A stretch of DNA of 64,000 nucleotides. Source: Paenibacillus sp. OK003. GTDB taxonomy: Bacteria > Bacillota > Bacilli > Paenibacillales > Paenibacillaceae. Under the pieces are notes generated by a model. The model saw only the letters and a list, made by a program, of their open reading frames with translations. It was not told the DNA's origin and made no database searches. A program made the position numbers and the translations under genes. Positions within the stretch are counted from its first letter, which is position 1. Every line of letters starts with the position of its first letter. Of the stretch, positions 1 through 64,000 are shown one piece after another. The DNA is taken from assembly GCF_900109515.1 (NCBI RefSeq), contig NZ_FOBD01000006.1, forward strand, positions 1 through 64,000, read 5' to 3'.

Positions 1-256
1 GAAATGGTGGTCTTCTTACTGTCCATTTTAACCTACGATGTGCAGCAATATGGAGGGCTATTTTTTTGCGGTTACGTTCATCATAGCTAGCGCTTGGAGC
101 GAGCCAGAATTCCTTTTGAGACAGCCCCAATTTCTGTGAGTTGAATAACTCTCTTTGTGCATCTGTTTTTACAATACGGTCATTGCAGGTGATAACTCTC
201 ATCAACACTGCGATGAATATCCCTTGGTCTGCTGTGGGTCTTTTTTTGTCCTGCAT
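1..256 (-). CDS. Partial open frame of unknown function, running off the left edge
   Basis: Read on the minus strand, an ATG at 256-254 opens a frame with no stop down to base 1 (85 codons); the first in-frame stop upstream is near 301. The residues look protein-like (a basic C-terminal part with DERNRKK and RRLKW), but I recognise no family. There is no convincing ribosome binding site before the ATG. A second minus-strand frame overlapping its start is also open, so a frameshifted remnant is possible. An IS-end-like string lies inside at 113-128, which further weakens the call. Confidence 0.3.
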   Translation of the reverse strand, partial: MQDKKRPTADQGIFIAVLMRVITCNDRIVKTDAQRELFNSQKLGLSQKEFWLAPSASYDERNRKKIALHIAAHRRLKWTVRRPPF

Positions 257-376
257 AGATATTAGTACTTGGTTTCTCGTTCCAATAACGTTTCTTTTTT
301 ACCCAGCCTCCAGCCAGATTCGTCCGGACTGTGGTTCGCACAAGATATTATAATCAATATATAACCAAAAAAAGTT

Positions 377-426
377 AAAAAAGCTCACATGGATCATATC
401 TATTGGATAATGATGTGAGCTTTTTT
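377..426. terminator. Rho-independent terminator, usable in both directions
   Basis: A perfect 14-base inverted repeat, AAAAAAGCTCACAT at 377-390 and ATGTGAGCTTTTTT at 413-426, encloses a 22-base loop. T tracts flank it on both strands. No well-supported gene ends at it on either side. Confidence 0.75.
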
Positions 427-739
427 ACATTTTTATTTAGATATCATGTATTGAACCTATTGAAAAAATAACATAAAAAGTAATTTTCTTTTGAAAAAAC
501 TCTTCATTTTCGAAAGTGGTTTTAGGTCTAAAGATACTTGTTTCGCAAAGTTGTCTTTAAATAAAAGAGCGGAATCCTGGATTTGTAAAATAAAGTATGT
601 AAATCAGATAATTCGGTCTATTTATATGTAAATTTTTTCGAAGATTATCAGAACATTTCAATCTATTAACATACTCAATTACCCCAATTTACATTCCATA
701 CATCGCGGAATACGATAATTCTAATCTAATCCAAACCGC
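427..739. other. AT-rich intergenic region upstream of the surface protease
   Basis: This stretch between the terminator and the protease ribosome binding site is strongly AT-rich. I see no coding frame, no long repeat and no clear -35/-10 pair. It presumably carries the protease promoter and leader. Confidence 0.5.
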
Positions 740-751
740 AGGAGGTATGAA

Positions 752-3700
752 ATGAGACGAAAATCAGCCCGATGGTTATCCGGTATTATAGCAGCAGGAG
801 TCTTGTTATCTTCTATGTTTTCCATGCCTGTTTATGCAGCGCCTGCCTATGGTGCTCTCCAGCAGAGTGAAAGCGCTAAGTCCATTCTGCAATCTCTAAC
901 GAAGGAAGAAAGACAAGCTCTAAACCAGCTTCAAGTGATGGATGGAGAAGTTATTGACGCCAAGGTGAATACTAAAAGTTCAGATTTGGTAAAAGTGATT
1001 GTCCAATTCAAAAGTGAACCCGCTGCGGTCGCCTTGAAACGGGCTGCTTTGAACAATGAGAAGATGTCCGAGCTTACAGCTACAAGCAGAGTGAAACAAA
1101 ATCACCAGCAGTTTAAACAGCATATTAAATCTTTGCAGCAGAAGAGAGGGCTATCTTATGATGCTGCCTCGATCCAAATCACTCAAGAGTATGAAACCGC
1201 ACTAAATGGTGTTGCTCTAACCATTCCCGGCGTAGCCGTAGAAGATTTGATGAAATCCGGGGTAGTGAAAAAAGTGTGGGTTGACCAGGAAGTGGCTCTT
1301 GATCTGCCAGAGACAGAAACATCAAATGAATTTGCATCTACATCCGGAATGCAACCTCGAATGGCTGATAGTGTACCTTATCTTGGCATCGACAAACTTC
1401 ATGAAGAGGGCATTACAGGGAAGGGAATCCAGGTAGGTGTACTGGATACGGGAATTGATTATAATCATCCGGATTTAACAGGTGCGTATAAAGGGTATCG
1501 TGCCCATGCGGGTGAGGATCCAAAACAAGTGGATCCGGCTACCGTTAAAGGTTGGGACTTTATCGATAATGATGCTGACCCGATGGAGACGACTTATGAA
1601 GATTGGGAAAATTCAGGCTATAAAGAACAAGGGGTATCAGCAGCAGAATATTATACTTCCCACGGCACACATGTATCGGGAACAATAGCTGGACAGGCCA
1701 AAAATGACGTAGGGTATGCTGTAAAAGGGGTTGCTCCAGACGCAGATTTGTATGTATACCGTGTACTGGGTCCTGGGGGTAGTGGTGAGATGAGTGGCAT
1801 TATTGCTGGGATTGAAAAAGCGATTAAAGATGGAATTGATGTTATCAATCTATCTTTAGGGGCTGCTACGAATGATCCGCTAGATCCTTCTTCAATTGCA
1901 CTGAACAATGCGATGCTGCAAGGTGTTGTGAGTATGGTTGCTGCAGGTAACGATGGGCCCAATGAAGGTACATTAGGTTCACCGGGAGCCAGCGCTTTGG
2001 CCATTACGATTGGTGCTTCCGATGTTCCGTTAACTATTCCTACGGCTACTGTGACTTTGGATGTGTATAGCAATCCAGGTGCGGGAGAGACAGAGGAAAC
2101 ACCTGTAATGGAAGAAGAAGCATCTTCTGAGGGTGAGGAAACATCTGTAGAGGAGCAAGAAGAAACACCTGTATTAGAAGAAGAGGCATCCGCAGAGGAA
2201 GAAGAAACTCCTGTAGTGGATGAAGAAGCTCCACCAACAGCAGAAGAGATACCAGCAACAGATGAAGAAGCACCATCAGCAGAAGATACACCTGCAGTAG
2301 AAGAAGAAACTCCCGCAGCAGAAGTGCCAACGGCAGCAGGAGAAGAAGAAACACCTTCTGAAACTTATACGGAGGAGTTACCTCTGTTTGGTAAAGACTT
2401 TACTGATGATCTGACCACCCTTGAAGGCAAAACCTACGAACTTGTTTATGCAGGTCTTGGTGATGTTTCTGATTTTGAAGGTATTGATGTGCAAGGCAAA
2501 GTGGTCCTTATCGCTCGGGGGGAAATTGCACTCGATTCCAAAATTGTCAATGCAAGAAAAGCAGGGGCAGCAGCCGCAATTATTTATAATAATGTTGAAG
2601 GAACAATCCCCAATTATTTGGGTGATATGAATGGATATATTCCTACATTCCAAATGATGAAAGAGCTTGGAGAAAAACTTAAGGGTACGAACGGCGTGGA
2701 AATTACGTTTGGCATAACCGGCGAAACCACTACGGAAGGAAACAAACTGGCTGATTTCAGTTCCCGAGGTCCGGCTGCCGTCAATGATGATATTAAACCA
2801 GATATCGTAGCCCCCGGCGTAGCTGTATTTTCGACTTACCCAGTATTTGTGAACGATCACACAGGTGCGAATGATGATATTGCCTATGCCAGAATTTCGG
2901 GTACTTCCATGGCAACACCGCATATGGCGGGTATTGCCGCACTTATGCTGCAGGCACATGGAGACTATTCGCCTTTTGATGTGAAGACAGCTCTTATGAA
3001 TACAGCTGTCGATCTGAATGGTGATTATTCCGTATATGAAGTAGGTGCAGGTCGTGTAGACCCTTATCGAGCAGTCCACACATCCGTATTTGCCAAAGTA
3101 CAGGATAAAACCATTCACTTCTCGAATGATGAATCCATTCTGATTGATGAAATTACAGGTTCAATCGTATTAGACAGTGCATACCTGGAAGAAAACGGCC
3201 AGGAGATCTTATCTGACAGCCGAGTCGTTAAAATAGAGAATAAAGGGGACCTTGCCAAAACGTATAACACTTCCATCAAGCTGTTAAACGATATGAATTT
3301 AAATGTAGATCTTCCAGAATCGATTACTGTAAGTGGCGGAAGTACGGAAGAGATGACTGTTTCAGTGGATATACCACAGGACACGCCAAGCGGTCGTTAT
3401 GAAGGATATGTATATCTGGATACGGAAAATGCGGCGGATCATATTCAGATCCCATTCTCCGTCCGTATTAGCGAAAAGGGCATTACTTCGGTGGAGATGA
3501 TTCCGCCATCCGTTACAAACGATACCCCATTCCATCAGTTCCTGAACCGGATGACACTGAGTGCCATTCTTTTGGGCAGTCCCATTGATTCTGTAGATGT
3601 ATTGCTGAAGGATCGCGAAACCGGCGAGGAAATCGGGTTTGTAGGTACCTTGAATTCGCAGTCCCTTCTACCGGGAGTGGAATATCTGATCCTGAATGTG

Positions 3701-6427
3701 TTTAGAGGTTATGCATTTCCAATTGAAAACGGGGAGATCTCCAACGTTGCACGATTTGTCCCTGAGGGCAGCTACACACTTGAATTCATCGGGACCGATT
3801 CGGACTCCAACCAGTATTCATACGAAAGATTGGTAGTTGTGGACAATACAGCCCCAGAGATTGATTTGGATATAGAGCCTGGCGTATACGAAATCAATGA
3901 TAGTATGCTGACGGAAAGGGAAGGTGGACAGGGCGTCTGGTATGATGGCACAGCTATCGATTCAACCATCCAAACCTTTGTTGATAATGGAATTACGGCT
4001 TATGATCAATCGTCCAATCGTGTCATCTTCTACGAGAATGGCAGTCCCTTCTATTCCGGTGATTTGCCTGTTTCCAAAGAAGGAAACATATCATTTGGTA
4101 TTACCAAAGAAGAATATGATAATGGTTACGAACTTCGACTCTTTGGAATGGATGTGGGTACAGCGGCAAATGCCGTCAAGGACCATCGTTATGGGTTTAT
4201 TTCCGAAGGAAAACCTTATGTGACCAGCAAATATGACAAAGACCAAGTCCGTAAAGGAGATACGATTACCCAGACTATTCAATTGAACAATGTGGAGAAG
4301 TTAAACGGTATTTCGTTTACCCTGGAATCGATGTATGACTATAAACAATTTAACCGGATTGAGCCAACGCCTGAGCTGCAGGCATTACTGGATGAGACAG
4401 GTGCTGAGGTGAAATTCAGTGATCCTGTAGTGGACCAAAGAGAACTCAGCTTTGAGGCATCCATCTCAGGTGGGTCCTTTGAAGGAATCACAGGGGATCT
4501 TGATTTGTTCCGTGTTGTCTTTGATGTACCCAAGGATGAATTCTATTTTAAGAAGAGCGACGTACCATTTCTTGAAGCGAAATACACGACGGTTGGCATG
4601 AAAGAGAACGAAGAGAAATTGGCTTTAGTCGCGTTTAACACAGACAGCTATGATGTAATCTCCAAATCTTCAAGAACATATGGTTTCGTACGTCCCGAAG
4701 CTTTTATGGTCAATGGAGAGTATCTGGATTTTGCAAATGACTATTCGGCAATGGGTATTGAGATTTATGCGGAGACGGCTTCCGGAGAAAAATATGAAGG
4801 CACCATGCAAAAATACGGTGAGTTCCTGATTGATGGGATTCCGGCAACAGGAGAAACGACGACCATCTACTCACGAGTACCAGGCCATTTACCTTCCAGA
4901 CTGGCAGTTGTTCTGAGCAAGACGATTAATGGCGAATATTATGGCATCAATCAACTGAATTCTTCTGACTTCACGTATGCGGGAGATATTAATGGGGATG
5001 GAGTCATCGATATCTATGACATGGAGCTTGTAACGAAACATTATCATACTTCAGATGAGATCGCTGATATCGACCAGGATGGTTATGTAGGAGACGCGGA
5101 AGTGAATTTTATTACAAATAACTTTGGAATGACCGCTAACTATTCTAGCAAGGAGCCTGTCTTGCAAATTGATGACAAAGACCTGGGTTACTTCCTCAAT
5201 AAAATTCAGGAAATGAATAGTGGTGGTTCTGGTAATAATGGTGGCGGTTCGGGAAATAGCGGTGGCGGCGGATCTTCTGCGACCCCTGCACCTGTCCCAA
5301 CACCTGCAACAACCACAGAACCAGATCCAAGCCAAAATCAGGTCATAACGGAAAAAGAGTTGAAAGCTGCGACAAATGGTACCGCAAACGTGGATATTAC
5401 CGTCGGTAAGAAGATTGAGCTGCCTGTCAATACGGGGGATTTGTTGGGTACGAATACACTCACATTATCTCAGCAAGGTGTGCTATCACTCACCATTCCA
5501 TCTAGCGTATTAAAAGAACTGCAAACAAAAGGAGGTCCTGGTGCTGCTGGTGGCAAGATCATTTTGGATGTGAAGAAACAAGATGTACAAGCACCAGAAA
5601 CGAAACAAGGTCTTACGTGGACACTTGCAGGGACGGCTTACGAATTCGAACTGTACCTTCAGGTTTCGAGTGAGAAGTTATCCTTGTCCACACTCCCGGA
5701 AGATATTACGCTGACACTCTTTTACAATAAGGATCTTAATGGTAATCTCATTGGATTGTACAATGAAAACTCAACTAATAATAACTGGGACTATGCCGGT
5801 GGAATTGTAGATCCACAGCAGGGTACTGTTACTTCCAAAGTGTCTCATTTCGGCTCGTTTGCACCATTTGTTTACGATAAATCGTTCGTAGACGTGGCTT
5901 CAACGCATTGGGCAAGTGTAGCAATCAAGTCTCTTTCGGCGAAACATGTGCTGACGGGTAAAACAGAGACTGCGTTTGATCCACAAGGTCAAACGACTCG
6001 TGCCGAATTCGCCGCCTTAATCGTGAGAACCCTTGGTTTAGAGGTGAAAGATACCGATACACCATTTGGTGATGTGAGTAAGGATGCCTGGTATGCAGAT
6101 AGCGTGGCTGCAGCATATCAAGCAGGTTTGGTTCAGGGAATAGCTAATGATAGGTTTGCTCCGACCCAAACCATTTCACGTGAAGAGATGGCAGTGCTCA
6201 TGATGAGAGCATACGAATATCAAACCCAATCAAACCATACCCAGTCGGTTAAAGCCGGTTATACGGATGAAGCAAACATTGCATCTTGGGCAAAAGAAGC
6301 TGTCGTTAAAGCTTCCGAGCTCGGTTTAATGAAAGGTTCTACTGGTGGGGCATTTAAACCGAAAAATAGTGCCTCACGTGCTGAAACAGCCCAAACGGTT
6401 CACAATGTACTGTCGTTGCTCAAATAA
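752..6427 (+). CDS. S-layer-anchored subtilisin-like (S8) serine protease with PA, cohesin-like, dockerin-like and SLH domains
   Basis: This is a secreted, cell-wall-attached subtilase of 1,891 residues. The ATG follows AGGAGG at 740-745. A signal peptide (about 1-29) and an I9-type propeptide come first. The catalytic domain carries Asp232 (DTGID), His304 (SHGTH), oxyanion Asn400 (AAGND) and Ser719 (GTSMATPHMAG). Between Asn400 and Ser719 sit a Glu/Pro/Thr-rich repeat (about 446-540) and a PA-type insert (about 545-665). Downstream are Fn3-like segments, a cohesin-like stretch (about 1155-1300), two dockerin-type calcium loops (DINGDGVIDIYD, DIDQDGYVGDAE; about 1408-1462), a Gly-rich linker (about 1489-1509) and three SLH repeats (about 1710-1890). 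The SLH repeats should bind pyruvylated wall polymer and keep the enzyme on the surface. The substrate is not visible. The gene stands alone between terminators. Confidence 0.93.
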   Translation: MRRKSARWLSGIIAAGVLLSSMFSMPVYAAPAYGALQQSESAKSILQSLTKEERQALNQLQVMDGEVIDAKVNTKSSDLVKVIVQFKSEPAAVALKRAALNNEKMSELTATSRVKQNHQQFKQHIKSLQQKRGLSYDAASIQITQEYETALNGVALTIPGVAVEDLMKSGVVKKVWVDQEVALDLPETETSNEFASTSGMQPRMADSVPYLGIDKLHEEGITGKGIQVGVLDTGIDYNHPDLTGAYKGYRAHAGEDPKQVDPATVKGWDFIDNDADPMETTYEDWENSGYKEQGVSAAEYYTSHGTHVSGTIAGQAKNDVGYAVKGVAPDADLYVYRVLGPGGSGEMSGIIAGIEKAIKDGIDVINLSLGAATNDPLDPSSIALNNAMLQGVVSMVAAGNDGPNEGTLGSPGASALAITIGASDVPLTIPTATVTLDVYSNPGAGETEETPVMEEEASSEGEETSVEEQEETPVLEEEASAEEEETPVVDEEAPPTAEEIPATDEEAPSAEDTPAVEEETPAAEVPTAAGEEETPSETYTEELPLFGKDFTDDLTTLEGKTYELVYAGLGDVSDFEGIDVQGKVVLIARGEIALDSKIVNARKAGAAAAIIYNNVEGTIPNYLGDMNGYIPTFQMMKELGEKLKGTNGVEITFGITGETTTEGNKLADFSSRGPAAVNDDIKPDIVAPGVAVFSTYPVFVNDHTGANDDIAYARISGTSMATPHMAGIAALMLQAHGDYSPFDVKTALMNTAVDLNGDYSVYEVGAGRVDPYRAVHTSVFAKVQDKTIHFSNDESILIDEITGSIVLDSAYLEENGQEILSDSRVVKIENKGDLAKTYNTSIKLLNDMNLNVDLPESITVSGGSTEEMTVSVDIPQDTPSGRYEGYVYLDTENAADHIQIPFSVRISEKGITSVEMIPPSVTNDTPFHQFLNRMTLSAILLGSPIDSVDVLLKDRETGEEIGFVGTLNSQSLLPGVEYLILNVFRGYAFPIENGEISNVARFVPEGSYTLEFIGTDSDSNQYSYERLVVVDNTAPEIDLDIEPGVYEINDSMLTEREGGQGVWYDGTAIDSTIQTFVDNGITAYDQSSNRVIFYENGSPFYSGDLPVSKEGNISFGITKEEYDNGYELRLFGMDVGTAANAVKDHRYGFISEGKPYVTSKYDKDQVRKGDTITQTIQLNNVEKLNGISFTLESMYDYKQFNRIEPTPELQALLDETGAEVKFSDPVVDQRELSFEASISGGSFEGITGDLDLFRVVFDVPKDEFYFKKSDVPFLEAKYTTVGMKENEEKLALVAFNTDSYDVISKSSRTYGFVRPEAFMVNGEYLDFANDYSAMGIEIYAETASGEKYEGTMQKYGEFLIDGIPATGETTTIYSRVPGHLPSRLAVVLSKTINGEYYGINQLNSSDFTYAGDINGDGVIDIYDMELVTKHYHTSDEIADIDQDGYVGDAEVNFITNNFGMTANYSSKEPVLQIDDKDLGYFLNKIQEMNSGGSGNNGGGSGNSGGGGSSATPAPVPTPATTTEPDPSQNQVITEKELKAATNGTANVDITVGKKIELPVNTGDLLGTNTLTLSQQGVLSLTIPSSVLKELQTKGGPGAAGGKIILDVKKQDVQAPETKQGLTWTLAGTAYEFELYLQVSSEKLSLSTLPEDITLTLFYNKDLNGNLIGLYNENSTNNNWDYAGGIVDPQQGTVTSKVSHFGSFAPFVYDKSFVDVASTHWASVAIKSLSAKHVLTGKTETAFDPQGQTTRAEFAALIVRTLGLEVKDTDTPFGDVSKDAWYADSVAAAYQAGLVQGIANDRFAPTQTISREEMAVLMMRAYEYQTQSNHTQSVKAGYTDEANIASWAKEAVVKASELGLMKGSTGGAFKPKNSASRAETAQTVHNVLSLLK

Positions 6428-6439
6428 GATATACGAGTA

Positions 6440-6480
6440 TAAGGGGTTCCTCCAGCTTTGGGGGAGCCTCTTATTTTGTT
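6440..6480 (+). terminator. Terminator of the surface protease gene
   Basis: AAGGGGTTCCTCC at 6440-6453 pairs, with G-U wobbles, with GGGGGAGCCTCTT at 6460-6472, and ATTTTGTT follows. It starts 13 bases after the protease stop codon. Confidence 0.75.
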
Positions 6481-6564
6481 ATCATTGTACCTTGTTTTTC
6501 TATCCTGAAATTCTCTTCATGAACACGCCAGTCTCCAATATATGCTGGTAGAGTCCACATTCGA

Positions 6565-6589
6565 TCCCTATAATTAGGGATAATATAAT
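6565..6589 (+). promoter_or_regulatory. Palindrome overlapping -10 boxes before the XRE/TPR regulator
   Basis: TCCCTATAATTAGGGA (6565-6580) is an inverted repeat with six-base arms. It contains one TATAAT (6569-6574), and a second TATAAT lies at 6584-6589. No strong -35 was found. Its position just before a helix-turn-helix gene fits an autoregulatory operator, which is an inference. Confidence 0.45.
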
Positions 6590-6609
6590 GGATTAAAAGA
6601 GGTGTAGTG

Positions 6610-7857
6610 ATGATTGAAGGGAAGATTATTAAATTTTACCGGGAGAAACATAGACGAACTCAAGGAGAACTGGTGAAAGGGATCTGCTCGGTCACACATC
6701 TGAGCAAAATTGAGCGGGGAATGACAGAGTATTCGCAGGAAATTATGGATATGCTCTGTGAGCGATTATACATTGATATGGCAAGGGAAGTAACGAGATA
6801 TCATCAAATGAACGATATTCTGGATTCATGGCAAGAGGCCATTATTATGCAGAGAACAGCTGAAGCTATTCGTCTCAAAGACAAGTTGGAAGAAGAACCG
6901 TTAAAAGGTATACCTGACTTGCGTTTATCTTATGACTTGCTGCAGATCCGATTTTACTTGTTTATGAATGATATCGATGAAGCAGAAGGACTTATCGCCG
7001 AGATGGAGATTCCGGATGAATCGGAGCATTCGTATGAGCATTATTTTTATCACCATGTGATGGGGATTTACTATTTTCTTACCGGCCATTATACCAAATC
7101 AATCCAGACCCTAACTTCAATAAATCAATCCAAATATACGAATCACGAGTACTTTTATCATTTGTCTCTCGCCTATCACTCGATATATTCGAATATTACG
7201 TCTTACTATTACGCTGAGAAAGCTATCCAGCATTTTCGAAAAACTCTTAATATGGTGCGGATCATTGATACCGAAACCATTATGCTGGTTCAGCTCAATT
7301 CACGTGAGTACCATGATTTTCCTGAGACGAAACGCAGATATGAGAATCTCATTCGGATTTGTGAGGATTGTGGTTTTATCGACCGAAAGGCCAAGCTGCT
7401 GAACAATCTGGGTTATGAATATAACCGGCGAAATCAATATGAGGATGCTGCCTATTGGTACAAACAAGCGCTTGATATTGTACCGGAGAAACAACCGTTA
7501 TACCTGATGGTGCTCAATAATTACATAGAAACGTGTAGACTGGGTAAGCTGATTCCTGCCGACACGCTATTGGATATGTCTCTGAAAGCCTTGCACAACT
7601 CTAAACTTGTTGCAGACGCAAGTTATATGGAATTGGAACTCCAGTCTGTCATTTTACAAGGGCAGGAGCAAGCGTATTATGAAATGATAGAAGAGCGGAT
7701 TCTTCCTTACTATCGTGAACTTGGTTCCCAATATCTCGCCGAACGTTATGAAGAGATATTGTTTGAGTACTATTTTAATCATGGTGAACAGGATAAGGCA
7801 CTTAGGCTCGCAAAAAATCGTTTCAAATCGCAAGCGACTTTACTTATATACGGGTAA
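6610..7857 (+). CDS. XRE-type helix-turn-helix regulator with TPR repeats (RRNPP-like)
   Basis: The product is a predicted cytoplasmic transcription factor of 415 residues. An N-terminal XRE helix-turn-helix (about 3-58, with THLSKIERG at the recognition helix) is followed by about 350 mostly helical residues. These contain TPR-like repeats, for example LNNLGYEYNRRNQYEDAAYWY. The layout is that of the Rgg/PlcR/NprR class, whose TPR domain binds secreted signalling peptides. No propeptide gene follows it here, so peptide control is only a possibility. ATG 6610 is preferred because AAGAGG (6597-6602) lies seven bases upstream; GTG 6607 is the alternative. Confidence 0.8.
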   Translation: MIEGKIIKFYREKHRRTQGELVKGICSVTHLSKIERGMTEYSQEIMDMLCERLYIDMAREVTRYHQMNDILDSWQEAIIMQRTAEAIRLKDKLEEEPLKGIPDLRLSYDLLQIRFYLFMNDIDEAEGLIAEMEIPDESEHSYEHYFYHHVMGIYYFLTGHYTKSIQTLTSINQSKYTNHEYFYHLSLAYHSIYSNITSYYYAEKAIQHFRKTLNMVRIIDTETIMLVQLNSREYHDFPETKRRYENLIRICEDCGFIDRKAKLLNNLGYEYNRRNQYEDAAYWYKQALDIVPEKQPLYLMVLNNYIETCRLGKLIPADTLLDMSLKALHNSKLVADASYMELELQSVILQGQEQAYYEMIEERILPYYRELGSQYLAERYEEILFEYYFNHGEQDKALRLAKNRFKSQATLLIYG

Positions 7858-7982
7858 TAGAAGAGTATGAGAAGTGTCGACGACATATGGGTGATTTGAA
7901 ACGAACACCCTATCTCCGATACAATGTTCTCATAGAGTTTGAGAGAGTGGAGCAATATGGCTCAGAAATGGAGAAATACAAT

Positions 7983-8426
7983 ATGACTGATTTTATCAAC
8001 GCTGACGATATTAATGACGTAATTTTGGCTGCGGCGGCTTCAGAGTTGGAGCAGATGGTGGGCAAAATATGTGAACTGATCGGTACGCCTTTGGAACAGA
8101 CAACGGAACTGGAGCGTCAGGTGATAGCTGCTTTTGGATTTGGCGCTGTATATGGCATAACCCATCGGGATCAACTTGCGGAGCCGCAGGCTCATGCATT
8201 GAGCATCCGTATGCTGATTAAGCCCTTTAACTATAGTGAGCAGCAGGCAGTGGATTTTGCCGATGATCTGATCCGGGTTGCTTCAGACCGTGAGGTGCAT
8301 CCTGTGATGAACACGATTATTCAACGTGGCATTGACGGACACCGTCAATTTAACCAGGAAGACGATGAAGGGTTGAGTCGCAACATTCAGGAGATTTTGG
8401 CGGCGGTACAACCGGAGAGAAGCTAA
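7983..8426 (+). CDS. Immunity-like protein (resembles the Imm48 family)
   Basis: This is a 147-residue cytoplasmic, acidic, helical protein. The C-terminal part has the pattern PVMNTIIQRGIDGH after a Phe/Tyr-rich segment (FNYSEQQAVDFADDLI). From memory this matches the Imm48 family of polymorphic-toxin immunity proteins; I could not run a profile search. ATG 7983 is chosen because GGAG (7970-7973) lies nine bases upstream. The frame is open back to an ATG at 7887, which lacks a ribosome binding site. No toxin gene lies nearby, so it would be an orphan, or the family assignment is wrong. It probably follows the XRE/TPR gene in one transcript. Confidence 0.6.
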   Translation: MTDFINADDINDVILAAAASELEQMVGKICELIGTPLEQTTELERQVIAAFGFGAVYGITHRDQLAEPQAHALSIRMLIKPFNYSEQQAVDFADDLIRVASDREVHPVMNTIIQRGIDGHRQFNQEDDEGLSRNIQEILAAVQPERS

Positions 8427-8546
8427 GGAGCAGAGCACAATGGATCTGATGAAATGAAGTAAAGAGCTCTAAGTCTCAATTAAACTAGTTTAGTATAAAG
8501 AGTACGTTCAACTGCTATATCGTTTTAAAGATTGTTTTATAACACC

Positions 8547-8582
8547 AAAAGGGACACATCGAACATTCGTTGGTGTGTCCCT
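8547..8582. terminator. Shared terminator between convergent genes
   Basis: GGGACACAtC (8551-8560) pairs with GgTGTGTCCC (8571-8581). A-rich bases before it give a T tract on the minus strand, so it can end the minus-strand reductase gene. It may also end the plus-strand immunity-like gene. Confidence 0.6.
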
Positions 8583-8617
8583 CTGTTATTCCCACTCTAT
8601 TATCTTTTATTCAAAAC

Positions 8618-9475
8618 TTACTTGTCCAAAATCGCTTTAACACCCTCACTCAATGGTTGAGCCGGACGGCCAAGCAATGTCTCCAGTGTATCGCTCTCTA
8701 CAGCCAGTGCGCCTTCACGGATGGCACTTTGCATATCAACGAGCATGGAGACGACAAAGTCAGGCAATCCTGCACCTTTCATGATGTCAGCGTAAGCAGC
8801 ATCGTCTACGTTTTGCACGTTGATGTCCTGTCCAAGCACTTCCCCAACGATGGCTGCAAGCTCAGCTTGAGTACGAAGTTTACCAGACAACTCATATACT
8901 GAATGCTCATGTCCCTCACCTGTAAGTACTGCAGCAGCAGCATGCGCATAATCACTGCGAGTAGCCCAGCCCACTTGGCTGACGTTAGTTGCATGCACCC
9001 AAGGTGCGCCCAGGGTAGCTGCTTGAACGCTGCCTGCTTCATTTTCCAGGTACCAGTTGTTGCGCAGGAAGGAATAAGGAATGCCGGATTCGCGGATAGC
9101 CTGTTCTGTGGCACGATGTACTTCAGCCAGTGAAAGGCTGTTTTTCTCCGCATTCACAACGCTGGTATAAGCGATGAATCCAACGCCTGCCTTTTTGGCA
9201 GCGTGCACGGCAGCTTGATGTTGGCGAATACGTGTTTCATTGTCACCGTCTGTGGAGATCAGCAGCAGCCGATCCACGCCTGCAAATGCTTTTTCCAGCG
9301 TTTCTGGTTGATCGAAATCACCTTGACGAACGTCCACACCTTGAGCGCGCAATGCTTCCGCTTTCTCCGGGTTGCGTACACTTACAGCCAAATCCCCAGC
9401 AGATACCGTTTTTAACAAAGCCTCTACGACCAGTGAACCCAAATGACCTGTTGCGCCAGTAACTAAAATTTTCAT
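8618..9475 (-). CDS. NAD(P)H:quinone oxidoreductase, QorB/NmrA-like atypical short-chain dehydrogenase
   Basis: The 285-residue protein starts with a Rossmann nucleotide-binding motif, GATGHLG, at 7-13. The NmrA-like body (LLLISTDGDNETRIRQH, FLRNNWYLEN, YELSGKLRTQAELA) resembles E. coli QorB (YtfG), a quinone reductase of the oxidative and electrophile response. It lacks the classical YxxxK catalytic pair, as is usual in the NmrA group. AGGAGG (complement of 9484-9489) sets the start. An Rrf2 regulator is encoded upstream on the same strand, and two palindromes lie in between, which suggests induction by redox stress. The physiological substrate is not known from sequence. Confidence 0.82.
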   Translation of the reverse strand: MKILVTGATGHLGSLVVEALLKTVSAGDLAVSVRNPEKAEALRAQGVDVRQGDFDQPETLEKAFAGVDRLLLISTDGDNETRIRQHQAAVHAAKKAGVGFIAYTSVVNAEKNSLSLAEVHRATEQAIRESGIPYSFLRNNWYLENEAGSVQAATLGAPWVHATNVSQVGWATRSDYAHAAAAVLTGEGHEHSVYELSGKLRTQAELAAIVGEVLGQDINVQNVDDAAYADIMKGAGLPDFVVSMLVDMQSAIREGALAVESDTLETLLGRPAQPLSEGVKAILDK

Positions 9476-9499
9476 TGTATTTTCCTCCTATAAGGTATG

Positions 9500-9517
9500 T
9501 TTTGTGTCGACACAAAA
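9500..9517. promoter_or_regulatory. Perfect 18-bp palindrome upstream of the QorB-like gene
   Basis: TTTTGTGTCGACACAAAA is symmetric across all 18 bases. It sits 25-42 bases before the reductase start codon, just outside the ribosome binding site, as a repressor operator would. The cognate regulator is unknown; the neighbouring Rrf2 protein appears to have a different operator at 10054-10074. Confidence 0.55.
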
Positions 9518-9542
9518 GTGGAATGTCAACGACATGAATAGA

Positions 9543-9576
9543 TGTAATCGGTTGTGTTATAACAGGTGTGATTACA
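9543..9576. promoter_or_regulatory. Nested dyad upstream of the QorB-like gene
   Basis: TGTAATC (9543-9549) and GATTACA (9570-9576) are inverted around the central palindrome TGTTATAACA (9555-9564), with five unpaired bases on each side. All parts share one centre between 9559 and 9560. This suggests cooperative binding of a dimeric regulator, or two operators. Confidence 0.45.
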
Positions 9577-9586
9577 ACGAAAGGTT

Positions 9587-9614
9587 TAAAAAAAGCTCGT
9601 AATGAGCTTTTTTT
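9587..9614 (-). terminator. Terminator of the Rrf2 regulator gene
   Basis: The inverted repeat AAAAAAAGCTC / GAGCTTTTTTT (9587-9597 and 9603-9613) has a five-base loop. It gives a hairpin with a T tract on the minus strand and touches the regulator's stop codon. Confidence 0.85.
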
Positions 9615-10038
9615 ATTCAGAGACGTGAACCTGATCCATCATCTGTTGTATCGTGACACGTTTCAAACGCTGTTCCATAGCTAGCTGAGCCTCAATAAGT
9701 TCGGCGCGCAAGGTTTGTTCGATCATGCTGCCAACCGGACAATTTGGGTTTGGATGTTTGTGGAAGTTAAACAACTCACCATCCTCCACAATCTCAAGGG
9801 CACGATATATATCCAAAAGGGTAATGTCCGCGGGGTCCTTTAACAAAGAAGCACCGCCGACACCGGGTCTGACCTCAATCAGGCCGGAATGCTTCAGCTT
9901 GGACATAATGCGCCGAATAATGACGGGATTGGTATTCACGCTTTTGGCAATAAAATCTCCCGTGCACTCATTGGGCACAACAGCGATCAGAGACAGCGTA
10001 TGAACCGCAATGGAAAAGCGACTGCTGATTTGTTTCAT
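9613..10038 (-). CDS. Rrf2-family transcriptional regulator
   Basis: The 141-residue protein has the Rrf2 winged helix: SSRFSIAVHTL, then the recognition region VNTNPVIIRRIMSKLKHSGLIEVRPG and the wing GGASLLK. The effector region contains one cysteine (NPNCPVG, about residue 99) rather than the three-cysteine iron-sulfur cluster site of IscR/NsrR, so it resembles B. subtilis YwnA. GGTGG lies just before the start on the minus strand. The perfect palindrome at 10054-10074 overlaps its promoter, so autorepression is likely. Control of the adjacent quinone reductase is a reasonable guess. Confidence 0.85.
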   Translation of the reverse strand: MKQISSRFSIAVHTLSLIAVVPNECTGDFIAKSVNTNPVIIRRIMSKLKHSGLIEVRPGVGGASLLKDPADITLLDIYRALEIVEDGELFNFHKHPNPNCPVGSMIEQTLRAELIEAQLAMEQRLKRVTIQQMMDQVHVSE

Positions 10039-10053
10039 GGATGATCACCACCG

Positions 10054-10074
10054 TTGTAACTATAATAGTTACAA
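10054..10074. promoter_or_regulatory. Perfect Rrf2-type operator
   Basis: TTGTAACTAT-A-ATAGTTACAA is a perfect 10-1-10 inverted repeat. It lies 16-36 bases upstream of the Rrf2 start codon and contains -10-like TATTAT on the minus strand. Size and position match operators bound by YwnA/Rrf2-type dimers. Confidence 0.75.
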
Positions 10075-10141
10075 ATAAACCCGGTGTCAATGATAAATTT
10101 CGAAGTAGCCAGGTGTATTGAATTCTCATTTCGGATACATC

Positions 10142-10966
10142 TCAACCCTTAACCGCCCCGGAAGTCAGACCACCCACAATATATTTTTGCCCAATCAGGA
10201 ACACGATCAACACAGGCAGGGAAGTAAGCACGATATCCGCACTCACCAGATTCCACTGAGCACTGAATTGTCCGAAGAAGTTATACACAGCAAGCGTCAT
10301 TGGCCACATCTCTACCGTGTTCAGCATATAGAGTGGAGCAGTAAACTCATTCCAGACACTCAGGAAATTAAGAACAAATACCGTAACCAGTACAGAGGTT
10401 AACAAAGGCACAATAATTCGGAGAAACAGCTTGATCCCATTGCATCCGTCCATAATCGCTGCTTCATCCAGTTCTTTTGGAATATTGGATACAAACGCAT
10501 ATGTGATGAATAGCGAGATCGGAATACCCATCGCGGTATAGAGCAGAATCATGCCCACATGCGAATTAATCATGCCCAGCGACTTCATGACCTCCATTAA
10601 TGGAATGTAGTTCAATGGCAGCGTAATGCCCAGAATAAGAAAGAAATATAGGAACTTGCTTAACTTCGAATAATTTCGTGATAACGTGAAGGCAGAGAAC
10701 GCCACAACAAACACCAGCAGTAGGGAAGAAGCCGTTGAATGCAGCAAACTGTTAAGAAAGGAACCACCCAAGTGTCCCTGTTCATAGACGATTTTATAAT
10801 TTTCAAAGATGAACTTCTCGGGTAGGGTTAGTTTCAATACTTTGGCTTCGGCATCGGACTTGAATGAATTCAGCACAATGACGACAAAAGGAATCAATAC
10901 CACCAGGCTAAGCAGCCAGGCAAGTACATTTAATCCGATGGAAACCAGCCGTTTTTTCACTCGCAT
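10142..10966 (-). CDS. Carbohydrate ABC transporter permease (MalG-like, CUT1)
   Basis: This 274-residue inner-membrane permease has six predicted segments. It carries the cytoplasmic EAA loop that docks the ATPase, DEAAIMDGCNGIKLFLRIIV, at about 165-185. It is the second permease of the transporter; its ATG directly follows the TAG of the upstream permease gene, and AGGTGG lies inside that gene's end. The C-terminus (GLTSGAVKG) is typical of CUT1 MalG-like proteins. The sugar cannot be told from the sequence. There is no ATPase gene in the cluster, so a shared MsmX-type ATPase probably energises it. Confidence 0.9.
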   Translation of the reverse strand: MRVKKRLVSIGLNVLAWLLSLVVLIPFVVIVLNSFKSDAEAKVLKLTLPEKFIFENYKIVYEQGHLGGSFLNSLLHSTASSLLLVFVVAFSAFTLSRNYSKLSKFLYFFLILGITLPLNYIPLMEVMKSLGMINSHVGMILLYTAMGIPISLFITYAFVSNIPKELDEAAIMDGCNGIKLFLRIIVPLLTSVLVTVFVLNFLSVWNEFTAPLYMLNTVEMWPMTLAVYNFFGQFSAQWNLVSADIVLTSLPVLIVFLIGQKYIVGGLTSGAVKG

Positions 10967-11839
10967 CTAGTATTCCACCTTTCGGTTCATCAATCGGATG
11001 ATAAAGAAGGAGATGATCGCCATAATGATAAACAGAATCGTGGATAATGCACTGCCAAGTCCCCAATAGCCTTTAGCAAAAGAGGAATACACCGCTGTGT
11101 TAATCACATCTGTAGCGTTGCCTGGTCCACCATTGGTCAGTACATATACCGCATCAAACACCCGCAGCCCATACGTAATATTGAGTACTGTGGCGATGGT
11201 AATTGTCGGCATCAGCATCGGTATCGTGATTCGAAACAGCTTCTGCCAGAAGCCGGCACCGTCAATCGATGCCGCCTCATAATAATCCCGAGGAATGGCG
11301 AGCAGTCCGGCAATGAACAGCACCATAATGTACCCCATGCCTTTCCACGTATCCACCGCCATAATGGATGGCATCGCCCAGGTCAGGGAGCCCAGCCAGT
11401 TCTGGGCCAGAACGTCCAGCCCCAGCGAACGCAGCGTCACGTTAACGAAGCCGTTGTTGGGGTCGAGCAGGCTTTTGAAGACCAGACCGACAATCAGGAA
11501 CGAAAGTACTTGGGGTGAAAATATGATCATCCGGTGCAGATTGGCGGCCTTCACACCGCTGACCAGCAATAGAGCTAGGAATAGGCCCAGAACCGTCTTG
11601 GCGATCGAAGTAATCAGAGTGAAAAGGACTGTATTCTTAATAAAAAGTAAATACGTTGGATCACCCGCCAGAATGGTTCGGAAATGCTCCAGACCAATAA
11701 AGTTTTTCTCCGAACTGTAGCTGTTCCAATCGGTGAAGGAATAATAGATGCCCAGCAGGGCGGGAGCGACGATGAACAGCAGATACAGCACAATCGCTCC
11801 AGATGAGAAATACCAAGGATATATCTTGTTCACATTCAT
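10967..11839 (-). CDS. Carbohydrate ABC transporter permease (MalF/UgpA-like, CUT1)
   Basis: The 290-residue membrane protein has a first segment at about 12-32 and further hydrophobic segments. The EAA loop, YEAASIDGAGFWQKLFRI, lies at about 188-205, and TNGGPGNATD marks the usual CUT1 loop near residue 240. AGGACAGGTG precedes the ATG. It is encoded between the binding-protein gene and the second permease on the minus strand, with no gap to the latter, so the two are almost certainly co-translated. Together they should form the heterodimeric channel for sugar uptake. Confidence 0.9.
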   Translation of the reverse strand: MNVNKIYPWYFSSGAIVLYLLFIVAPALLGIYYSFTDWNSYSSEKNFIGLEHFRTILAGDPTYLLFIKNTVLFTLITSIAKTVLGLFLALLLVSGVKAANLHRMIIFSPQVLSFLIVGLVFKSLLDPNNGFVNVTLRSLGLDVLAQNWLGSLTWAMPSIMAVDTWKGMGYIMVLFIAGLLAIPRDYYEAASIDGAGFWQKLFRITIPMLMPTITIATVLNITYGLRVFDAVYVLTNGGPGNATDVINTAVYSSFAKGYWGLGSALSTILFIIMAIISFFIIRLMNRKVEY

Positions 11840-11952
11840 AAACTGTTACACCTGTCCTTCCTGCCAAAATTCATGAGTGCATGGTGCCTCACCTCGCTGC
11901 ATGTAATGGTGGTCAGCCACATGCCTCATGTGTTCATCCAGAATATGCGCTG

Positions 11953-13254
11953 TTATTGCCACGCATCATCTTTCAGCACTTTGGCTTGTTCAGCCCTGCG
12001 TTTATCAATATTTTGCAGAATTTGATCCGGGGTCATCGCTCCAGCGAACATGCCAGAAAGATCCTTGCCGATATCCATCCACTGCGGATCAATATACTTT
12101 ACAGCGGCCTGCATGACCGTACCTTTCTCATGATTTTTCTCGTAGTCGATATAGTCCTGTGTCAGCTTCGGTTCGATTTCCGGCCAGCAGATGGTCAGGT
12201 TGCCTTCACCCCCATCGAATACACGCTGCAGATGATCATGCTCCGTAATCCACCGGAAAAACTTCAGTACCTCTTCCGGGTGCTTGCTGTTTTTGTTGCC
12301 AAACATCGCAGCCGAACCGCCCGGATTTACACCAATCGTCTGATTATCGCCCCATGGCATCACGAAAAATCCCATATTGTCCTTCATGTCCGGATACGCC
12401 TCAGACACTTCCTTTTCGGTGCCCGGAACTCGGAGCAGCATCGCTGCCTTCTCCTGACCAAAGGCTTCAATGCCAGCCTCGACCGTATTGGACAGAAAAT
12501 CCTTGCCGAAGTAACCCAGATCCGCAAATTCCTTCAATTGTTCAATGACCGTCTTGAGCTGCGTCAAATCTGCCACTTTCATCTCATTGTTGTTCAGCTT
12601 CTCGTACGTTCCCGGCGCAGCTTTCTCATAGTTTGGACCGGTTTCGAATAAAGGCAGCACCTGATACCATCCGCTGGCAGGCGCCTGATAGAACGGAATG
12701 ATGTTCTTGTCCTTGATTTTCTGGCTGATCGCCTTGAACCCGGCGTAGGACGTTGGCGGCTGGATGCCGAGCTCTTCAAAGATGCGTTTGTTATAGTACA
12801 CATACCATATTTTCGATGGTGCAAAAGAAACCCCGTACACCTTCTCTTTATAGCTAACCGTTGGTAAAATCTCTTCAGACATGCGTCCTGTAAATTCCTC
12901 ATTGGTCAAATCAATTGCATTTTCCTCAGGTCTTACGTTGGCAGGCATGCTCAGCGGGTCCACATCCACATTAAAAATATCAGGAGCTTCACCGGAGGCG
13001 AGCTTCACCTTAATCAGGTCACGCCACTGGGCATCAGGGACCACCTGAAAGTCAATTTTCACACCCGTTTCCTGCTCATATTCTTTAGCCATCGTTTGCA
13101 TGATACCCGTACGTGGAATGCCGCTCTGGCTTGTTCCGAACGTTAACGTTACCTTCCCTGAACCTTCGGAACTGTCACCGGAGTTGCACCCGGCAAGAAG
13201 CAGGCTGGACAGCAGCAGCGTACCTATGAAGGATAATAGAAATCGTTTTCTCAT
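11953..13254 (-). CDS. Extracellular sugar-binding lipoprotein (solute-binding protein family 1)
   Basis: The 433-residue protein begins MRKRFLLS, followed by a hydrophobic stretch and lipobox LLLAGC with Cys23, so it should be lipid-anchored outside the membrane. The body (LTFGTSQSG, WYVYYNKRIFEELGI, NPGGSAAMFGNK) is typical of family 1 binding proteins that deliver oligosaccharides to CUT1 permeases. The start at 13254 is chosen because GGGAGGT lies seven bases upstream; an earlier ATG at 13269 lacks one. It is transcribed first in the transporter cluster and divergently from the sensor kinase. Confidence 0.9.
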   Translation of the reverse strand: MRKRFLLSFIGTLLLSSLLLAGCNSGDSSEGSGKVTLTFGTSQSGIPRTGIMQTMAKEYEQETGVKIDFQVVPDAQWRDLIKVKLASGEAPDIFNVDVDPLSMPANVRPEENAIDLTNEEFTGRMSEEILPTVSYKEKVYGVSFAPSKIWYVYYNKRIFEELGIQPPTSYAGFKAISQKIKDKNIIPFYQAPASGWYQVLPLFETGPNYEKAAPGTYEKLNNNEMKVADLTQLKTVIEQLKEFADLGYFGKDFLSNTVEAGIEAFGQEKAAMLLRVPGTEKEVSEAYPDMKDNMGFFVMPWGDNQTIGVNPGGSAAMFGNKNSKHPEEVLKFFRWITEHDHLQRVFDGGEGNLTICWPEIEPKLTQDYIDYEKNHEKGTVMQAAVKYIDPQWMDIGKDLSGMFAGAMTPDQILQNIDKRRAEQAKVLKDDAWQ

Positions 13255-13430
13255 CAATAAACCTCCCATGGAATAAAGAATAATGGCTCTTGCCGAAACG
13301 CTTCATGTAAGCGTATTCTTATGTGGATAACTTTACGCGGAACAAAGAATGTGCTCAATAGACAAAAGCGTTCTCTTGGGTGGACATTTTCGAGTAAGTT
13401 GCAATACATCATCCGATAACGAGGTGTGAG

Positions 13431-15311
13431 ATGGTTAAGTACCGATTCAGGACGCTCCAGCAAAGTCTGTTTGCCTACTACTCTGCGGTTTTTATTGTAT
13501 TTTCATTGCTTGTAGCCAGCCTCTTGTATGTTTTTCTTGCCAATGACATTCGTAGTCGCAGTGCGGAACAGCAGAAACAGCTGGGGAACTCGATGGTGGG
13601 CAATCTGGATCAGGAAATCGTCAAAATGAATAATTTCTCCATGAACATCGTATATTCCAATCTGGTCAAGGAGCACTTCAGTCACTATTTATCTCCAGCG
13701 GAGGACAATGAACAGACGCTGACAAGTGACCCGGCGTTTTACAAGGATACAACAACGCTGATTGATGTCATTCTGGCGATCATTAGCAGCTCCAACACAG
13801 CGAAACAGGCCAATATCTATGATGTGAACGGTAAAATGCTGGGTGCTGGTGCGTTCAATGGACAGCTATCTGTAGATCTAACCCAAAGACCGTGGTATGA
13901 GGAAACGTGGGCGCGCAATGGCTGGCGTGTCCTAAGTTTACTCGATGGTGGGGCTTTACCGATGCCAACGGGGCAGGGGGAATCTGCCAAACCATATCTT
14001 TCCCTTACCCGGGTGTATAAGGATGGAAATTATGTCTCGCAAGGAGTAGTGGAAATTTTGCAGGATGCCGGAACCCTGTTCCAGCATTTGAACGATGTGC
14101 AAGCGGGGAACGAAGATCTGAGCGTCTATGTAGTGAATGAACGTAATGAGCTTTTATATCCTTTGTTGTCCAATGAACATCCGTTAACAGCAATCCATTC
14201 CGACGTGGTTGACTTGATTCATAACGACCAATATCCACCGGAAACGATGCAAGAAGTGTTAGATCCCCATGGAAATTCAAAGCAAATGATGACCTACACG
14301 ACCTCGCAGGAGACCGGATGGACGGTTATTGTGATGCAGTCCAAACAATCCCTGTTTGCGAATCTGAATCGCATGGCTCTTCTGTTCATGGGGGCAACTT
14401 TAGCTACCTTGATGCTTATTCTGCTCCTCTCATACCTGATCTCCAAACGTGTTACCTTACCGCTCCATCGTTTGCAGCGCATTATTCAGAAAACTGGCGT
14501 CCACGATCTGACCACGGGTCAGGACTCTGGTCAGTTGTTCAAGTTGGAAGTTCCAGGTTCCATCCGTGAGATGGATGAGTTGAATGATACGTTTATCCAA
14601 TTGAATCAACAGCTTGTGCAGTCTTTTCAGGACATGCTGGCGATCAAATCTCAGGAAACGGATGCCAGGCTGCTGGCGTTGCAGTCCCAGATGAACCCTC
14701 ACTTTCTGTATAACAACATTACGAACATTAGCATCATGGCAGAGGAGGGCATGAATGAACAGATCGTTGCGTTCTGTGGTCACATCGCATCCATGCTGCG
14801 TTACATCTCGGCTCCGAACAAAAGCGGTGTTCCATTGGAAAAAGAAATCGACTACTGTGAGCGATATTTGGAGTGTATGAAAATTCGGTTCGAAGATGAT
14901 CTGCTTTATGAATTCCATGTTCCGGACTCGATGAAAAACCTTCAAGTGCCTATGCTGCTGATTCAGCCTTTGCTGGAAAATGTCATGAAATATGGACTGC
15001 GTGATACGCCACCCTGGAAGCTGCATATCATTGGAAAGCTGGACACCTTGCAGGAAACCTGGCTAATGACCGTCGAAGATAACGGACCTGGCATGGAACC
15101 CGAGGCGCTTACGCTCATCCAGCAGTACATACAACAATCACAGGAATGGGAGCGTATGCCTGAACTTGAGATCAACGGGATGGGATTGAAAAACATCTGG
15201 ATCAGACTCCAATTATGGTATGGTTCCGCGGCACATATGCATATTTCAAATAAACCTTCTGGCGGCGTCAGCATTACGATTGGCGGTTCCATTCGAAAGG
15301 AGCACAGTTAA
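13431..15311 (+). CDS. YesM-type sensor histidine kinase
   Basis: The 626-residue membrane kinase has a first membrane segment at about 14-36, an extracellular dCache-like sensor (about 40-305), a second segment at about 312-334 and a HAMP linker. The His-kinase region follows, with phosphoacceptor His424 in QMNPHFLYN, and an HATPase domain with LLIQPLLENVMKYG, EDNGPGM and GMGLKN. This His-kinase type partners AraC-type regulators, and the next gene encodes one six bases away. GAGGTG precedes the ATG. Because it diverges from the sugar-binding protein gene, it probably senses extracellular sugar or loaded binding protein and controls the transporter. Confidence 0.92.
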   Translation: MVKYRFRTLQQSLFAYYSAVFIVFSLLVASLLYVFLANDIRSRSAEQQKQLGNSMVGNLDQEIVKMNNFSMNIVYSNLVKEHFSHYLSPAEDNEQTLTSDPAFYKDTTTLIDVILAIISSSNTAKQANIYDVNGKMLGAGAFNGQLSVDLTQRPWYEETWARNGWRVLSLLDGGALPMPTGQGESAKPYLSLTRVYKDGNYVSQGVVEILQDAGTLFQHLNDVQAGNEDLSVYVVNERNELLYPLLSNEHPLTAIHSDVVDLIHNDQYPPETMQEVLDPHGNSKQMMTYTTSQETGWTVIVMQSKQSLFANLNRMALLFMGATLATLMLILLLSYLISKRVTLPLHRLQRIIQKTGVHDLTTGQDSGQLFKLEVPGSIREMDELNDTFIQLNQQLVQSFQDMLAIKSQETDARLLALQSQMNPHFLYNNITNISIMAEEGMNEQIVAFCGHIASMLRYISAPNKSGVPLEKEIDYCERYLECMKIRFEDDLLYEFHVPDSMKNLQVPMLLIQPLLENVMKYGLRDTPPWKLHIIGKLDTLQETWLMTVEDNGPGMEPEALTLIQQYIQQSQEWERMPELEINGMGLKNIWIRLQLWYGSAAHMHISNKPSGGVSITIGGSIRKEHS

Positions 15312-15316
15312 AACGC

Positions 15317-16075
15317 ATGGTGATGACATATAGAACTATTATTGTGGAAGATGAGGCGTTGATTCGCCGCAACGTATCCCGGAAATTCAGTGAGTTGGGC
15401 ACACGGTTTGAGGTTATCGGTGAGGCTAGGAATGGGCAGGAAGCATTGGAACTGATTGAACATACGGTGCCGGATCTGGTCGTTACCGATATTCAGATGC
15501 CGGTCATGAATGGGCTGGAACTGGCGAAACATCTGTATTTTGCCTATCCGCATGTCAAGATCGTGATCCTGAGCGGCCATCATGAGTTTGAGTTTGCACG
15601 TCAGGCAATCAGTTACAAAGTGGAGGATTATCTGCTTAAGCCCCTCACGGAAGAACAGCTTCGGTCGCTGCTGGATGCAATGGAATTAAAACTTGGCAAG
15701 GCAGGGGATTCGCTGGTACATGTCAGTGCAATGCTGGATGAACAGGTGAAGCCGGAGGATATCGCAGAGGCAGTCAAGTTGTATCTGAAACAGAACTATA
15801 TGCATGAAATTACGTTACAGGACATGGCAGGACAGATGCATTTTAGTGTGGATTACCTGGGGAAGTGTTTCAAAAAGGTGACAGGTGAAACCCCGCTCAA
15901 ATACATGACAGGGCTTCGAATCAACGAAGCAAAACGCATGCTCGCGGCCTTTGAAGATATGGATATCAAGACAGTGGGTAAAGCGGTGGGGTATAGTGAT
16001 TCTCATTATTTTAGCCGTATTTTCAAAAACAAGACAGGACTGTATCCCAGCGAGTATCGCCAAAGGTTACAATAA
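15317..16075 (+). CDS. AraC-type response regulator (YesN-like, short form)
   Basis: The 252-residue regulator has a receiver domain with acidic pocket EDE (11-13), phosphoacceptor Asp58 (VTDIQMP), switch Ser in LSGHH and Lys in LLKPL. The AraC double helix-turn-helix (about 150-252) ends in the signature GYSDSHYFSRIFKNKTGLYPSEYR. The linker between the two is short, so it is well below the length of most YesN proteins. Phosphorylated protein should activate the divergent transporter operon. AAAGGAG at 15296-15302 is 14 bases from ATG 15317, longer than ideal, so the exact start among nearby codons is uncertain. Confidence 0.9.
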   Translation: MVMTYRTIIVEDEALIRRNVSRKFSELGTRFEVIGEARNGQEALELIEHTVPDLVVTDIQMPVMNGLELAKHLYFAYPHVKIVILSGHHEFEFARQAISYKVEDYLLKPLTEEQLRSLLDAMELKLGKAGDSLVHVSAMLDEQVKPEDIAEAVKLYLKQNYMHEITLQDMAGQMHFSVDYLGKCFKKVTGETPLKYMTGLRINEAKRMLAAFEDMDIKTVGKAVGYSDSHYFSRIFKNKTGLYPSEYRQRLQ

Positions 16076-16076
16076 T

Positions 16077-16103
16077 GCAAAAAAGCCCTGTCCATGGCTC
16101 TTG
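16077..16103 (-). terminator. Probable terminator of the HD nucleotidase gene
   Basis: On the minus strand GAGCC-atggaca-GGGCTTTTTT forms a short stem followed by six T residues, about 25 bases after the stop codon. Confidence 0.5.
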
Positions 16104-16127
16104 AAGAACCACGATGACCGGAGCTGA

Positions 16128-16757
16128 TTATTGTGACAAAGCATCTTCCGTGATTTGGCGGATATCAAATGGGGAACGGTTACCTTCCTCAATGATGTCG
16201 GGGAGAATATGTTCGAGGAAATAGTGTACACAGTGAAGGTCAATATTCTTGATTTTGATCAGGGCATATCGGTACATCACGATAAATTCCTTTTCTGTAT
16301 TGCCACGCTGCAGTTCAGCAAACGCTTCGTACACCTGATCCATTTTGTCGGCCACTTCAAGAATAAGTCCTTCGACAGAGTTATCTTTGCCTTCACGCAG
16401 CTGTCTGCGGAAAATCGGCTGGAACTCTTCAGGAATATTTTCGTTAATAAAATGCTCAACCATGCCTTCTTCTACCTGCTGCAGCATCGAACGAAGCTCC
16501 AGTGAATAATGTTTAACCGGCGTTTTGATATCACCGATGAAGATTTCGCCATAATCATGACTGCTGGTGATCTCGTAAAGCTTCTTCCAATCGATGGCGA
16601 CCCCATGCTGTTCCTCAATATCGGCGAGTGTTTTGGCATATTGCACGACTTTCCAGGAGTGGGCGGATACGCTGTGCTCCTCAAACTTGAATTTCCCCGG
16701 CGTACGAATAATGCGTTCGAGATCGTTGAGTGATCTAAAGTACGTATGAATTCCCAT
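16128..16757 (-). CDS. HD-domain phosphohydrolase, YfbR-like 5'-nucleotidase
   Basis: The 209-residue cytosolic protein has the HD metal-binding pattern: His33 (SAHSW), His67-Asp68 (SSHDYGE) and a later Asp in EVADKMDQVYEA. The N-terminus (MGIHTYFRSLNDLERIIR) and FKFEEHSV resemble YfbR, which dephosphorylates deoxynucleoside 5'-monophosphates in nucleotide salvage. The start at 16757 is preferred because the family begins there and AAAGGA lies upstream; the frame is open 34 codons further. It stands alone on the minus strand. The exact nucleotide is not decided by sequence. Confidence 0.8.
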   Translation of the reverse strand: MGIHTYFRSLNDLERIIRTPGKFKFEEHSVSAHSWKVVQYAKTLADIEEQHGVAIDWKKLYEITSSHDYGEIFIGDIKTPVKHYSLELRSMLQQVEEGMVEHFINENIPEEFQPIFRRQLREGKDNSVEGLILEVADKMDQVYEAFAELQRGNTEKEFIVMYRYALIKIKNIDLHCVHYFLEHILPDIIEEGNRSPFDIRQITEDALSQ

Positions 16758-17008
16758 ATAAGTAATCATCCTTTGTTGGTTGGGTATGAACCGACTATAC
16801 ACCAGTGATGTTAACACAGGATTAACGCCGTATGAGGTTAAGGTAAAATCAGTTCGCATATTAGTCTGCCCATAGATCCGATGGTAATTACATGGTGTGG
16901 AGTGAGTAAATTAAGAAATGCGAACTATTGTTCTTATATTGTTTTCGTTGTAAAATCTGGAGTGGACGGTTTATGTTCCCTATTTCTTCGAAAGGAAGTT
17001 TTTGCACC

Positions 17009-17716
17009 ATGATGGGAAGATCCCACCTGATTATCGGGACCACTGTATCCCTCTCTGTTCTGCAATTGGCAGGTATGCCTGTAACTGCACCGGCGGTTAC
17101 CGTGGCTCTGATTGGTTCGCTGCTGCCAGACATTGATGAGCCCAATTCGCTATTGGTATCCAAGGCATTGCCGAACAGCCTCATTCGGCTATTACAGACA
17201 ATCCTGCTGCCTGTCGCTGTATTTGTGTACTTCTATGTACAGGCAAAGCCATGGAATCTGCTGCTCGCCATTCTGATTGCAATGGTATCTTTTCTACCAT
17301 CTCGGTCCCTGCGCAAAGTGTTGATGTTTGCAATCGGATTGGGGCTTGTATTCTATGGGCATGCATTCGCACCATGGAATCTAATTGCTGGCAGTCTGTT
17401 AATGCTGTGTACCACGTTAACCCACAGGGGATTGACACACACATTATACGGAACCGCCGTATGGACTGGGTTGCTCTACAGTACAACTCATTTGCAGGGG
17501 CCCGAGATCTGGGTAGCCGGAGGCACAGCCTATGTCATGCATCTATTGGCAGATTCGTTGACGAATCGCGGCATTCGTCCATTGCCGCCACTCAAGTGGC
17601 GTATAAGGATCAATCTCATGAGTACAGGCACGAAGCATGGAGCCGTCGTGGAAAATGTGTGCATTGTGCTGGCTCTTATTTTGGCCTGGATTGCGTTCTC
17701 TCCTTTATTTCTGTAA
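17009..17716 (+). CDS. YdjM-like membrane-bound metal-dependent hydrolase (DUF457 family)
   Basis: The 235-residue polytopic membrane protein has the family's conserved polar motifs: GRSHLIIG (His), LLPDIDEPNS (Asp/Glu), THRGLTHTL (two His) and HLLADSLTNRGI (Asp). These are thought to form a metal site in YdjM-like proteins, whose substrate is unknown. ATG 17009 is chosen because AAAGGAAG lies at 16991-16998, ten bases upstream; the open frame extends back to 16928 without a ribosome binding site. It has its own terminator and is divergent from the HD gene. Confidence 0.82.
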   Translation: MMGRSHLIIGTTVSLSVLQLAGMPVTAPAVTVALIGSLLPDIDEPNSLLVSKALPNSLIRLLQTILLPVAVFVYFYVQAKPWNLLLAILIAMVSFLPSRSLRKVLMFAIGLGLVFYGHAFAPWNLIAGSLLMLCTTLTHRGLTHTLYGTAVWTGLLYSTTHLQGPEIWVAGGTAYVMHLLADSLTNRGIRPLPPLKWRIRINLMSTGTKHGAVVENVCIVLALILAWIAFSPLFL

Positions 17717-17722
17717 ACCCAA

Positions 17723-17758
17723 TATGCCAGCTTCTGCTAATGCAGAGGCTGGCATTTT
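17723..17758 (+). terminator. Terminator of the YdjM-like gene
   Basis: ATGCCAGC (17724-17731) pairs with GCTGGCAT (17748-17755), an inner TCTGC/GCAGA stem lies between them, and TTTT follows. Confidence 0.85.
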
Positions 17759-17830
17759 ATAATCCCTCTCTATTTCTCCATTTAGCTACATCTACATTTT
17801 TAAAGGGAATTTCCGTGTTCTGAACATCAA

Positions 17831-17860
17831 AAAAAAGATGCCCTGAAAATCAGGACATCT
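17831..17860 (-). terminator. Terminator of the M42 aminopeptidase gene
   Basis: Minus-strand AGATGTCCTGA and TCAGGGCATCT form a stem with one wobble, followed by TTTTTTTT. It lies about 15 bases after the aminopeptidase stop. Confidence 0.85.
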
Positions 17861-17874
17861 CTTTATAGAAGAAG

Positions 17875-18948
17875 TTACGCGTTTTGGATAATCGTGTTCA
17901 GTGTTGTCTGATCCAGACCCTTCACCAGTTTCACGAGCAACTCTTTTGCCGCATCATAGTCATCCGTATGAATAATGGAAGAAGAAGTATGAATGTAGCG
18001 GGCGCAGATGCCAATTACCGTTGAAGGTACACCGATACCGCTCAAATGAACCGCTCCGGCATCCGTACCGCCAGGAGAGATGAAATATTGCATTTTGATC
18101 TGATTTGTTGATGCTGTGTCCTGAACATATTCCACAATACCGCGATGGGTGAACATGCCCGGGTCGAAGATTCGCAGCAAAGCGCCTTGTCCGATATGTC
18201 CGAATGACTGTTTGTCTCCTGTCATATCATTCGCAGCACTGCAATCCAGTGCAAAGAAAATATCCGGTTCAATGAGATTAGCAGCCGTGCGTGCACCGCG
18301 AAGTCCCAATTCCTCTTGGACTGTTGCACCGCAATAGAGGGTGTTTGGCAATTTTTCCTTATGCAATGCTTCAACCAGCTCAAGTGCAAGTCCTACGCCG
18401 TAACGGTTATCCCATGCTTTTGCCATAATTTTCTTCGGATTGGCCATCGGTGTGAATTCACAGATCGGCACGATCTGCATGCCGGGGTGAATGCCCCAAG
18501 ACTCTGCTTCTGCACGGTTATCCGCACCAATATCCAAGTACATATGATTAAGATCAACCGGTTTATTGCGCTGGGATTCATCAAGTAGATGCGTAGGTGT
18601 TGAACCGACAACCCCTGGAATCCGGCGATCCGGAGTGATGAGCTCCAGACGTTGAGACAGCACAGCCTGACTCCACCATCCACCGAGTGGGCGGAATTTG
18701 ATCATGCCTGTTTCGGTAATGCCTGTGGTCATGAAGCCAACTTCGTCGAAGTGACCTGCAACCATAACTTTGGGTCCGGACGCCTCTCCTCGCAATACAC
18801 CAAAAAGGCTGCCCAGGCGATCCTGGACAAATTCATCCGTGTACGGAGACATTTGCTCCTTCATCCATCCGCGAAGCTCGCGTTCAAACCCGGAAACGGA
18901 AGGGAATTCCGTTAACGTGCGAAACATTTCCAACGTTTTTTGATTCAT
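17875..18948 (-). CDS. M42-family metallo-aminopeptidase
   Basis: The 357-residue cytosolic enzyme belongs to the glutamyl-aminopeptidase/deblocking M42 group (YsdC, FrvX), which form large tetrahedral particles that trim peptides. Metal-site motifs are visible: GHFDEVGF (His66, Asp68), KAWDNRYG (bridging Asp), VQEELGLRGA (catalytic and metal Glu), DCS and a late IHTSSSIIH His. GAGGAG precedes the ATG on the minus strand. The gene is a single unit with its own terminator. The older label endoglucanase for this family is misleading. Confidence 0.9.
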   Translation of the reverse strand: MNQKTLEMFRTLTEFPSVSGFERELRGWMKEQMSPYTDEFVQDRLGSLFGVLRGEASGPKVMVAGHFDEVGFMTTGITETGMIKFRPLGGWWSQAVLSQRLELITPDRRIPGVVGSTPTHLLDESQRNKPVDLNHMYLDIGADNRAEAESWGIHPGMQIVPICEFTPMANPKKIMAKAWDNRYGVGLALELVEALHKEKLPNTLYCGATVQEELGLRGARTAANLIEPDIFFALDCSAANDMTGDKQSFGHIGQGALLRIFDPGMFTHRGIVEYVQDTASTNQIKMQYFISPGGTDAGAVHLSGIGVPSTVIGICARYIHTSSSIIHTDDYDAAKELLVKLVKGLDQTTLNTIIQNA

Positions 18949-19290
18949 GTGTCGACAACTCCTCTGCTTGTATGTAAGTCAGGTCTCAGCAGAACGGCTG
19001 CCGGACTGTTGTTCTTCGAAAGAGAAGAACGTTTTATTTAACCACTGGTCACACTACAGTATGAACCTTGCGCAAGTAATTGTCCATGGTTATGTCACGT
19101 ATCTCAGGCATGAATGGTTGCTCGTTTGAGGAATCATCGGGCCATTAAATCCGCGCCAAGCACAGTCGCCAAGCAGCTGTATTGAATATGCATATAGTAA
19201 GGAACCGTTTTGCTTAACGAGTATTCCATAAGGTATTCAATAAACCACTAATTTCACTTGCCTGACAACAGGAAGGAGCTGGGACAATAG
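18949..19290. other. Intergenic region before the sporulation cluster
   Basis: About 340 bases separate the divergent aminopeptidase and sporulation genes. I looked for a sigma-F/G promoter for the spoVA genes. GCATA occurs at 19190-19194, but no correctly spaced -10 follows, so I make no promoter call. No coding frame is supported. Confidence 0.4.
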
Positions 19291-19374
19291 ATGATGCCAC
19301 CCGATGAAGGCTATGAAACCATCCTTTGTATCGTCCTTTTTATTTTGCTCGTGATCATTCTGCTTTATTTATAA
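19291..19374 (+). CDS. 27-residue hydrophobic membrane peptide upstream of spoVAC
   Basis: ATG 19291 follows GGAAGGAG at 19271-19278. It encodes 27 residues: a polar head (MMPPDEGYET) and a single membrane-spanning tail (ILCIVLFILLVIILLYL). The tail resembles the FALIVVLFILLIIVG core of YjcZ-type small sporulation peptides, but this peptide is shorter and lacks the Gly/Tyr-rich head. It lies 191 bases before spoVAC on the same strand, so a sporulation role is plausible. The ribosome-binding-site spacing of 12 is slightly long. Conservation among relatives would settle the call. Confidence 0.5.
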   Translation: MMPPDEGYETILCIVLFILLVIILLYL

Positions 19375-19565
19375 ATTTCACCAGACCTCTGATCCGGCGC
19401 TGAGTGACTCATCTGATTCGGCTGCTTCATCGTGCTGGAAACAAATGCTGTCTTTCGCCGGATACATAACTTTCCCAACCTTAACAAACAATGAATACAG
19501 GATTACACACAGTACATGCAGTCACATCTGTTGACTCATTTTCACTTTAAGGGAGGTTCTGTATC

Positions 19566-20069
19566 TTGCCAGCTCAAACTAAGGGTAGTAGTAAAAAATC
19601 ATCATCATCCCTGTCCATCAGTGAACAGGAATATAAAAAAGTCGCCAAAAAACATGAGCCTGCCCGTCCAATCTGGACCAACTGTATCAAGGCATTCTTT
19701 GTCGGCGGATTGATCTGCGTCATTGGACAGGCTATCCAGGAAGCATTTATGGCAGGGTTCCATATGACATCGAAAGAAGCTGCCAGTCCAACCGTTGCAG
19801 TCATGATTCTCATTTCAGTCATCCTGACTTGTCTCGGTGTTTACGATAAAATGGCGCAATGGGCTGGTGCCGGGACGGCTGTCCCTGTCACCGGGTTTGC
19901 CAATTCCATGTGTTCGGCAGCACTGGAGCATCGTGCAGAAGGACTGGTGCTGGGTGTTGGTGCCAACATGTTCAAGCTGGCCGGTTCAGTCATCGTGTTT
20001 GGTGTAGTGGCCGCCTTTGTCGTGGGGATCGTATACGCCTTTCTCGGCTTCGGAGGTGGACATCTATGA
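19566..20069 (+). CDS. spoVAC: Stage V sporulation protein AC
   Basis: The 167-residue membrane protein belongs to the SpoVA channel, which moves dipicolinic acid into the spore and releases it at germination; SpoVAC is the mechanosensitive pore component. The family core is present: RPIWTNCIKAFFVGGLICVIGQ, GVYDKMAQWAGAGTAVPVTGFANSM and a C-terminal membrane segment. TTG 19566 is the start, with GGGAGGT eight bases upstream. Its stop overlaps the spoVAD start by four bases. Expression should occur in the forespore, although no clear sigma-G promoter was found. Confidence 0.95.
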   Translation: MPAQTKGSSKKSSSSLSISEQEYKKVAKKHEPARPIWTNCIKAFFVGGLICVIGQAIQEAFMAGFHMTSKEAASPTVAVMILISVILTCLGVYDKMAQWAGAGTAVPVTGFANSMCSAALEHRAEGLVLGVGANMFKLAGSVIVFGVVAAFVVGIVYAFLGFGGGHL

Positions 20070-21082
20070 AACGCCTGGGACAACAAACCTGGCAATTTGA
20101 GAACCGTCCACGGATTATCGGCAGGTCAGCAGTTGTAGGGCCGGATGAAGGACAAGGGCCTCTGGCATCTGATTTCGATTATGTATATGACAATTTGGAG
20201 ATTGGGGAGAAGACCTGGGAAAAGGCAGAGCGCAAGCTCCTCGAACAGGCTTCCCAAATGGCATTAATCAATGCGAATATTACGAAGGAAGAGCTTCAGT
20301 TCTTTGTAGGCGGGGATCTGATGAACCAGATTATCAGCAGTTCCTTTTCTGCCCGCAAGCTGGGTGTACCCTATCTGGGCGTATTTGGTGCCTGTTCAAC
20401 CTCAATGGAAACGTTAGCTTTGGCCTCGCTCATTGTGGATTCGGGTGCAGGGGATTATGTACTCGCGGGTACGGTAAGTCACAACTGTACGGTGGAAAAG
20501 CAATTTCGTTATCCAACAGAGTATGGTTCCCAGAAGCCTCCGTATGCCCAGTATACGGTTACGGGTTCAGGGTGTAGTGTGATATCCCGTTCAGGTCAGG
20601 GGCCGGTAGTCACCAAAGCAACCATTGGCCGAATTATGGATATGGGTATCAAAGATCCGTTTAACATGGGGGCTGCCATGGCTCCTGCGGCAGCGGATAC
20701 CATTGTTTCACATTTCCGGGATACAGGCCTGGAACCCGGTTATTATGATCTGATCGTTACAGGGGATCTGGCTTCGGTTGGATTGCCCATCGTGAAGGAG
20801 CTTTTGCATAAAGAGGGTGTTCCAATGGAACAAACGGTCTTCAATGATTGTGGCCTGATGATCTATAACCTGGAAAAGCAGCCTCAGGTTGTGGCTGGAG
20901 GAAGCGGCTGCGGATGTTCAGCGACCGTAACCTACGGTCACATTTTGAACCGGATGCAAAAGGGTGAACTCAATAAGGTATTGGTGGTCGCTACCGGTGC
21001 ATTGTTGTCTCCACTTTCATATCAGCAGGGCGAGAGCATTCCTTGTATTGCGCATGCCGTAGCCATAGAAAAGGAGGGATAA
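20066..21082 (+). CDS. spoVAD: Stage V sporulation protein AD
   Basis: The 338-residue protein has a thiolase-like fold, as in SpoVAD, which binds dipicolinic acid at the inner spore membrane. Characteristic segments are GVFGACSTSMETL (thiolase-like Cys), GTVSHNCTVEKQFRYP and GGSGCGCSATVTYG. ATG 20066 follows GGAGGTG at 20052-20058 inside spoVAC and overlaps its stop (ATGA), so the two are translationally coupled. spoVAE follows after three bases. Confidence 0.95.
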   Translation: MKRLGQQTWQFENRPRIIGRSAVVGPDEGQGPLASDFDYVYDNLEIGEKTWEKAERKLLEQASQMALINANITKEELQFFVGGDLMNQIISSSFSARKLGVPYLGVFGACSTSMETLALASLIVDSGAGDYVLAGTVSHNCTVEKQFRYPTEYGSQKPPYAQYTVTGSGCSVISRSGQGPVVTKATIGRIMDMGIKDPFNMGAAMAPAAADTIVSHFRDTGLEPGYYDLIVTGDLASVGLPIVKELLHKEGVPMEQTVFNDCGLMIYNLEKQPQVVAGGSGCGCSATVTYGHILNRMQKGELNKVLVVATGALLSPLSYQQGESIPCIAHAVAIEKEG

Positions 21083-21085
21083 AGG

Positions 21086-21436
21086 ATGCAGTTTTTATGG
21101 GCATTTATTGTTGGCGGGTTGATATGTGTTGTGGGACAACTTCTGATGGATGGGGTCAAACTGACTCCTGCACACACGATGAGTACACTTGTTGTGGCTG
21201 GTGCGGTTGCGGATGCGTTCGGGCTGTATGATCCACTCGTCAAATTTGCAGGGGCAGGCGCTTCCATCCCCATTACCAGTTTTGGTAACTCCCTCGTGCA
21301 CGGGGCATTGACGGAGCTGGAGAAAGAGGGATGGATCGGTGTCATTACGGGGATATTCGATTTGACCGCGGCGGGTATTTCCTCAGCGATTATCTTTTCA
21401 TTTCTCGCGGCGTTGGTGGTTCGGCCGAAAGGGTAA
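21086..21436 (+). CDS. spoVAE: Stage V sporulation protein AE (SpoVAEb type)
   Basis: The 116-residue membrane protein has the SpoVAC/SpoVAEb fold: GGLICVVGQLLMDG, FGLYDPLVKFAGAGASIPITSFGNSLVHG and a final membrane segment. It is clearly paralogous to the neighbouring SpoVAC. It closes the minimal AC-AD-AE trio. The AA, AB, AEa and AF genes found in the B. subtilis operon are absent. GGAGGG precedes the ATG. A terminator follows. Confidence 0.93.
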   Translation: MQFLWAFIVGGLICVVGQLLMDGVKLTPAHTMSTLVVAGAVADAFGLYDPLVKFAGAGASIPITSFGNSLVHGALTELEKEGWIGVITGIFDLTAAGISSAIIFSFLAALVVRPKG

Positions 21437-21476
21437 CAGAGCATGGCAGAGCTAACCATTATACATGGAATTTGCA

Positions 21477-21511
21477 GAGGCTTCGGATAACTTCTATCCG
21501 GGCCTTTTTTT
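21477..21511 (+). terminator. Terminator of the spoVA genes
   Basis: AGAGGCTTCGGATA pairs with TATCCGGGCCT around a five-base loop, and TTTTTTT follows. It lies about 40 bases after the spoVAE stop. Confidence 0.85.
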
Positions 21512-21643
21512 GTCGTAATCATGCGATAACTGCGGTGAATCTGACGGCTGGATACAAATGTTGAGTTCCTTCGAGTGTACTCGCGCCCTTGGATCATGTA
21601 CAATAAAAGGAAATCTGTATGCTTTTTTAGGAGGTTAGACCAC

Positions 21644-22600
21644 ATGCCTGTGCGCAAAGAGTCGATCCAAATCATATCAGCAGTTCGTACTAATCTGGAA
21701 TCTTGCATCATGGGGAAATCCTTTGAAATTCAACTTTTGCTCACAGCTTTGCTTGCAGGTGGACACGTTCTGATTGAAGACGTACCAGGAACAGGCAAAA
21801 CGCAGTTGGTTAAAGCGTTATCGAAATCCATGCGCGGAGAGTACCGCCGCATTCAATGTAATCCTGATATTTTGCCAAGTGACATCACGGGGGTATCCGT
21901 TTTCCATCCACGTGACGAGCGCTTTTACTTCCGTCCGGGTCCGGTCATGACTAACATCTTGCTGGCTGACGAGATTAACCGGGCAACAACGAAAACGCAG
22001 TCCGCTTTGCTGGAAGTCATGGAAGAGCGCAGTGTGACGGTAGATGGCGATACGTATGATCTGCCTCATCCATTTATGCTCTGTGCCACCCAGAATCCAA
22101 TCGATTTTGAAGGAACATACACATTGCCGGAAGCGCAGCTGGACCGGTTTATGTTGAAAATAAGTCTGGGTTATCCCGACAAGGATATCGAGAAAACGCT
22201 GCTGAAGCAGCATCAGTCGGGTCAGCCTGTTGATCGGCTTGAATCTGTAACCCATATGGATCAGATATCTGCCATTCAGCAGGAAATCAAGGAAGTATTC
22301 ATCGGTGATCCGGTCATGGATTATCTGCTTGATGTCGTTCGCAAAACTCGCTCCCACCCATCCGTATTGCTGGGCGCCAGCCCGCGGGCAGCTATTTCAT
22401 TTATGATGGCCGTGAAGGCTTTTGCCTTTTTGCAGGAACGTGACTACGTGCTTCCGGATGACGTGAAAACGATGGCGCCTTATGTCATCTCCCATCGGAT
22501 TGTGCTGCGTCCCGAATCGAGATTGGACAGCATGAGCTCCGAGGCTGTTTTAAAATCCGTACTTCAGCACGTTCGAGTGCCCGTCTCCATGGGGCAATAA
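21644..22600 (+). CDS. MoxR-family AAA+ ATPase
   Basis: The 318-residue cytosolic ATPase has Walker A (EDVPGTGKTQ), Walker B (LLADEINRATTKTQ), a sensor region (CATQNPIDFEGTYTLPEAQLDRF) and the AAA lid (LGASPRAAISFM). MoxR ATPases act as chaperones with VWA or DUF58 proteins. Here it is followed directly by a DUF58 gene and a transmembrane transglutaminase gene, the usual three-gene unit of unknown envelope role. ATG 21644 follows AGGAGG (21629-21634); the open frame extends back to 21575 without a ribosome binding site. Confidence 0.93.
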   Translation: MPVRKESIQIISAVRTNLESCIMGKSFEIQLLLTALLAGGHVLIEDVPGTGKTQLVKALSKSMRGEYRRIQCNPDILPSDITGVSVFHPRDERFYFRPGPVMTNILLADEINRATTKTQSALLEVMEERSVTVDGDTYDLPHPFMLCATQNPIDFEGTYTLPEAQLDRFMLKISLGYPDKDIEKTLLKQHQSGQPVDRLESVTHMDQISAIQQEIKEVFIGDPVMDYLLDVVRKTRSHPSVLLGASPRAAISFMMAVKAFAFLQERDYVLPDDVKTMAPYVISHRIVLRPESRLDSMSSEAVLKSVLQHVRVPVSMGQ

Positions 22601-22603
22601 TTG

Positions 22604-23851
22604 ATGAAGCCGCTTTTGAGTACAGTCAGAAGGGGAATACGCCACCCCCGCGTATGGAGCATCGCGGCGGTGTGGATGTGCTGTTTGGCTTATGTTTTGT
22701 TCCAGGGCGGGAAGACCTCCCTGATGCTGCTGTCGATGGTGACGCTGCTTTGTATTTACCTTGCAATTGCTGGTTTTAGCGGTGTACGGCGAACTCACGG
22801 CGTGCGTAAGCTCTCTTCCGGTCAGGATCATGAAGAGCTGCTGCATGCCGGTGACCAGGTACAGGTGCAGTTAAGTCTGAACATCCCGGGATTTCTGCCA
22901 CTTCCTTATGTGGTTGTGCGCGAAATGCTGCATCGGCATAACGGTGAATCCTGGTCTTTCAAAGAAAGCCTCATTCCGAGCATGCGAGGGTATGGTGAAT
23001 TGTCATTTCAGACCCCGCCGCTGGAGCGGGGAAAGTATGTCTTTTCAGAAACGGAATGTGCCAGCGAGGACATCTTTGGGCTGATCGAGCATCGGGGAAC
23101 GTTCAAAGCCAAAGGGGAATTCCGGGTGCTTCCGCGGACGGTATTTATTCCGTACTGGCAGCTGTATGACCGCAAATCACGGTTATCCGGTCCACAGACG
23201 GCCTTGACCCGCTCGCGCAGAGAAACGACCCAGATTAACGGCGTGCGTGACTACGTTTACGGTGATCGCCTTTCCCGGATTCACTGGAATGCAACGGCAA
23301 AGACGGGAACGTGGAAGTCCAAGGAATTTGAACATGAGTCGGTGCCGAAAACGATTCTGGTGCTGGATGCGCTGTCAGGCAGCTATGAACATGGTGAGGC
23401 CTTTGAACTGGCTGTGTCCACGGCAGCCTCACTGCTGGAGTATGGCACAAGAGAACGAATGGGTGTGGGACTGCTGACACTGTCAGAAAAGATATCATTT
23501 TTTGCTCCCAGCGAAAGTCCGATGGAGCGGCAGAAGATGATTCATCATCTGGTGGATATCCAATATAACGGCCAGGAGAATCGGCTGCTGCCCGGTGTTG
23601 AGAAGATGTCGCGTCAGTTTCCTCAAGGCGCTTATTTTGTAGTGATTTCTCCCCAGAAGGATGAAAAAGTTCTCGAACTGCTGCGATGGGCTGACACACG
23701 GGGGATGACTCCATGTCATGTTCTGATTGAACCCACCGATTCCCGCCGGAGTTCCGAGTGGAATGCGATGCTGCGCGGAAGAGGCACAAGATCCTTTACC
23801 GTTTCCCATTTGCAGGAGCTTCCAACGGTTATGGGGGGAGGTAGTGTATGA
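22604..23851 (+). CDS. DUF58-domain membrane protein
   Basis: The 415-residue protein has two membrane segments near the N-terminus (about 18-60), a beta-rich middle and the DUF58 signature GDRLSRIHWNATAKTG at about 220-236. A VWA-like fold follows (TILVLDALSG). DUF58 proteins are encoded with MoxR ATPases and are probably their clients. ATG 22604 is chosen; TTG 22601, immediately after the moxR stop, is also possible, and there is only a weak GGGG upstream, implying translational coupling. The end overlaps the next gene by four bases. Confidence 0.87.
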   Translation: MKPLLSTVRRGIRHPRVWSIAAVWMCCLAYVLFQGGKTSLMLLSMVTLLCIYLAIAGFSGVRRTHGVRKLSSGQDHEELLHAGDQVQVQLSLNIPGFLPLPYVVVREMLHRHNGESWSFKESLIPSMRGYGELSFQTPPLERGKYVFSETECASEDIFGLIEHRGTFKAKGEFRVLPRTVFIPYWQLYDRKSRLSGPQTALTRSRRETTQINGVRDYVYGDRLSRIHWNATAKTGTWKSKEFEHESVPKTILVLDALSGSYEHGEAFELAVSTAASLLEYGTRERMGVGLLTLSEKISFFAPSESPMERQKMIHHLVDIQYNGQENRLLPGVEKMSRQFPQGAYFVVISPQKDEKVLELLRWADTRGMTPCHVLIEPTDSRRSSEWNAMLRGRGTRSFTVSHLQELPTVMGGGSV

Positions 23852-26061
23852 GTACTAAAGGCAAAGAGCTGACAGTGGGGAGAAGATCCTGGTATCATGC
23901 AGCTTCGTTGCTCTGGATTTTCCTGATTGGCATGCAGTGGATATCATTCACACAGGAAACCTGGTATACCGAGACCACTTCATTGGTGCTGTGGACGCTC
24001 GCAGCGGTCAGCATTCTGGAAGTGATTCTGCCTTTCAAAATGTTGGTGCGAACCATAGTCAAGGCGGTTGTCCTTGTATATATTTTGCATAAGACATTAA
24101 TTGACTACACCGTTTATATTCCTTATGGCACGTTAATAGAGCGTACAGAGCAGTTTATACTGCACCTGACACCTTACATCTGGTTCACCCTGTGCGCCTG
24201 GGTCATGCTTGAAGCTGCCCTTCGCCTGGTGACCACAACACGCCGAATTCTCGTTTTTCTGGGGATCAACATTATCTCGATGGGGATTCTTGACTCCTTC
24301 ACCCAGATTCCACTCTGGATTGAAATCGCCTGGGTTATGTTTGCGGGAATGGGATGGCTGGTATGTCAGCACTTCCGTAATTTCCAACTGCAATATCCAC
24401 AAGGGTGGAAGCGAATTATCCGGTATCCTTACAAAATTCTGGCCAACATTGCCATCATATTTTCTTTGATTATCGTAGCTAGTGTGAACATGCCGGAAGT
24501 TCCACCTACCTTAACGGACCCGTATACCGCGTGGCGTAATTACACCGGAAGTTCGGCGAGTCAGACAGGCAACGGAACATTGGACATTCCGACAGCGACC
24601 GAGTCAGGATACAGCAGGGAAGACAACCAGCTTGGCGGCGGATTTAACTTCGACTATACACCTGTCATGTCTGTCACTACCAATGAGCGCAGTTACTGGC
24701 GTGGTGAGACACGGGCAGAGTATACGGGAACAGGCTGGGATGATCGCGGACGAGGTGCCACAGAGGATGTTGAGGCGGGACAAGCACTGGAGAATGATGA
24801 ACCCGGAAATGTAACCACCAAGCAAGTCACTCAGAAAGTGACGATGTTGAATGACAATGTGTATCCGATCCTCTTTGGCGCTTATTCCATCTCGGAAGTT
24901 ATATCTGTCAATGGTGAGGCGAATTCCGACCGGATGTTATGGAATCCGGCGCAGGCAGAGCTGCATGTCGTAACAGACCGTCAGCAACCACAATATCCGA
25001 AGACGTATACGATTGTATCCGAGGCGCCGGTTATTGTGGAAGATGAACTGCGTACCAAATCTTTTGATGATCTGTATACGAGCAATCCGGCAGATAATAT
25101 GTATCTGCAGCTACCATCCAGATTCCCTGATCGGGTGACGGATCTGGCCGCTGAAATTACAGCATCGGCAAATACGCCGTATGAAAAAGTGGCATTACTG
25201 CAAAACTATTTACAATTAAATTTTGATTACACAAACAATCCGGATTTATCCCGAAAAGTAAGCAGTGACTTTGTGGAAGGATTTTTATTTGACATTCGTG
25301 AGGGGTATTGTGATTACTTCTCGACTGCGCTGGTTATGATGGCACGCTCCGAGGGTATTCCCGCTCGTTGGGTGAAAGGGTACGCACCTGGACAGCTTTC
25401 GTTGAATTCAGACATGCAGGCCCCGCGACAACCTGGAGCTGAGATCGAGACGACGTACACGGTAACGAATGCAGACGCGCATTCTTGGGCTGAAGTTTAT
25501 TTTGGCGAGTATGGCTGGATTCCGGTTGAAGCAACGCCGGGCTTTGACATGCCGCTGCTCACGGAACAACCAGATGTACAGCCTGTAGATGAGCCTGAAG
25601 AACAACCTGAAGAGGAACCGGTAAAAGAGGAAGAGCAGACCCCTGCGCCTGAACAGGCTTCATCGAGCATCCCGGCTTTTGTAATCTGGGCAGCGGGAGC
25701 CATTATCGTATTGTGGGTAGCTTATATGTTCTGGCGAAACCGCCTCTCGCTTCGATTCTTCGTGCTTCGTCTGCGGACAGGTGGACCGCTAACGCCTGAA
25801 CAAAAGGTAGTGGCGGAGACAGAACGCTGGATACGTTATGCGAAGCGTAAAGGCTTGACCCGGAGCGGGGACGAGACACTTCGTGAATCCGTAACCCGCT
25901 GGAGCCAGGCGAAACCAGCTGCAGCAGCCACATTGCATGAACTTCTAGCGAAGTTTGAACAGACTCGCTATAGTCCAGCGTCTGTAACTGCGGACGACTG
26001 GAAGGCCGTCTATCAGACCGCGTCGAAGCTGCGTAAGGAACTTAAAGCGGAACGGGCGTAA
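23848..26061 (+). CDS. Transmembrane transglutaminase-like protein (TgpA/YebA family)
   Basis: The 737-residue protein has about six N-terminal membrane segments (17-215), a large extracellular domain with the transglutaminase core, one membrane segment near 610-632 and a cytoplasmic C-terminal DUF4129-like tail. Catalytic residues are Cys488 (EGYCDYF) and His545 (HSWAEVYF); the third position is in PVEATPGF, with Glu where many have Asp. A Glu/Pro-rich linker precedes the last membrane segment. TgpA-type enzymes act at the cell surface on unknown proteins or peptides. The ATGA overlap with the DUF58 gene indicates one operon. Confidence 0.9.
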   Translation: MSTKGKELTVGRRSWYHAASLLWIFLIGMQWISFTQETWYTETTSLVLWTLAAVSILEVILPFKMLVRTIVKAVVLVYILHKTLIDYTVYIPYGTLIERTEQFILHLTPYIWFTLCAWVMLEAALRLVTTTRRILVFLGINIISMGILDSFTQIPLWIEIAWVMFAGMGWLVCQHFRNFQLQYPQGWKRIIRYPYKILANIAIIFSLIIVASVNMPEVPPTLTDPYTAWRNYTGSSASQTGNGTLDIPTATESGYSREDNQLGGGFNFDYTPVMSVTTNERSYWRGETRAEYTGTGWDDRGRGATEDVEAGQALENDEPGNVTTKQVTQKVTMLNDNVYPILFGAYSISEVISVNGEANSDRMLWNPAQAELHVVTDRQQPQYPKTYTIVSEAPVIVEDELRTKSFDDLYTSNPADNMYLQLPSRFPDRVTDLAAEITASANTPYEKVALLQNYLQLNFDYTNNPDLSRKVSSDFVEGFLFDIREGYCDYFSTALVMMARSEGIPARWVKGYAPGQLSLNSDMQAPRQPGAEIETTYTVTNADAHSWAEVYFGEYGWIPVEATPGFDMPLLTEQPDVQPVDEPEEQPEEEPVKEEEQTPAPEQASSSIPAFVIWAAGAIIVLWVAYMFWRNRLSLRFFVLRLRTGGPLTPEQKVVAETERWIRYAKRKGLTRSGDETLRESVTRWSQAKPAAAATLHELLAKFEQTRYSPASVTADDWKAVYQTASKLRKELKAERA

Positions 26062-26080
26062 TGTCGCCCGTCCCGTTTTT
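26048..26080 (+). terminator. Terminator at the end of the transglutaminase gene
   Basis: ACGGGCG-taatgt-CGCCCGT is followed by CCCGTTTTT. The stem includes the stop codon in its loop. Confidence 0.75.
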
Positions 26081-26169
26081 CCTTTTTCCTATGCTATCAG
26101 GCGCTGTATGCATTTTCAGGAAAGACGGATTTGTGATATAGTGTGTCGTATGAAACTGAGGTGACTTCT

Positions 26170-26697
26170 TTGTTTGAAATGTTAATGCCCAAGCTGCGTG
26201 TAGACACGGTTTTTGACATTAATCTGGAAGAGCTATACGCTCAAGGCTACCGTGGAATTATAACTGATCTGGACAATACACTCGTTGGGGCCAAAGCTCC
26301 TGACGCCACGCCCGAACTGATTGAGTGGTTCGCACGTGTCAAAGAGGCTGGTTTCCAGCTCATGATTGTGTCCAATAACAATTTGAATCGTGTATCCCTG
26401 TTTGCGACGCCACTGGATATCCAGTTTGTGCATAGTGCACGCAAACCATCGAATGTTCCGTTTCGTAGAGCAATGAAGATGATGGAGTTAACTCCTGAAA
26501 AAACGATTGTGGTAGGCGATCAGATGCTTACAGATGTCTTTGGAGGTAATCGACTGGGACTCTATACGGTTCTGGTGTTGCCAATCTCCATTGGAGATGA
26601 AGGCTTTATGACCCGCTTCAATCGGCGCGTGGAACGGATTGCTCTAACGAGTTTGCGCAAGAAAGGCTTATGGCTTGAGGAGGAAAAGAAGAAATGA
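26170..26697 (+). CDS. yqeG: YqeG-family HAD phosphatase
   Basis: The 175-residue cytosolic HAD IIIA-type phosphatase has motif I DLDNTLVG, motif II IVSNNN, a later conserved Lys (ARKPSN) and motif III VVGDQMLTDVFGG. TTG 26170 is the likely start: GAGGTG at 26158-26163 lies upstream, and family members begin at this position. A GTG at 26143 is in frame but unsupported. It heads the conserved yqeG-to-yqeM cluster and overlaps yqeH by four bases. The substrate is unknown; related enzymes act on phosphatidylglycerophosphate. Confidence 0.88.
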   Translation: MFEMLMPKLRVDTVFDINLEELYAQGYRGIITDLDNTLVGAKAPDATPELIEWFARVKEAGFQLMIVSNNNLNRVSLFATPLDIQFVHSARKPSNVPFRRAMKMMELTPEKTIVVGDQMLTDVFGGNRLGLYTVLVLPISIGDEGFMTRFNRRVERIALTSLRKKGLWLEEEKKK

Positions 26698-27821
26698 CAG
26701 AACCGCATAACGGCAATATTGCCGTAAGGTGCAGCGGATGCGGAGTGCATCTGCAAACGGAAAACCCGGAAATACCTGGATTCATCCCCGAAAAAGCGTT
26801 GGATCGTGAACCCGTTATTTGCCAGCGTTGTTTCCGTATCAAAAATTACAATGAGTCATCATCCGTTACAGTGGATCAGGACGAGTTCTTGGCCCTACTG
26901 AGCAAAATCGGGGATAAGGATGCACTTGTCATCCATATCGTTGATCTGTTTGACTTTGATGGCAGTATCATCTCTGGTTTGCAGCGTTTTGTAGGCAACA
27001 ATCCGGTATTGCTTGCCGTGAACAAAACGGACTTGCTTCCAAAAGTAACCAACTGGAACAAGGTTCGCAACTGGGTGCAGAAACAGGCCAAAGAACAAGG
27101 TTTGCGTACGGTGGATGTCGTTCTGTGCAGTGCGAAGCAAAATCAGGGCTTTGACCGACTGCTCGAGCTTGTCGGGACGTATCGCGGAGATCGTGACGTA
27201 TATGTGGTTGGTGGTACCAATGTGGGCAAATCGACACTGATTAACCGTCTGATTCGTGATTACAGCGATCTCGAGCAGGAACTCACGACATCCCGTTACC
27301 CGGGGACGACGCTGGATATGGTTAATATTCCACTGGACGATGGAAAAGCTATTATTGATACGCCGGGAATTGTATACCCTTGGCGTTTCAGCGAGATTGT
27401 ATCCCGTAAAGATCTGGCTGCCATTATGCCGGAAAAACCGCTTAAACCGGCGGTTTATCAGTTAAATTCTGGTCAGACGCTCTTCTTTGGCGGCATGGCT
27501 CGTTTTGACTTTGTGGAGGGTGATCGTCAGTCCTTTACTTGTTTTATCAGCACTGCGCTGGATATTCACCGGACGAAGCTGGAACGTGCAGACGACTTGT
27601 ATCGTGACCATCTGGGTGAATTGCTGTCTCCACCAACGCGTGAAGATGCAGCGGATATGCCTGAATGGACCAGACATGAATTCCGTATCAAACGTGGCAG
27701 CCAGTCGGATGTATTCATTTCCGGACTGGGCTGGATTAAGGTTAACGGTGAGAATGGGGCGCTTGTAGCTGTTCATGCTCCAAAAGGTATTCGTGTACTG
27801 ATCCGCCCATCCTTGATCTAA
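26694..27821 (+). CDS. yqeH: Ribosome-biogenesis GTPase YqeH
   Basis: The 375-residue GTPase is circularly permuted: G4 (NKTDL) precedes G1 (GGTNVGKSTL) and G3 (DTPG). An N-terminal zinc finger (CSGCGVHLQ ... CQRCF, about 13-46) and a C-terminal RNA-binding region complete it. YqeH is needed for 30S subunit assembly. It overlaps yqeG by ATGA and leads into aroE. Confidence 0.95.
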   Translation: MTEPHNGNIAVRCSGCGVHLQTENPEIPGFIPEKALDREPVICQRCFRIKNYNESSSVTVDQDEFLALLSKIGDKDALVIHIVDLFDFDGSIISGLQRFVGNNPVLLAVNKTDLLPKVTNWNKVRNWVQKQAKEQGLRTVDVVLCSAKQNQGFDRLLELVGTYRGDRDVYVVGGTNVGKSTLINRLIRDYSDLEQELTTSRYPGTTLDMVNIPLDDGKAIIDTPGIVYPWRFSEIVSRKDLAAIMPEKPLKPAVYQLNSGQTLFFGGMARFDFVEGDRQSFTCFISTALDIHRTKLERADDLYRDHLGELLSPPTREDAADMPEWTRHEFRIKRGSQSDVFISGLGWIKVNGENGALVAVHAPKGIRVLIRPSLI

Positions 27822-27862
27822 TGTAATTACAGCAGTATTTTCACCAGATCGGAGGCGGAAGT

Positions 27863-28726
27863 ATGTCGGAACAGAAAAAAACAAATCCTTCACTCCCTGT
27901 CCTGCTTGGCGTCATGGGTGATCCCATTGCACATTCCAAATCGCCTGCTATGCATAATGCAGCTCTGCAGGCTGCAGGAGTGAATGGAATGTATATGCCA
28001 CTGCATGTTCGTCCCGAGCAGCTGGAATCAGCCATTCGAGGCATTGTGGCGCTGGGGTATCGCGGTGTGAATGTAACCATTCCGCACAAAGAACAGGTGA
28101 TGCAGTATCTTGATGTCATTGATGAAAGTGCACGCCTGATTGGCGCGGTGAACACCATTGTTAATGATGAGGGCAAGCTGACAGGTTATAATACGGATGG
28201 CATCGGTTATGTGCGTTCCTTGAAGGAGGAAGCTGTTCCGGAACTCGCAGGTAAACGGATCGCTGTTCTGGGGGCTGGCGGAGCAGCAAGAGGTGTGATA
28301 TACGCCCTTGCTTTGGAGAAGCCTGAACGGATTAGTATTCTTAACCGTACAGCCGACAGAGCCGTTGCCCTTGCTTCTGATCTGCGCGCTCATGGACTGG
28401 GTGACATCACAGGTAGTGGAATGGAAGAGGCTGCTGCGATACTGGCTTCGGCCGATATTGTGATTAACACGACAGCCGCGGGCATGCATCCGCATGTAGA
28501 TGACGTACCTTTTGACCCTGCACTCATTCGAGCAGGCGCAGCAGTCAGCGACCTGATCTACAATCCGCTGGAAACACGCCTGCTTCGCGAGTCAAGGCAG
28601 CGTGGATGTACTGTGCATGGTGGTCTGGGTATGTTTATATACCAGGGCGCGGTAGCATTCGAGCACTGGCTCGGCATCCCGGCTCCCGTGGAGACGATGC
28701 GGCGAGCTGTGTTAGAGAGTTTTTGA
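27863..28726 (+). CDS. aroE: Shikimate dehydrogenase
   Basis: The 287-residue enzyme reduces 3-dehydroshikimate to shikimate with NADPH in aromatic amino acid synthesis. The substrate site is SKSPAMHNAAL and NVTIPHKE (catalytic Lys), with NTDGIGY carrying the Asp. The nucleotide fold is GAGGAARGV, followed by the NRT motif (LNRTADRA) of NADP-specific members. GGAGGCGG precedes the ATG. Its place between yqeH and yhbY matches B. subtilis. Confidence 0.96.
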   Translation: MSEQKKTNPSLPVLLGVMGDPIAHSKSPAMHNAALQAAGVNGMYMPLHVRPEQLESAIRGIVALGYRGVNVTIPHKEQVMQYLDVIDESARLIGAVNTIVNDEGKLTGYNTDGIGYVRSLKEEAVPELAGKRIAVLGAGGAARGVIYALALEKPERISILNRTADRAVALASDLRAHGLGDITGSGMEEAAAILASADIVINTTAAGMHPHVDDVPFDPALIRAGAAVSDLIYNPLETRLLRESRQRGCTVHGGLGMFIYQGAVAFEHWLGIPAPVETMRRAVLESF

Positions 28727-28747
28727 TATTGTAAAATGAAAACAATA

Positions 28748-28896
28748 TTACACGATGACGAAGAGTGCAGAACCAATCTGAAGAAACGAAGTGCTCGCCT
28801 TTATCACCGGATTTCCCCCTTTATAAATGAAATGAAGAAATCTGGGGATAACAGCGATCGTAAGATGGTACTGCAATCGTAGTCACACTGTGTAAA
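28748..28896. repeat. Dispersed structured repeat, copy A
   Basis: This copy has inverted ends (TTACAC at 28748-28753, GTGTAA at 28890-28895) and an internal block TCTGGGGATAACAGCGATCG at 28841-28860 that recurs exactly at 59774-59793. Shared flanking pieces include CACGAT, a CGAAGNGNTCGCCT motif and GGATTT. It fills most of the gap between aroE and yhbY. It contains no coding frame. It could be a small-RNA gene or a non-autonomous repeat; strand is undecided. Confidence 0.7.
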
Positions 28897-29004
28897 CTTT
28901 GTTAGTTCGTTTTATGAATGTAAAAATATAATTGAACGGTCAAGCCTAGGGCAGACACTGTGCTGTTGCTGAGGCTTGCTCACCATAAGGAGTATGGAGT
29001 ATTC

Positions 29005-29298
29005 ATGTTAAACGGTAAACAAAAGCGCTTTTTGCGTTCACAAGCACATCATCTGACCCCTGTATTTCAAATCGGTAAAGGGGGAACGAATGAGCATCTG
29101 TTCCGTCATATCGAAGATGCAATCGAGAAGCGCGAATTGATGAAAGTGCAAGTGCTCAACAACAATGACGAGGACAGAAAAGAGATGGCCGAAGAAGTTG
29201 CCCGTGAAACGGGTAGTGAGCTTGTACAAGTCATCGGTAACACAATCATTCTGTACAAAGAATCACGTGACAACAAACAAATCGAACTACCTAGATAA
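29005..29298 (+). CDS. yhbY: YhbY-family ribosome-assembly RNA-binding protein
   Basis: The 97-residue protein is a single CRM RNA-binding domain: LNGKQKRFLRSQAHHL, the GxxG-type loop IGKGGTNEHL, and a C-terminal IGNTIILYK strand. It corresponds to B. subtilis YqeI and is linked to assembly of the large ribosomal subunit. ATG 29005 with TGGAG just upstream matches the family start; the frame is open back to 28960. nadD follows within 16 bases. Confidence 0.92.
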   Translation: MLNGKQKRFLRSQAHHLTPVFQIGKGGTNEHLFRHIEDAIEKRELMKVQVLNNNDEDRKEMAEEVARETGSELVQVIGNTIILYKESRDNKQIELPR

Positions 29299-29313
29299 GG
29301 GAGTGTGACGCGG

Positions 29314-29904
29314 GTGAAGATCGGTATCATGGGTGGTACGTTTGATCCGATCCACATGGGACACCTCCTGGCAGCTGAAGCGGCCAGGGATTCGCATGCA
29401 CTGGATGAGGTCTGGTTCATGCCTTCCCATGTTCCACCTCACAAACGCGGCGCCGGAGCTTCGGGACAGCAACGTCTCGAAATGACGGAAGCGGCTGTGA
29501 AAGGTGTGCAGCAATATGAGGTGCTGGGTATCGAGATGGAACTTGGAGGTGTGTCCTATACCATTGATACCATGAAGGAGCTTTGGCGCCGCTATCCGCA
29601 GCATGAATTTTACTTTATTGTTGGAGCGGATATGGTGAACTATCTTCCCAAATGGGAGCAGATCGAAGAGCTCGCCGAACGTTTAACCTTCATCGGTGTG
29701 GGAAGACCGGGATTCCAGTTACATCTGGATGACCTGCCGGACGCGTTGCAGGATCGGGTATTGTTGGCTGAGATGCCCCTAGTGGATATATCATCCACAG
29801 CAGTACGCAGACGTCTTGCCAAAGGTCATTCGGTACGTTTCATGATTCCTGATGAGGTGCACCAATACATTGTAAGGAGCGGTTTATATGGAACTAAGCC
29901 GTGA
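29314..29904 (+). CDS. nadD: Nicotinate-nucleotide adenylyltransferase
   Basis: The 196-residue enzyme joins ATP and nicotinate mononucleotide to make deamido-NAD. The nucleotidyltransferase motifs are GGTFDPIHMGHL at the N-terminus and ISSTAVRRRL near residue 160. GTG 29314 is chosen because AAGGGAG (29297-29303) is ten bases away; GTG 29305 would leave almost no spacing. Its end overlaps the start of yqeK by 17 bases. Confidence 0.94.
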   Translation: MKIGIMGGTFDPIHMGHLLAAEAARDSHALDEVWFMPSHVPPHKRGAGASGQQRLEMTEAAVKGVQQYEVLGIEMELGGVSYTIDTMKELWRRYPQHEFYFIVGADMVNYLPKWEQIEELAERLTFIGVGRPGFQLHLDDLPDALQDRVLLAEMPLVDISSTAVRRRLAKGHSVRFMIPDEVHQYIVRSGLYGTKP

Positions 29905-30454
29905 CGAACTGATCCGCGCAGTTTCCGGTCAAATGCCGGAGAAGCGTTGGAAGCATACGCTGGGTGTCATGGAGTCGGCAGTGTTATTGGCTGAAAAATA
30001 TGGTGCTGATCCTGTAAAAGCGGATTTGGCAGCAATCTTGCATGATGTGGCCAAGTATTGGCCCGTATCCGAGATGGAAGCGGTCATCCGTGATAATGGT
30101 TTGAACGAAGAACTTTTGCAGCATGACAAGCAGCTCTGGCATTCCGAAGTGGGTGCTTTTGTTGCCGAGCGTGACTACGGCATCGATGATGCCGAAATTA
30201 TTAATGCTATTCGTTGGCATACCTCGGGTCGAGTGGGCATGAGCCTGCTGGATAAAGTGGTATGTCTTGCGGATTATATTGAACCGGGAAGAGACTTCCC
30301 GGGAGTAAATCATATTCGCGAACAGGCTGAGCTCAGTCTGGAAGAAGGTCTAATTGCCGGTTTTGACTCGACAATCAGTTTGTTGATCTCGCAGCGCCGT
30401 GTCATTTACCCTTTGACCATGCTGTCGCGGAATGACTTAATTGCACAATTATAG
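29888..30454 (+). CDS. yqeK: YqeK HD-domain bis(5'-nucleosyl)-tetraphosphatase (symmetrical)
   Basis: The 188-residue HD phosphohydrolase has KHTLGVMESA (first His), AAILHDVAKYWP (HD), WHSEVGAF and RWHTSGR metal-site segments, and the DYIEPGR motif of this family. YqeK proteins split Ap4A symmetrically into ADP. It overlaps nadD by 17 bases. Its stop codon lies inside the 12-base sequence that is duplicated around the repeat element inserted directly downstream. Confidence 0.92.
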   Translation: MELSRDELIRAVSGQMPEKRWKHTLGVMESAVLLAEKYGADPVKADLAAILHDVAKYWPVSEMEAVIRDNGLNEELLQHDKQLWHSEVGAFVAERDYGIDDAEIINAIRWHTSGRVGMSLLDKVVCLADYIEPGRDFPGVNHIREQAELSLEEGLIAGFDSTISLLISQRRVIYPLTMLSRNDLIAQL

Positions 30455-30638
30455 AGGTTGTTCAAAAAGTCCACTTTTGATTACGAAGGATGCCTAGCGG
30501 CATCATCAGCATCGAAGATGAAATTCAGCCGAAATGTCCGTTGCTCACGTAGTTTGCCTACGCTCCGCTACTCCATTTCTAGCTTTATTCCATCTTCTCG
30601 GTACTGAAAACTGATCTTTTTGAACACACAATTATAGA
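30444..30638. mobile_element. MITE-like insertion with terminal inverted repeats and 12-bp flanking duplication
   Basis: CACAATTATAGA occurs at 30444-30455 and again at 30627-30638. Between the copies is a 171-base segment with perfect 11-base inverted ends, TGTTCAAAAAG (30459-30469) and CTTTTTGAACA (30616-30626); three extra bases (GGT) sit at the left. The interior can fold into a long imperfect hairpin: CGAAGATGAAATTCAGC near 30513 against the complement in 30576-30600. No coding frame is present. This is the layout of a non-autonomous mobile element that landed at the yqeK stop codon and separated it from rsfS. Confidence 0.75.
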
Positions 30639-30654
30639 TTATGGAGGTTGGTTC

Positions 30655-31002
30655 ATGACAGTATCATCGAAAGAACTTATGAATATGGCGGTTGCGGCCG
30701 CTGACGATAAAAAAGCATCCAACATTGTAGCACTGGATCTGATTGGCATCTCGCTGGTAGCGGACTATTTTGTTATCTGTCACGGGAATTCTGATACACA
30801 GGTACAAGCGATTGCAACAGAGATTCGCAAACAGGCTCATGCAGCCGGAGTAAACATCAAAGGCATTGAAGGTATGGATTCGGCACGTTGGGTATTGATG
30901 GATATGGGTGATGTGGTTGTTCATATCTTCCACCGCGACGAGCGTGAGTATTACAACATTGAACGACTGTGGTCTGATGCCAAAGTGGTGGAAACGGTAT
31001 GA
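30655..31002 (+). CDS. rsfS: Ribosomal silencing factor RsfS
   Basis: The 115-residue protein binds ribosomal protein uL14 and blocks subunit joining under starvation. Typical segments are ASNIVALDLIGISLVADYFVIC, GNSDTQVQAIA, GIEGMDSARWVLMDMGDVVVHIF and EREYYNIERLW. GGAGG lies upstream of the ATG, just past the inserted repeat. It overlaps the next gene by four bases. Confidence 0.95.
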   Translation: MTVSSKELMNMAVAAADDKKASNIVALDLIGISLVADYFVICHGNSDTQVQAIATEIRKQAHAAGVNIKGIEGMDSARWVLMDMGDVVVHIFHRDEREYYNIERLWSDAKVVETV

Positions 31003-31904
31003 GTTTGATCGCAGGAACAGTCGTCAACTTGCCGGTTTCACGTGAAGTGTCTCCATTTGGCTACTTTTTGACGACAGGATCGGAAGATGTACTGCTTCAC
31101 TATACGGAGCTTACACGGGACGTTAAAATTGGAGAAACGCTGGAGGTCTTTTTGTTCTTTGATACGGAAGATCGTCTGGCGGCAACCATGAAAAAACCAT
31201 ACCTTACACTCGGTGAAATGGCACGTCTGGTTGTGGCTGACATTCATCCACGCCTCGGCTGTTTCCTCGAGATGGGGCTTGGGCGGCAATTGCTGCTCCC
31301 GATTCGTGAATTGCCTGAGTTGGAAGAATTACGTCCTCATGTAGGCGATGAAGTTTTTGTTCTGATGGAGCATGACAAGCAAGGACGTTTGCGGGCGAAA
31401 CTGGCTGGGGAACGTGAGCTTGCACCATTGTCCTTCCATGCCCCAACCTCATGGGTCAACGAATGGGTTGAAGCAACGGTGTACAAGCCACTTCAGATGG
31501 GTACTTTTGTGCTTGTTGATGGTGGAGTACTGGGCTTTGGCGCTATTGGCATGATCCATTCCTCGGAACGAAATCGTATGCTGCGCCTTGGTGAAAAGGT
31601 GAAATGCCGGGTAACCATGGTACGTGAAGATGGACGTGTCAATCTGGCGATGTCTCCTCTCAAAGAGGTTGGTCGCAATGAAGATGCAGACAAACTGCTT
31701 GCTTTCATGAAAGAGCGCCCTACGGGCGGCATGCCGTATTCGGATGCAACCCCGCCGGACATCATCAAGCAGCGCTTTGGTATTAGTAAATCCGCTTTCA
31801 AGCGGGCCTTGGGCAAACTGATGAAGGATGGTCTGGTAACTCAAAAGGAAAACTGGACTTATCTGACAGAGTCTGTACCCCAGGAACAGAACGAAGATAA
31901 GTAA
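30999..31904 (+). CDS. cvfB: CvfB-family S1-like RNA-binding protein (YitL-like)
   Basis: The 301-residue cytoplasmic protein is built from S1/OB-type RNA-binding modules: about 1-65, 66-135 (IHPRLGCFLEMGLGRQLLLP) and 145-215 (FVLVDGGVLGFGAIGMIHSS). A C-terminal winged helix follows (PPDIIKQRFGISKSAFKRALGKLMKDGLV). This is the CvfB/YitL layout; CvfB influences virulence-factor expression in Staphylococcus. B. subtilis does not have it in the yqe cluster, so its ATGA overlap with rsfS is a local arrangement. Confidence 0.9.
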   Translation: MSLIAGTVVNLPVSREVSPFGYFLTTGSEDVLLHYTELTRDVKIGETLEVFLFFDTEDRLAATMKKPYLTLGEMARLVVADIHPRLGCFLEMGLGRQLLLPIRELPELEELRPHVGDEVFVLMEHDKQGRLRAKLAGERELAPLSFHAPTSWVNEWVEATVYKPLQMGTFVLVDGGVLGFGAIGMIHSSERNRMLRLGEKVKCRVTMVREDGRVNLAMSPLKEVGRNEDADKLLAFMKERPTGGMPYSDATPPDIIKQRFGISKSAFKRALGKLMKDGLVTQKENWTYLTESVPQEQNEDK

Positions 31905-31950
31905 GTAAACGCGTATCATGGATCAAGCATGAGCTTGAATCCATAAGTCA

Positions 31951-31995
31951 AGGCAGGGCAAGGCTGGGTGAACTCCGGACGCCCCTGCTTTTTCT
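31951..31995 (+). terminator. Terminator after the CvfB-like gene
   Basis: GCAGGGC (31953-31959) pairs with GCCCCTGC (31981-31988, one bulge), and TTTTTCTTTT follows. Confidence 0.7.
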
Positions 31996-32043
31996 TTTGT
32001 TCAAAAGAGATTCGAAAATGAAATTGAAAGTGCGGTGCCTGAC

Positions 32044-32814
32044 ATGTCTTACCGGAAATTTGCCTATGTGTACGATGAATTAATGGAGGATATGCCTTAT
32101 CCGGACTGGATAAGGTTTGCGAGAACGGCTTGGGAACGGCATGGCATGCCGAAAAGTGTGGCTGAACTGGGCTGTGGAACCGGCTCAATTACGATCCCAC
32201 TGGTGAACTCCGGCTTTGAAGTTACAGGTATTGACCTGTCAGCGGACATGCTGTCTGTTGCACGCAGTAAAATGGAGGCCACGCCTCAAGGCCACCGCTT
32301 ATATCGCGAAGGCAGTGTCCGCTGGGTGCAGCAGGATATGCGGGACTGGAGAGTACCGGAGCCTGTGGACTCGGTGATATCGTTCTGTGATTGCGTGAAT
32401 TATCTGCTTGAAAAAGAGGATGTCGTTCGTACCTTTCAGCGTACTTACGAGATGCTAAAGCCGGAGGGCACATTCCTGTTCGATGTACATCATCCGAATA
32501 CCCTTATTCGATACGAAGAGGAGCAACCCTTTGTGTTGGACGAACGCTCCGTGTCGTATATTTGGACCTGTGATATGGATCATGATCGGTGTGAGATTGA
32601 GCATCATCTGAGTATCTTTTCGCGGGTGGCTGAGAGCGGCAAGGATATGTACCAACGGTTTGAAGAGGTTCATGTTCAGCGTGCGTATGATCCGGACTGG
32701 ATGAAGCTGGAGCTTACGAAGGCCGGTTTCAGAGATGTACGTGTATATGCTGATTTTGAGTGGAAAGAGGCGGGAGAAGGCGCACAGCGTCTATTCTATG
32801 TAGCCGTGAAATAA
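32044..32814 (+). CDS. yqeM: YqeM-like class I SAM-dependent methyltransferase
   Basis: The 256-residue methyltransferase has the SAM-binding motif ELGCGTGSITIPL, an acidic strand end (VTGIDLSADML), QQDMRDW and CDCVNYLL. Substrate is unknown for this family. ATG 32044 matches the family N-terminus (SYRKFAYVYDELM); GTG 32035 is in frame upstream, and neither has a strong ribosome binding site. It corresponds to yqeM at the end of the B. subtilis cluster. Confidence 0.88.
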   Translation: MSYRKFAYVYDELMEDMPYPDWIRFARTAWERHGMPKSVAELGCGTGSITIPLVNSGFEVTGIDLSADMLSVARSKMEATPQGHRLYREGSVRWVQQDMRDWRVPEPVDSVISFCDCVNYLLEKEDVVRTFQRTYEMLKPEGTFLFDVHHPNTLIRYEEEQPFVLDERSVSYIWTCDMDHDRCEIEHHLSIFSRVAESGKDMYQRFEEVHVQRAYDPDWMKLELTKAGFRDVRVYADFEWKEAGEGAQRLFYVAVK

Positions 32815-32827
32815 GATTAAGATATAG

Positions 32828-32858
32828 AACTGGCCTTATAATGCATAAGGGCAGTTTT
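32828..32858 (+). terminator. Terminator of yqeM
   Basis: AACTGgCCTTAT and ATAAGGgCAGTT flank a five-base loop, followed by TTT. It lies 14 bases after the stop. Confidence 0.8.
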
Positions 32859-32933
32859 TCTTATGTATTTTGAATCTCTGTTTACAGCGTTAACATTGTA
32901 AGAAAAATAATAGTCTTTTTGTAACAATGGCTA

Positions 32934-32962
32934 TTGTCAGACTAGGTAATGGAAGCCATAAT
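32934..32962 (+). promoter_or_regulatory. Sigma-A promoter of the phosphotransferase gene
   Basis: TTGTCA (32934-32939) and CATAAT (32957-32962) are separated by 17 bases. Initiation would fall near 32969, at the edge of the palindrome at 32972-32983. Confidence 0.6.
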
Positions 32963-32971
32963 AGTTGAATG

Positions 32972-32983
32972 GAAAACGTTTTC
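32972..32983. promoter_or_regulatory. LacI-type palindromic operator candidate
   Basis: GAAAACGTTTTC is a perfect 12-base palindrome with the central CG typical of LacI-family sites. It covers the predicted transcription start of the phosphotransferase gene. It does not match the cre consensus well. Confidence 0.5.
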
Positions 32984-33029
32984 TAATTAGTGCAATCCTG
33001 AAAATTAAAATTCTGGGTGGGGTGCAAGA

Positions 33030-33986
33030 ATGGAAAGTACCTACAAAACAAGGCTGACTTCCGAGCAGTTAGACGGAATTGTGCAGCAGCATTTTAACAC
33101 AGGTATCCAAGAATACAAAGAGATGATCGACGGCTGGGCAAACCACGCTTACTTTATCACCAAGAACGACGGACAGAAGGTAGTACTCAAAATAGCTCCT
33201 TCTAATGGCATTAAGCTGATGCGCTGCGAACAGCATGTCATGGTTGCTGAGGTTGAGGCATTGCGACTCGCGGCAGAGCTTCAGGATGTACCCGTTCCCC
33301 GGGTATTGGCCTATGATCCATCGCTCACCCTGGTACCGGCAGAATATTTTATCATGGAATACATGCCAGGAACGCCGTATAACAAAGTCAAGGATCAGTA
33401 CAGTGCAGAAGAGCAGGAATCCATTGAACAGCAGCTGGGTGCATACAATCGCCGGATCAATGATATTAAAGGGGAGAAGTTTGGTTACTTTTCCTCAAAG
33501 AAACCGCATTATACGACTTGGAAAGAAGCTTTCCTGAGCCTAATGGAGGATATGCTTGCAGATAGCAAAGCAGCGGGTGTGGAATTTTCCATTCGTTATG
33601 AGGAACTGGAGCGTTTGATTCAAGAGAAATCGGATGTGCTGGATGATGTCAAAGAGCCAGTGCTTGTACATTGGGATTTGTGGGATGGGAATGTATTTGT
33701 GGAGGCGGGGCAAATCACGGCCATTATCGATTTCGAACGTTGCCTCTGGGCAGATCCTCTGATGGAGCATTACTTCAGTCATTTTAATAATACACCGGGA
33801 TTCCTCAAAGGCTATGGTAGAGCAGTTACAACTGACAGTGAACGAAAAAGAAGAAGTTTATATGATCTGTACTTTGATCTGGCGCTGAGAATCGAGTGTC
33901 CGTATCGTCAATACGATAACAAGGAACACATTCAGTGGACGATTGATAATCTAGAAGAAGGAATCAAGCGATTCCAGTCGTCTTAA
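33030..33986 (+). CDS. APH-family phosphotransferase
   Basis: The 318-residue cytosolic kinase-like protein has the aminoglycoside phosphotransferase/choline kinase fold: HAYFITKNDGQKVVLKIAP (ATP-binding Lys), YFIMEYMPGTPY (hinge), LVHWDLWDGN (catalytic Asp and Asn) and AIIDFERC (metal Asp). HxDLWxGN-type loops occur in kinases of many small molecules, including fructosamine and homoserine, so antibiotic resistance should not be assumed. It has its own promoter and palindromic operator, unlike the cluster before it, and seems an insertion relative to B. subtilis gene order. Confidence 0.85.
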   Translation: MESTYKTRLTSEQLDGIVQQHFNTGIQEYKEMIDGWANHAYFITKNDGQKVVLKIAPSNGIKLMRCEQHVMVAEVEALRLAAELQDVPVPRVLAYDPSLTLVPAEYFIMEYMPGTPYNKVKDQYSAEEQESIEQQLGAYNRRINDIKGEKFGYFSSKKPHYTTWKEAFLSLMEDMLADSKAAGVEFSIRYEELERLIQEKSDVLDDVKEPVLVHWDLWDGNVFVEAGQITAIIDFERCLWADPLMEHYFSHFNNTPGFLKGYGRAVTTDSERKRRSLYDLYFDLALRIECPYRQYDNKEHIQWTIDNLEEGIKRFQSS

Positions 33987-34035
33987 TGTGTATACTGATG
34001 CATAGCATTGCTTATACTCAACAGACAGTGTAATA

Positions 34036-34064
34036 TTGACTTTAATGCTGCTTTTTTATATAAT
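34036..34064 (+). promoter_or_regulatory. Sigma-A promoter of the leuS T-box transcript
   Basis: TTGACT (34036-34041) and TATAAT (34059-34064) are spaced by exactly 17 bases. Transcription should begin near 34071. Confidence 0.8.
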
Positions 34065-34070
34065 GTTTCC

Positions 34071-34386
34071 GATCATATCGTATACATATTTCGATGATAA
34101 GGATCAGTAGTGAATCCTGTACATGACAGAGAGCCGGCGCTTGGTGCAAGTCGGTTGACAGTATTTCACGAACTCGCCTTGGAGAAATGCGGTGATTACA
34201 CCATCTTGCAACCGAATGAGCTAACACTCGGGTTCAGGAATGGAAATCCGCATCGGTTAACCGCCGTTACAGGTCCAAAGGGAGTGGATGACGAAGCACG
34301 TTCGTCCGCTAACTAGGGTGGTACCACGGGAATTCAACCTCTCGTCCCTAGCGCTGCAAACGCTACGGGATGCTGAGGTTTTTTTG
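34071..34386 (+). promoter_or_regulatory. T-box riboswitch (leucine) controlling leuS
   Basis: The leader carries the T-box sequence AGGGTGGTACCACGG at 34315-34329. A strong terminator follows: AACCTC at 34336 to GAGGTT at 34380, with inner stems CGTCCC/GGGATG and TAGCG/CGCTA, then a run of T. Stem I, with AGAGAGCC near 34128, leads to GAACTCGCC, where CTC (34173-34175) is the likely leucine specifier. Uncharged leucine tRNA would pair with the specifier and the T-box, stop the terminator forming and switch leuS on. The specifier position is my reading, not a computed fold. Confidence 0.93.
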
Positions 34387-34424
34387 TTGCAATAAAAGCG
34401 AATAACCAAGAGGAGGAACAATAG

Positions 34425-36869
34425 ATGAGTGAGAATCAACAGCCGAAACACGGCTATAAGCCACAAGACATGGAGAAAAGTTGGCAGCAATACTGGGATG
34501 ACAATAAAACGTTTAAAACGGGTGAAGACCCCGCTAAACCGAAGTTTTATGCCCTGGATATGTTTCCGTATCCATCCGGCTCAGGTCTGCATGTAGGTCA
34601 CCCGGAAGGATATACGGCAACGGATATCGTATCCCGTTTCAAACGTATGCGTGGTTTCAATGTATTGCATCCAATGGGTTGGGACGCTTTCGGCCTGCCT
34701 GCTGAGCAGCATGCATTGGATACGGGTGAGCATCCACGGGATATTACATTCCGCAATATTGACAATTTCCGTCGCCAGATCAAATCACTGGGTTTCTCAT
34801 ATGACTGGGATCGGGAGATCAGCACAACAGACCCTGACTACTACAAATGGACGCAATGGATCTTCATCCAGTTGTACAATAAAGGCCTGGCTTATGTAGA
34901 TGAAGTACCTGTTAACTGGTGCGAAGCTTTGGGTACGGTACTGGCGAACGAAGAAGTTATTGACGGTAAGAGTGAGCGCGGTGGACATCCGGTCGTTCGT
35001 AAACCGATGCGCCAATGGGTATTGAGAATTACGGAATATGCAGAGCGTTTGCTGGAAGACCTGGAAGAGCTGGACTGGTCGGAAAGTATCAAGGATATGC
35101 AGCGCAACTGGATTGGCAAATCGACCGGGGCGGAAGTTACTTTTGCCATTGAGGATCATGAAGAAGTTATCAAAGTGTTTACGACACGTGCAGATACTTT
35201 GTTTGGCGCAAGTTATGCTGTATTGGCACCTGAGCATGAGCTGGTGGAAGTCATTACAACGGCTGAACAGCGTGAAGCAATCAAGGCATACCAGGAACAG
35301 GCTGCTCGCAAGAGTGATCTGGAACGTACTGATTTGGCTAAAGACAAAACGGGTGTATTCACAGGAACTTATGCAATCAATCCGGTAAACGGAGCGAAGG
35401 TGCCAATCTGGATCGCCGATTATGTTCTGGCTGGATACGGCACAGGGGCGATCATGGCCGTTCCGGGACATGACGCTCGTGACTGGGAGTTTGCAAAACA
35501 GTTTGGTCTGGACATCATCGAGGTTGTACAGGGTGGCGACGTGACACAAGAAGCGTATTCCGGAGACGGACCGCATGTGAACTCCGATTTCCTGAACGGA
35601 TTGAACAACGAAGAAGCGATTGCGAAGATGATTGCCTGGTTGGAAGAGAACGGTAAGGGACAAGGCAAGGTAACCTATCGTCTGCGCGATTGGCTGTTCA
35701 GCCGTCAGCGTTACTGGGGTGAACCAATCCCGATTCTGCATCTGGAAGACGGAACGATGAAGACGGTGCCGGAAGATCAACTGCCTTTGCTGCTGCCGGA
35801 TATTGACCAGATCAAACCCTCGGGCACTGGAGAGTCACCACTGGCGAATGTTACGGAATGGGTTAACACCGTAGATCTGGAAACGGGAATGAAAGCACGT
35901 CGCGAGACGAACACAATGCCACAATGGGCAGGTAGCTGCTGGTATTACCTGCGCTTTATTGATCCACACAATGACAAGGAACTGATCTCTCAGGAGAAAC
36001 AGCAGCAATGGCTGCCAGTTGATCTGTATATCGGGGGAGCAGAGCACGCGGTGCTTCACTTGCTGTACGCTCGTTTCTGGCATAAAGTGCTGTATGATCT
36101 GGGTGTGGTGCATACCAAAGAGCCGTTCCACAAACTGGTCAACCAAGGGATGATCCTGGGAACCAACAATGAGAAGATGAGTAAATCCCGTGGTAATGTT
36201 ATTAACCCGGATGAGATCGTCAATGAATTCGGTGCAGATACATTGCGTCTGTATGAAATGTTCATGGGGCCTCTGGAGGCGACAAAACCATGGAACGCTA
36301 ACGGGGTTGAGGGCATGCACCGCTTCCTGTCACGTGTATGGCGTCTGTTCATCAATGAAGATACAGGTGCAATCAACGACAAGATCACAGCAGATGGTGG
36401 AACCGATGAGTTCAAGCGGACTGCACACAAGACAATCAAAAAGGTTACAGAGGATATGGAACATCTGCGTTTCAACACAGCGATCAGCCAGTTGATGATC
36501 TTCATCAACGATGCGTACAAAGCAGATACGCTGCCGCGTAAAGCAATGGAGAACTTTGTACAGCTGTTGTCACCGCTGGCACCGCATATGGCAGAGGAGC
36601 TGTGGAGCCGTCTCGGTCATGAAGGTGGAATCTCTTACGTAGCTTGGCCTGAGTATGATGAGTCCATGACGGTGGACGCCGAAGTGGAGATTGTTGTTCA
36701 AGTGAATGGCAAAATTGTAACCCGTGCTACGATCGCGAAGGATCTGGACGCACAGGGCATGCAAGACTTTACAATGGAACTGGCACCTGTGAAACAGGCA
36801 CTGGAAGGCAAGACCATTCGCAAGGTCATTGCCGTTCCAGGCAAACTCGTTAATATTGTTGCCGGTTAA
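34425..36869 (+). CDS. leuS: Leucine--tRNA ligase
   Basis: The 814-residue class I synthetase charges leucine tRNA. The HIGH-type motif HVGH is at 56-59 and KMSKS at 584-588. The CP1 editing domain between them contains [19 protein letters not shown]. The C-terminal anticodon-binding and tail domains follow. GAGGAGG precedes the ATG. The T-box leader directly upstream controls it. Its last 20 bases overlap the end of comER on the other strand, with no terminator visible between the convergent genes. Confidence 0.98.
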
Positions 36870-37695
36870 TCTCACCGGCTTTGAATAGCTCATCCAGCTT
36901 CAACAAATCTTCATCATATTTGTCGTGAGTCGTCTGGATCAGGCTGTCAAAAACCCCATTCAGACTTACCTTTAGCAGGGCAAGTGCCTGTGCGGTGATG
37001 CCGCCAGGCACAGCCACGCGAGCCTGAAGTTCTTGCGGTGTGTATCCTCCTTCGGTGAGCAGCTTGCCTGTTCCCAGGAGCATCTCGCCGGCAAGAGCGC
37101 AGGCGTCGGCTCGTTTGATGCCTGTAAGCTTGACGGCACTCTCAATCCATTGCTCCAGAAAGAACGATATGAATGCAGGTCCGCAGCTGGAGAAGTCGGA
37201 TGTGATCCGGGTGCAGGCTTCATCCACTTGATAGGGTCTGCCGATATGACTGAGCAGCCCTTCCAGCACAGCGCGGTCTTCGGTAGTCATTCGCTCACCG
37301 TGTATACACAGGGACGCTCCGCTGCCGACCTGGTGCGTAACGCTGGGGATAACTTTGGAGACTTTGCAAGGAAGTGAAGATTCCAGATGGCGCAGCTGCA
37401 CGGGACTGGTGATCGAGACGATTATATGATTGGGATTCACGACAGGCAGGATGTCGTCAATGACATGTTTGAATTCAAGTGGCTTCACGCACAAAAAGAT
37501 GATATTGCTGCGGATGACGGTTTCCCGGTTGCTCTGTGATTCATGCAGACCGGGGTAACGGAGGGATAGCTGCCGTACTTTGGAAGGGGTTCTATTGCTG
37601 GCGGCGATCTGCCGTGGCTCAAGTGCACCGGATTGAATCAAGGCATAGATCAGCAGGCTGCCCATGCTGCCGGTTCCGATAAATCCAACCTTCAT
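36850..37695 (-). CDS. comER: Late competence protein ComER (pyrroline-5-carboxylate reductase family)
   Basis: The 281-residue protein has the ProC fold: N-terminal [12 protein letters not shown] nucleotide motif, FLCVKPLEF, and the C-terminal reductase signature region [20 protein letters not shown] ... [12 protein letters not shown]. The position divergent to comEA matches B. subtilis comER, which is a ProC-like protein and not needed for transformation itself. A true proline role cannot be excluded. Its 3' end overlaps the leuS 3' end by 20 bases. Confidence 0.88.
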
Positions 37696-37882
37696 TGTTC
37701 AGGCCTCCTTTCATGCTTTACGGTAATGGCGCAGTTCTTTCCCTCTAGTGTATGCGTCAGGACCTGCTTCACATGACATGAAAATAGTACAGCTTGGTTT
37801 ACCAGGCAAATCCAACGGTTCGGAAGCACCGCCCGTGTTCAGAATAGATGTATTTTGAATCCAGGGAGAGGTGTGGAAGAAA

Positions 37883-38470
37883 ATGAGATGGAACAAGGGG
37901 ATGACCATTGCTGCGGCGGTGGTCGGATGTATACTGATATTATGGTCGGGCAAAAGTGAACAGCCGCCTTCTGGCTGGGAACCTATGCAGCTCGCCACCG
38001 AGAAGCCGACGATAAAGCAGGAACTCCCTGCTGTACAGTCGGCTACTTTGGTTCAGGAACAAACGAAGACTTCCGATGCAGAACAGCCACCGTCAACAAC
38101 AGAGGCGCCTGTAGAGACTAATCCAATTGATGCCACATTAGGGAAAGTGGCTGATCAGCCGGTTGTTGGCAAGCAAACGGATGCTTCTACAGTTGGAACT
38201 CAAACGAAATCCGAGGCAGCGGTTGTTTCACCATACAATAACCAAGCTTTGGTAAGCAATGAAGCTGTCGACAATGGCAAAATTGATGTCAATACAGCTC
38301 CGGCAGCGAAGCTGATGGAGCTTCCTGGAATTGGGGAGAAAAAGGCGCAAGCCATTATTGATTATCGTAATTCCCATGGTCCTTTTACCAAAGTCAGCGA
38401 TTTGACCAAAGTGAAAGGAATCGGAATGAAGATGCTGGAGAAAATGGCTCCTTATGTGCAGATAAAGTAA
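37883..38470 (+). CDS. comEA: Competence DNA receptor ComEA
   Basis: The 195-residue membrane-anchored protein binds double-stranded DNA at the surface for uptake. An N-terminal membrane segment (about 6-22) is followed by a long low-complexity Pro/Thr/Glu linker (25-125) and the C-terminal double helix-hairpin-helix (KIDVNTAPAAKLMELPGIG ... VKGIGMKMLEKM, about 130-195). The SLBB domain that B. subtilis ComEA has between membrane segment and linker is absent. ATG 37883 has GAGGTG ten bases upstream; GTG 37871 is in frame but too close to it. Confidence 0.9.
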   Translation: MRWNKGMTIAAAVVGCILILWSGKSEQPPSGWEPMQLATEKPTIKQELPAVQSATLVQEQTKTSDAEQPPSTTEAPVETNPIDATLGKVADQPVVGKQTDASTVGTQTKSEAAVVSPYNNQALVSNEAVDNGKIDVNTAPAAKLMELPGIGEKKAQAIIDYRNSHGPFTKVSDLTKVKGIGMKMLEKMAPYVQIK

Positions 38471-38565
38471 TCACGCAATATTAAAGATTAGGATATAAGT
38501 TGAATTGGAAATGACATAAGAACGATGTAGGGGTTCAACTTTCATCATGTGGGAGGGAAACGGTT

Positions 38566-39087
38566 ATGAGCACAGCAGACGTACGCAAAGACTGGGATAC
38601 GTATTTCATGGACATCGCATATATGGTCTCTACCCGTTCCCGCTGTTCACGCCGTCATGTAGGCGCCGTACTTGTTCAGGGGAAGAAACTGCTTGGAACA
38701 GCCTATAACGGTGCGCCCATGGGGGTTCCGGACTGCTCTGAAGCAGGATGCATGATCTCGGAAGAATATGAGCTGGTGGTAACCGACGGTCAGGAGGAAA
38801 TGGTGAAAAAGCAGCGCTGCATTCGTACCATTCATGCGGAGCAGAATTTGCTTTTGTTCACCGATCGAATTGACCGCGAAGGCTCTTCTGTATATGTCAC
38901 GGATGAACCTTGCTGGACTTGCTCCAATATGCTCGCGAATAGCGGTATTACAGAAATCGTGTTTCATCGCCCATATCCGAAGGATACAGGCAAGGTTACC
39001 AATATGATGAAGCAAAAAGGCATTACGTTTCGTCGGCTGGAAAACTACCAGCCTCCACGGGAGACGATGATGACGGTAAGTGATTAA
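38566..39087 (+). CDS. comEB: dCMP deaminase (ComEB)
   Basis: The 173-residue zinc enzyme converts dCMP to dUMP for thymidylate synthesis. The zinc site is IRTIHAEQN (His and catalytic Glu) with DEPCWTCSNML (two Cys). The N-terminal RSRCSRRHVGAVLV and CSEAGC stretches are typical of the bacterial family. GGGAGGG precedes the ATG. Despite the name it is not required for DNA uptake. It lies between comEA and comEC as in Bacillus. Confidence 0.95.
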   Translation: MSTADVRKDWDTYFMDIAYMVSTRSRCSRRHVGAVLVQGKKLLGTAYNGAPMGVPDCSEAGCMISEEYELVVTDGQEEMVKKQRCIRTIHAEQNLLLFTDRIDREGSSVYVTDEPCWTCSNMLANSGITEIVFHRPYPKDTGKVTNMMKQKGITFRRLENYQPPRETMMTVSD

Positions 39088-39118
39088 AACCAATATCATA
39101 TTCAAATTTGCGGGGAAG

Positions 39119-39156
39119 AACCTCCGGTTGCTGTATCAGCTGCCGGGGGTTTTTCT
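39119..39156 (+). terminator. Terminator between comEB and comEC
   Basis: AACCTCCGG (39119-39127) pairs with CCGGgGGTT (39143-39151), with inner GC/AGC pairs, followed by TTT and a T-rich run. comEC may therefore need its own promoter or readthrough. Confidence 0.65.
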
Positions 39157-39198
39157 GTTTTTTTTGTTTATACGGGTGACACAAAGGAGGGGATGGAA

Positions 39199-42060
39199 AT
39201 GAAAGGCAGGCCTTTACTGGTATTTACCGTCTGCTGGTTATGCGGTAGTGGGATGGCATGTGTATTATCGGGTTGGTCCTTGATCGTGGGAATGATCGGG
39301 GCATTCGTTTGTCTGCCACTTTTACTACGATGGATTGATATACGCGGTTGGTCCATCTTGTTACTGATTGGAGCACTCGTTGGCGGTGCTGTGCACTGGG
39401 AATGGAATGATGCGCGGAATCGGAGTAGTCTGCCCGATATCACACATACGACAGCCGAGGATTTGGACGGTTATGCAGCTACACTCGAAGGAACCCTTAT
39501 GTCGGATGTACGCATAGATGGGGATCGGGCCGATTTTGAAATGCAGGTCACGTCGATGCTTCCACTATCCGATGCATCCTCGGCACCAGCGTCGGAAGCG
39601 CGAACTGTGCCTAACGTGAGAGAACGTCTAATGGTACAAGTTCGCCTGGCTGAGGAAGAAGAACAGCAAGTAGCAGCAGGGTGGAAGCGAGGAGATACGA
39701 TCACGTTGACAGGTGCGTTTGCGCTTCCCAGCGAAGCTAGAAATTTTGGTGGGTTTGACTATCGAAATTACTTAAGGACTCTTCATATCCATTGGTTGTT
39801 TAAAGTGAAGGGTGCCAGCTCGGTAACCACCGTTCCGCCTGAGGGGCTGGGGAAACTCAATATACTCCGGTGGAATGACATCGTCAGGCATAAACTTGGC
39901 GCAGCGGTAGAACAGATATTTCCCGAACCTCATGCGGGCTATATGAAGGGTCTGATTATCGGGATGGCTAATGATATCAATCCGGATACATATGGACAAT
40001 TTTCACAGCTTGGTTTAACTCATATATTGGCGATCTCCGGAACACATGTTGCAGTCTATGTGGCATCACTGCTGCTCCTATTATCCTGGCTTAGGTTAAC
40101 CCGAGAAACCTCGCTCACCATTGTGTTGCTGCTAATACCTGCATATGTACTGTTGTCTGGCGGTTCGCCATCAGTCATTCGTGCGGGGATCATGTCCATG
40201 ATTGGTTTGTATATGGCGCGGCGCGGGCTTGCGAGGGATGGATTGCAGATGATCAGTGCAGCAGCGTTGTTGATGATGTGGTGGAACCCGTATTTTTTAC
40301 TTAGCGTGAGCTTCCAGTTATCTTTTCTGGTAACAGCCGGACTGATGATTTACATGCCACTGATTAACCGGATATTTAGCAGTTGGCCCAAAGGACTTGC
40401 AGCAACAGCTTCTGTGACGGTAACAGCGCAGCTCATTTCTTTTCCGGTCACGATTCTGTATTTCAACCAGTTTTCATTGCTTTCATTTGTTGCAAACTTC
40501 CTGCTTGTATCTTTAATCAGTGCTATTGTACTTCCTCTTGGAACGGTTGCCCTGATTTTATCGTTTCTTTGGATGCCTCTGGCTAAACCTTTGGCGTGGA
40601 TTGCTATTATGCTGAACAAATTGACCTTTGCAAGCGTGGAATGGATGAACAGTTTGCCTGGATTTGTGCTGATCTGGGCTACGCCATCGCTACTGTGGAT
40701 TTCAGCTTATTATGCCGTTCTCTATGCACTTTTGCGGTTCCTTCATCGCGGCCGAGGTGACCAGCCTATAGTTCAGGGTACAGAAGAGGATACGGCTCCG
40801 CTGCAACAGCGATATGTTGGGGGAAAGCCTAAAGCGGCTATAGGATTATCTGGGTTGTCTAGTGTATCATCACAGGGATTAAACAAAGGTGGAAGTGAGG
40901 CCAGTCCTGGTTCCATGACGACACTAAGTGCAAGTATTGCCTGGCCGGAATATACCAGTGCATTTGCTGCGCGAGGGGCGGGTTTTTACGCTGGTGAACG
41001 GATGAACGCCTTCCACAAATGGATGTGTGCGCTACTGGCTTTCAGCCTTGTGGTGGGATTATGGTGGGCCTACCAGACACCGCAGCCTGCGGGGACAGGC
41101 GTGGTGCAGTTTTTGGATATCGGACAAGGGGACAGTACACTTATTACAACACCTGAAGGTAAACATATATTAATCGATGGTGGAGGTACAGTCCAGTTCG
41201 GGAAGTCAGAACAATCCTGGAAGACACGACGTGATCCATACGAAGTAGGGGCCAAGGTAGTCGTTCCTTTATTAAAAAAGCGGGGCATTCACCGGCTGGA
41301 CGCCGTAATCGTAACCCATGCCGATCAGGATCATGCCGGGGGATTACAGGCCGTGCTTGAACAGATCCCGGTGGAACGATTCATGTTCAATGGAACAACC
41401 AGCGGTACAGCCAATTTCGAGAAATTGCTGGATACCGTTATAGACAAGCAGATTCCGTTATATGCTATCCGGCAAGGGATGTCCTATGCTCCGGATGGAG
41501 AAACCAGACTGCATTTTATATATCCGGATCTGGAGAAAGCGATGGCTACAGGAGAAAGATTGCCCGTCTCGGAACATCAGAATCATGATTCGGTTGTCTT
41601 TGTGCTGGAAATGGCAGGCGCCTCATTATTGTTCACGGGAGACATGGATGCTGCAGCCGAGCAGGATCTGCTCTTTATGATTCAGGATGGATCGCTTGCA
41701 GCCTCGTTTGGACAGTACGATGCAGATGCTACGTTAGTAGATGTTACTATTCAGGAGATGTTTACACGTCATTCGGGGGAGAATCATGAGGTTCCTGTCA
41801 CCATAGACGTATTAAAAGTTGCACACCACGGTAGCAAAACATCGTCAACGGAAGCTTGGTTACAGTACTGGAATGCATCTGCATCCGTGATATCTGCTGG
41901 GGCCAACAATACATATGGACATCCCAATCCTGGGGTGCTTGAACGTCTTGTAGAATCGGGTACAGAGATCTATCGAACAGATCAAATGGGGGAGGTACAG
42001 ATGAAGATCAAAGAGGGGAAGATTGATGTGCGCTATAAGTTGACGATGGATGATTCATGA
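39199..42060 (+). CDS. comEC: DNA-uptake channel ComEC/Rec2
   Basis: The 953-residue membrane protein moves single-stranded DNA across the membrane. It has an N-terminal DUF4131 region with an OB-like extracellular part, the Competence core (QLGLTHILAISGTHVAV, about 265-285) with many membrane segments, and a C-terminal metallo-beta-lactamase-like domain (FLDIGQGDSTL, THADQDHAGG, FTGDMD, VAHHGSKTSS), thought to degrade the non-transported strand. A Gly/Ser-rich linker of about 80 residues (520-600) separates the membrane core from that domain. ATG 39199 has AAAGGAGG eight bases upstream; ATG 39193 is too close. Confidence 0.95.
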   Translation: MKGRPLLVFTVCWLCGSGMACVLSGWSLIVGMIGAFVCLPLLLRWIDIRGWSILLLIGALVGGAVHWEWNDARNRSSLPDITHTTAEDLDGYAATLEGTLMSDVRIDGDRADFEMQVTSMLPLSDASSAPASEARTVPNVRERLMVQVRLAEEEEQQVAAGWKRGDTITLTGAFALPSEARNFGGFDYRNYLRTLHIHWLFKVKGASSVTTVPPEGLGKLNILRWNDIVRHKLGAAVEQIFPEPHAGYMKGLIIGMANDINPDTYGQFSQLGLTHILAISGTHVAVYVASLLLLLSWLRLTRETSLTIVLLLIPAYVLLSGGSPSVIRAGIMSMIGLYMARRGLARDGLQMISAAALLMMWWNPYFLLSVSFQLSFLVTAGLMIYMPLINRIFSSWPKGLAATASVTVTAQLISFPVTILYFNQFSLLSFVANFLLVSLISAIVLPLGTVALILSFLWMPLAKPLAWIAIMLNKLTFASVEWMNSLPGFVLIWATPSLLWISAYYAVLYALLRFLHRGRGDQPIVQGTEEDTAPLQQRYVGGKPKAAIGLSGLSSVSSQGLNKGGSEASPGSMTTLSASIAWPEYTSAFAARGAGFYAGERMNAFHKWMCALLAFSLVVGLWWAYQTPQPAGTGVVQFLDIGQGDSTLITTPEGKHILIDGGGTVQFGKSEQSWKTRRDPYEVGAKVVVPLLKKRGIHRLDAVIVTHADQDHAGGLQAVLEQIPVERFMFNGTTSGTANFEKLLDTVIDKQIPLYAIRQGMSYAPDGETRLHFIYPDLEKAMATGERLPVSEHQNHDSVVFVLEMAGASLLFTGDMDAAAEQDLLFMIQDGSLAASFGQYDADATLVDVTIQEMFTRHSGENHEVPVTIDVLKVAHHGSKTSSTEAWLQYWNASASVISAGANNTYGHPNPGVLERLVESGTEIYRTDQMGEVQMKIKEGKIDVRYKLTMDDS

Positions 42061-42596
42061 ATTTCTGTGCAGTGGGAGTTGGCTAAAATGGATTACTCTC
42101 TTGCTTTTGAAATACCAACTATTAAGCTAATTATAGTCGCACTGAATAAGTTAATTGTGTGATCGATTTGATCCCAAGTTTATCATATTGAATACAATGA
42201 ATGATAGACTACAGAGTAGAAAAAATCCTAGAAAGTATTTTAAAAAGATTTTCAATTCATTTAATCTGCCTCATATCTGCTTAGATAATTTTGTTGCGCC
42301 GTTGTGAGTTTTAATTCGTGTGTGCGGCTTGGATTGCTATAGAAATAATGTCCAGTTTTCCGTTAGTTGTCTGATTTCGCTTCTCTACGTACCTATATTT
42401 TCTATTTTAAGTTATAAAGTGGGATTAATTATGCTGTTTATGCGAAACTAATGTAAAATTTCGTGAATGATGCGTAATACTTCTGTGTTCATCATGTTTG
42501 CTCTATAAAGATAAAATCTACACATTCCCAATCCACAACTGATTGTCATGTATTAATTTTCTGTATGAAGTGCATCATTTGCTCGTAGAATGAAAC
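42061..42596. other. AT-rich gap after comEC
   Basis: This gap of over 500 bases is AT-rich, and I see no supported gene. A 24-codon frame at 42089-42163 (starting MDYSLAFE) has GGGAG nine bases before its ATG, but its sequence is not distinctive. B. subtilis has the tiny gene yqzM at this place, and this frame does not resemble it. Confidence 0.4.
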
Positions 42597-42597
42597 C

Positions 42598-42648
42598 AAA
42601 AGCCCGCTTTCCGGTATACTCCTCGGGGAGATAACCGGCAAGCGGGCT
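42598..42648 (-). terminator. Terminator of the small minus-strand gene
   Basis: AGCCCGCTTtCCGGT and ACCGGcAAGCGGGCT form a long stem with an inner CCTC/GGAG pair. On the minus strand it ends in TTTTGG. Confidence 0.8.
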
Positions 42649-42675
42649 AATTTTGAAATGACTTATAACAACGAA

Positions 42676-42978
42676 TTATTCAACGCCATCTTTGAAGTGT
42701 TTACTCCAATGTTTGTCGCCTTTGTGCAACAGATCTTCTACGGTCTTCTCAAGCGTCAGCAAGAGCTGTGCTCGTACATCAAGCACGGTTTCTCTGTACA
42801 AGCGTTCTTCCGATCCGACGATTTTATCGCCGTATAAAGCCTGTGCAGCGGTGTATTTCCGATGTTCCTCAACCAGGGTATCGATAGACTGCAATGCATG
42901 TTCCACAAAATGGGATATGCTTTGATATTCTTTGGGCATTTGTTCTTTTAACGCTTGAATTTTTGCAAGAGCTGGCAT
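42676..42978 (-). CDS. Hypothetical small helical protein
   Basis: The 100-residue, soluble, highly charged, probably all-helical protein has no motif I recognise. It has the segments HALQSIDTLVEEHRKY and LLLTLEKTVEDLLHKGDKHW. ATG 42978 is chosen because GAGGTG lies six bases upstream; ATG 42984 and GTG 42987 also lie in frame. A perfect TGTAAATTTACA palindrome (43001-43012) sits 22 bases before the start, as an operator might. A strong terminator follows it, so it is a single gene, divergent from the sigma factor. Confidence 0.7.
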   Translation of the reverse strand: MPALAKIQALKEQMPKEYQSISHFVEHALQSIDTLVEEHRKYTAAQALYGDKIVGSEERLYRETVLDVRAQLLLTLEKTVEDLLHKGDKHWSKHFKDGVE

Positions 42979-43065
42979 GCTCATCACCTCGTGTTATGAA
43001 TGTAAATTTACAATACACTGTTTTCATGAAAATTACATTAAAATGAGCTTAAATTTGTACAAAAT

Positions 43066-43094
43066 TTGAACTTTTTCATTTTCAATGCTATAAG
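43066..43094 (+). promoter_or_regulatory. Probable sigma-A promoter upstream of the ECF sigma gene
   Basis: TTGAAC (43066-43071) and TATAAG (43089-43094) are spaced by 17 bases; another TATAAT lies at 43105-43110. About 220 bases of leader without a coding frame follow to the GTG start. I did not find an ECF-type (AAC/CGT) promoter. Confidence 0.45.
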
Positions 43095-43328
43095 TGTTGT
43101 TAGCTATAATGTATGCCATTGTAATAAAATTGAGTCGTGTAAGTACTGGAATGACTTTTGAGCAGGCTTGATGACTCGTTATGCAATTTCTGTTATTCTA
43201 AGAGAAGATTTCAGCGGCCCCAAATACATAAGCCGTTATTTTGTTATGGCAATAAAAAAAATACTTAACTTTGCAACAATTTTATTGATGGTCACGTCTG
43301 TAAGGTTGCAGGGAGAGGGGGATCCTTT

Positions 43329-43877
43329 GTGGTAGAGCCGGAACTCATCAGAGCCGCTCAATCGGGCGATCGCGACGCTCTAATTACCCTATTGCGGGAC
43401 ATTGAACAGCATGTTTATCGGACCGCATATTACATTCTAAATAATGAACAGGACGCTTTGGATGCTGCTCAGGAAGCGTTGATCCGAATTTACACCAAGA
43501 TTAATTCATATGAGGAAAAGGCCCAGTTTAAGACATGGGTTCAGCGCATCGTCACGAATATCTGTATTGACAAATTCAGAAGGACCAAGCCCTCCGTCTC
43601 CATTGACGAGCATGATATGGTTTTTCAGGACAATCAGGATGTGGAATTCGAAGTGATGTCCACATATGTGGCAAAGGATATTCAGGATGCCATCAACAAG
43701 CTGCCTGAGCATCATCGTACCGTTATTGTTCTAAGATATTTGCAGGACTTATCCTATAACGAAATTGCGGATTGCCTCGATCTTCCGTTGAATACGGTTA
43801 AATCTTATTTATTTAGAGCCAGACAGCAATTACAGAATCTACTACAGGAGTATCAGAAAGGTGGTGTGACAGGATGA
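43329..43877 (+). CDS. ECF-type RNA polymerase sigma factor
   Basis: The 182-residue sigma factor has region 2 (DALDAAQEALIRIYTKI ... FKTWVQRIVTNICIDKFRR, about 20-80) and region 4 (LPEHHRTVIVLRYLQDLSYNEIADCL ... VKSYLFRARQQL, about 125-172), with no regions 1 or 3. GTG 43329 follows GGGAGAGGGGG by eight bases. The next gene overlaps by four bases and encodes a zinc-type membrane anti-sigma factor, which should hold this protein until an envelope signal releases it. The regulon is unknown. It resembles the SigW/RpoE group. Confidence 0.93.
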   Translation: MVEPELIRAAQSGDRDALITLLRDIEQHVYRTAYYILNNEQDALDAAQEALIRIYTKINSYEEKAQFKTWVQRIVTNICIDKFRRTKPSVSIDEHDMVFQDNQDVEFEVMSTYVAKDIQDAINKLPEHHRTVIVLRYLQDLSYNEIADCLDLPLNTVKSYLFRARQQLQNLLQEYQKGGVTG

Positions 43878-45133
43878 AATGCGAAGAGGTGGTGGAATGG
43901 ATGCACCGGTATCTGGATCATGATCTGGGCGAGGCGGAAACTGCGCAGATGCTACAGCATGTGGCCCAATGCGCGGAGTGCGCCGAAAATTTTAGTTTGC
44001 TCAGAGCTCTCTCCAGAGAACTGGAAGATTTGCCGCAGGTAACCCCGAGATTCAGTCTGGTTGATGCCATTATGCCGCAGCTGGATGCAATCGACGAAGC
44101 GAAAAGGGAACAAAGCAGTACCATACAGGAAATGAGTCCTGTCCCTGCTGCATTTGAGAATTTACAGCGTTCAAGTGAGCGGAAACCGAAGCAAAAATGG
44201 TTGAATTCTATGGCAGGCCGGATGTCTATGGGCGCAGCAGCAGCCGCTGTTGTACTGGGCGTTGCCATTTTTGGATATCAGCCAGAGAAGATTGAAAATG
44301 CAGAAATGATGATGAGCACGGGCAGTACCCAAGAAGGCGGGAATGAGGATCAAAATCCACTGAGCAGAGAGATCAACAATGAAGATTCTTCCTCCTCTCT
44401 ACAGAGTGATAACAGTGTGTGGGTTGACAATTCGGAAAGTCAGCCATCCGCCCAAGATGAACCAACTCAAGAGGTTGGTCCTGAAGAAAACGGTTCAGAG
44501 AAGGTGCAGGAACCGGAATTGAAGGAAGGCCAAACTCCTAAACAGCCGGATACGGGATCGGAATTGAACAAGAGTGATGCAGCGAAAAACGCCCCTTCCA
44601 GTTCCAATCCTGCTGATAGTACGAAGCGTGCGGATCAGCAAAAAAGTCAGGATTCAGGAGCTGCTGCCGGACCTTCGGCAGGTTCTACGGAGAGCGGAGC
44701 AACGGAGCCTGAAAATGGGGATGCACAATCATTCATTACTTCTCAGGATATGCCTGATGTTAAGGTAGAAGAGCCGACAGCGGGCGTGACAAGTCCTGAT
44801 TCCGAGACAAACATGGATGCAGCGGGAGGAAATAAGGGATTGGCTGCCACGGATTCAGGTGCCCTTGCCACGACGACTCCAAAAGAATGGAAGTCACCCG
44901 ATGGCTCCTATCTGGTCATGCTGCTCGGCGATCAGATCAGCATTTACTCTAAATCTGCCGCTGACCCGGATGTGCTTAATCTGGTCGAGCAACGTAATGT
45001 GGAGGGTACACTAAAATCTGCGAGCTGGTCCAAGGATAGCACCGTATTCAATTACGAGACGGATCAAGATGGGACAACAGTGAAGAAATCGTTTAATGTG
45101 TCCACTGGTTCAAGCGGGACCTCTGGCAAATAG
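43874..45133 (+). CDS. Membrane anti-sigma factor with zinc finger
   Basis: The 419-residue protein has an N-terminal ZAS domain with His29-x3-Cys33-x2-Cys36 (HVAQCAEC), which should bind the sigma factor encoded just before it. One membrane segment follows at about 118-135. Beyond it lie about 200 extracellular residues rich in Ser, Glu, Pro, Gln and Gly, and a small C-terminal domain (SPDGSYLVMLLGDQISIYS ... ASWSKDSTVFNY) resembling a beta-propeller blade. The extracellular part is much longer than in RsiW-type proteins and may be the sensor or protease target. The ATGA overlap shows coupling with the sigma gene. Confidence 0.88.
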   Translation: MKCEEVVEWMHRYLDHDLGEAETAQMLQHVAQCAECAENFSLLRALSRELEDLPQVTPRFSLVDAIMPQLDAIDEAKREQSSTIQEMSPVPAAFENLQRSSERKPKQKWLNSMAGRMSMGAAAAAVVLGVAIFGYQPEKIENAEMMMSTGSTQEGGNEDQNPLSREINNEDSSSSLQSDNSVWVDNSESQPSAQDEPTQEVGPEENGSEKVQEPELKEGQTPKQPDTGSELNKSDAAKNAPSSSNPADSTKRADQQKSQDSGAAAGPSAGSTESGATEPENGDAQSFITSQDMPDVKVEEPTAGVTSPDSETNMDAAGGNKGLAATDSGALATTTPKEWKSPDGSYLVMLLGDQISIYSKSAADPDVLNLVEQRNVEGTLKSASWSKDSTVFNYETDQDGTTVKKSFNVSTGSSGTSGK

Positions 45134-45303
45134 GCTGTAAATTATACGTTTGGCCTTAAGACTTGCCGAACATTTCTGTTGTATCAAGAATATATTGAAA
45201 GTAATAACAACGTCCTATCTCAGTTTGCATAACTGACGTCGTATGACCGCGCACCAGCTTTTTCTAGAATTGTTGGTGTCAGCGTTTATATAGATGTAGG
45301 ACA

Positions 45304-45341
45304 GGGGCCTTCATCCGTTAACCGGATGTAAGGCCCCTTTG
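45304..45341 (+). terminator. Terminator of the sigma/anti-sigma operon
   Basis: GGGGCCTTCATCCG and CGGATGTAAGGCCCC form a near-perfect long stem with a short loop, followed by TTTGTTGT. It lies 170 bases past the anti-sigma stop. Confidence 0.8.
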
Positions 45342-45390
45342 TTGTCTGTCACGTTTTCTGGTAGGATAATAGGGATAAGGGGGCACCGTG

Positions 45391-46407
45391 ATGGATGTAA
45401 AGAGTGCGACAAAGGCAATACGTAATGGAGAAACGGCTCCGGTATATGTGCTGTACGGAACGGAGAAGTACCAGATACAGCAATTTACGGATATGTTAAA
45501 ACAACAGGTAATTGAAGAAGAACACCGAGAATTTGCGATCATTCCATATGATCTCTCTGAGACACCTGTGGAGGTGGTTATTGAAGAAGCGGAGACGGTT
45601 CCTTTTCTTGTTCCACGTAAACTCATTATCGTTCGCGATGCTAATTTGTTTACAGCAGGCAAGGATTCCAAAATGGATCACCAGATTGATCGGCTGCTTA
45701 CATATATGGACAATCCGGCAGATTATAGTACGATTGTGTTTCTGGCCCAAGGGGATAAGCTGGATGAGCGTAAAAAACTAGTCAAGGCAGCTAAGAAACA
45801 AGCCATTGTCCTTGCATTCGCTCCGCTAAGTGGTGAAGAGCTGCTGGGTTGGATTGTAAAGCTGGCGAAGCAACGGGATGTATCTTTTGAGACGGGAGCA
45901 GCTGACACGCTTGTGAGTTATGCAGGAACAGGCTTGCAGACGTTATCTGCGGAAGTGGACAAGTTGTGTTTGTTCGCTGGTAACGGAGGCACGATCAAAC
46001 GCGCGGATATCGAATCACTGGTGGCGCGAAGTACCGAGCAGAATGTGTTTGCGTTGGTGGAGGAGCTTGCTAACTTGAGATTAGAGAAGGCTTTGGGTCT
46101 TTTTTATGAGTTGCTGAAGCAGCGTGAAGAACCGATCAAAATTGCAGCGTTGATTGCCCGTCAATTCCGAATTATGATTCAGGTAAAAGAGTTAGGGCAG
46201 CAGAGTTACTCCCAACAGCAGATTGCCAGTCAGCTTGGTCTGCATCCGTATGCTGTCAAAATTGCTGGTGAACAGGCTCGCAAGTTTCAGGCAGAACGTT
46301 TGAGGCTGATTCTGAGTCATCTCAGTGAACTGGATTATCAGATGAAGACCGGGGCAGTGGATAAAATGCTCGGACTGGAGCTTTTCTTGTTAAGGCTCGG
46401 AGCTTAA
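45391..46407 (+). CDS. holA: DNA polymerase III delta subunit
   Basis: The 339-residue clamp-loader subunit opens the beta clamp for chromosome replication. The family pattern is visible: PVYVLYGTEKYQIQQF, IVFLAQGDKLDERKKLVKAAKK, LEVD-type helices and the C-terminal collar (LKQREEPIKIAALIARQFR, LGLHPYAVKIA). ATG 45391 has AAGGGGG eight bases upstream; GTG 45388 is an alternative. In B. subtilis this gene (yqeN) likewise lies between comEC and rpsT. Confidence 0.95.
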   Translation: MDVKSATKAIRNGETAPVYVLYGTEKYQIQQFTDMLKQQVIEEEHREFAIIPYDLSETPVEVVIEEAETVPFLVPRKLIIVRDANLFTAGKDSKMDHQIDRLLTYMDNPADYSTIVFLAQGDKLDERKKLVKAAKKQAIVLAFAPLSGEELLGWIVKLAKQRDVSFETGAADTLVSYAGTGLQTLSAEVDKLCLFAGNGGTIKRADIESLVARSTEQNVFALVEELANLRLEKALGLFYELLKQREEPIKIAALIARQFRIMIQVKELGQQSYSQQQIASQLGLHPYAVKIAGEQARKFQAERLRLILSHLSELDYQMKTGAVDKMLGLELFLLRLGA

Positions 46408-46431
46408 ACTTAGAGAAAACTGTAACACAAG

Positions 46432-46477
46432 GCGGCCTTGATTCCGTTGATGGTGAGATCATCGGAATCAAGGCCGC
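46432..46477 (+). terminator. Long hairpin terminator after holA
   Basis: GCGGCCTTGATTCCG and CGGAATCAAGGCCGC are a perfect 15-base inverted repeat with a 16-base loop, followed by TTCGTTT. The T tract is weak for such a strong stem. Confidence 0.75.
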
Positions 46478-46511
46478 TTCGTTTAAATGAGTGCTTATAG
46501 AATCAGATACT

Positions 46512-46548
46512 AAAAAATCCTGAAAGCTCGTGCTGTTCAGGATTTTTC
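46512..46548. terminator. Shared terminator between holA and rpsT
   Basis: AAAAAATCCTGAA and TTCAGGATTTTT form a symmetric stem with T tracts on both strands, 25 bases past the rpsT stop. Confidence 0.85.
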
Positions 46549-46573
46549 CATTAGATCGTATAAGTAACGCTTC

Positions 46574-46846
46574 TTACGCTTGTGCGGAAAGAGCGTTCAG
46601 TTTTTTCGCCAAGCGAGACTTTTTGCGGGCTGCAGCATTTTTATGAACCAGACCTTTAGTTACAGCCTTGTCCAGCTTTTTGGAAGCAGCTTGAATCGCA
46701 GCTTTTGCAGTATCAACTTCGTTACTTACCAGAGCAGCATCAGCAGCTTTAACAGCTGTACGGAGTGCAGATTTCTGGGAAGCGTTGAGTGCGCGGCGCT
46801 TCTCGCTCGTTTTTACGCGTTTAACAGCGGATTTGATGTTTGGCAT
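46574..46846 (-). CDS. rpsT: 30S ribosomal protein S20
   Basis: The 90-residue basic helical protein binds 16S rRNA early in 30S assembly. The start [18 protein letters not shown], the [14 protein letters not shown] segment and the C-terminal [17 protein letters not shown] are diagnostic. The start at 46846 has GGAGGTG six bases upstream; an earlier in-frame ATG at 46855 lies inside that ribosome binding site. It is transcribed opposite to its neighbours, as in B. subtilis. Confidence 0.96.
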
Positions 46847-47021
46847 TACATTCACCTCCTGTAAGGCATTTGCATGAATACAAACGTTTCACAACTTAAA
46901 ATATTCTAGCACGCTGGCATGCAAATTGCAACCAATTTTCCTATGATGTTCGATGGTGCTGCATAAAGCACACCATTTTCCCACACAATATGCTCAAATG
47001 CGGTAAGGGAGGCAGGGACAG

Positions 47022-48023
47022 ATGACACTGGATTTGCAAAATTATGCAGTTCGTACCGACTTGGCAATTGACTCCAAGGAGATGGCTCAGGGGGGACAGA
47101 AACAGACGATTCCCGGGCTGCGGGAGGATGTGGATGAGAAAGACGGTATCAAAATCACACGTATTGATGTGCTTGATGATGCAGCCGCTACAGCAATTGG
47201 GCGTGTAAAGGGGCACTATGTCACTTTGGAGGTCCCATCGCTTCGTAACGGGGATACCGATCTTCAGGAGCGGGTGGCGGCAGAATTCACGCGGGAGATG
47301 GAAGATTTTTTGGCCAAAGCGGGAATTAACAAGACGTCCAAGGTGCTGATTGTGGGTTTGGGCAACCTGAACGTCACGCCTGATTCACTTGGTCCGCTGG
47401 TCGTGGAGAATCTGATGGTTACCCGTCAGTATTTTGAGCTGGTGCCGGATCAGGTTGCCCCGGGGTATCGGGAAGTCAGTGCCATTGCGCCAGGTGTGCT
47501 GGGTACAACGGGTATAGAATCCAGTGACATCGTGCAAGCGATCGTGGATCGAACGAAACCGGATGCAATCATTGCGATTGATGCGCTGGCTTCACGCTCC
47601 CTCGAACGTGTTAATACAACGATTCAGGTGGCAGACATCGGCATTCATCCTGGCTCAGGTATTGGGAACAAGCGACGCGGACTGACACGTGAAATATTGG
47701 GTGTTCCCTGCATTGCCATTGGTGTACCTACCGTATGTTATGCGTCAACCATCGTGAATAACGTCATCGAAATGATGCGTACTCATTTTCGTCAAGAGAC
47801 CGATCAAACGAAACAGATTATGGGCATGCTGGACGATATCGGTGAAAATGACCGCCTCAGTTTGGTTAAAGAGGTGTTGGAGCCACTAGGTCACGATTTG
47901 ATCGTTACCCCCAAAGAAATCGATGAATTTGTCGAGGATATTGCCAATATTATTGCAACAGGTCTGAATGCAGCGCTCCATGATGCGGTGAATGCTGAGA
48001 ATGTAGCTGCCTACACCCATTAA
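47022..48023 (+). CDS. gpr: Spore germination endoprotease GPR
   Basis: The 333-residue A25 protease degrades small acid-soluble spore proteins when the spore germinates. It is made as a zymogen; the N-terminal propeptide includes NYAVRTDLAID. Conserved blocks are VGLGNLNVTPDSLGP, APGVLGTTGIESSDIV, IAIDALASRSLERV and GIHPGSGIGNKR. GGGAGG lies before the ATG. Transcription in the developing forespore is expected for this family. spoIIP follows after a terminator, in the conserved gpr-spoIIP-yqxA-lepA order. Confidence 0.96.
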   Translation: MTLDLQNYAVRTDLAIDSKEMAQGGQKQTIPGLREDVDEKDGIKITRIDVLDDAAATAIGRVKGHYVTLEVPSLRNGDTDLQERVAAEFTREMEDFLAKAGINKTSKVLIVGLGNLNVTPDSLGPLVVENLMVTRQYFELVPDQVAPGYREVSAIAPGVLGTTGIESSDIVQAIVDRTKPDAIIAIDALASRSLERVNTTIQVADIGIHPGSGIGNKRRGLTREILGVPCIAIGVPTVCYASTIVNNVIEMMRTHFRQETDQTKQIMGMLDDIGENDRLSLVKEVLEPLGHDLIVTPKEIDEFVEDIANIIATGLNAALHDAVNAENVAAYTH

Positions 48024-48062
48024 TTAATATTTTGAAGTCTAAAATGTTTGAGACTCCTGTGA

Positions 48063-48095
48063 AGAAGGTCCGAATCTATCGGACTTTCTTTTTTT
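48063..48095 (+). terminator. Terminator of gpr
   Basis: AGAAgGTCCGA and TCGGACtTTCT flank a five-base loop, followed by TTTTTT. Confidence 0.85.
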
Positions 48096-48185
48096 GTGCA
48101 ATCTTCTTTTTCCTGTTCTATCAAATCTGGCAGGCTCATAGAGTTGAAGTATAAGCGTTGTCCAGCAGGGAAGGAGACAGAAGCA

Positions 48186-49481
48186 ATGAACAAAATATTG
48201 GCCTGGAATATTGGTAAATGGAAAAAGAGATGTTTGCACGTGCTGGCCATGGGCCGTACGTTGTTGTTGCTTATGATCATATCTGCTTTGTTTTTTGTTG
48301 TACTCGGTCTGGGAGGCATGGCAGAAAAGCGTTTGAATAGCTCACCCGTTTCTTCTATGAAAGGATTCGCGGGAGCCGTATCAAGCAGCTTTTTTGTGGA
48401 CATGCTCGGCATGGAAATGCCGCATCTAACTCAGAAGGAACAGGTTTCTGCATTTTCTGGTGAGAATCTGACTTCGTTTGTATTCCAACTGCTGACGAAT
48501 GTGAATCCGCAAGACCCCAAAAGCCTGATCGCTAGAGAAATGCCTGGCATGGGTTCCAATCAACCCGTACTACTGAGACCGGGGTCAGGAAATGAAAAAG
48601 CTGAAGCTCCTGAAGATTATCAGCCGGGTCCTGGACTCATTGATACCGCCTCAGCGGGCGGAGGAAAGTCAGGTGGCGAGCAGCATATCCCACCAGGTCA
48701 AGATGATACCGATCCATCCGATCCGCAGGATCCGGGTGATGGTGAAGTAAAGGGGGATCCCCCACCGAAGAGTGGCGGTCAAGATGAACCTAGCAAACCA
48801 ACGACAGGGAAAAAAGCAATCCTTGTTTACCATTCCCATCCACGTGAAGGATATAATCCACTCTTGGGCACGAAGAGTGACAATCCTTCCTCCGGCAAAT
48901 CAACGGGCAATGTTTTTCAAGTGGGGTCCTACTTGTCGGACAGTTTAGAGAAGCTTGGGATTGGGGTGGAACATGCACAGGAAGATTATCCGACCAAGGT
49001 CAAGGATTATAACTGGAATTATTCCTATAAATACTCTCGTCAAACGGTGAAAGCTGCACTCGCTCAATATGATGATCTTACGTATCTCATCGATATTCAT
49101 CGTGATTCACAACGTCACAACAAAACAACGACGACCATTAATAATCTGGGTTATGCCAAAGTATATTTTATTATAGGGCATGAAAATCCAAACTGGCAGC
49201 AGAATGAAGCCTTTGCGGCCAAAATTCATAAGAAGCTGGAGGCGAAATATCCAGGGGTATCTCGGGGCGTCTGGGGCAAGGACGGCGGCGGGGCCAACAA
49301 TGGTGAATACAACCAGACGCTTTCTCCCAACAGCATATTGATTGAGATTGGCGGCATCGACAATACGGCTGCTGAACTGGAACGGACATCCAAAGTACTC
49401 GCCGATATGATTGCACAGGTGTACTGGGATGATCAGAAGGTGGACAAAGCAAGTGCGGAAAAATCTTCACAAGGTGGTTAA
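48186..49481 (+). CDS. spoIIP: Stage II sporulation protein P (SpoIIP)
   Basis: The 431-residue membrane-anchored peptidoglycan hydrolase works with SpoIID and SpoIIM to thin septal wall and drive engulfment. It has a membrane segment at about 23-42, a disordered Gly/Pro/Asp-rich linker (about 130-210) and the catalytic domain: VYHSHPREGYNP (His216, His218), YLIDIHRDS (His305) and ILIEIGGIDN (Glu). AAGGAG ten bases upstream supports ATG 48186; the frame is open further upstream through the gpr terminator. Confidence 0.95.
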   Translation: MNKILAWNIGKWKKRCLHVLAMGRTLLLLMIISALFFVVLGLGGMAEKRLNSSPVSSMKGFAGAVSSSFFVDMLGMEMPHLTQKEQVSAFSGENLTSFVFQLLTNVNPQDPKSLIAREMPGMGSNQPVLLRPGSGNEKAEAPEDYQPGPGLIDTASAGGGKSGGEQHIPPGQDDTDPSDPQDPGDGEVKGDPPPKSGGQDEPSKPTTGKKAILVYHSHPREGYNPLLGTKSDNPSSGKSTGNVFQVGSYLSDSLEKLGIGVEHAQEDYPTKVKDYNWNYSYKYSRQTVKAALAQYDDLTYLIDIHRDSQRHNKTTTTINNLGYAKVYFIIGHENPNWQQNEAFAAKIHKKLEAKYPGVSRGVWGKDGGGANNGEYNQTLSPNSILIEIGGIDNTAAELERTSKVLADMIAQVYWDDQKVDKASAEKSSQGG

Positions 49482-49550
49482 TGGCTAGTATTCCTGAAAT
49501 GGAAGAATGGAAGAATAGAAGAATCGAAGATATAACAGGAGGCGAGGAAT

Positions 49551-49910
49551 GTGTCCAGATTCGGCAAAAGATTGTTTTCCATCTGTGTATTAATGTTGCT
49601 GGGTGTTCTGTTTGGAATGCAGCTGGCAGGCAGCAGCTTTAATAGGGGCGATGATTGGACCGGCAACCCCGCAGTGGTGAAAACGGAGCCGGTGTCACCG
49701 GCTGCCGAGTCTGTTCCGGCCGCGTCAGTACAACAGGAGGTCAAAGAACCTCCAAGGGTACCTGTTCTGTCACCGAGTCAGGTGCTTGGCGCAGAGCAGA
49801 GCAAAGCACCGGTCGACGTGCTGGCTGACAAAACGGCAGGTCTTCTTCAAAATCTGTCCCATAACGGGATGAAGTGGGTAGTATCCTTATTTAGCGGAGT
49901 CGCTGAATAA
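49551..49910 (+). CDS. yqxA: YqxA-like membrane protein (DUF3679)
   Basis: The 119-residue protein has one membrane segment at about 8-26 (FSICVLMLLGVLFGMQLAG), a Pro/Val/Glu-rich middle and a C-terminal amphipathic helix (NLSHNGMKWVVSLFSG). Sequence layout and its place between spoIIP and lepA match B. subtilis YqxA, whose function is unknown. The GTG at 49551 has AGGAGGCGAGG upstream. It is probably co-transcribed with spoIIP, since only 69 bases separate them. Confidence 0.8.
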   Translation: MSRFGKRLFSICVLMLLGVLFGMQLAGSSFNRGDDWTGNPAVVKTEPVSPAAESVPAASVQQEVKEPPRVPVLSPSQVLGAEQSKAPVDVLADKTAGLLQNLSHNGMKWVVSLFSGVAE

Positions 49911-49990
49911 AAGGCTATGATATATAGGCAAAATATACCCTTGGGATTTCGCAATGGTGACGATAATTATAAAGTTGAGGCAACGCGGGA

Positions 49991-50019
49991 TTGATGCACC
50001 CTGCATCAACTGTTATAAT
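49991..50019 (+). promoter_or_regulatory. lepA promoter overlapped by a perfect inverted repeat
   Basis: TTGATG (49991-49996) and TATAAT (50014-50019) are spaced by 17 bases. TTGATGCA-ccc-TGCATCAA (49991-50009) is a perfect eight-base inverted repeat that starts at the -35 and fills the spacer. A protein bound there would block RNA polymerase. Confidence 0.7.
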
Positions 50020-50056
50020 GAAGTGATTGACACTAGGCTGTTTCTGGGGGTAAGGA

Positions 50057-51871
50057 ATGACTGACATTCGGGCAAGACAACGTAAAATTCGTAACTTTTC
50101 AATTATTGCACATATAGATCACGGCAAATCAACACTTGCGGACCGGATCTTGGAGTACACAGGTGCGCTAACTACACGTGAAATGCAAGAACAAGTATTG
50201 GACCAAATGGACCTTGAACGCGAACGCGGAATTACGATCAAGCTGCAGGCGGTAGCGCTGACTTACAAAGCCGATGACGGCGAAGAGTATCTGTTGAATC
50301 TGATTGATACACCTGGACACGTAGACTTCACATATGAAGTATCACGCAGCCTTGCTGCATGTGAAGGTGCTTTGCTGGTAGTGGATGCGGCACAGGGAAT
50401 TGAAGCCCAGACACTGGCTAACGTATACCTGGCTTTGGATAATGACCTTGAAATTTTACCGGTAATCAACAAAATTGACCTTCCAAGTGCTGACCCGGAT
50501 CGGGTTAAACAGGAAGTGGAAGATGTCATTGGATTGGATACAAGCAATGCAGTTTTGGCTTCAGCCAAGGCAGGCATCGGTATCAAAGAAATTCTGGAGC
50601 AAGTAGTGCAAAGTGTTCCAGCTCCACAAGGTGATCCTGATCAGCCTTTGAAAGCGCTGATTTTTGACTCGCACTATGATCCGTACAAAGGCGTAATTGT
50701 TTACGTACGTGTTGTAGACGGCAAGATTAAATCAGGTTCCAAAATTAAAATGATGGCAACAGGCAAAACGTTTGAAGTCATTGAAGTTGGAGCGTTCAAA
50801 CCGCGTATGACCATCGTGGACGAGCTGAACGTCGGAGATGTTGGGTTTATCGTTGCAGGTATCCGGCATGTAGGTGATACACAAGTCGGGGATACGGTGA
50901 CAGATGCCAAAAATCCAACACCTGAACCTTTGCCAGGCTACCGCAAAATTAATCCAATGGTGTACTGCGGTCTCTATCCGATTGAAACATCGGATTATGT
51001 TGACCTGCGTGAGGCCTTGGAGAAATTGCAGTTGAACGATGCATCACTCAGCTTTGAGCCGGAGACGTCCAGTGCACTCGGTTTTGGATTCCGTTGCGGA
51101 TTCCTTGGACTGCTTCACATGGATGTTATCCAGGAGCGGATTGAGCGTGAGTTCAACATTCCATTGATTACGACTGCACCAAGCGTAATTTACCACGTGA
51201 CGTTGACCAATGGTGAAGTCATGCAAATTGACAACCCATCCAACTATCCTGAGGTGGGCAGAATTGATTTTGTTGAGGAACCATACGTTAAGGCAGCCAT
51301 TATCGTACCGAATGATTACGTAGGTACTATCATGGAGCTTTGTCAGAATAAACGCGGTGAATATGTGAATATGGAATATTTGGACACAACTCGGGTTACC
51401 ATTACGTATGAGATCCCATTGTCCGAGATTGTATATGACTTCTTCGACCAATTGAAATCAAGCACCAAAGGATATGCATCCTTCGACTACGAGCTGTCCG
51501 GTTATCGTCAGTCTAATCTGGCGAAAATGGATATCTTGCTCAATGGTGAGCAAGTCGATGCCTTGTCCTTCATCGTTCACCGTGATCGTGCGTATAACCG
51601 CGGCCGCATTATCTGTGAGAAGCTGCGCGAGCTGATTCCACGGCAAATGTTCGAGGTGCCGATCCAGGCATCTGTGGGTACCAAAGTTGTAGCTCGTGAA
51701 ACGGTAAAAGCAATGCGTAAAAACGTACTTGCCAAGTGTTATGGTGGTGACATCTCGCGGAAACGGAAACTGCTTGAGAAGCAGAAGGAAGGTAAGAAGC
51801 GGATGAAGCAGGTTGGTAACGTAGAGGTGCCGCAGGAAGCATTCATGGCGGTGCTGAAAATTGATGATTAA
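50057..51871 (+). CDS. lepA: Elongation factor 4 (LepA)
   Basis: The 604-residue translational GTPase back-translocates or helps remodel ribosomes under stress. Motifs are G1 [10 protein letters not shown], switch ERGITIK, G3 DTPGHVDF, G4 NKIDLP and the LepA-specific C-terminal domain ending [19 protein letters not shown] well-spaced promoter with an overlapping inverted repeat lies upstream. The gene is followed by a tandem repeat region and a terminator. Confidence 0.97.
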
Positions 51872-51885
51872 ACAATCTAATTTGA

Positions 51886-52078
51886 GGTACAGCACAGAAT
51901 GTGTGTATTCAAACTAGATTAAAGACGTTTGCTTGCAAACGTCGCGTGAACCCTTTCGGTACATCAATAATTTGTGTATGAAAGGATAAACGATATTTTG
52001 TCTCGGGTACAGCACAGAATGTGTGTATTCAAACTAGATTAAAGACGTTTGCTTGCAAACGTAGGTACAGCACAGAAT
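51886..52078. repeat. Tandem duplication with hairpins between lepA and hemW
   Basis: A 57-base segment at 51886-51942 is repeated exactly at 52006-52062, a period of 120 bases. Its first 15 bases, GGTACAGCACAGAAT, occur a third time at 52064-52078. Each long copy ends in the hairpin ACGTTTGC-tt-GCAAACGT. The 63-base spacer contains another inverted pair, CCTTTC/GAAAGG (about 51951-51985). There is no coding frame. The role is unknown; it lies in the untranslated region after lepA. Confidence 0.85.
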
Positions 52079-52096
52079 AACCAATAAACCAAGCTG

Positions 52097-52125
52097 AAAG
52101 GGAAGCCGGATGGCTTTCCTTTTTT
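52097..52125 (+). terminator. Terminator before hemW
   Basis: AAGGGAAGCC-ggat-GGCTTTCCTT has one wobble and is followed by TTTTT. It ends the lepA transcript after the tandem repeats, 21 bases before the hemW start. Confidence 0.85.
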
Positions 52126-52145
52126 CAAATAGAGGGGGACTTGCC

Positions 52146-53330
52146 ATGACATTGGCAGCACACAGCCGGAAAACAGGTGCACCCCAAGCGGTGTATCTTC
52201 ACATTCCCTTTTGCACAAATAAATGTTTCTACTGCGATTTTAACTCCTATGTATTGAAGGACCAGCCTGTTATGCAGTACCTTGAAGCGCTGGAACGGGA
52301 GATGGAACATACGGTTAAAGCGAATCCGCCGGGAGAAATCAAAACCATATTTGTGGGCGGCGGTACGCCGACTGCACTGAAACCGGACGAAATGGCCGTA
52401 TTCCTGAAGTCCGTTAAGACCTATTTCCCGAATTGGGCAGATGATATTGAGTTTTCAATGGAAGCTAACCCGGGCACGACCGATGCAGAGAAGCTCGCCG
52501 TTATGAAAGAAGGCGGAGTGAATCGTGTCAGCTTTGGGGTACAGGCTTTTCAAAATGATCTGCTGACAGGTATTGGCCGGATTCATAATACAGATGATGT
52601 ATACCGCAGTTTGGAAAATGCCCGAGCAGCTGGATTGCATAATTTGTCCATTGACCTCATGTTTGGTTTGCCAAACCAAACTGTCGAGATGCTGAACGAG
52701 AGTATCGACAAGGCGCTAGAACTGGATCTGCCGCATTACTCCATATACAGCCTGAAGGTGGAAGAGAATACGCTTTTCCATACGTTGTATCAGAAGAACC
52801 AGCTACCGCTTCCTCATGAAGACGACGAGCTGCAAATGTATCTTCTATTAATGAAGCGTATGAAAGAAGCAGGTTACGGACAATACGAGATCAGTAACTT
52901 TGCCAAACCCGGCTTCGAGAGCCGTCACAATATCACGTACTGGCGTAATGAGGACTATTACGGTCTGGGTGCAGGTGCACATGGATATGTAGGCCGCGAA
53001 CGCCATATGAATATAAAAGGTATAAACCCGTATGTGGAAGCTTCCAAAGGAGGTCTGCCGCGTCTCGATCATTTTGAGATCAGCCGCGCCGAGGCAATGG
53101 AAGATTATCTGATGGTTGGATTGAGAATGCTGGAAGGTGCTTCATCCTCACGGTTTAACGATCAGTTCGGGGAGCCTATGGAGGAAGTGTTTGCGAAGCC
53201 TTTGGGCAAAATGCTGAATGCAGGACTGCTGGAGAAGACGCCAGACGGCTTCCGGCTTAGTGAACAGGGCATCCTGTTCGGAAATGACGTTTTTGCCGAG
53301 TTTATCGGGTCTATATCGCTGAATTCGTAG
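52146..53330 (+). CDS. hemW: Heme chaperone HemW (radical SAM)
   Basis: The 394-residue protein has the radical SAM cluster motif HIPFCTNKCFYCDF, FVGGGTPTAL, the substrate-binding SFGVQAF and GLPNQT, and the C-terminal HemN_C domain (YGQYEISNFAKPG). HemW proteins bind heme and pass it to targets; they lack the coproporphyrinogen oxidase activity of true HemN. ATG 52146 with GAGGGGG seven bases upstream is the start; the frame is open back into the terminator. Confidence 0.93.
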   Translation: MTLAAHSRKTGAPQAVYLHIPFCTNKCFYCDFNSYVLKDQPVMQYLEALEREMEHTVKANPPGEIKTIFVGGGTPTALKPDEMAVFLKSVKTYFPNWADDIEFSMEANPGTTDAEKLAVMKEGGVNRVSFGVQAFQNDLLTGIGRIHNTDDVYRSLENARAAGLHNLSIDLMFGLPNQTVEMLNESIDKALELDLPHYSIYSLKVEENTLFHTLYQKNQLPLPHEDDELQMYLLLMKRMKEAGYGQYEISNFAKPGFESRHNITYWRNEDYYGLGAGAHGYVGRERHMNIKGINPYVEASKGGLPRLDHFEISRAEAMEDYLMVGLRMLEGASSSRFNDQFGEPMEEVFAKPLGKMLNAGLLEKTPDGFRLSEQGILFGNDVFAEFIGSISLNS

Positions 53331-53408
53331 CTTGAAATTCTATACGCTCTGTTGTATATTTATTCATATTGATTTTACAGAGCGTGTAATTTATACAACT
53401 ACGAAGTC

Positions 53409-53427
53409 AGCTTTCCTCTGGAAAGCT
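53409..53427. terminator. Hairpin between hemW and the GNAT gene
   Basis: AGCTTTCC-tct-GGAAAGCT is a perfect eight-base stem with a three-base loop, followed by TCTTAT and then the GNAT ribosome binding site. It could be a weak hemW terminator. A second inverted pair, ACGCTCTGT/ACAGAGCGT, lies at about 53345-53384. Confidence 0.5.
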
Positions 53428-53447
53428 TCTTATAGGAGGAGAGCTGG

Positions 53448-53918
53448 ATGTCGGCCATATGCAGAAAAGCCGTACCGGAAGATGTTGAACCATTATTTGA
53501 AATGATTAAGGGCTATGCAGAGCGTGGGATCATGCTTCCGCGTTCACGGGAAGTACTGCAACGGCAGCTGGAGCACTTTGTTGTAGCAGAAGTGAATGGT
53601 CAGGTTGTAGGCTGTGGATCTCTCTGCCGTTTGGGAAATGATCTGGTGGAAGTCAGATCGCTCGGCATCTCCGAAGGTCACAAAGGCATGGGCATTGGCT
53701 CACTGCTGCTGGACCGGCTGGTAGAGGAAGCGGAGAAACAGCAAATTCCCAAGGTCATGGCGTTGACATATGAGGTGTCCTTTTTTCTCAAAAACGGTTT
53801 TGCCGTTGTGAACAAGGAAATTTTTCCGGAGAAAGTATGGACCGACTGTGTTCATTGCAGCAAGCAGGATTGCTGTGATGAGATTGCTGTATTGAAAGAG
53901 TTGAATATTTCAGCCTGA
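53448..53918 (+). CDS. GNAT-family acetyltransferase, ArgA-like short form
   Basis: The 156-residue enzyme has the acetyl-CoA loop VRSLGISEGHKGMGIGSLLLDRL. A C-terminal PEKVWTDCVHC ... CCDE motif is typical of short N-acetylglutamate synthase-like proteins, suggesting a role in arginine synthesis. Substrate identity is not proven by the sequence. AGGAGGAG precedes the ATG. It is an addition to the usual hemW-hrcA neighbourhood and has its own terminator. Confidence 0.82.
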   Translation: MSAICRKAVPEDVEPLFEMIKGYAERGIMLPRSREVLQRQLEHFVVAEVNGQVVGCGSLCRLGNDLVEVRSLGISEGHKGMGIGSLLLDRLVEEAEKQQIPKVMALTYEVSFFLKNGFAVVNKEIFPEKVWTDCVHCSKQDCCDEIAVLKELNISA

Positions 53919-53927
53919 TAAATGAAT

Positions 53928-53978
53928 GAACCGTATGGATTGAGCCGAGTATACTCTATCTCACCTGCGGTTCTTTTT
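53928..53978 (+). terminator. Terminator of the GNAT gene
   Basis: GAACCG (53928-53933) pairs with CGGTTC (53968-53973), followed by TTTTT. Confidence 0.65.
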
Positions 53979-54063
53979 AATTCATGAGATGTACAGTAAA
54001 GTTGTTATGTCTTGGAGACATTGGTCTATACTATAAATAGATGAGCGTACTCATCAAACTGAC

Positions 54064-54093
54064 TTGACAATGCTCACGTCATTTTGGTATTTT
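54064..54093 (+). promoter_or_regulatory. Sigma-A promoter of the hrcA heat-shock operon
   Basis: A perfect TTGACA (54064-54069) and TATTTT (54088-54093) are spaced by 18 bases. Initiation near 54100 places the CIRCE element right at the start of the transcript. Confidence 0.75.
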
Positions 54094-54104
54094 TGTATTA
54101 CCGC

Positions 54105-54131
54105 TTAGCACTCATCTAACCGGAGTGCTAA
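54105..54131. promoter_or_regulatory. CIRCE element, HrcA operator
   Basis: TTAGCACTC (54105-54113), nine bases, GAGTGCTAA (54123-54131) is a perfect match to the CIRCE consensus. HrcA with GroEL help binds it and represses the operon until heat shock. Confidence 0.97.
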
Positions 54132-54171
54132 CGACATGGGACAGTACAGTCAGAAGGAGGGAATACTCACC

Positions 54172-55203
54172 ATGTTAACAGAGCGTCAACGAATGATTCT
54201 GAACGCTATAGTGGATGACTATATCCGTTCAGCTGAGCCCGTAGGGTCCCGGAGCATTTCCAAAAGGGGAGATGTTGGATACAGTCCGGCGACGATCCGT
54301 AATGAAATGGCGGATCTTGAAGATATGGGCTTTCTGGAACAGCCGCATACATCGGCAGGACGCATACCTTCACACAAAGGCTATCGATATTATGTCGATC
54401 ATTTGGTTCCCTGGAATCAGGTGGAGCCGCATGAGCTGGACGATCTGAAGTCATTTTTTGCAGAAAAGCTGAACGTGATGGAACAAGTTATTCAGCATGC
54501 CTCAGTCATTTTGTCACATATGACGAATTATACTTCGATCCTGCTCGGACCGGAAGTTTTTCACACGTCACTTCGTCATTTTCAACTGCTTCCGCTTAAT
54601 GAAAACGAAGCTGTAGCCATCATCGTAACGAACACGGGTCAGGTGGAGAACAAGACAGTTCAGATTCCACCCGAAATTTCGGTAGCGGAGATGGAGAATG
54701 TAGTTCGTTTATTAAACAGCAAGCTGGTCGGCGTGCCGATTTACAAATTAAAGTCTCGTCTCTACACCGAGCTTGGGCAAGAGATGGAACGGCATATTAC
54801 ACGTTATGAGGAAGTCATGCAGGTGCTGAACAGCGCTTTTGACAACGAGCATGACAATCGTCTGTTCCTTAGTGGGGCCACCAATATGTTGACCCAGCCA
54901 GAGTTTAAAGATATTGAAAAGGTAAAAGATATTCTTGACCTGCTGGATGAGACACCAACACTCATGAAATTGATGATGCCCGTGCAGGGTGGATCTGGTA
55001 TTCAGGTGCGAATAGGCACCGAGAATGATCATGAAGCCTTCGCCAATTGCAGCCTGATAACGGCATCCTATTCATTGGATGGAGAGGCTTTGGGCTCCAT
55101 CGGAATTTTGGGACCTACGCGAATGGATTACGCACGTGTCATTCATATTTTAAATACATTATCCCGTGATTTGACGGCCATGCTAACGCATCGCTTCAAA
55201 TAA
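54172..55203 (+). CDS. hrcA: Heat-inducible transcription repressor HrcA
   Basis: The 343-residue repressor has an N-terminal winged helix (MLTERQRMILNAIVDDYI ... VGYSPATIRNEMADLEDMGFLEQPHTSAGRIPSHKGYR), a dimerisation domain and the C-terminal signature GSIGILGPTRMDYARVI. It represses its own operon through the CIRCE element 40 bases upstream. ATG 54172 matches the family start and follows AAGGAGG by 12 bases; the frame extends upstream to 54136. Confidence 0.96.
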   Translation: MLTERQRMILNAIVDDYIRSAEPVGSRSISKRGDVGYSPATIRNEMADLEDMGFLEQPHTSAGRIPSHKGYRYYVDHLVPWNQVEPHELDDLKSFFAEKLNVMEQVIQHASVILSHMTNYTSILLGPEVFHTSLRHFQLLPLNENEAVAIIVTNTGQVENKTVQIPPEISVAEMENVVRLLNSKLVGVPIYKLKSRLYTELGQEMERHITRYEEVMQVLNSAFDNEHDNRLFLSGATNMLTQPEFKDIEKVKDILDLLDETPTLMKLMMPVQGGSGIQVRIGTENDHEAFANCSLITASYSLDGEALGSIGILGPTRMDYARVIHILNTLSRDLTAMLTHRFK

Positions 55204-55242
55204 GGGAATGAACCATTTCATTCTTATAAGGAGGTGAACATC

Positions 55243-55818
55243 TTGAAAGAGGAGCAATCATTCGCAGCAGAAGAACAGGAACAGCAAACAACTACAGCAG
55301 CGGAGCAGGAGCCTGTCAACGAAGCCGGAGCTGCAGAAGCACAGGCAAAAGAGATGATAGATCAGGAGCAAGGTGAGATCGCACGCTTGAAGGCGGAAGC
55401 TGAGGAACATCAACAGCGTTTTGTCCGTGCGCAAGCTGATTTTGATAACTTCCGTCGTCGTACTCAAAAGGAAAAAGAAGAACTGGCGAAATACGCTTCG
55501 ATGAAGCTGATCACCGAACTGGTTCCAGTCATTGATAACTTCGAACGTGCAATGGCTACTGTACCGGAAGGTACGGAAGTCGAGTCTTTCTCCAAAGGCA
55601 TTGAAATGATTTTCCGTCAGCTGGAGACTGTGCTGAACAATGAAGGTCTGACGTCAATGGATACGGTAGGACAACCGTTCAACCCCGAATTCCACCAGGC
55701 AATTATGTCCGTGGAGAGCGACGAGTATGAAGAAGGTACCGTTGTCGAGGAAGTCCAAAAAGGTTATATGCTGAAGGATAAAGTACTTCGTCCGGCTATG
55801 GTTAAAGTTAGCTCATAA
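55243..55818 (+). CDS. grpE: Nucleotide exchange factor GrpE
   Basis: The 191-residue co-chaperone releases ADP from DnaK and acts as a thermosensor. A Glu/Gln-rich N-terminus leads into a long dimerising helix (IARLKAEAEEHQQRFVRAQADFDNFRRRTQKEK written here in parts: 50-70 and 70-85) and the beta-wing (GQPFNPEFHQAIM ... GYMLKDKVLRPAMVKVS). TTG 55243 is the likely start, eight bases after AAGGAGG (55228-55234); the GTG at 55234 overlaps that site. It lies between hrcA and dnaK in the CIRCE operon. Confidence 0.95.
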   Translation: MKEEQSFAAEEQEQQTTTAAEQEPVNEAGAAEAQAKEMIDQEQGEIARLKAEAEEHQQRFVRAQADFDNFRRRTQKEKEELAKYASMKLITELVPVIDNFERAMATVPEGTEVESFSKGIEMIFRQLETVLNNEGLTSMDTVGQPFNPEFHQAIMSVESDEYEEGTVVEEVQKGYMLKDKVLRPAMVKVSS

Positions 55819-55950
55819 TTTCGATTACAGAATGAATTGAGTTCACTCTTGATTGTACGATGCCACCGAAGTTTAATATAAAGGTTAGTACACACATAGA
55901 GCACGATTAGGAACAACAAATACAAATAAGGATCAAGCTGATCCATTTAA

Positions 55951-57819
<1,869 letters not shown>

Positions 57820-57865
57820 TTCGCGATTTCTTGTGAATTAATCATCGGTGACGTTCGGATCGAAG

Positions 57866-57906
57866 GGAAAGTCATAGCCGGGGCTCCCGTGCTTTGGCTT
57901 TCCTTT
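57866..57906 (+). promoter_or_regulatory. Intercistronic hairpin between dnaK and dnaJ
   Basis: GGGAAAGTCA near 57865 pairs, with one wobble, with TGGCTTTCC ending at 57902, followed by TTTTG. The stem with a short T tract could act as a partial terminator or an RNA-processing site that lowers dnaJ relative to dnaK. Confidence 0.5.
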
Positions 57907-57948
57907 TGTCACGATGTGCGATAAGGTGAATGATATGGGGGTGGAAGA

Positions 57949-59070
57949 GTGGCTGAAAAACGTGATTATTATGAGGTGCTTGGCGTCGGCAAAAATGCCA
58001 GCGACGAGGAAATCAAAAAGGCATACCGCAAGCTTGCCCGTCAGTATCACCCTGACGTAAACAAGGCTGCTGACGCGGAAGCCAAGTTTAAGGAAGTTAA
58101 AGAAGCTTATGATGTGGTCAGTGACGGCCAGAAGCGGGCGCAGTATGATCAATACGGTCATATTGATCCAAATCAGGGCGGATTCGGCGGCGGTGGCGAT
58201 TTTGGCGGCGGCGGCTTTGGCGACATCTTCGATATGTTCTTTGGCGGTGGCGGTGGACGACGTGATCCAAATGCTCCGCAACGGGGGAACGATCTGCAAT
58301 ACACCATGACGATTGAGTTCAAGGAAGCGGTATTTGGCAAGGAAACCGACATTACCATTCCTCGTACTGAAGGCTGTGATACTTGTCATGGCTCAGGTGC
58401 GAAACCGGGAACCAAACCAGAAACCTGTTCCGTCTGCCAAGGTAGCGGTCAACAGGAAGTGGTTCAAAATACACCGTTTGGCCGTATGGTCAACCGTCGT
58501 GCTTGTTCGAACTGTAATGGTTCTGGACAAATTATTAAGGAAAAATGTACAACGTGCAGCGGCAGCGGTAAAGTACGCAAACAACGCAAAATTCATGTTC
58601 GCATTCCAGCGGGTGTAGATGACGGCGCTCAATTGCGTATGACGGGTGAAGGTGAAGGTGGTCTGCGCGGAGGACCAGCAGGAGATCTGTATATTGTTAT
58701 CCGTGTGAAATCACATGATTTCTTCGAGCGTGAAGGCGATGATATCTATTGCGAAATTCCGCTTACCTTTGCTCAGGCGGCATTGGGAGATGAGATTGAA
58801 ATTCCAACGCTGTCCGAAAAAGTGAAGCTGAAAGTACCTGCCGGTACACAGACAGGAACGTACTTCCGTCTCAAAGGCAAAGGCGTACCACGCCTGCGCG
58901 GTATGGGGCAAGGGGATCAGCATGTGAAAGTCGTTGTCGTTACGCCTAGCAAGCTGAATGACGAGCAGAAAGATCTGCTTCGCCAAATCGCTGCGCTGGA
59001 TGGAGAACAAACTCATGAGCATGAGCAATCCTTCTTTGACCGGGTGAAACGGGCTTTCCGTGGAGACTGA
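57949..59070 (+). CDS. dnaJ: Co-chaperone DnaJ (Hsp40)
   Basis: The 373-residue Hsp40 stimulates DnaK ATPase and delivers substrates. It has the J domain with HPD (YHPDVNKA), a Gly/Phe-rich linker (about 73-105), four CxxCxGxG zinc motifs ([32 protein letters not shown]) and C-terminal substrate domains. GTG 57949 follows GGGGGTGG closely. It ends the hrcA operon before a strong terminator. Confidence 0.97.
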
Positions 59071-59087
59071 GTCGTAATCATTTATTT

Positions 59088-59130
59088 AAAAAGGACACCA
59101 CAGCGGTTTTTCCGCAGGGTGTCCTTTTTT
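59088..59130 (+). terminator. Terminator of the hrcA-grpE-dnaK-dnaJ operon
   Basis: AAGGACACC and GGTGTCCTT enclose an inner GCGG/CCGC stem, followed by TTTTT. Confidence 0.9.
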
Positions 59131-59218
59131 GCATAATATGGGCACGCTTGCGGAAAGATACCAGACATGAGCATTCAGTGGTTTACTGATGCCGAAACTA
59201 GGGAAGCAGGTGAACCGG

Positions 59219-59587
59219 ATGACCGAAAAAAATATTTTGGCTTATTTCCATAGCCCGGAGCAAGCGGAAGGGGCAGCCAAAAAACTGGAGGCATTGCGAG
59301 TGGAAGACCTGTCTATCAATCGATTCAGTCGTTATGCGGGTGTCGGGCCAAGCGGAGCATCCTATACACCAGGCGTATCCGGCAGTTTTTCTTCCTGGGT
59401 ACCAGGTGCCCTGGGCACAAATGCGAGCGCGGGGATCATGGCTGCAGCAGATCCTTCTGCCAGTGGTATGAGCGATGGCGGACAAGAGGGCCCAACAGGC
59501 AGAGATGTATTACTGACTGTCGTCGTTGACGAGGCGTTGCATCACCGCGCCCTTTCCATTATCGAACAAGCCGGCGGTATGATTTAG
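59219..59587 (+). CDS. Uncharacterised small protein, paralogue of the product of 60044-60436
   Basis: The 122-residue soluble protein has three parts: an N-terminal beta-alpha unit (ILAYFHSPEQAEGAAKKLEAL), a flexible Gly/Ser/Ala-rich centre (about 40-95) and a C-terminal beta-alpha unit (DVLLTVVVDEALHHRALSIIEQAGG). The two ends together suggest a ferredoxin-like or ACT-like fold. The protein encoded at 60044-60436 has the same plan and similar ends. I do not recognise a named family. ATG 59219 has a modest GCAGGTG upstream; the frame is open to 59189. Confidence 0.7.
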   Translation: MTEKNILAYFHSPEQAEGAAKKLEALRVEDLSINRFSRYAGVGPSGASYTPGVSGSFSSWVPGALGTNASAGIMAAADPSASGMSDGGQEGPTGRDVLLTVVVDEALHHRALSIIEQAGGMI

Positions 59588-59640
59588 TTTTTCAATTAAT
59601 TTCTATTCACTGAGCATCTATATAAGTTTCAACCTAAACA

Positions 59641-59827
59641 TTTACACGATAACGGAGAGGACAGAAAAAACTTGGAGAAGCGAAGCGTTCGCCTGAAAGC
59701 TTTCGTAAGAAAGCTACTTCGGAAGCATACGCTATCCCTGGATTTTCCCTTTTAAGGAAGGAAATCAAAAAAATCTGGGGATAACAGCGATCGGAAGGTT
59801 GTTCTGTCATCGGAGTGTCAGTGTAAA
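59641..59827. repeat. Dispersed structured repeat, copy B
   Basis: This is the second copy of the element at 28748-28896, with ends TTTACAC (59641-59647) and GTGTAAA (59821-59827) and the same 20-base core TCTGGGGATAACAGCGATCG at 59774-59793. Compared with copy A it has about 35 extra bases after the GTTCGCCT motif. These form a perfect hairpin, AGCTTTC-gtaa-GAAAGCT. Gain of a complete stem is typical of structured RNA. No coding frame is present. Confidence 0.7.
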
Positions 59828-59871
59828 TACTCTTTAGTTGAACTTATACAATTTGAAGGAGGAACATAACG

Positions 59872-60051
59872 ATGGCAGAACATGAACGTCCAGGCAAGAT
59901 TTTAACGAAAACGGAAAAGATGAAGCGAATGCAGTCCGCCAAAAATGAGGATGTGGAATTCAGTGCCGAAGCTGCGGATCATGAAGATATAGAGGCTTTG
60001 CGCCGCAGTGAAGCGGCCGATCGTCGTCAGGGTCGGGAGATTCATGACTGA
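59872..60051 (+). CDS. YfhD-like small acidic protein
   Basis: The 59-residue hydrophilic protein has the block NEDVEFSAEAADHEDIEALR followed by SEAADRRQ. From memory this matches the core of the YfhD family of small proteins in spore formers; function unknown. ATG 59872 has AAGGAGG (59856-59862) nine bases upstream. It ends eight bases inside the next gene, so the two are translationally coupled. Confidence 0.75.
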   Translation: MAEHERPGKILTKTEKMKRMQSAKNEDVEFSAEAADHEDIEALRRSEAADRRQGREIHD

Positions 60052-60436
60052 AGATCGCTCTGCAGTGATTATCGAAGCGGTGTTTACGAGCTGGTCCGAG
60101 GCTGAATCTGCACGCAGAGCTCTGGAATTGCTGCACCCGAACCAACTGAGTATTGAAAGTCTGAATGATCCATCGTCTTCAGTGGATCTGGAAGCGCCTG
60201 AGAGCACAGATAATTCGACTATGGCTGTGATTGGGGGATTCAGTGGTGAGCTGAATGTACTTTCCCTCATTAGCGATGAGACCGAGGTGTTGTCGGGTGG
60301 ACAAGTGTATGACGATCCGGATGCTGGCTCTGAAGGCAGGTCCAAGCAAGAAATCTTGCTGACCGTATCCGTATCCAGTGACTCTCTCCCGCAAGCTGCA
60401 GAGATGATTACGCAGAACGGTGGACGCTTTTGTTAA
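60044..60436 (+). CDS. Uncharacterised small protein, paralogue of the product of 59219-59587
   Basis: The 130-residue soluble, acidic protein has an N-terminal beta-alpha unit (AVIIEAVFTSWSEAESARRAL), a variable centre and a C-terminal unit (EILLTVSVSSDSLPQAAEMITQNGG). The ends match those of the protein at 59219-59587, so the two genes are probably an old duplication. ATG 60044 lies within the end of the YfhD-like gene and has GGGAG just upstream; a longer frame from 60008 would overlap that gene more. No function can be given. Confidence 0.7.
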   Translation: MTEDRSAVIIEAVFTSWSEAESARRALELLHPNQLSIESLNDPSSSVDLEAPESTDNSTMAVIGGFSGELNVLSLISDETEVLSGGQVYDDPDAGSEGRSKQEILLTVSVSSDSLPQAAEMITQNGGRFC

Positions 60437-60462
60437 CAAGTTAATCGAGTTTAGTCATAGTT

Positions 60463-60507
60463 AAAACAGGGTATTCGAGCAGTCAGGCTGCGGGTATCCT
60501 GTTTTTG
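60463..60507 (+). terminator. Terminator before prmA
   Basis: AACAGGGTA pairs with TATCCTGTT around an inner GCAG/CTGC stem, followed by TTTG. Confidence 0.8.
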
Positions 60508-60530
60508 TTGTTTCTTTTACTGCCGCGGTT

Positions 60531-60560
60531 TTGTACTCCTGCTCGCTTGTGTAGTACAAT
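60531..60560 (+). promoter_or_regulatory. Probable sigma-A promoter of prmA
   Basis: TTGTAC (60531-60536) and TACAAT (60555-60560) are spaced by 18 bases, between the terminator and the prmA ribosome binding site. Confidence 0.6.
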
Positions 60561-60598
60561 GGTTGGGATGTTTGAAAAATGAGGAGGAAAAACGAAGT

Positions 60599-61564
60599 AT
60601 GTTATGGCATGAACTAACAATACATACCACAGAAGAAGCTGTGGAGATGATTTCAAATTTTTTACATGAAGCGGGTGCTGGAGGGGTCTCCATTGAAGAG
60701 TCCGGTACTTTAAATAAAAAACGGGATACAACGTATGGCGAGTTGTACGAGTCTCCATTGAATGATATTCCTGAAGGTTTTGCGGTCATCAAAGGATATT
60801 TCTCTGAAGGTACGGACATGGATGCATTGCAATCTGAAGTAAGTCCTCGCATTGCGCAGCTTTCCGAATTCGATATCCAAACGGGTGAGGTTCGTTTTGA
60901 GACGCGAACTGTGGATGAAAATGACTGGGCGAACGCCTGGAAACAATATTTTAAGCCAGTACGTGTCTCGGAACGTCTAACCATTAAACCGACATGGGAA
61001 GAGTATACGTCGGAAAGCCCAAATGAGAAAATTATTGAGCTTGATCCAGGAATGGCGTTTGGTACAGGAACACATCCAACCACTTCGCTATGCCTGCGTA
61101 CACTGGAATCGGTCATTCAGGGTGGCGAGGAAGTTATTGACGTTGGTACAGGCTCTGGTATCTTGGCCATTGGAGCTGTCCATCTCGGTGCAAAACATGT
61201 GCTGGCACTGGACCTCGATCCGGTTGCGGTAGCAAGTGCTAAGGAAAATGTGGAACTGAATGGGCTGACACAACAAATTACGGTGAAAGAGAGTGATCTG
61301 CTGTCTGTTCTGGGTAGTCAGGACCCTGCCCTGGGCGTGAAGCTTCCGGTGAAAGTTATCGTTGCCAACATTTTGGCTGAGATTATTATGCTGTTTGTGG
61401 ATGATGTTTATCATGCGCTTGAGTCTGGCGGCGTTTATATTACTTCAGGCATTTGGAAAAATAAAGAGCAGCTCGTCCATGATGCGCTCGTTGCTTCCGG
61501 CTTCGAAATAAGTTCGGTTCATCGCGATGAGGACTGGATCGCGTTTGTGGCCAGAAAGAGGTAA
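60599..61564 (+). CDS. prmA: Ribosomal protein L11 methyltransferase
   Basis: The 321-residue enzyme trimethylates ribosomal protein L11. It has an N-terminal substrate-recognition domain (MLWHELTIHTTEEAVEMIS), the linker with DENDWANAWKQYF, DPGMAFGTGTHPTT, the SAM site VIDVGTGSGILAIGA and VANILAEII. ATG 60599 follows GAGGAGG by 11 bases; the frame is open to 60563. It starts the prmA-M50-rsmE-mtaB group. Confidence 0.96.
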   Translation: MLWHELTIHTTEEAVEMISNFLHEAGAGGVSIEESGTLNKKRDTTYGELYESPLNDIPEGFAVIKGYFSEGTDMDALQSEVSPRIAQLSEFDIQTGEVRFETRTVDENDWANAWKQYFKPVRVSERLTIKPTWEEYTSESPNEKIIELDPGMAFGTGTHPTTSLCLRTLESVIQGGEEVIDVGTGSGILAIGAVHLGAKHVLALDLDPVAVASAKENVELNGLTQQITVKESDLLSVLGSQDPALGVKLPVKVIVANILAEIIMLFVDDVYHALESGGVYITSGIWKNKEQLVHDALVASGFEISSVHRDEDWIAFVARKR

Positions 61565-61567
61565 CCG

Positions 61568-62245
61568 ATGGACTTAAACTCGTTCTTTCGTTATCCACTG
61601 GATCAACTGCCGTTTTTCCTGTTGACGATCCTGATTGCTTTTACGGTGCATGAATTTTCTCATGCGTATTTTGCCAACAAATTCGGTGATCCGACGGCCA
61701 AGCTGCTAGGTCGGGTTACCCTCAATCCGGTCGTACACTTTGACTTGTTTGGGGTGCTATTGCTCGTTATTGCTGGCTTCGGTTGGGCACGACCCGTTCC
61801 AGTTAATCGGGCGAACTTTGACAAACCAAGATTGATGGGTGTTATCGTCTCTGCAGCAGGGCCACTAAGCAATCTGCTGCTTGCGATTATCGGTACAATT
61901 ATTTACGCTTCATTGGTTGGTTCGGGAGCGCTGGGGAGTATAGAAAATGAGCGATTGCTCACAGCGATATCCATGTTTTTCTCTATTTTTAACCTGACGA
62001 ACTTTTTCTTGTTTCTGTTTAACCTTATACCGTTGCCACCCCTGGATGGTTATCGGATTCTTGAAGACGTATTGCCACCATCTATCAGTCGCAAGCTGCA
62101 AGGAGTGGAGCAATGGTCGATTTTTATCTTCCTGCTGATTCTGGTTATACCTCCGCTGCAAAATGTGACGATTCAACCGTTGTATGAGTTTGCACAAACG
62201 ATGTATGTGGATCTGGCAAAACTAATCATTGAATTATATCGATAA
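61568..62245 (+). CDS. Site-2-type M50 membrane metalloprotease
   Basis: The 225-residue polytopic membrane protein has the zinc-binding HEFSH at 28-32 inside a membrane segment and the third ligand in PPLDGYRILE. A PTAKLLGRVTLNP motif lies between, as in minimal rhomboid-sized M50 members. It lacks PDZ and CBS domains. Such proteases cut within membranes, but the client is unknown; the anti-sigma factor in this window is one guess with no direct support. It starts three bases after prmA and is absent from this place in B. subtilis. Confidence 0.88.
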   Translation: MDLNSFFRYPLDQLPFFLLTILIAFTVHEFSHAYFANKFGDPTAKLLGRVTLNPVVHFDLFGVLLLVIAGFGWARPVPVNRANFDKPRLMGVIVSAAGPLSNLLLAIIGTIIYASLVGSGALGSIENERLLTAISMFFSIFNLTNFFLFLFNLIPLPPLDGYRILEDVLPPSISRKLQGVEQWSIFIFLLILVIPPLQNVTIQPLYEFAQTMYVDLAKLIIELYR

Positions 62246-62381
62246 GCAACACGTACCTAGGGGTGAAATACTGGTCAGATAGACATAAAAGTTGTATGAT
62301 CATCTGTGGCGATTGGATTCACGCCTGCCATCAGGCGGGGTGAATTCCAGTCATAACAGGACAGAATGGGTGGATAGACGA

Positions 62382-63146
62382 ATGCAGCGATATTTTGTAT
62401 CTGCAGAACAGTTTAATGAACATTCCGTGGTCATCACGGGTGATGATGCGCGCCATATCGGTAAAGTGATGCGTGGTAAACCTGGAGATAAACTGATTGT
62501 CAGTGACGGAAACGCCAAAGAAGCTTTGGTGGAGATTGAAAGCATCGAAGCCCAGCAAGTAACAGCGAATATTGTGGAATCTCTCGAAATGGACCATGAA
62601 GCGCGTTTACGCGTAACCGTGGCTCAAAGCTTGCCAAAAGGCGACAAGATGGAGACAGTCATCCAAAGATGTACAGAGATCGGAGCGGTTTCCTTTGTTC
62701 CTTTCCTGTCTGAACGTACAATTGTGCAATATGATGCCAAGAAAGAAGGCAAACGGTTGGAGCGGTGGCGGAAAATCGCCAAGGAAGCCGCCGAACAAAG
62801 CCATCGGAACCGCATTCCATCCGTCGAGCAGCCACTTTCCTGGAAAGGGCTGCTATCTTCTTTTGAGGGCTACAGTCTGGTATGTTATTGTTATGAAAAG
62901 GAAAACGGCAAGCAGTTAAGAGACGCATTGAAGCCGTTTGTGGAGCAGCTTGCACCTGGTGCGAGCGCTGAAGTGTTGATCGTTGTTGGACCTGAGGGCG
63001 GATTCTCGGAGAGGGAAACGATTGAAGCCGATCAGGCGGGTGCTGTATCCGTTGGACTGGGCAAACGCATCTTGCGGGCCGAGACAGCTGGAATGGCGGC
63101 GCTAACTTGTGTCTTATATGAATCCGGAGAAATGGGGGGAATGTAA
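62382..63146 (+). CDS. rsmE: 16S rRNA m3U1498 methyltransferase
   Basis: The 254-residue SPOUT-class enzyme has an N-terminal PUA-like domain (RYFVSAEQFNEHSVVITGDDARHIGKVMR) and the knotted SAM-binding C-terminus with VVGPEGGFSERE and VGLGKRILRAETA. Internal motifs KGDKMETVIQRCTEIG and ERTIVQ fit RsmE. ATG 62382 has GGGTGGA seven bases upstream; the frame is open back to 62292. mtaB follows two bases later. Confidence 0.95.
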   Translation: MQRYFVSAEQFNEHSVVITGDDARHIGKVMRGKPGDKLIVSDGNAKEALVEIESIEAQQVTANIVESLEMDHEARLRVTVAQSLPKGDKMETVIQRCTEIGAVSFVPFLSERTIVQYDAKKEGKRLERWRKIAKEAAEQSHRNRIPSVEQPLSWKGLLSSFEGYSLVCYCYEKENGKQLRDALKPFVEQLAPGASAEVLIVVGPEGGFSERETIEADQAGAVSVGLGKRILRAETAGMAALTCVLYESGEMGGM

Positions 63147-63148
63147 TT

Positions 63149-64000
63149 ATGCCATCCGTGGCGTTTTACACCTTAGGCTGCAAAGTTAATTTTTATGATA
63201 CAGAGGCGATTTGGCAATTGTTCAAAAATGAAGGATACGATCAGGTAGACTTTGACGAACAGACAGCGGATGTATACTTGATTAATACTTGTACAGTAAC
63301 CAATACCGGCGACAAAAAGAGCCGCCAGATTATCCGTCGCGCCATTCGGCGCAACCCGGATGCGATTGTAGCCGTTACAGGCTGTTACGCGCAAACTTCA
63401 CCAGCAGAGATTCTGGACATCCCTGGCGTGGATCTTGTTATCGGTACACAGGATCGGGACAAAATCTTGCCATATGTCAATGAAATTCAGGAATCACGTC
63501 AGCCCGTCAACGCTGTGCGCAACATCATGAAAACGCGGGTATTTGAAGAGATGGACGTACCGGATTTTGCCGATCGTACCCGTGCATTTCTTAAAATCCA
63601 GGATGGCTGCAATAACTTCTGTACGTTCTGCATTATTCCGTGGTCGCGTGGACTTTCCCGTAGCCGGGAAGCAAACAGCATCATCCAACAGGCTCATCAA
63701 CTCGTACACGCCGGATACAAGGAAATTGTCCTGACAGGCATACATACCGGTGGATATGGGGATGACATGGAGAATTACGATCTGACGGATCTGCTATGGG
63801 ACTTGGATAAAGTGGAGGGCCTGGAGCGTATTCGAATCAGCTCAATCGAAGCCAGTCAGATTGATGATCGGATGCTGGATGTGATCAAACGTTCAGACAA
63901 ACTTGTGCGCCACTTCCACATTCCGCTGCAAGCGGGCGATGATACCGTATTGAAACGTATGCGCCGTAAATATACGACCGAAGAGTTTTACAATAAAATG
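63149..64000 (+). CDS. mtaB: tRNA t6A37 methylthiotransferase MtaB, cut by the window end
   Basis: The first 284 residues of a radical SAM enzyme that converts t6A37 to ms2t6A37 in tRNA are present; no stop is reached by 64000. The N-terminal MTTase domain holds three cluster cysteines (TLGCKVN, NTCTVT, TGCYAQ), and the radical SAM motif is DGCNNFCTFCIIPW. GGGGGGA lies just before ATG 63149. It is coupled to rsmE, as yqeU-yqeV are in B. subtilis. Confidence 0.96.
   Translation, partial: MPSVAFYTLGCKVNFYDTEAIWQLFKNEGYDQVDFDEQTADVYLINTCTVTNTGDKKSRQIIRRAIRRNPDAIVAVTGCYAQTSPAEILDIPGVDLVIGTQDRDKILPYVNEIQESRQPVNAVRNIMKTRVFEEMDVPDFADRTRAFLKIQDGCNNFCTFCIIPWSRGLSRSREANSIIQQAHQLVHAGYKEIVLTGIHTGGYGDDMENYDLTDLLWDLDKVEGLERIRISSIEASQIDDRMLDVIKRSDKLVRHFHIPLQAGDDTVLKRMRRKYTTEEFYNKM

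Follow-up and report, generated by a model that had tools for sequence, protein, structure and literature searches.

What is the functional unit in the small group of genes that separates dnaJ from prmA in this DNA, and what does it serve? The window, i.e. the whole 64-kb stretch that was analysed, is part of a Paenibacillus-like chromosome; the nearest named loci are those of P. taichungensis and P. xylanivorans. Behind dnaJ follow a terminator-like hairpin with a T run, P0001, a repeat in the gap, yfhD, P0002 and prmA. The hairpin was read from the sequence (59090..59131, plus strand; the pattern scanner lists its inner part only, on the minus strand). The parts of the locus itself are on the plus strand: a forespore sigma-G/sigma-F-like promoter site, GCATA-N18-AAAGATA, found by pattern match 59 nt 5' of the P0001 start (59131..59160); the open frame of P0001 (59219..59587, 122 aa), a conserved cassette member; a dispersed structured repeat with inverted outer arms (59618..59850, model core 59641-59826); yfhD (59872..60051, 59 aa); and the open frame of P0002 (60044..60436, 130 aa), a P0001 paralogue which in our samples is confined to one clade. 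A preliminary description had seen here a paralogous pair flanking a YfhD-like gene and a structured repeat, inserted between dnaJ and prmA as a small stress- or spore-associated system. As an observation this was real as a whole: its coordinates were right, all three frames are open, and the outer pair does flank yfhD and the repeat. The middle gene is a member of the YfhD family (PF14151, E 1.9e-9, 38 bits against a Pfam gathering cut-off of 27). Its end does overlap the second paralogue; P0002 starts 8 nt before the end of yfhD in all 26 loci that carry P0002.

The outer two proteins are true paralogues. In a BLASTP alignment 42 of 137 positions were identical (31%, E 3e-6), and profile-profile comparison of the two family alignments by hhalign gave a probability of 94% (E 1.1e-7, 108 columns). 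AlphaFold2 was run separately with 65 P0001 and 26 P0002 sequences. Confidence is medium to low for both models (mean pLDDT 64.6 and 59.9, respectively), with cores mostly at 70-90, and the two agree in the order of their elements. P0001 is predicted to consist of strand 3-10, helix 13-25, strand 30-35, strand 97-104 and helix 105-117, P0002 of strand 7-14, helix 17-30, strand 35-39, strand 104-111 and helix 112-124. The common plan is beta-alpha-beta, a disordered centre and beta-alpha. Thus, of the plan claimed earlier, beta-alpha on either side of a low-complexity centre, the sharing stood, while its first half has to be extended by a strand. Disorder of the centre is indeed predicted, yet 'low-complexity' undersells it because conserved stretches are found within this region in the alignments of each family. 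Both genes are under purifying selection, which is tighter on P0001 (dN/dS 0.02-0.06) than on P0002 (0.09-0.19) in the three of four comparisons with usable dS; the fourth, L129, gave saturated dS for either gene.

The outer proteins are unnamed in Pfam and NCBIfam as had been supposed: neither matched a profile there at E up to 5, or in PHROGs at E up to 0.1. Individual scans of 65 P0001 relatives at E up to 0.1 gave one hit to DUF2007 (0.074) and one to NCOA6_TRADD-N (0.041), both unconvincing. A sequence search of the PDB yielded no credible chain, the best (E 0.051) being an unrelated chimera, and nothing recognisable as a P0001-like protein was found in the literature, judged on titles and the starts of abstracts. 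The P0001 family has further members. In several other families of the order a different tandem paralogue lies directly 5' of P0001. A tree of 54 proteins grouped the P0001-type rows and P0002 with a support of 23/92; joining P0002 with the tandem paralogues of the other families was not rejected in the same tree (p-AU 0.131). In three Paenibacillus genomes a third family member adjoins a DJ-1/PfpI gene (L202:505-1005, L203:578-1024, L205:525-983). These frames encode 148-166 aa, and the one that was scanned had no Pfam match.

Which genes belong together was examined in the best 80 of 188 confirmed P0001 relatives in named genomes, each locus being limited to 5 kb or by contig ends. P0001 and YfhD occurred together in 78 of these 80 loci, with L187 and L190 as exceptions; YfhD followed P0001 in 75 and preceded it in three (L188, L195, L196). 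With dnaJ on the 5' side in 66/80 and prmA on the 3' side in 72/80, synteny is mostly that of the window. P0002 was present in 26 of the 80; its matches in L157, L165, L173 and L178 fall on P0001 itself and were left out of this count. In a sample of relatives P0001 was detected in 56/59 genomes and P0002 in 21/59, all of the window's genus. Because P0002 is confined to one genus in this sample whereas P0001 and YfhD occur together across much of the order, the paralogous pair does not hold as the unit. The conserved unit, an old cassette, is P0001 with YfhD. Nor is the cassette 'inserted': dnaJ and prmA are presumably adjacent in B. subtilis, and in the order of the window it is normal to find the cassette between them. 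Outside this order but within the class, tblastn with the window proteins detected no dnaJ, prmA or YfhD near the P0001 homologue in 20 of 20 loci, two of them shortened to about 4.4 kb. In L083, L084, L093, L195 and L196 the interval from dnaJ to yfhD contains an additional small frame, similar in all five, whose product ends in VFRN(Q/E)S.

The repeat does not belong to the cassette either, because 12 of the 26 members of the P0002 clade are without a full copy between P0001 and yfhD; 14 have one. It is a substantial finding of its own, and in this place a passenger. The close relatives L134 and L140 have a gap of 31 nt there and L145 a short remnant of the repeat. Presence and absence at the site need at least five changes on the starred branches of the tree, and different repeat subtypes are carried by two loci that bear the name P. 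taichungensis and are sisters in the tree. That the repeat is dispersed and structured, as described, is real. A 281-base query gave 41 BLAST matches in the window's own genome, and a covariance model built from 15 copies, with 150 of 2713 candidates scored, found at least 124 matches at E up to 0.001, at least 116 of them at 2.6e-16 or better; the fold z-score is -5.3. The second copy of the 64-kb window (28747..28893, plus strand, sense) is flanked by aroE and a YhbY-domain gene, which are also plus-strand genes. Among relatives the repeat was present in 28/39 genomes, viz. in 24/24 of the genus (1 to at least 68 each) and in 4/15 others (1 to 6). Rfam release 15 had no match at the repeat in window positions 54000-64000 or in 12 copy-bearing loci at E up to 1, and nothing recognisable turned up in the literature, judged on titles and abstract starts. 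This repeat family is large and uncatalogued. Near one copy, two tandem T-box leader matches, one just below the gathering score, are directly 3' of the repeat (L288:1684-2454).

Is the repeat a passive, MITE-like DNA element, or does it have a role as RNA? In a passive element orientation bias would derive from insertion preference or from counter-selection of antisense copies. Terminal inverted repeats, as in a MITE, are present in the arms CTATATAANTTGAACTAAA and its complement, and the loss, the remnant and the subtype exchange at the P0001-yfhD site are what such an element would leave. Dispersed intergenic repeats are also known from the Bacillus cereus group, bcr1-bcr18, often in UTRs or operon gaps, of which bcr1-bcr3 are described as MITE-like and some as having conserved RNA structure (PMC3446304). 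Going by that description the repeat is alike in general kind; it differs in its own core, in a strong strand bias and in the absence of an Rfam match. Inspection by eye revealed no evident target site duplication in 21 copies with both arms and no recognisable parent transposase at six places where stray arms occur away from full copies, which may count against a MITE.

Covariation through the interior also goes against a passive element. In 34 aligned copies (27 from the window's own genome, seven from other species at the P0001-yfhD site), from which the structure itself was predicted, 97.9% of the paired cells held standard pairs, compared with 32-49% for slid partners. Changes on both sides were seen in eight pairs, a number reached by 2 of 500 shuffles, and comprised 39 cells against a shuffled mean of 8.3. 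Further pair types were no more numerous than in shuffles of these copies (26 vs 24.4; 84/500). Wobble pairs on the plus strand exceeded their mirror (27 vs 7 cells, 16 vs 4 pairs; the copies are not independent), again contrary to a passive DNA element. The third argument is orientation. Genes around the copies were called by codon usage, because first, crude calls had missed yfhD; those earlier calls (up/down ++ 48, -+ 22, +- 14, -- 5, around 89 copies) were replaced. Context was obtained for 89 of 124 matches; of the 35 left out eight were weak. In 75/89 a gene on the same strand follows, and 38 of these 75 start at most 60 nt from the matched stretch. In tandem contexts 60 copies are oriented with transcription and six against it (p 2.7e-12); 15 contexts are divergent and eight convergent. 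Because of the covariation, the strand bias and the loss and subtype exchange, the repeat can be considered mobile or converting, RNA-structured and transcript-oriented, as judged from comparison of its copies. We rate the chance that it is a passive element without an RNA role as only slightly below even. A mobile regulatory RNA of about 150-190 nt is a more doubtful proposition: it would be kept on the mRNA sense strand at more than 100 sites, often just ahead of the next ribosome-binding site, it would place unrelated genes, including the putative forespore operon described here, under common control, and its subtypes would replace one another at fixed sites through conversion or re-insertion. 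The at least 124 matches in one genome are natural replicates with which to ask if a mobile RNA structure can serve as a portable leader.

How is the cassette expressed? Two patterns were used for forespore promoters. The strict form, GNATA-N17-18-CANNNTA, follows what we take to be the sigma-G consensus. The core form, GNATA-N18-[CA]ANN[AC]TA, was set after inspecting these sequences. In the best 80 of 188 loci the core form was present 5' of P0001 in 64, a count partly fitted because of this choice, and the strict form in 41; dinucleotide shuffles predict 0.45 for either. All 26 loci of the P0002 clade have the core form; the -10 box is AAAGATA, as in the window, in 22, CAGACTA in two and AAGGATA in two. 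Sigma-G/sigma-F consensus-type promoters are thus found family-wide, and the copy in the window (59131..59160) conforms to the core form and fails the strict form. Other genes served as controls. The core form was absent in 40 grpE, 61 dnaK, 61 dnaJ, 51 yfhD, 26 P0002, 72 prmA, 63 M50 and 69 rsmE regions, and the strict form occurred once (1/72 prmA) and in none of the other control sets. SASP genes are targets of sigma-G; of 30, the loci kept from a larger number of matches, 15 had the strict form with a spacer of 17 or 18 nt. Only two had the core form, spacers of 17 nt being found in these genes, and this counts against the core pattern.

Over its two strands together the 64-kb window has two instances of the core form, at 59131 and at 46961, 61 nt 5' of gpr, and five of the strict form, one being the gpr site. 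The gpr site (46961-46990) precedes the gene of the germination protease (PF03418), followed by a SpoIIP gene. In the sample of the order, the site was directly 5' of P0001 in only 1/20 loci, often because another cassette gene, in many cases yfhD, occupies that place. Where yfhD comes first, a loose form was detected within 600 nt 5' of yfhD in 9/12 regions; this form occurs 16 times on the two strands of the 64-kb window. All 18 yfhD regions tested together gave 11 loose and three strict forms. In other orders of the class the loose form was within 200 nt 5' of the P0001 homologue in 9/20 loci. Promoters of sigma-F and sigma-G are reported to resemble each other closely, a G upstream of the -10 box being the mark of sigma-F (PMC3789822); for this reason the two factors are left undivided here. 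The distribution of the site suggests that expression of the cassette depends on forespore sigma-G or sigma-F.

A spore association is also indicated by the distribution of P0001. In an even draw of 299 genomes from the class its profile hit 131, in 61 of 118 genera; SpoIVA was present in 210 of the same genomes. Every one of the 131 genomes with P0001 also has SpoIVA, and P0001 is missing from all 89 that are SpoIVA-negative (Fisher 3e-29, kinship ignored). Even in the window's own family, two genomes without SpoIVA (G103, G320) are also without P0001. P0001 is an accessory and not a core sporulation gene, because 79 of the 210 SpoIVA-positive genomes do not have it. YfhD was present in 27 genomes of a class sample of 121, in 14 of them together with P0001, and it is listed with the sporulation genes specific to Bacilli (PMC3533761). 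Of the earlier alternative, stress or spore, the spore half is therefore borne out by the promoter-like site and the co-occurrence with SpoIVA; for stress or heat shock no support was found, as the hairpin with its T run parts the cassette from dnaJ and a comparison with YflT-type proteins failed. From its sequence context the cassette looks spore-associated rather than heat-shock-associated. Because P0001 occurs in 61 of 118 sampled genera and in this sample only with SpoIVA, it can be put to a direct test as a candidate spore protein, putatively outside the usual B. subtilis gene set.

These data are best explained by a small forespore operon of spore-forming Bacilli. Transcription would start immediately behind the dnaJ terminator, at the sigma-G/sigma-F type promoter, and would proceed as a single transcript through P0001, yfhD and, in this clade, P0002, with the yfhD/P0002 overlap coupling the translation of these two. 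P0001 would be small and ferredoxin-like, and the conserved flexible loop that joins its strands 2 and 3 would sit where PII proteins have their long loop. Most likely it would oligomerise and bind a partner in the spore by means of the loop. P0002, the faster-evolving paralogue, would probably work with P0001, perhaps in a mixed oligomer. The repeat would be outside the system, one of more than 100 copies, mobile or converting, which as an RNA structure would be contained in the mRNA ahead of yfhD. For this explanation as a whole, i.e. operon, roles of P0001 and P0002 and repeat as an outsider jointly, we estimate a probability of about 0.75.

The place of the loop raises the question whether P0001 and P0002 belong to the PII/CutA (GlnB-like) superfamily and are ligand-binding trimeric sensors in the spore. 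For P0001 the top Foldseek rows were mostly PII proteins, which were also frequent among the P0002 rows, and CutA1, LarC2, PII and PstA accounted for most of the VIA rows. P0001 is like PII, CutA1 and PstA in the order of strands and helices and in having a loop between strands 2 and 3. However, the scores are weak. The best Foldseek E-value was 0.039 for P0001; for P0002 it was 0.036 and belonged to a V-ATPase subunit, PII proteins following only from 0.18. Z reached 8.3 over about 70 residues, and the tool gives 7 to 8 as typical without kinship. Neither protein has a credible sequence match to a PDB chain, and the conserved loop of P0001 is its own. On these models the likeness is weak and not enough for membership, and we consider this assignment unlikely.

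The forespore operon also has to be weighed against a module for general stress or heat shock that would be expressed together with the dnaK operon and in which P0001 and P0002 would be YflT/GSP17M-like. YflT and general stress 17M-like proteins are small and start with beta-alpha-beta. Their likeness to the plan of P0001 and P0002, the position behind dnaJ and the DJ-1/PfpI gene beside the third paralogue would fit, yet such a module is improbable, as kinship with YflT was rejected (no PF11181 match for either protein at E up to 5; hhalign probabilities of 7.3% and 0.6% with two YflT-type alignments), a terminator-like hairpin is 3' of dnaJ, and P0001 tracks SpoIVA. PF11181 members do exist in the same genome; the search led to three other places. 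The one gene of the locus with a known family is yfhD, which in this setting forms a cassette with P0001.

Two of the records compared call for a remark. L172, filed as Neobacillus mesonae MER 107, has dnaJ, P0001, yfhD and prmA in the Paenibacillus order with a dnaJ that is 88% identical; the name of this record may be wrong. In L135 the dnaJ of Paenibacillus sp. OVF10 (3637-4757) appeared as two overlapping pieces in the protein comparison, possibly due to a frameshift in the record.
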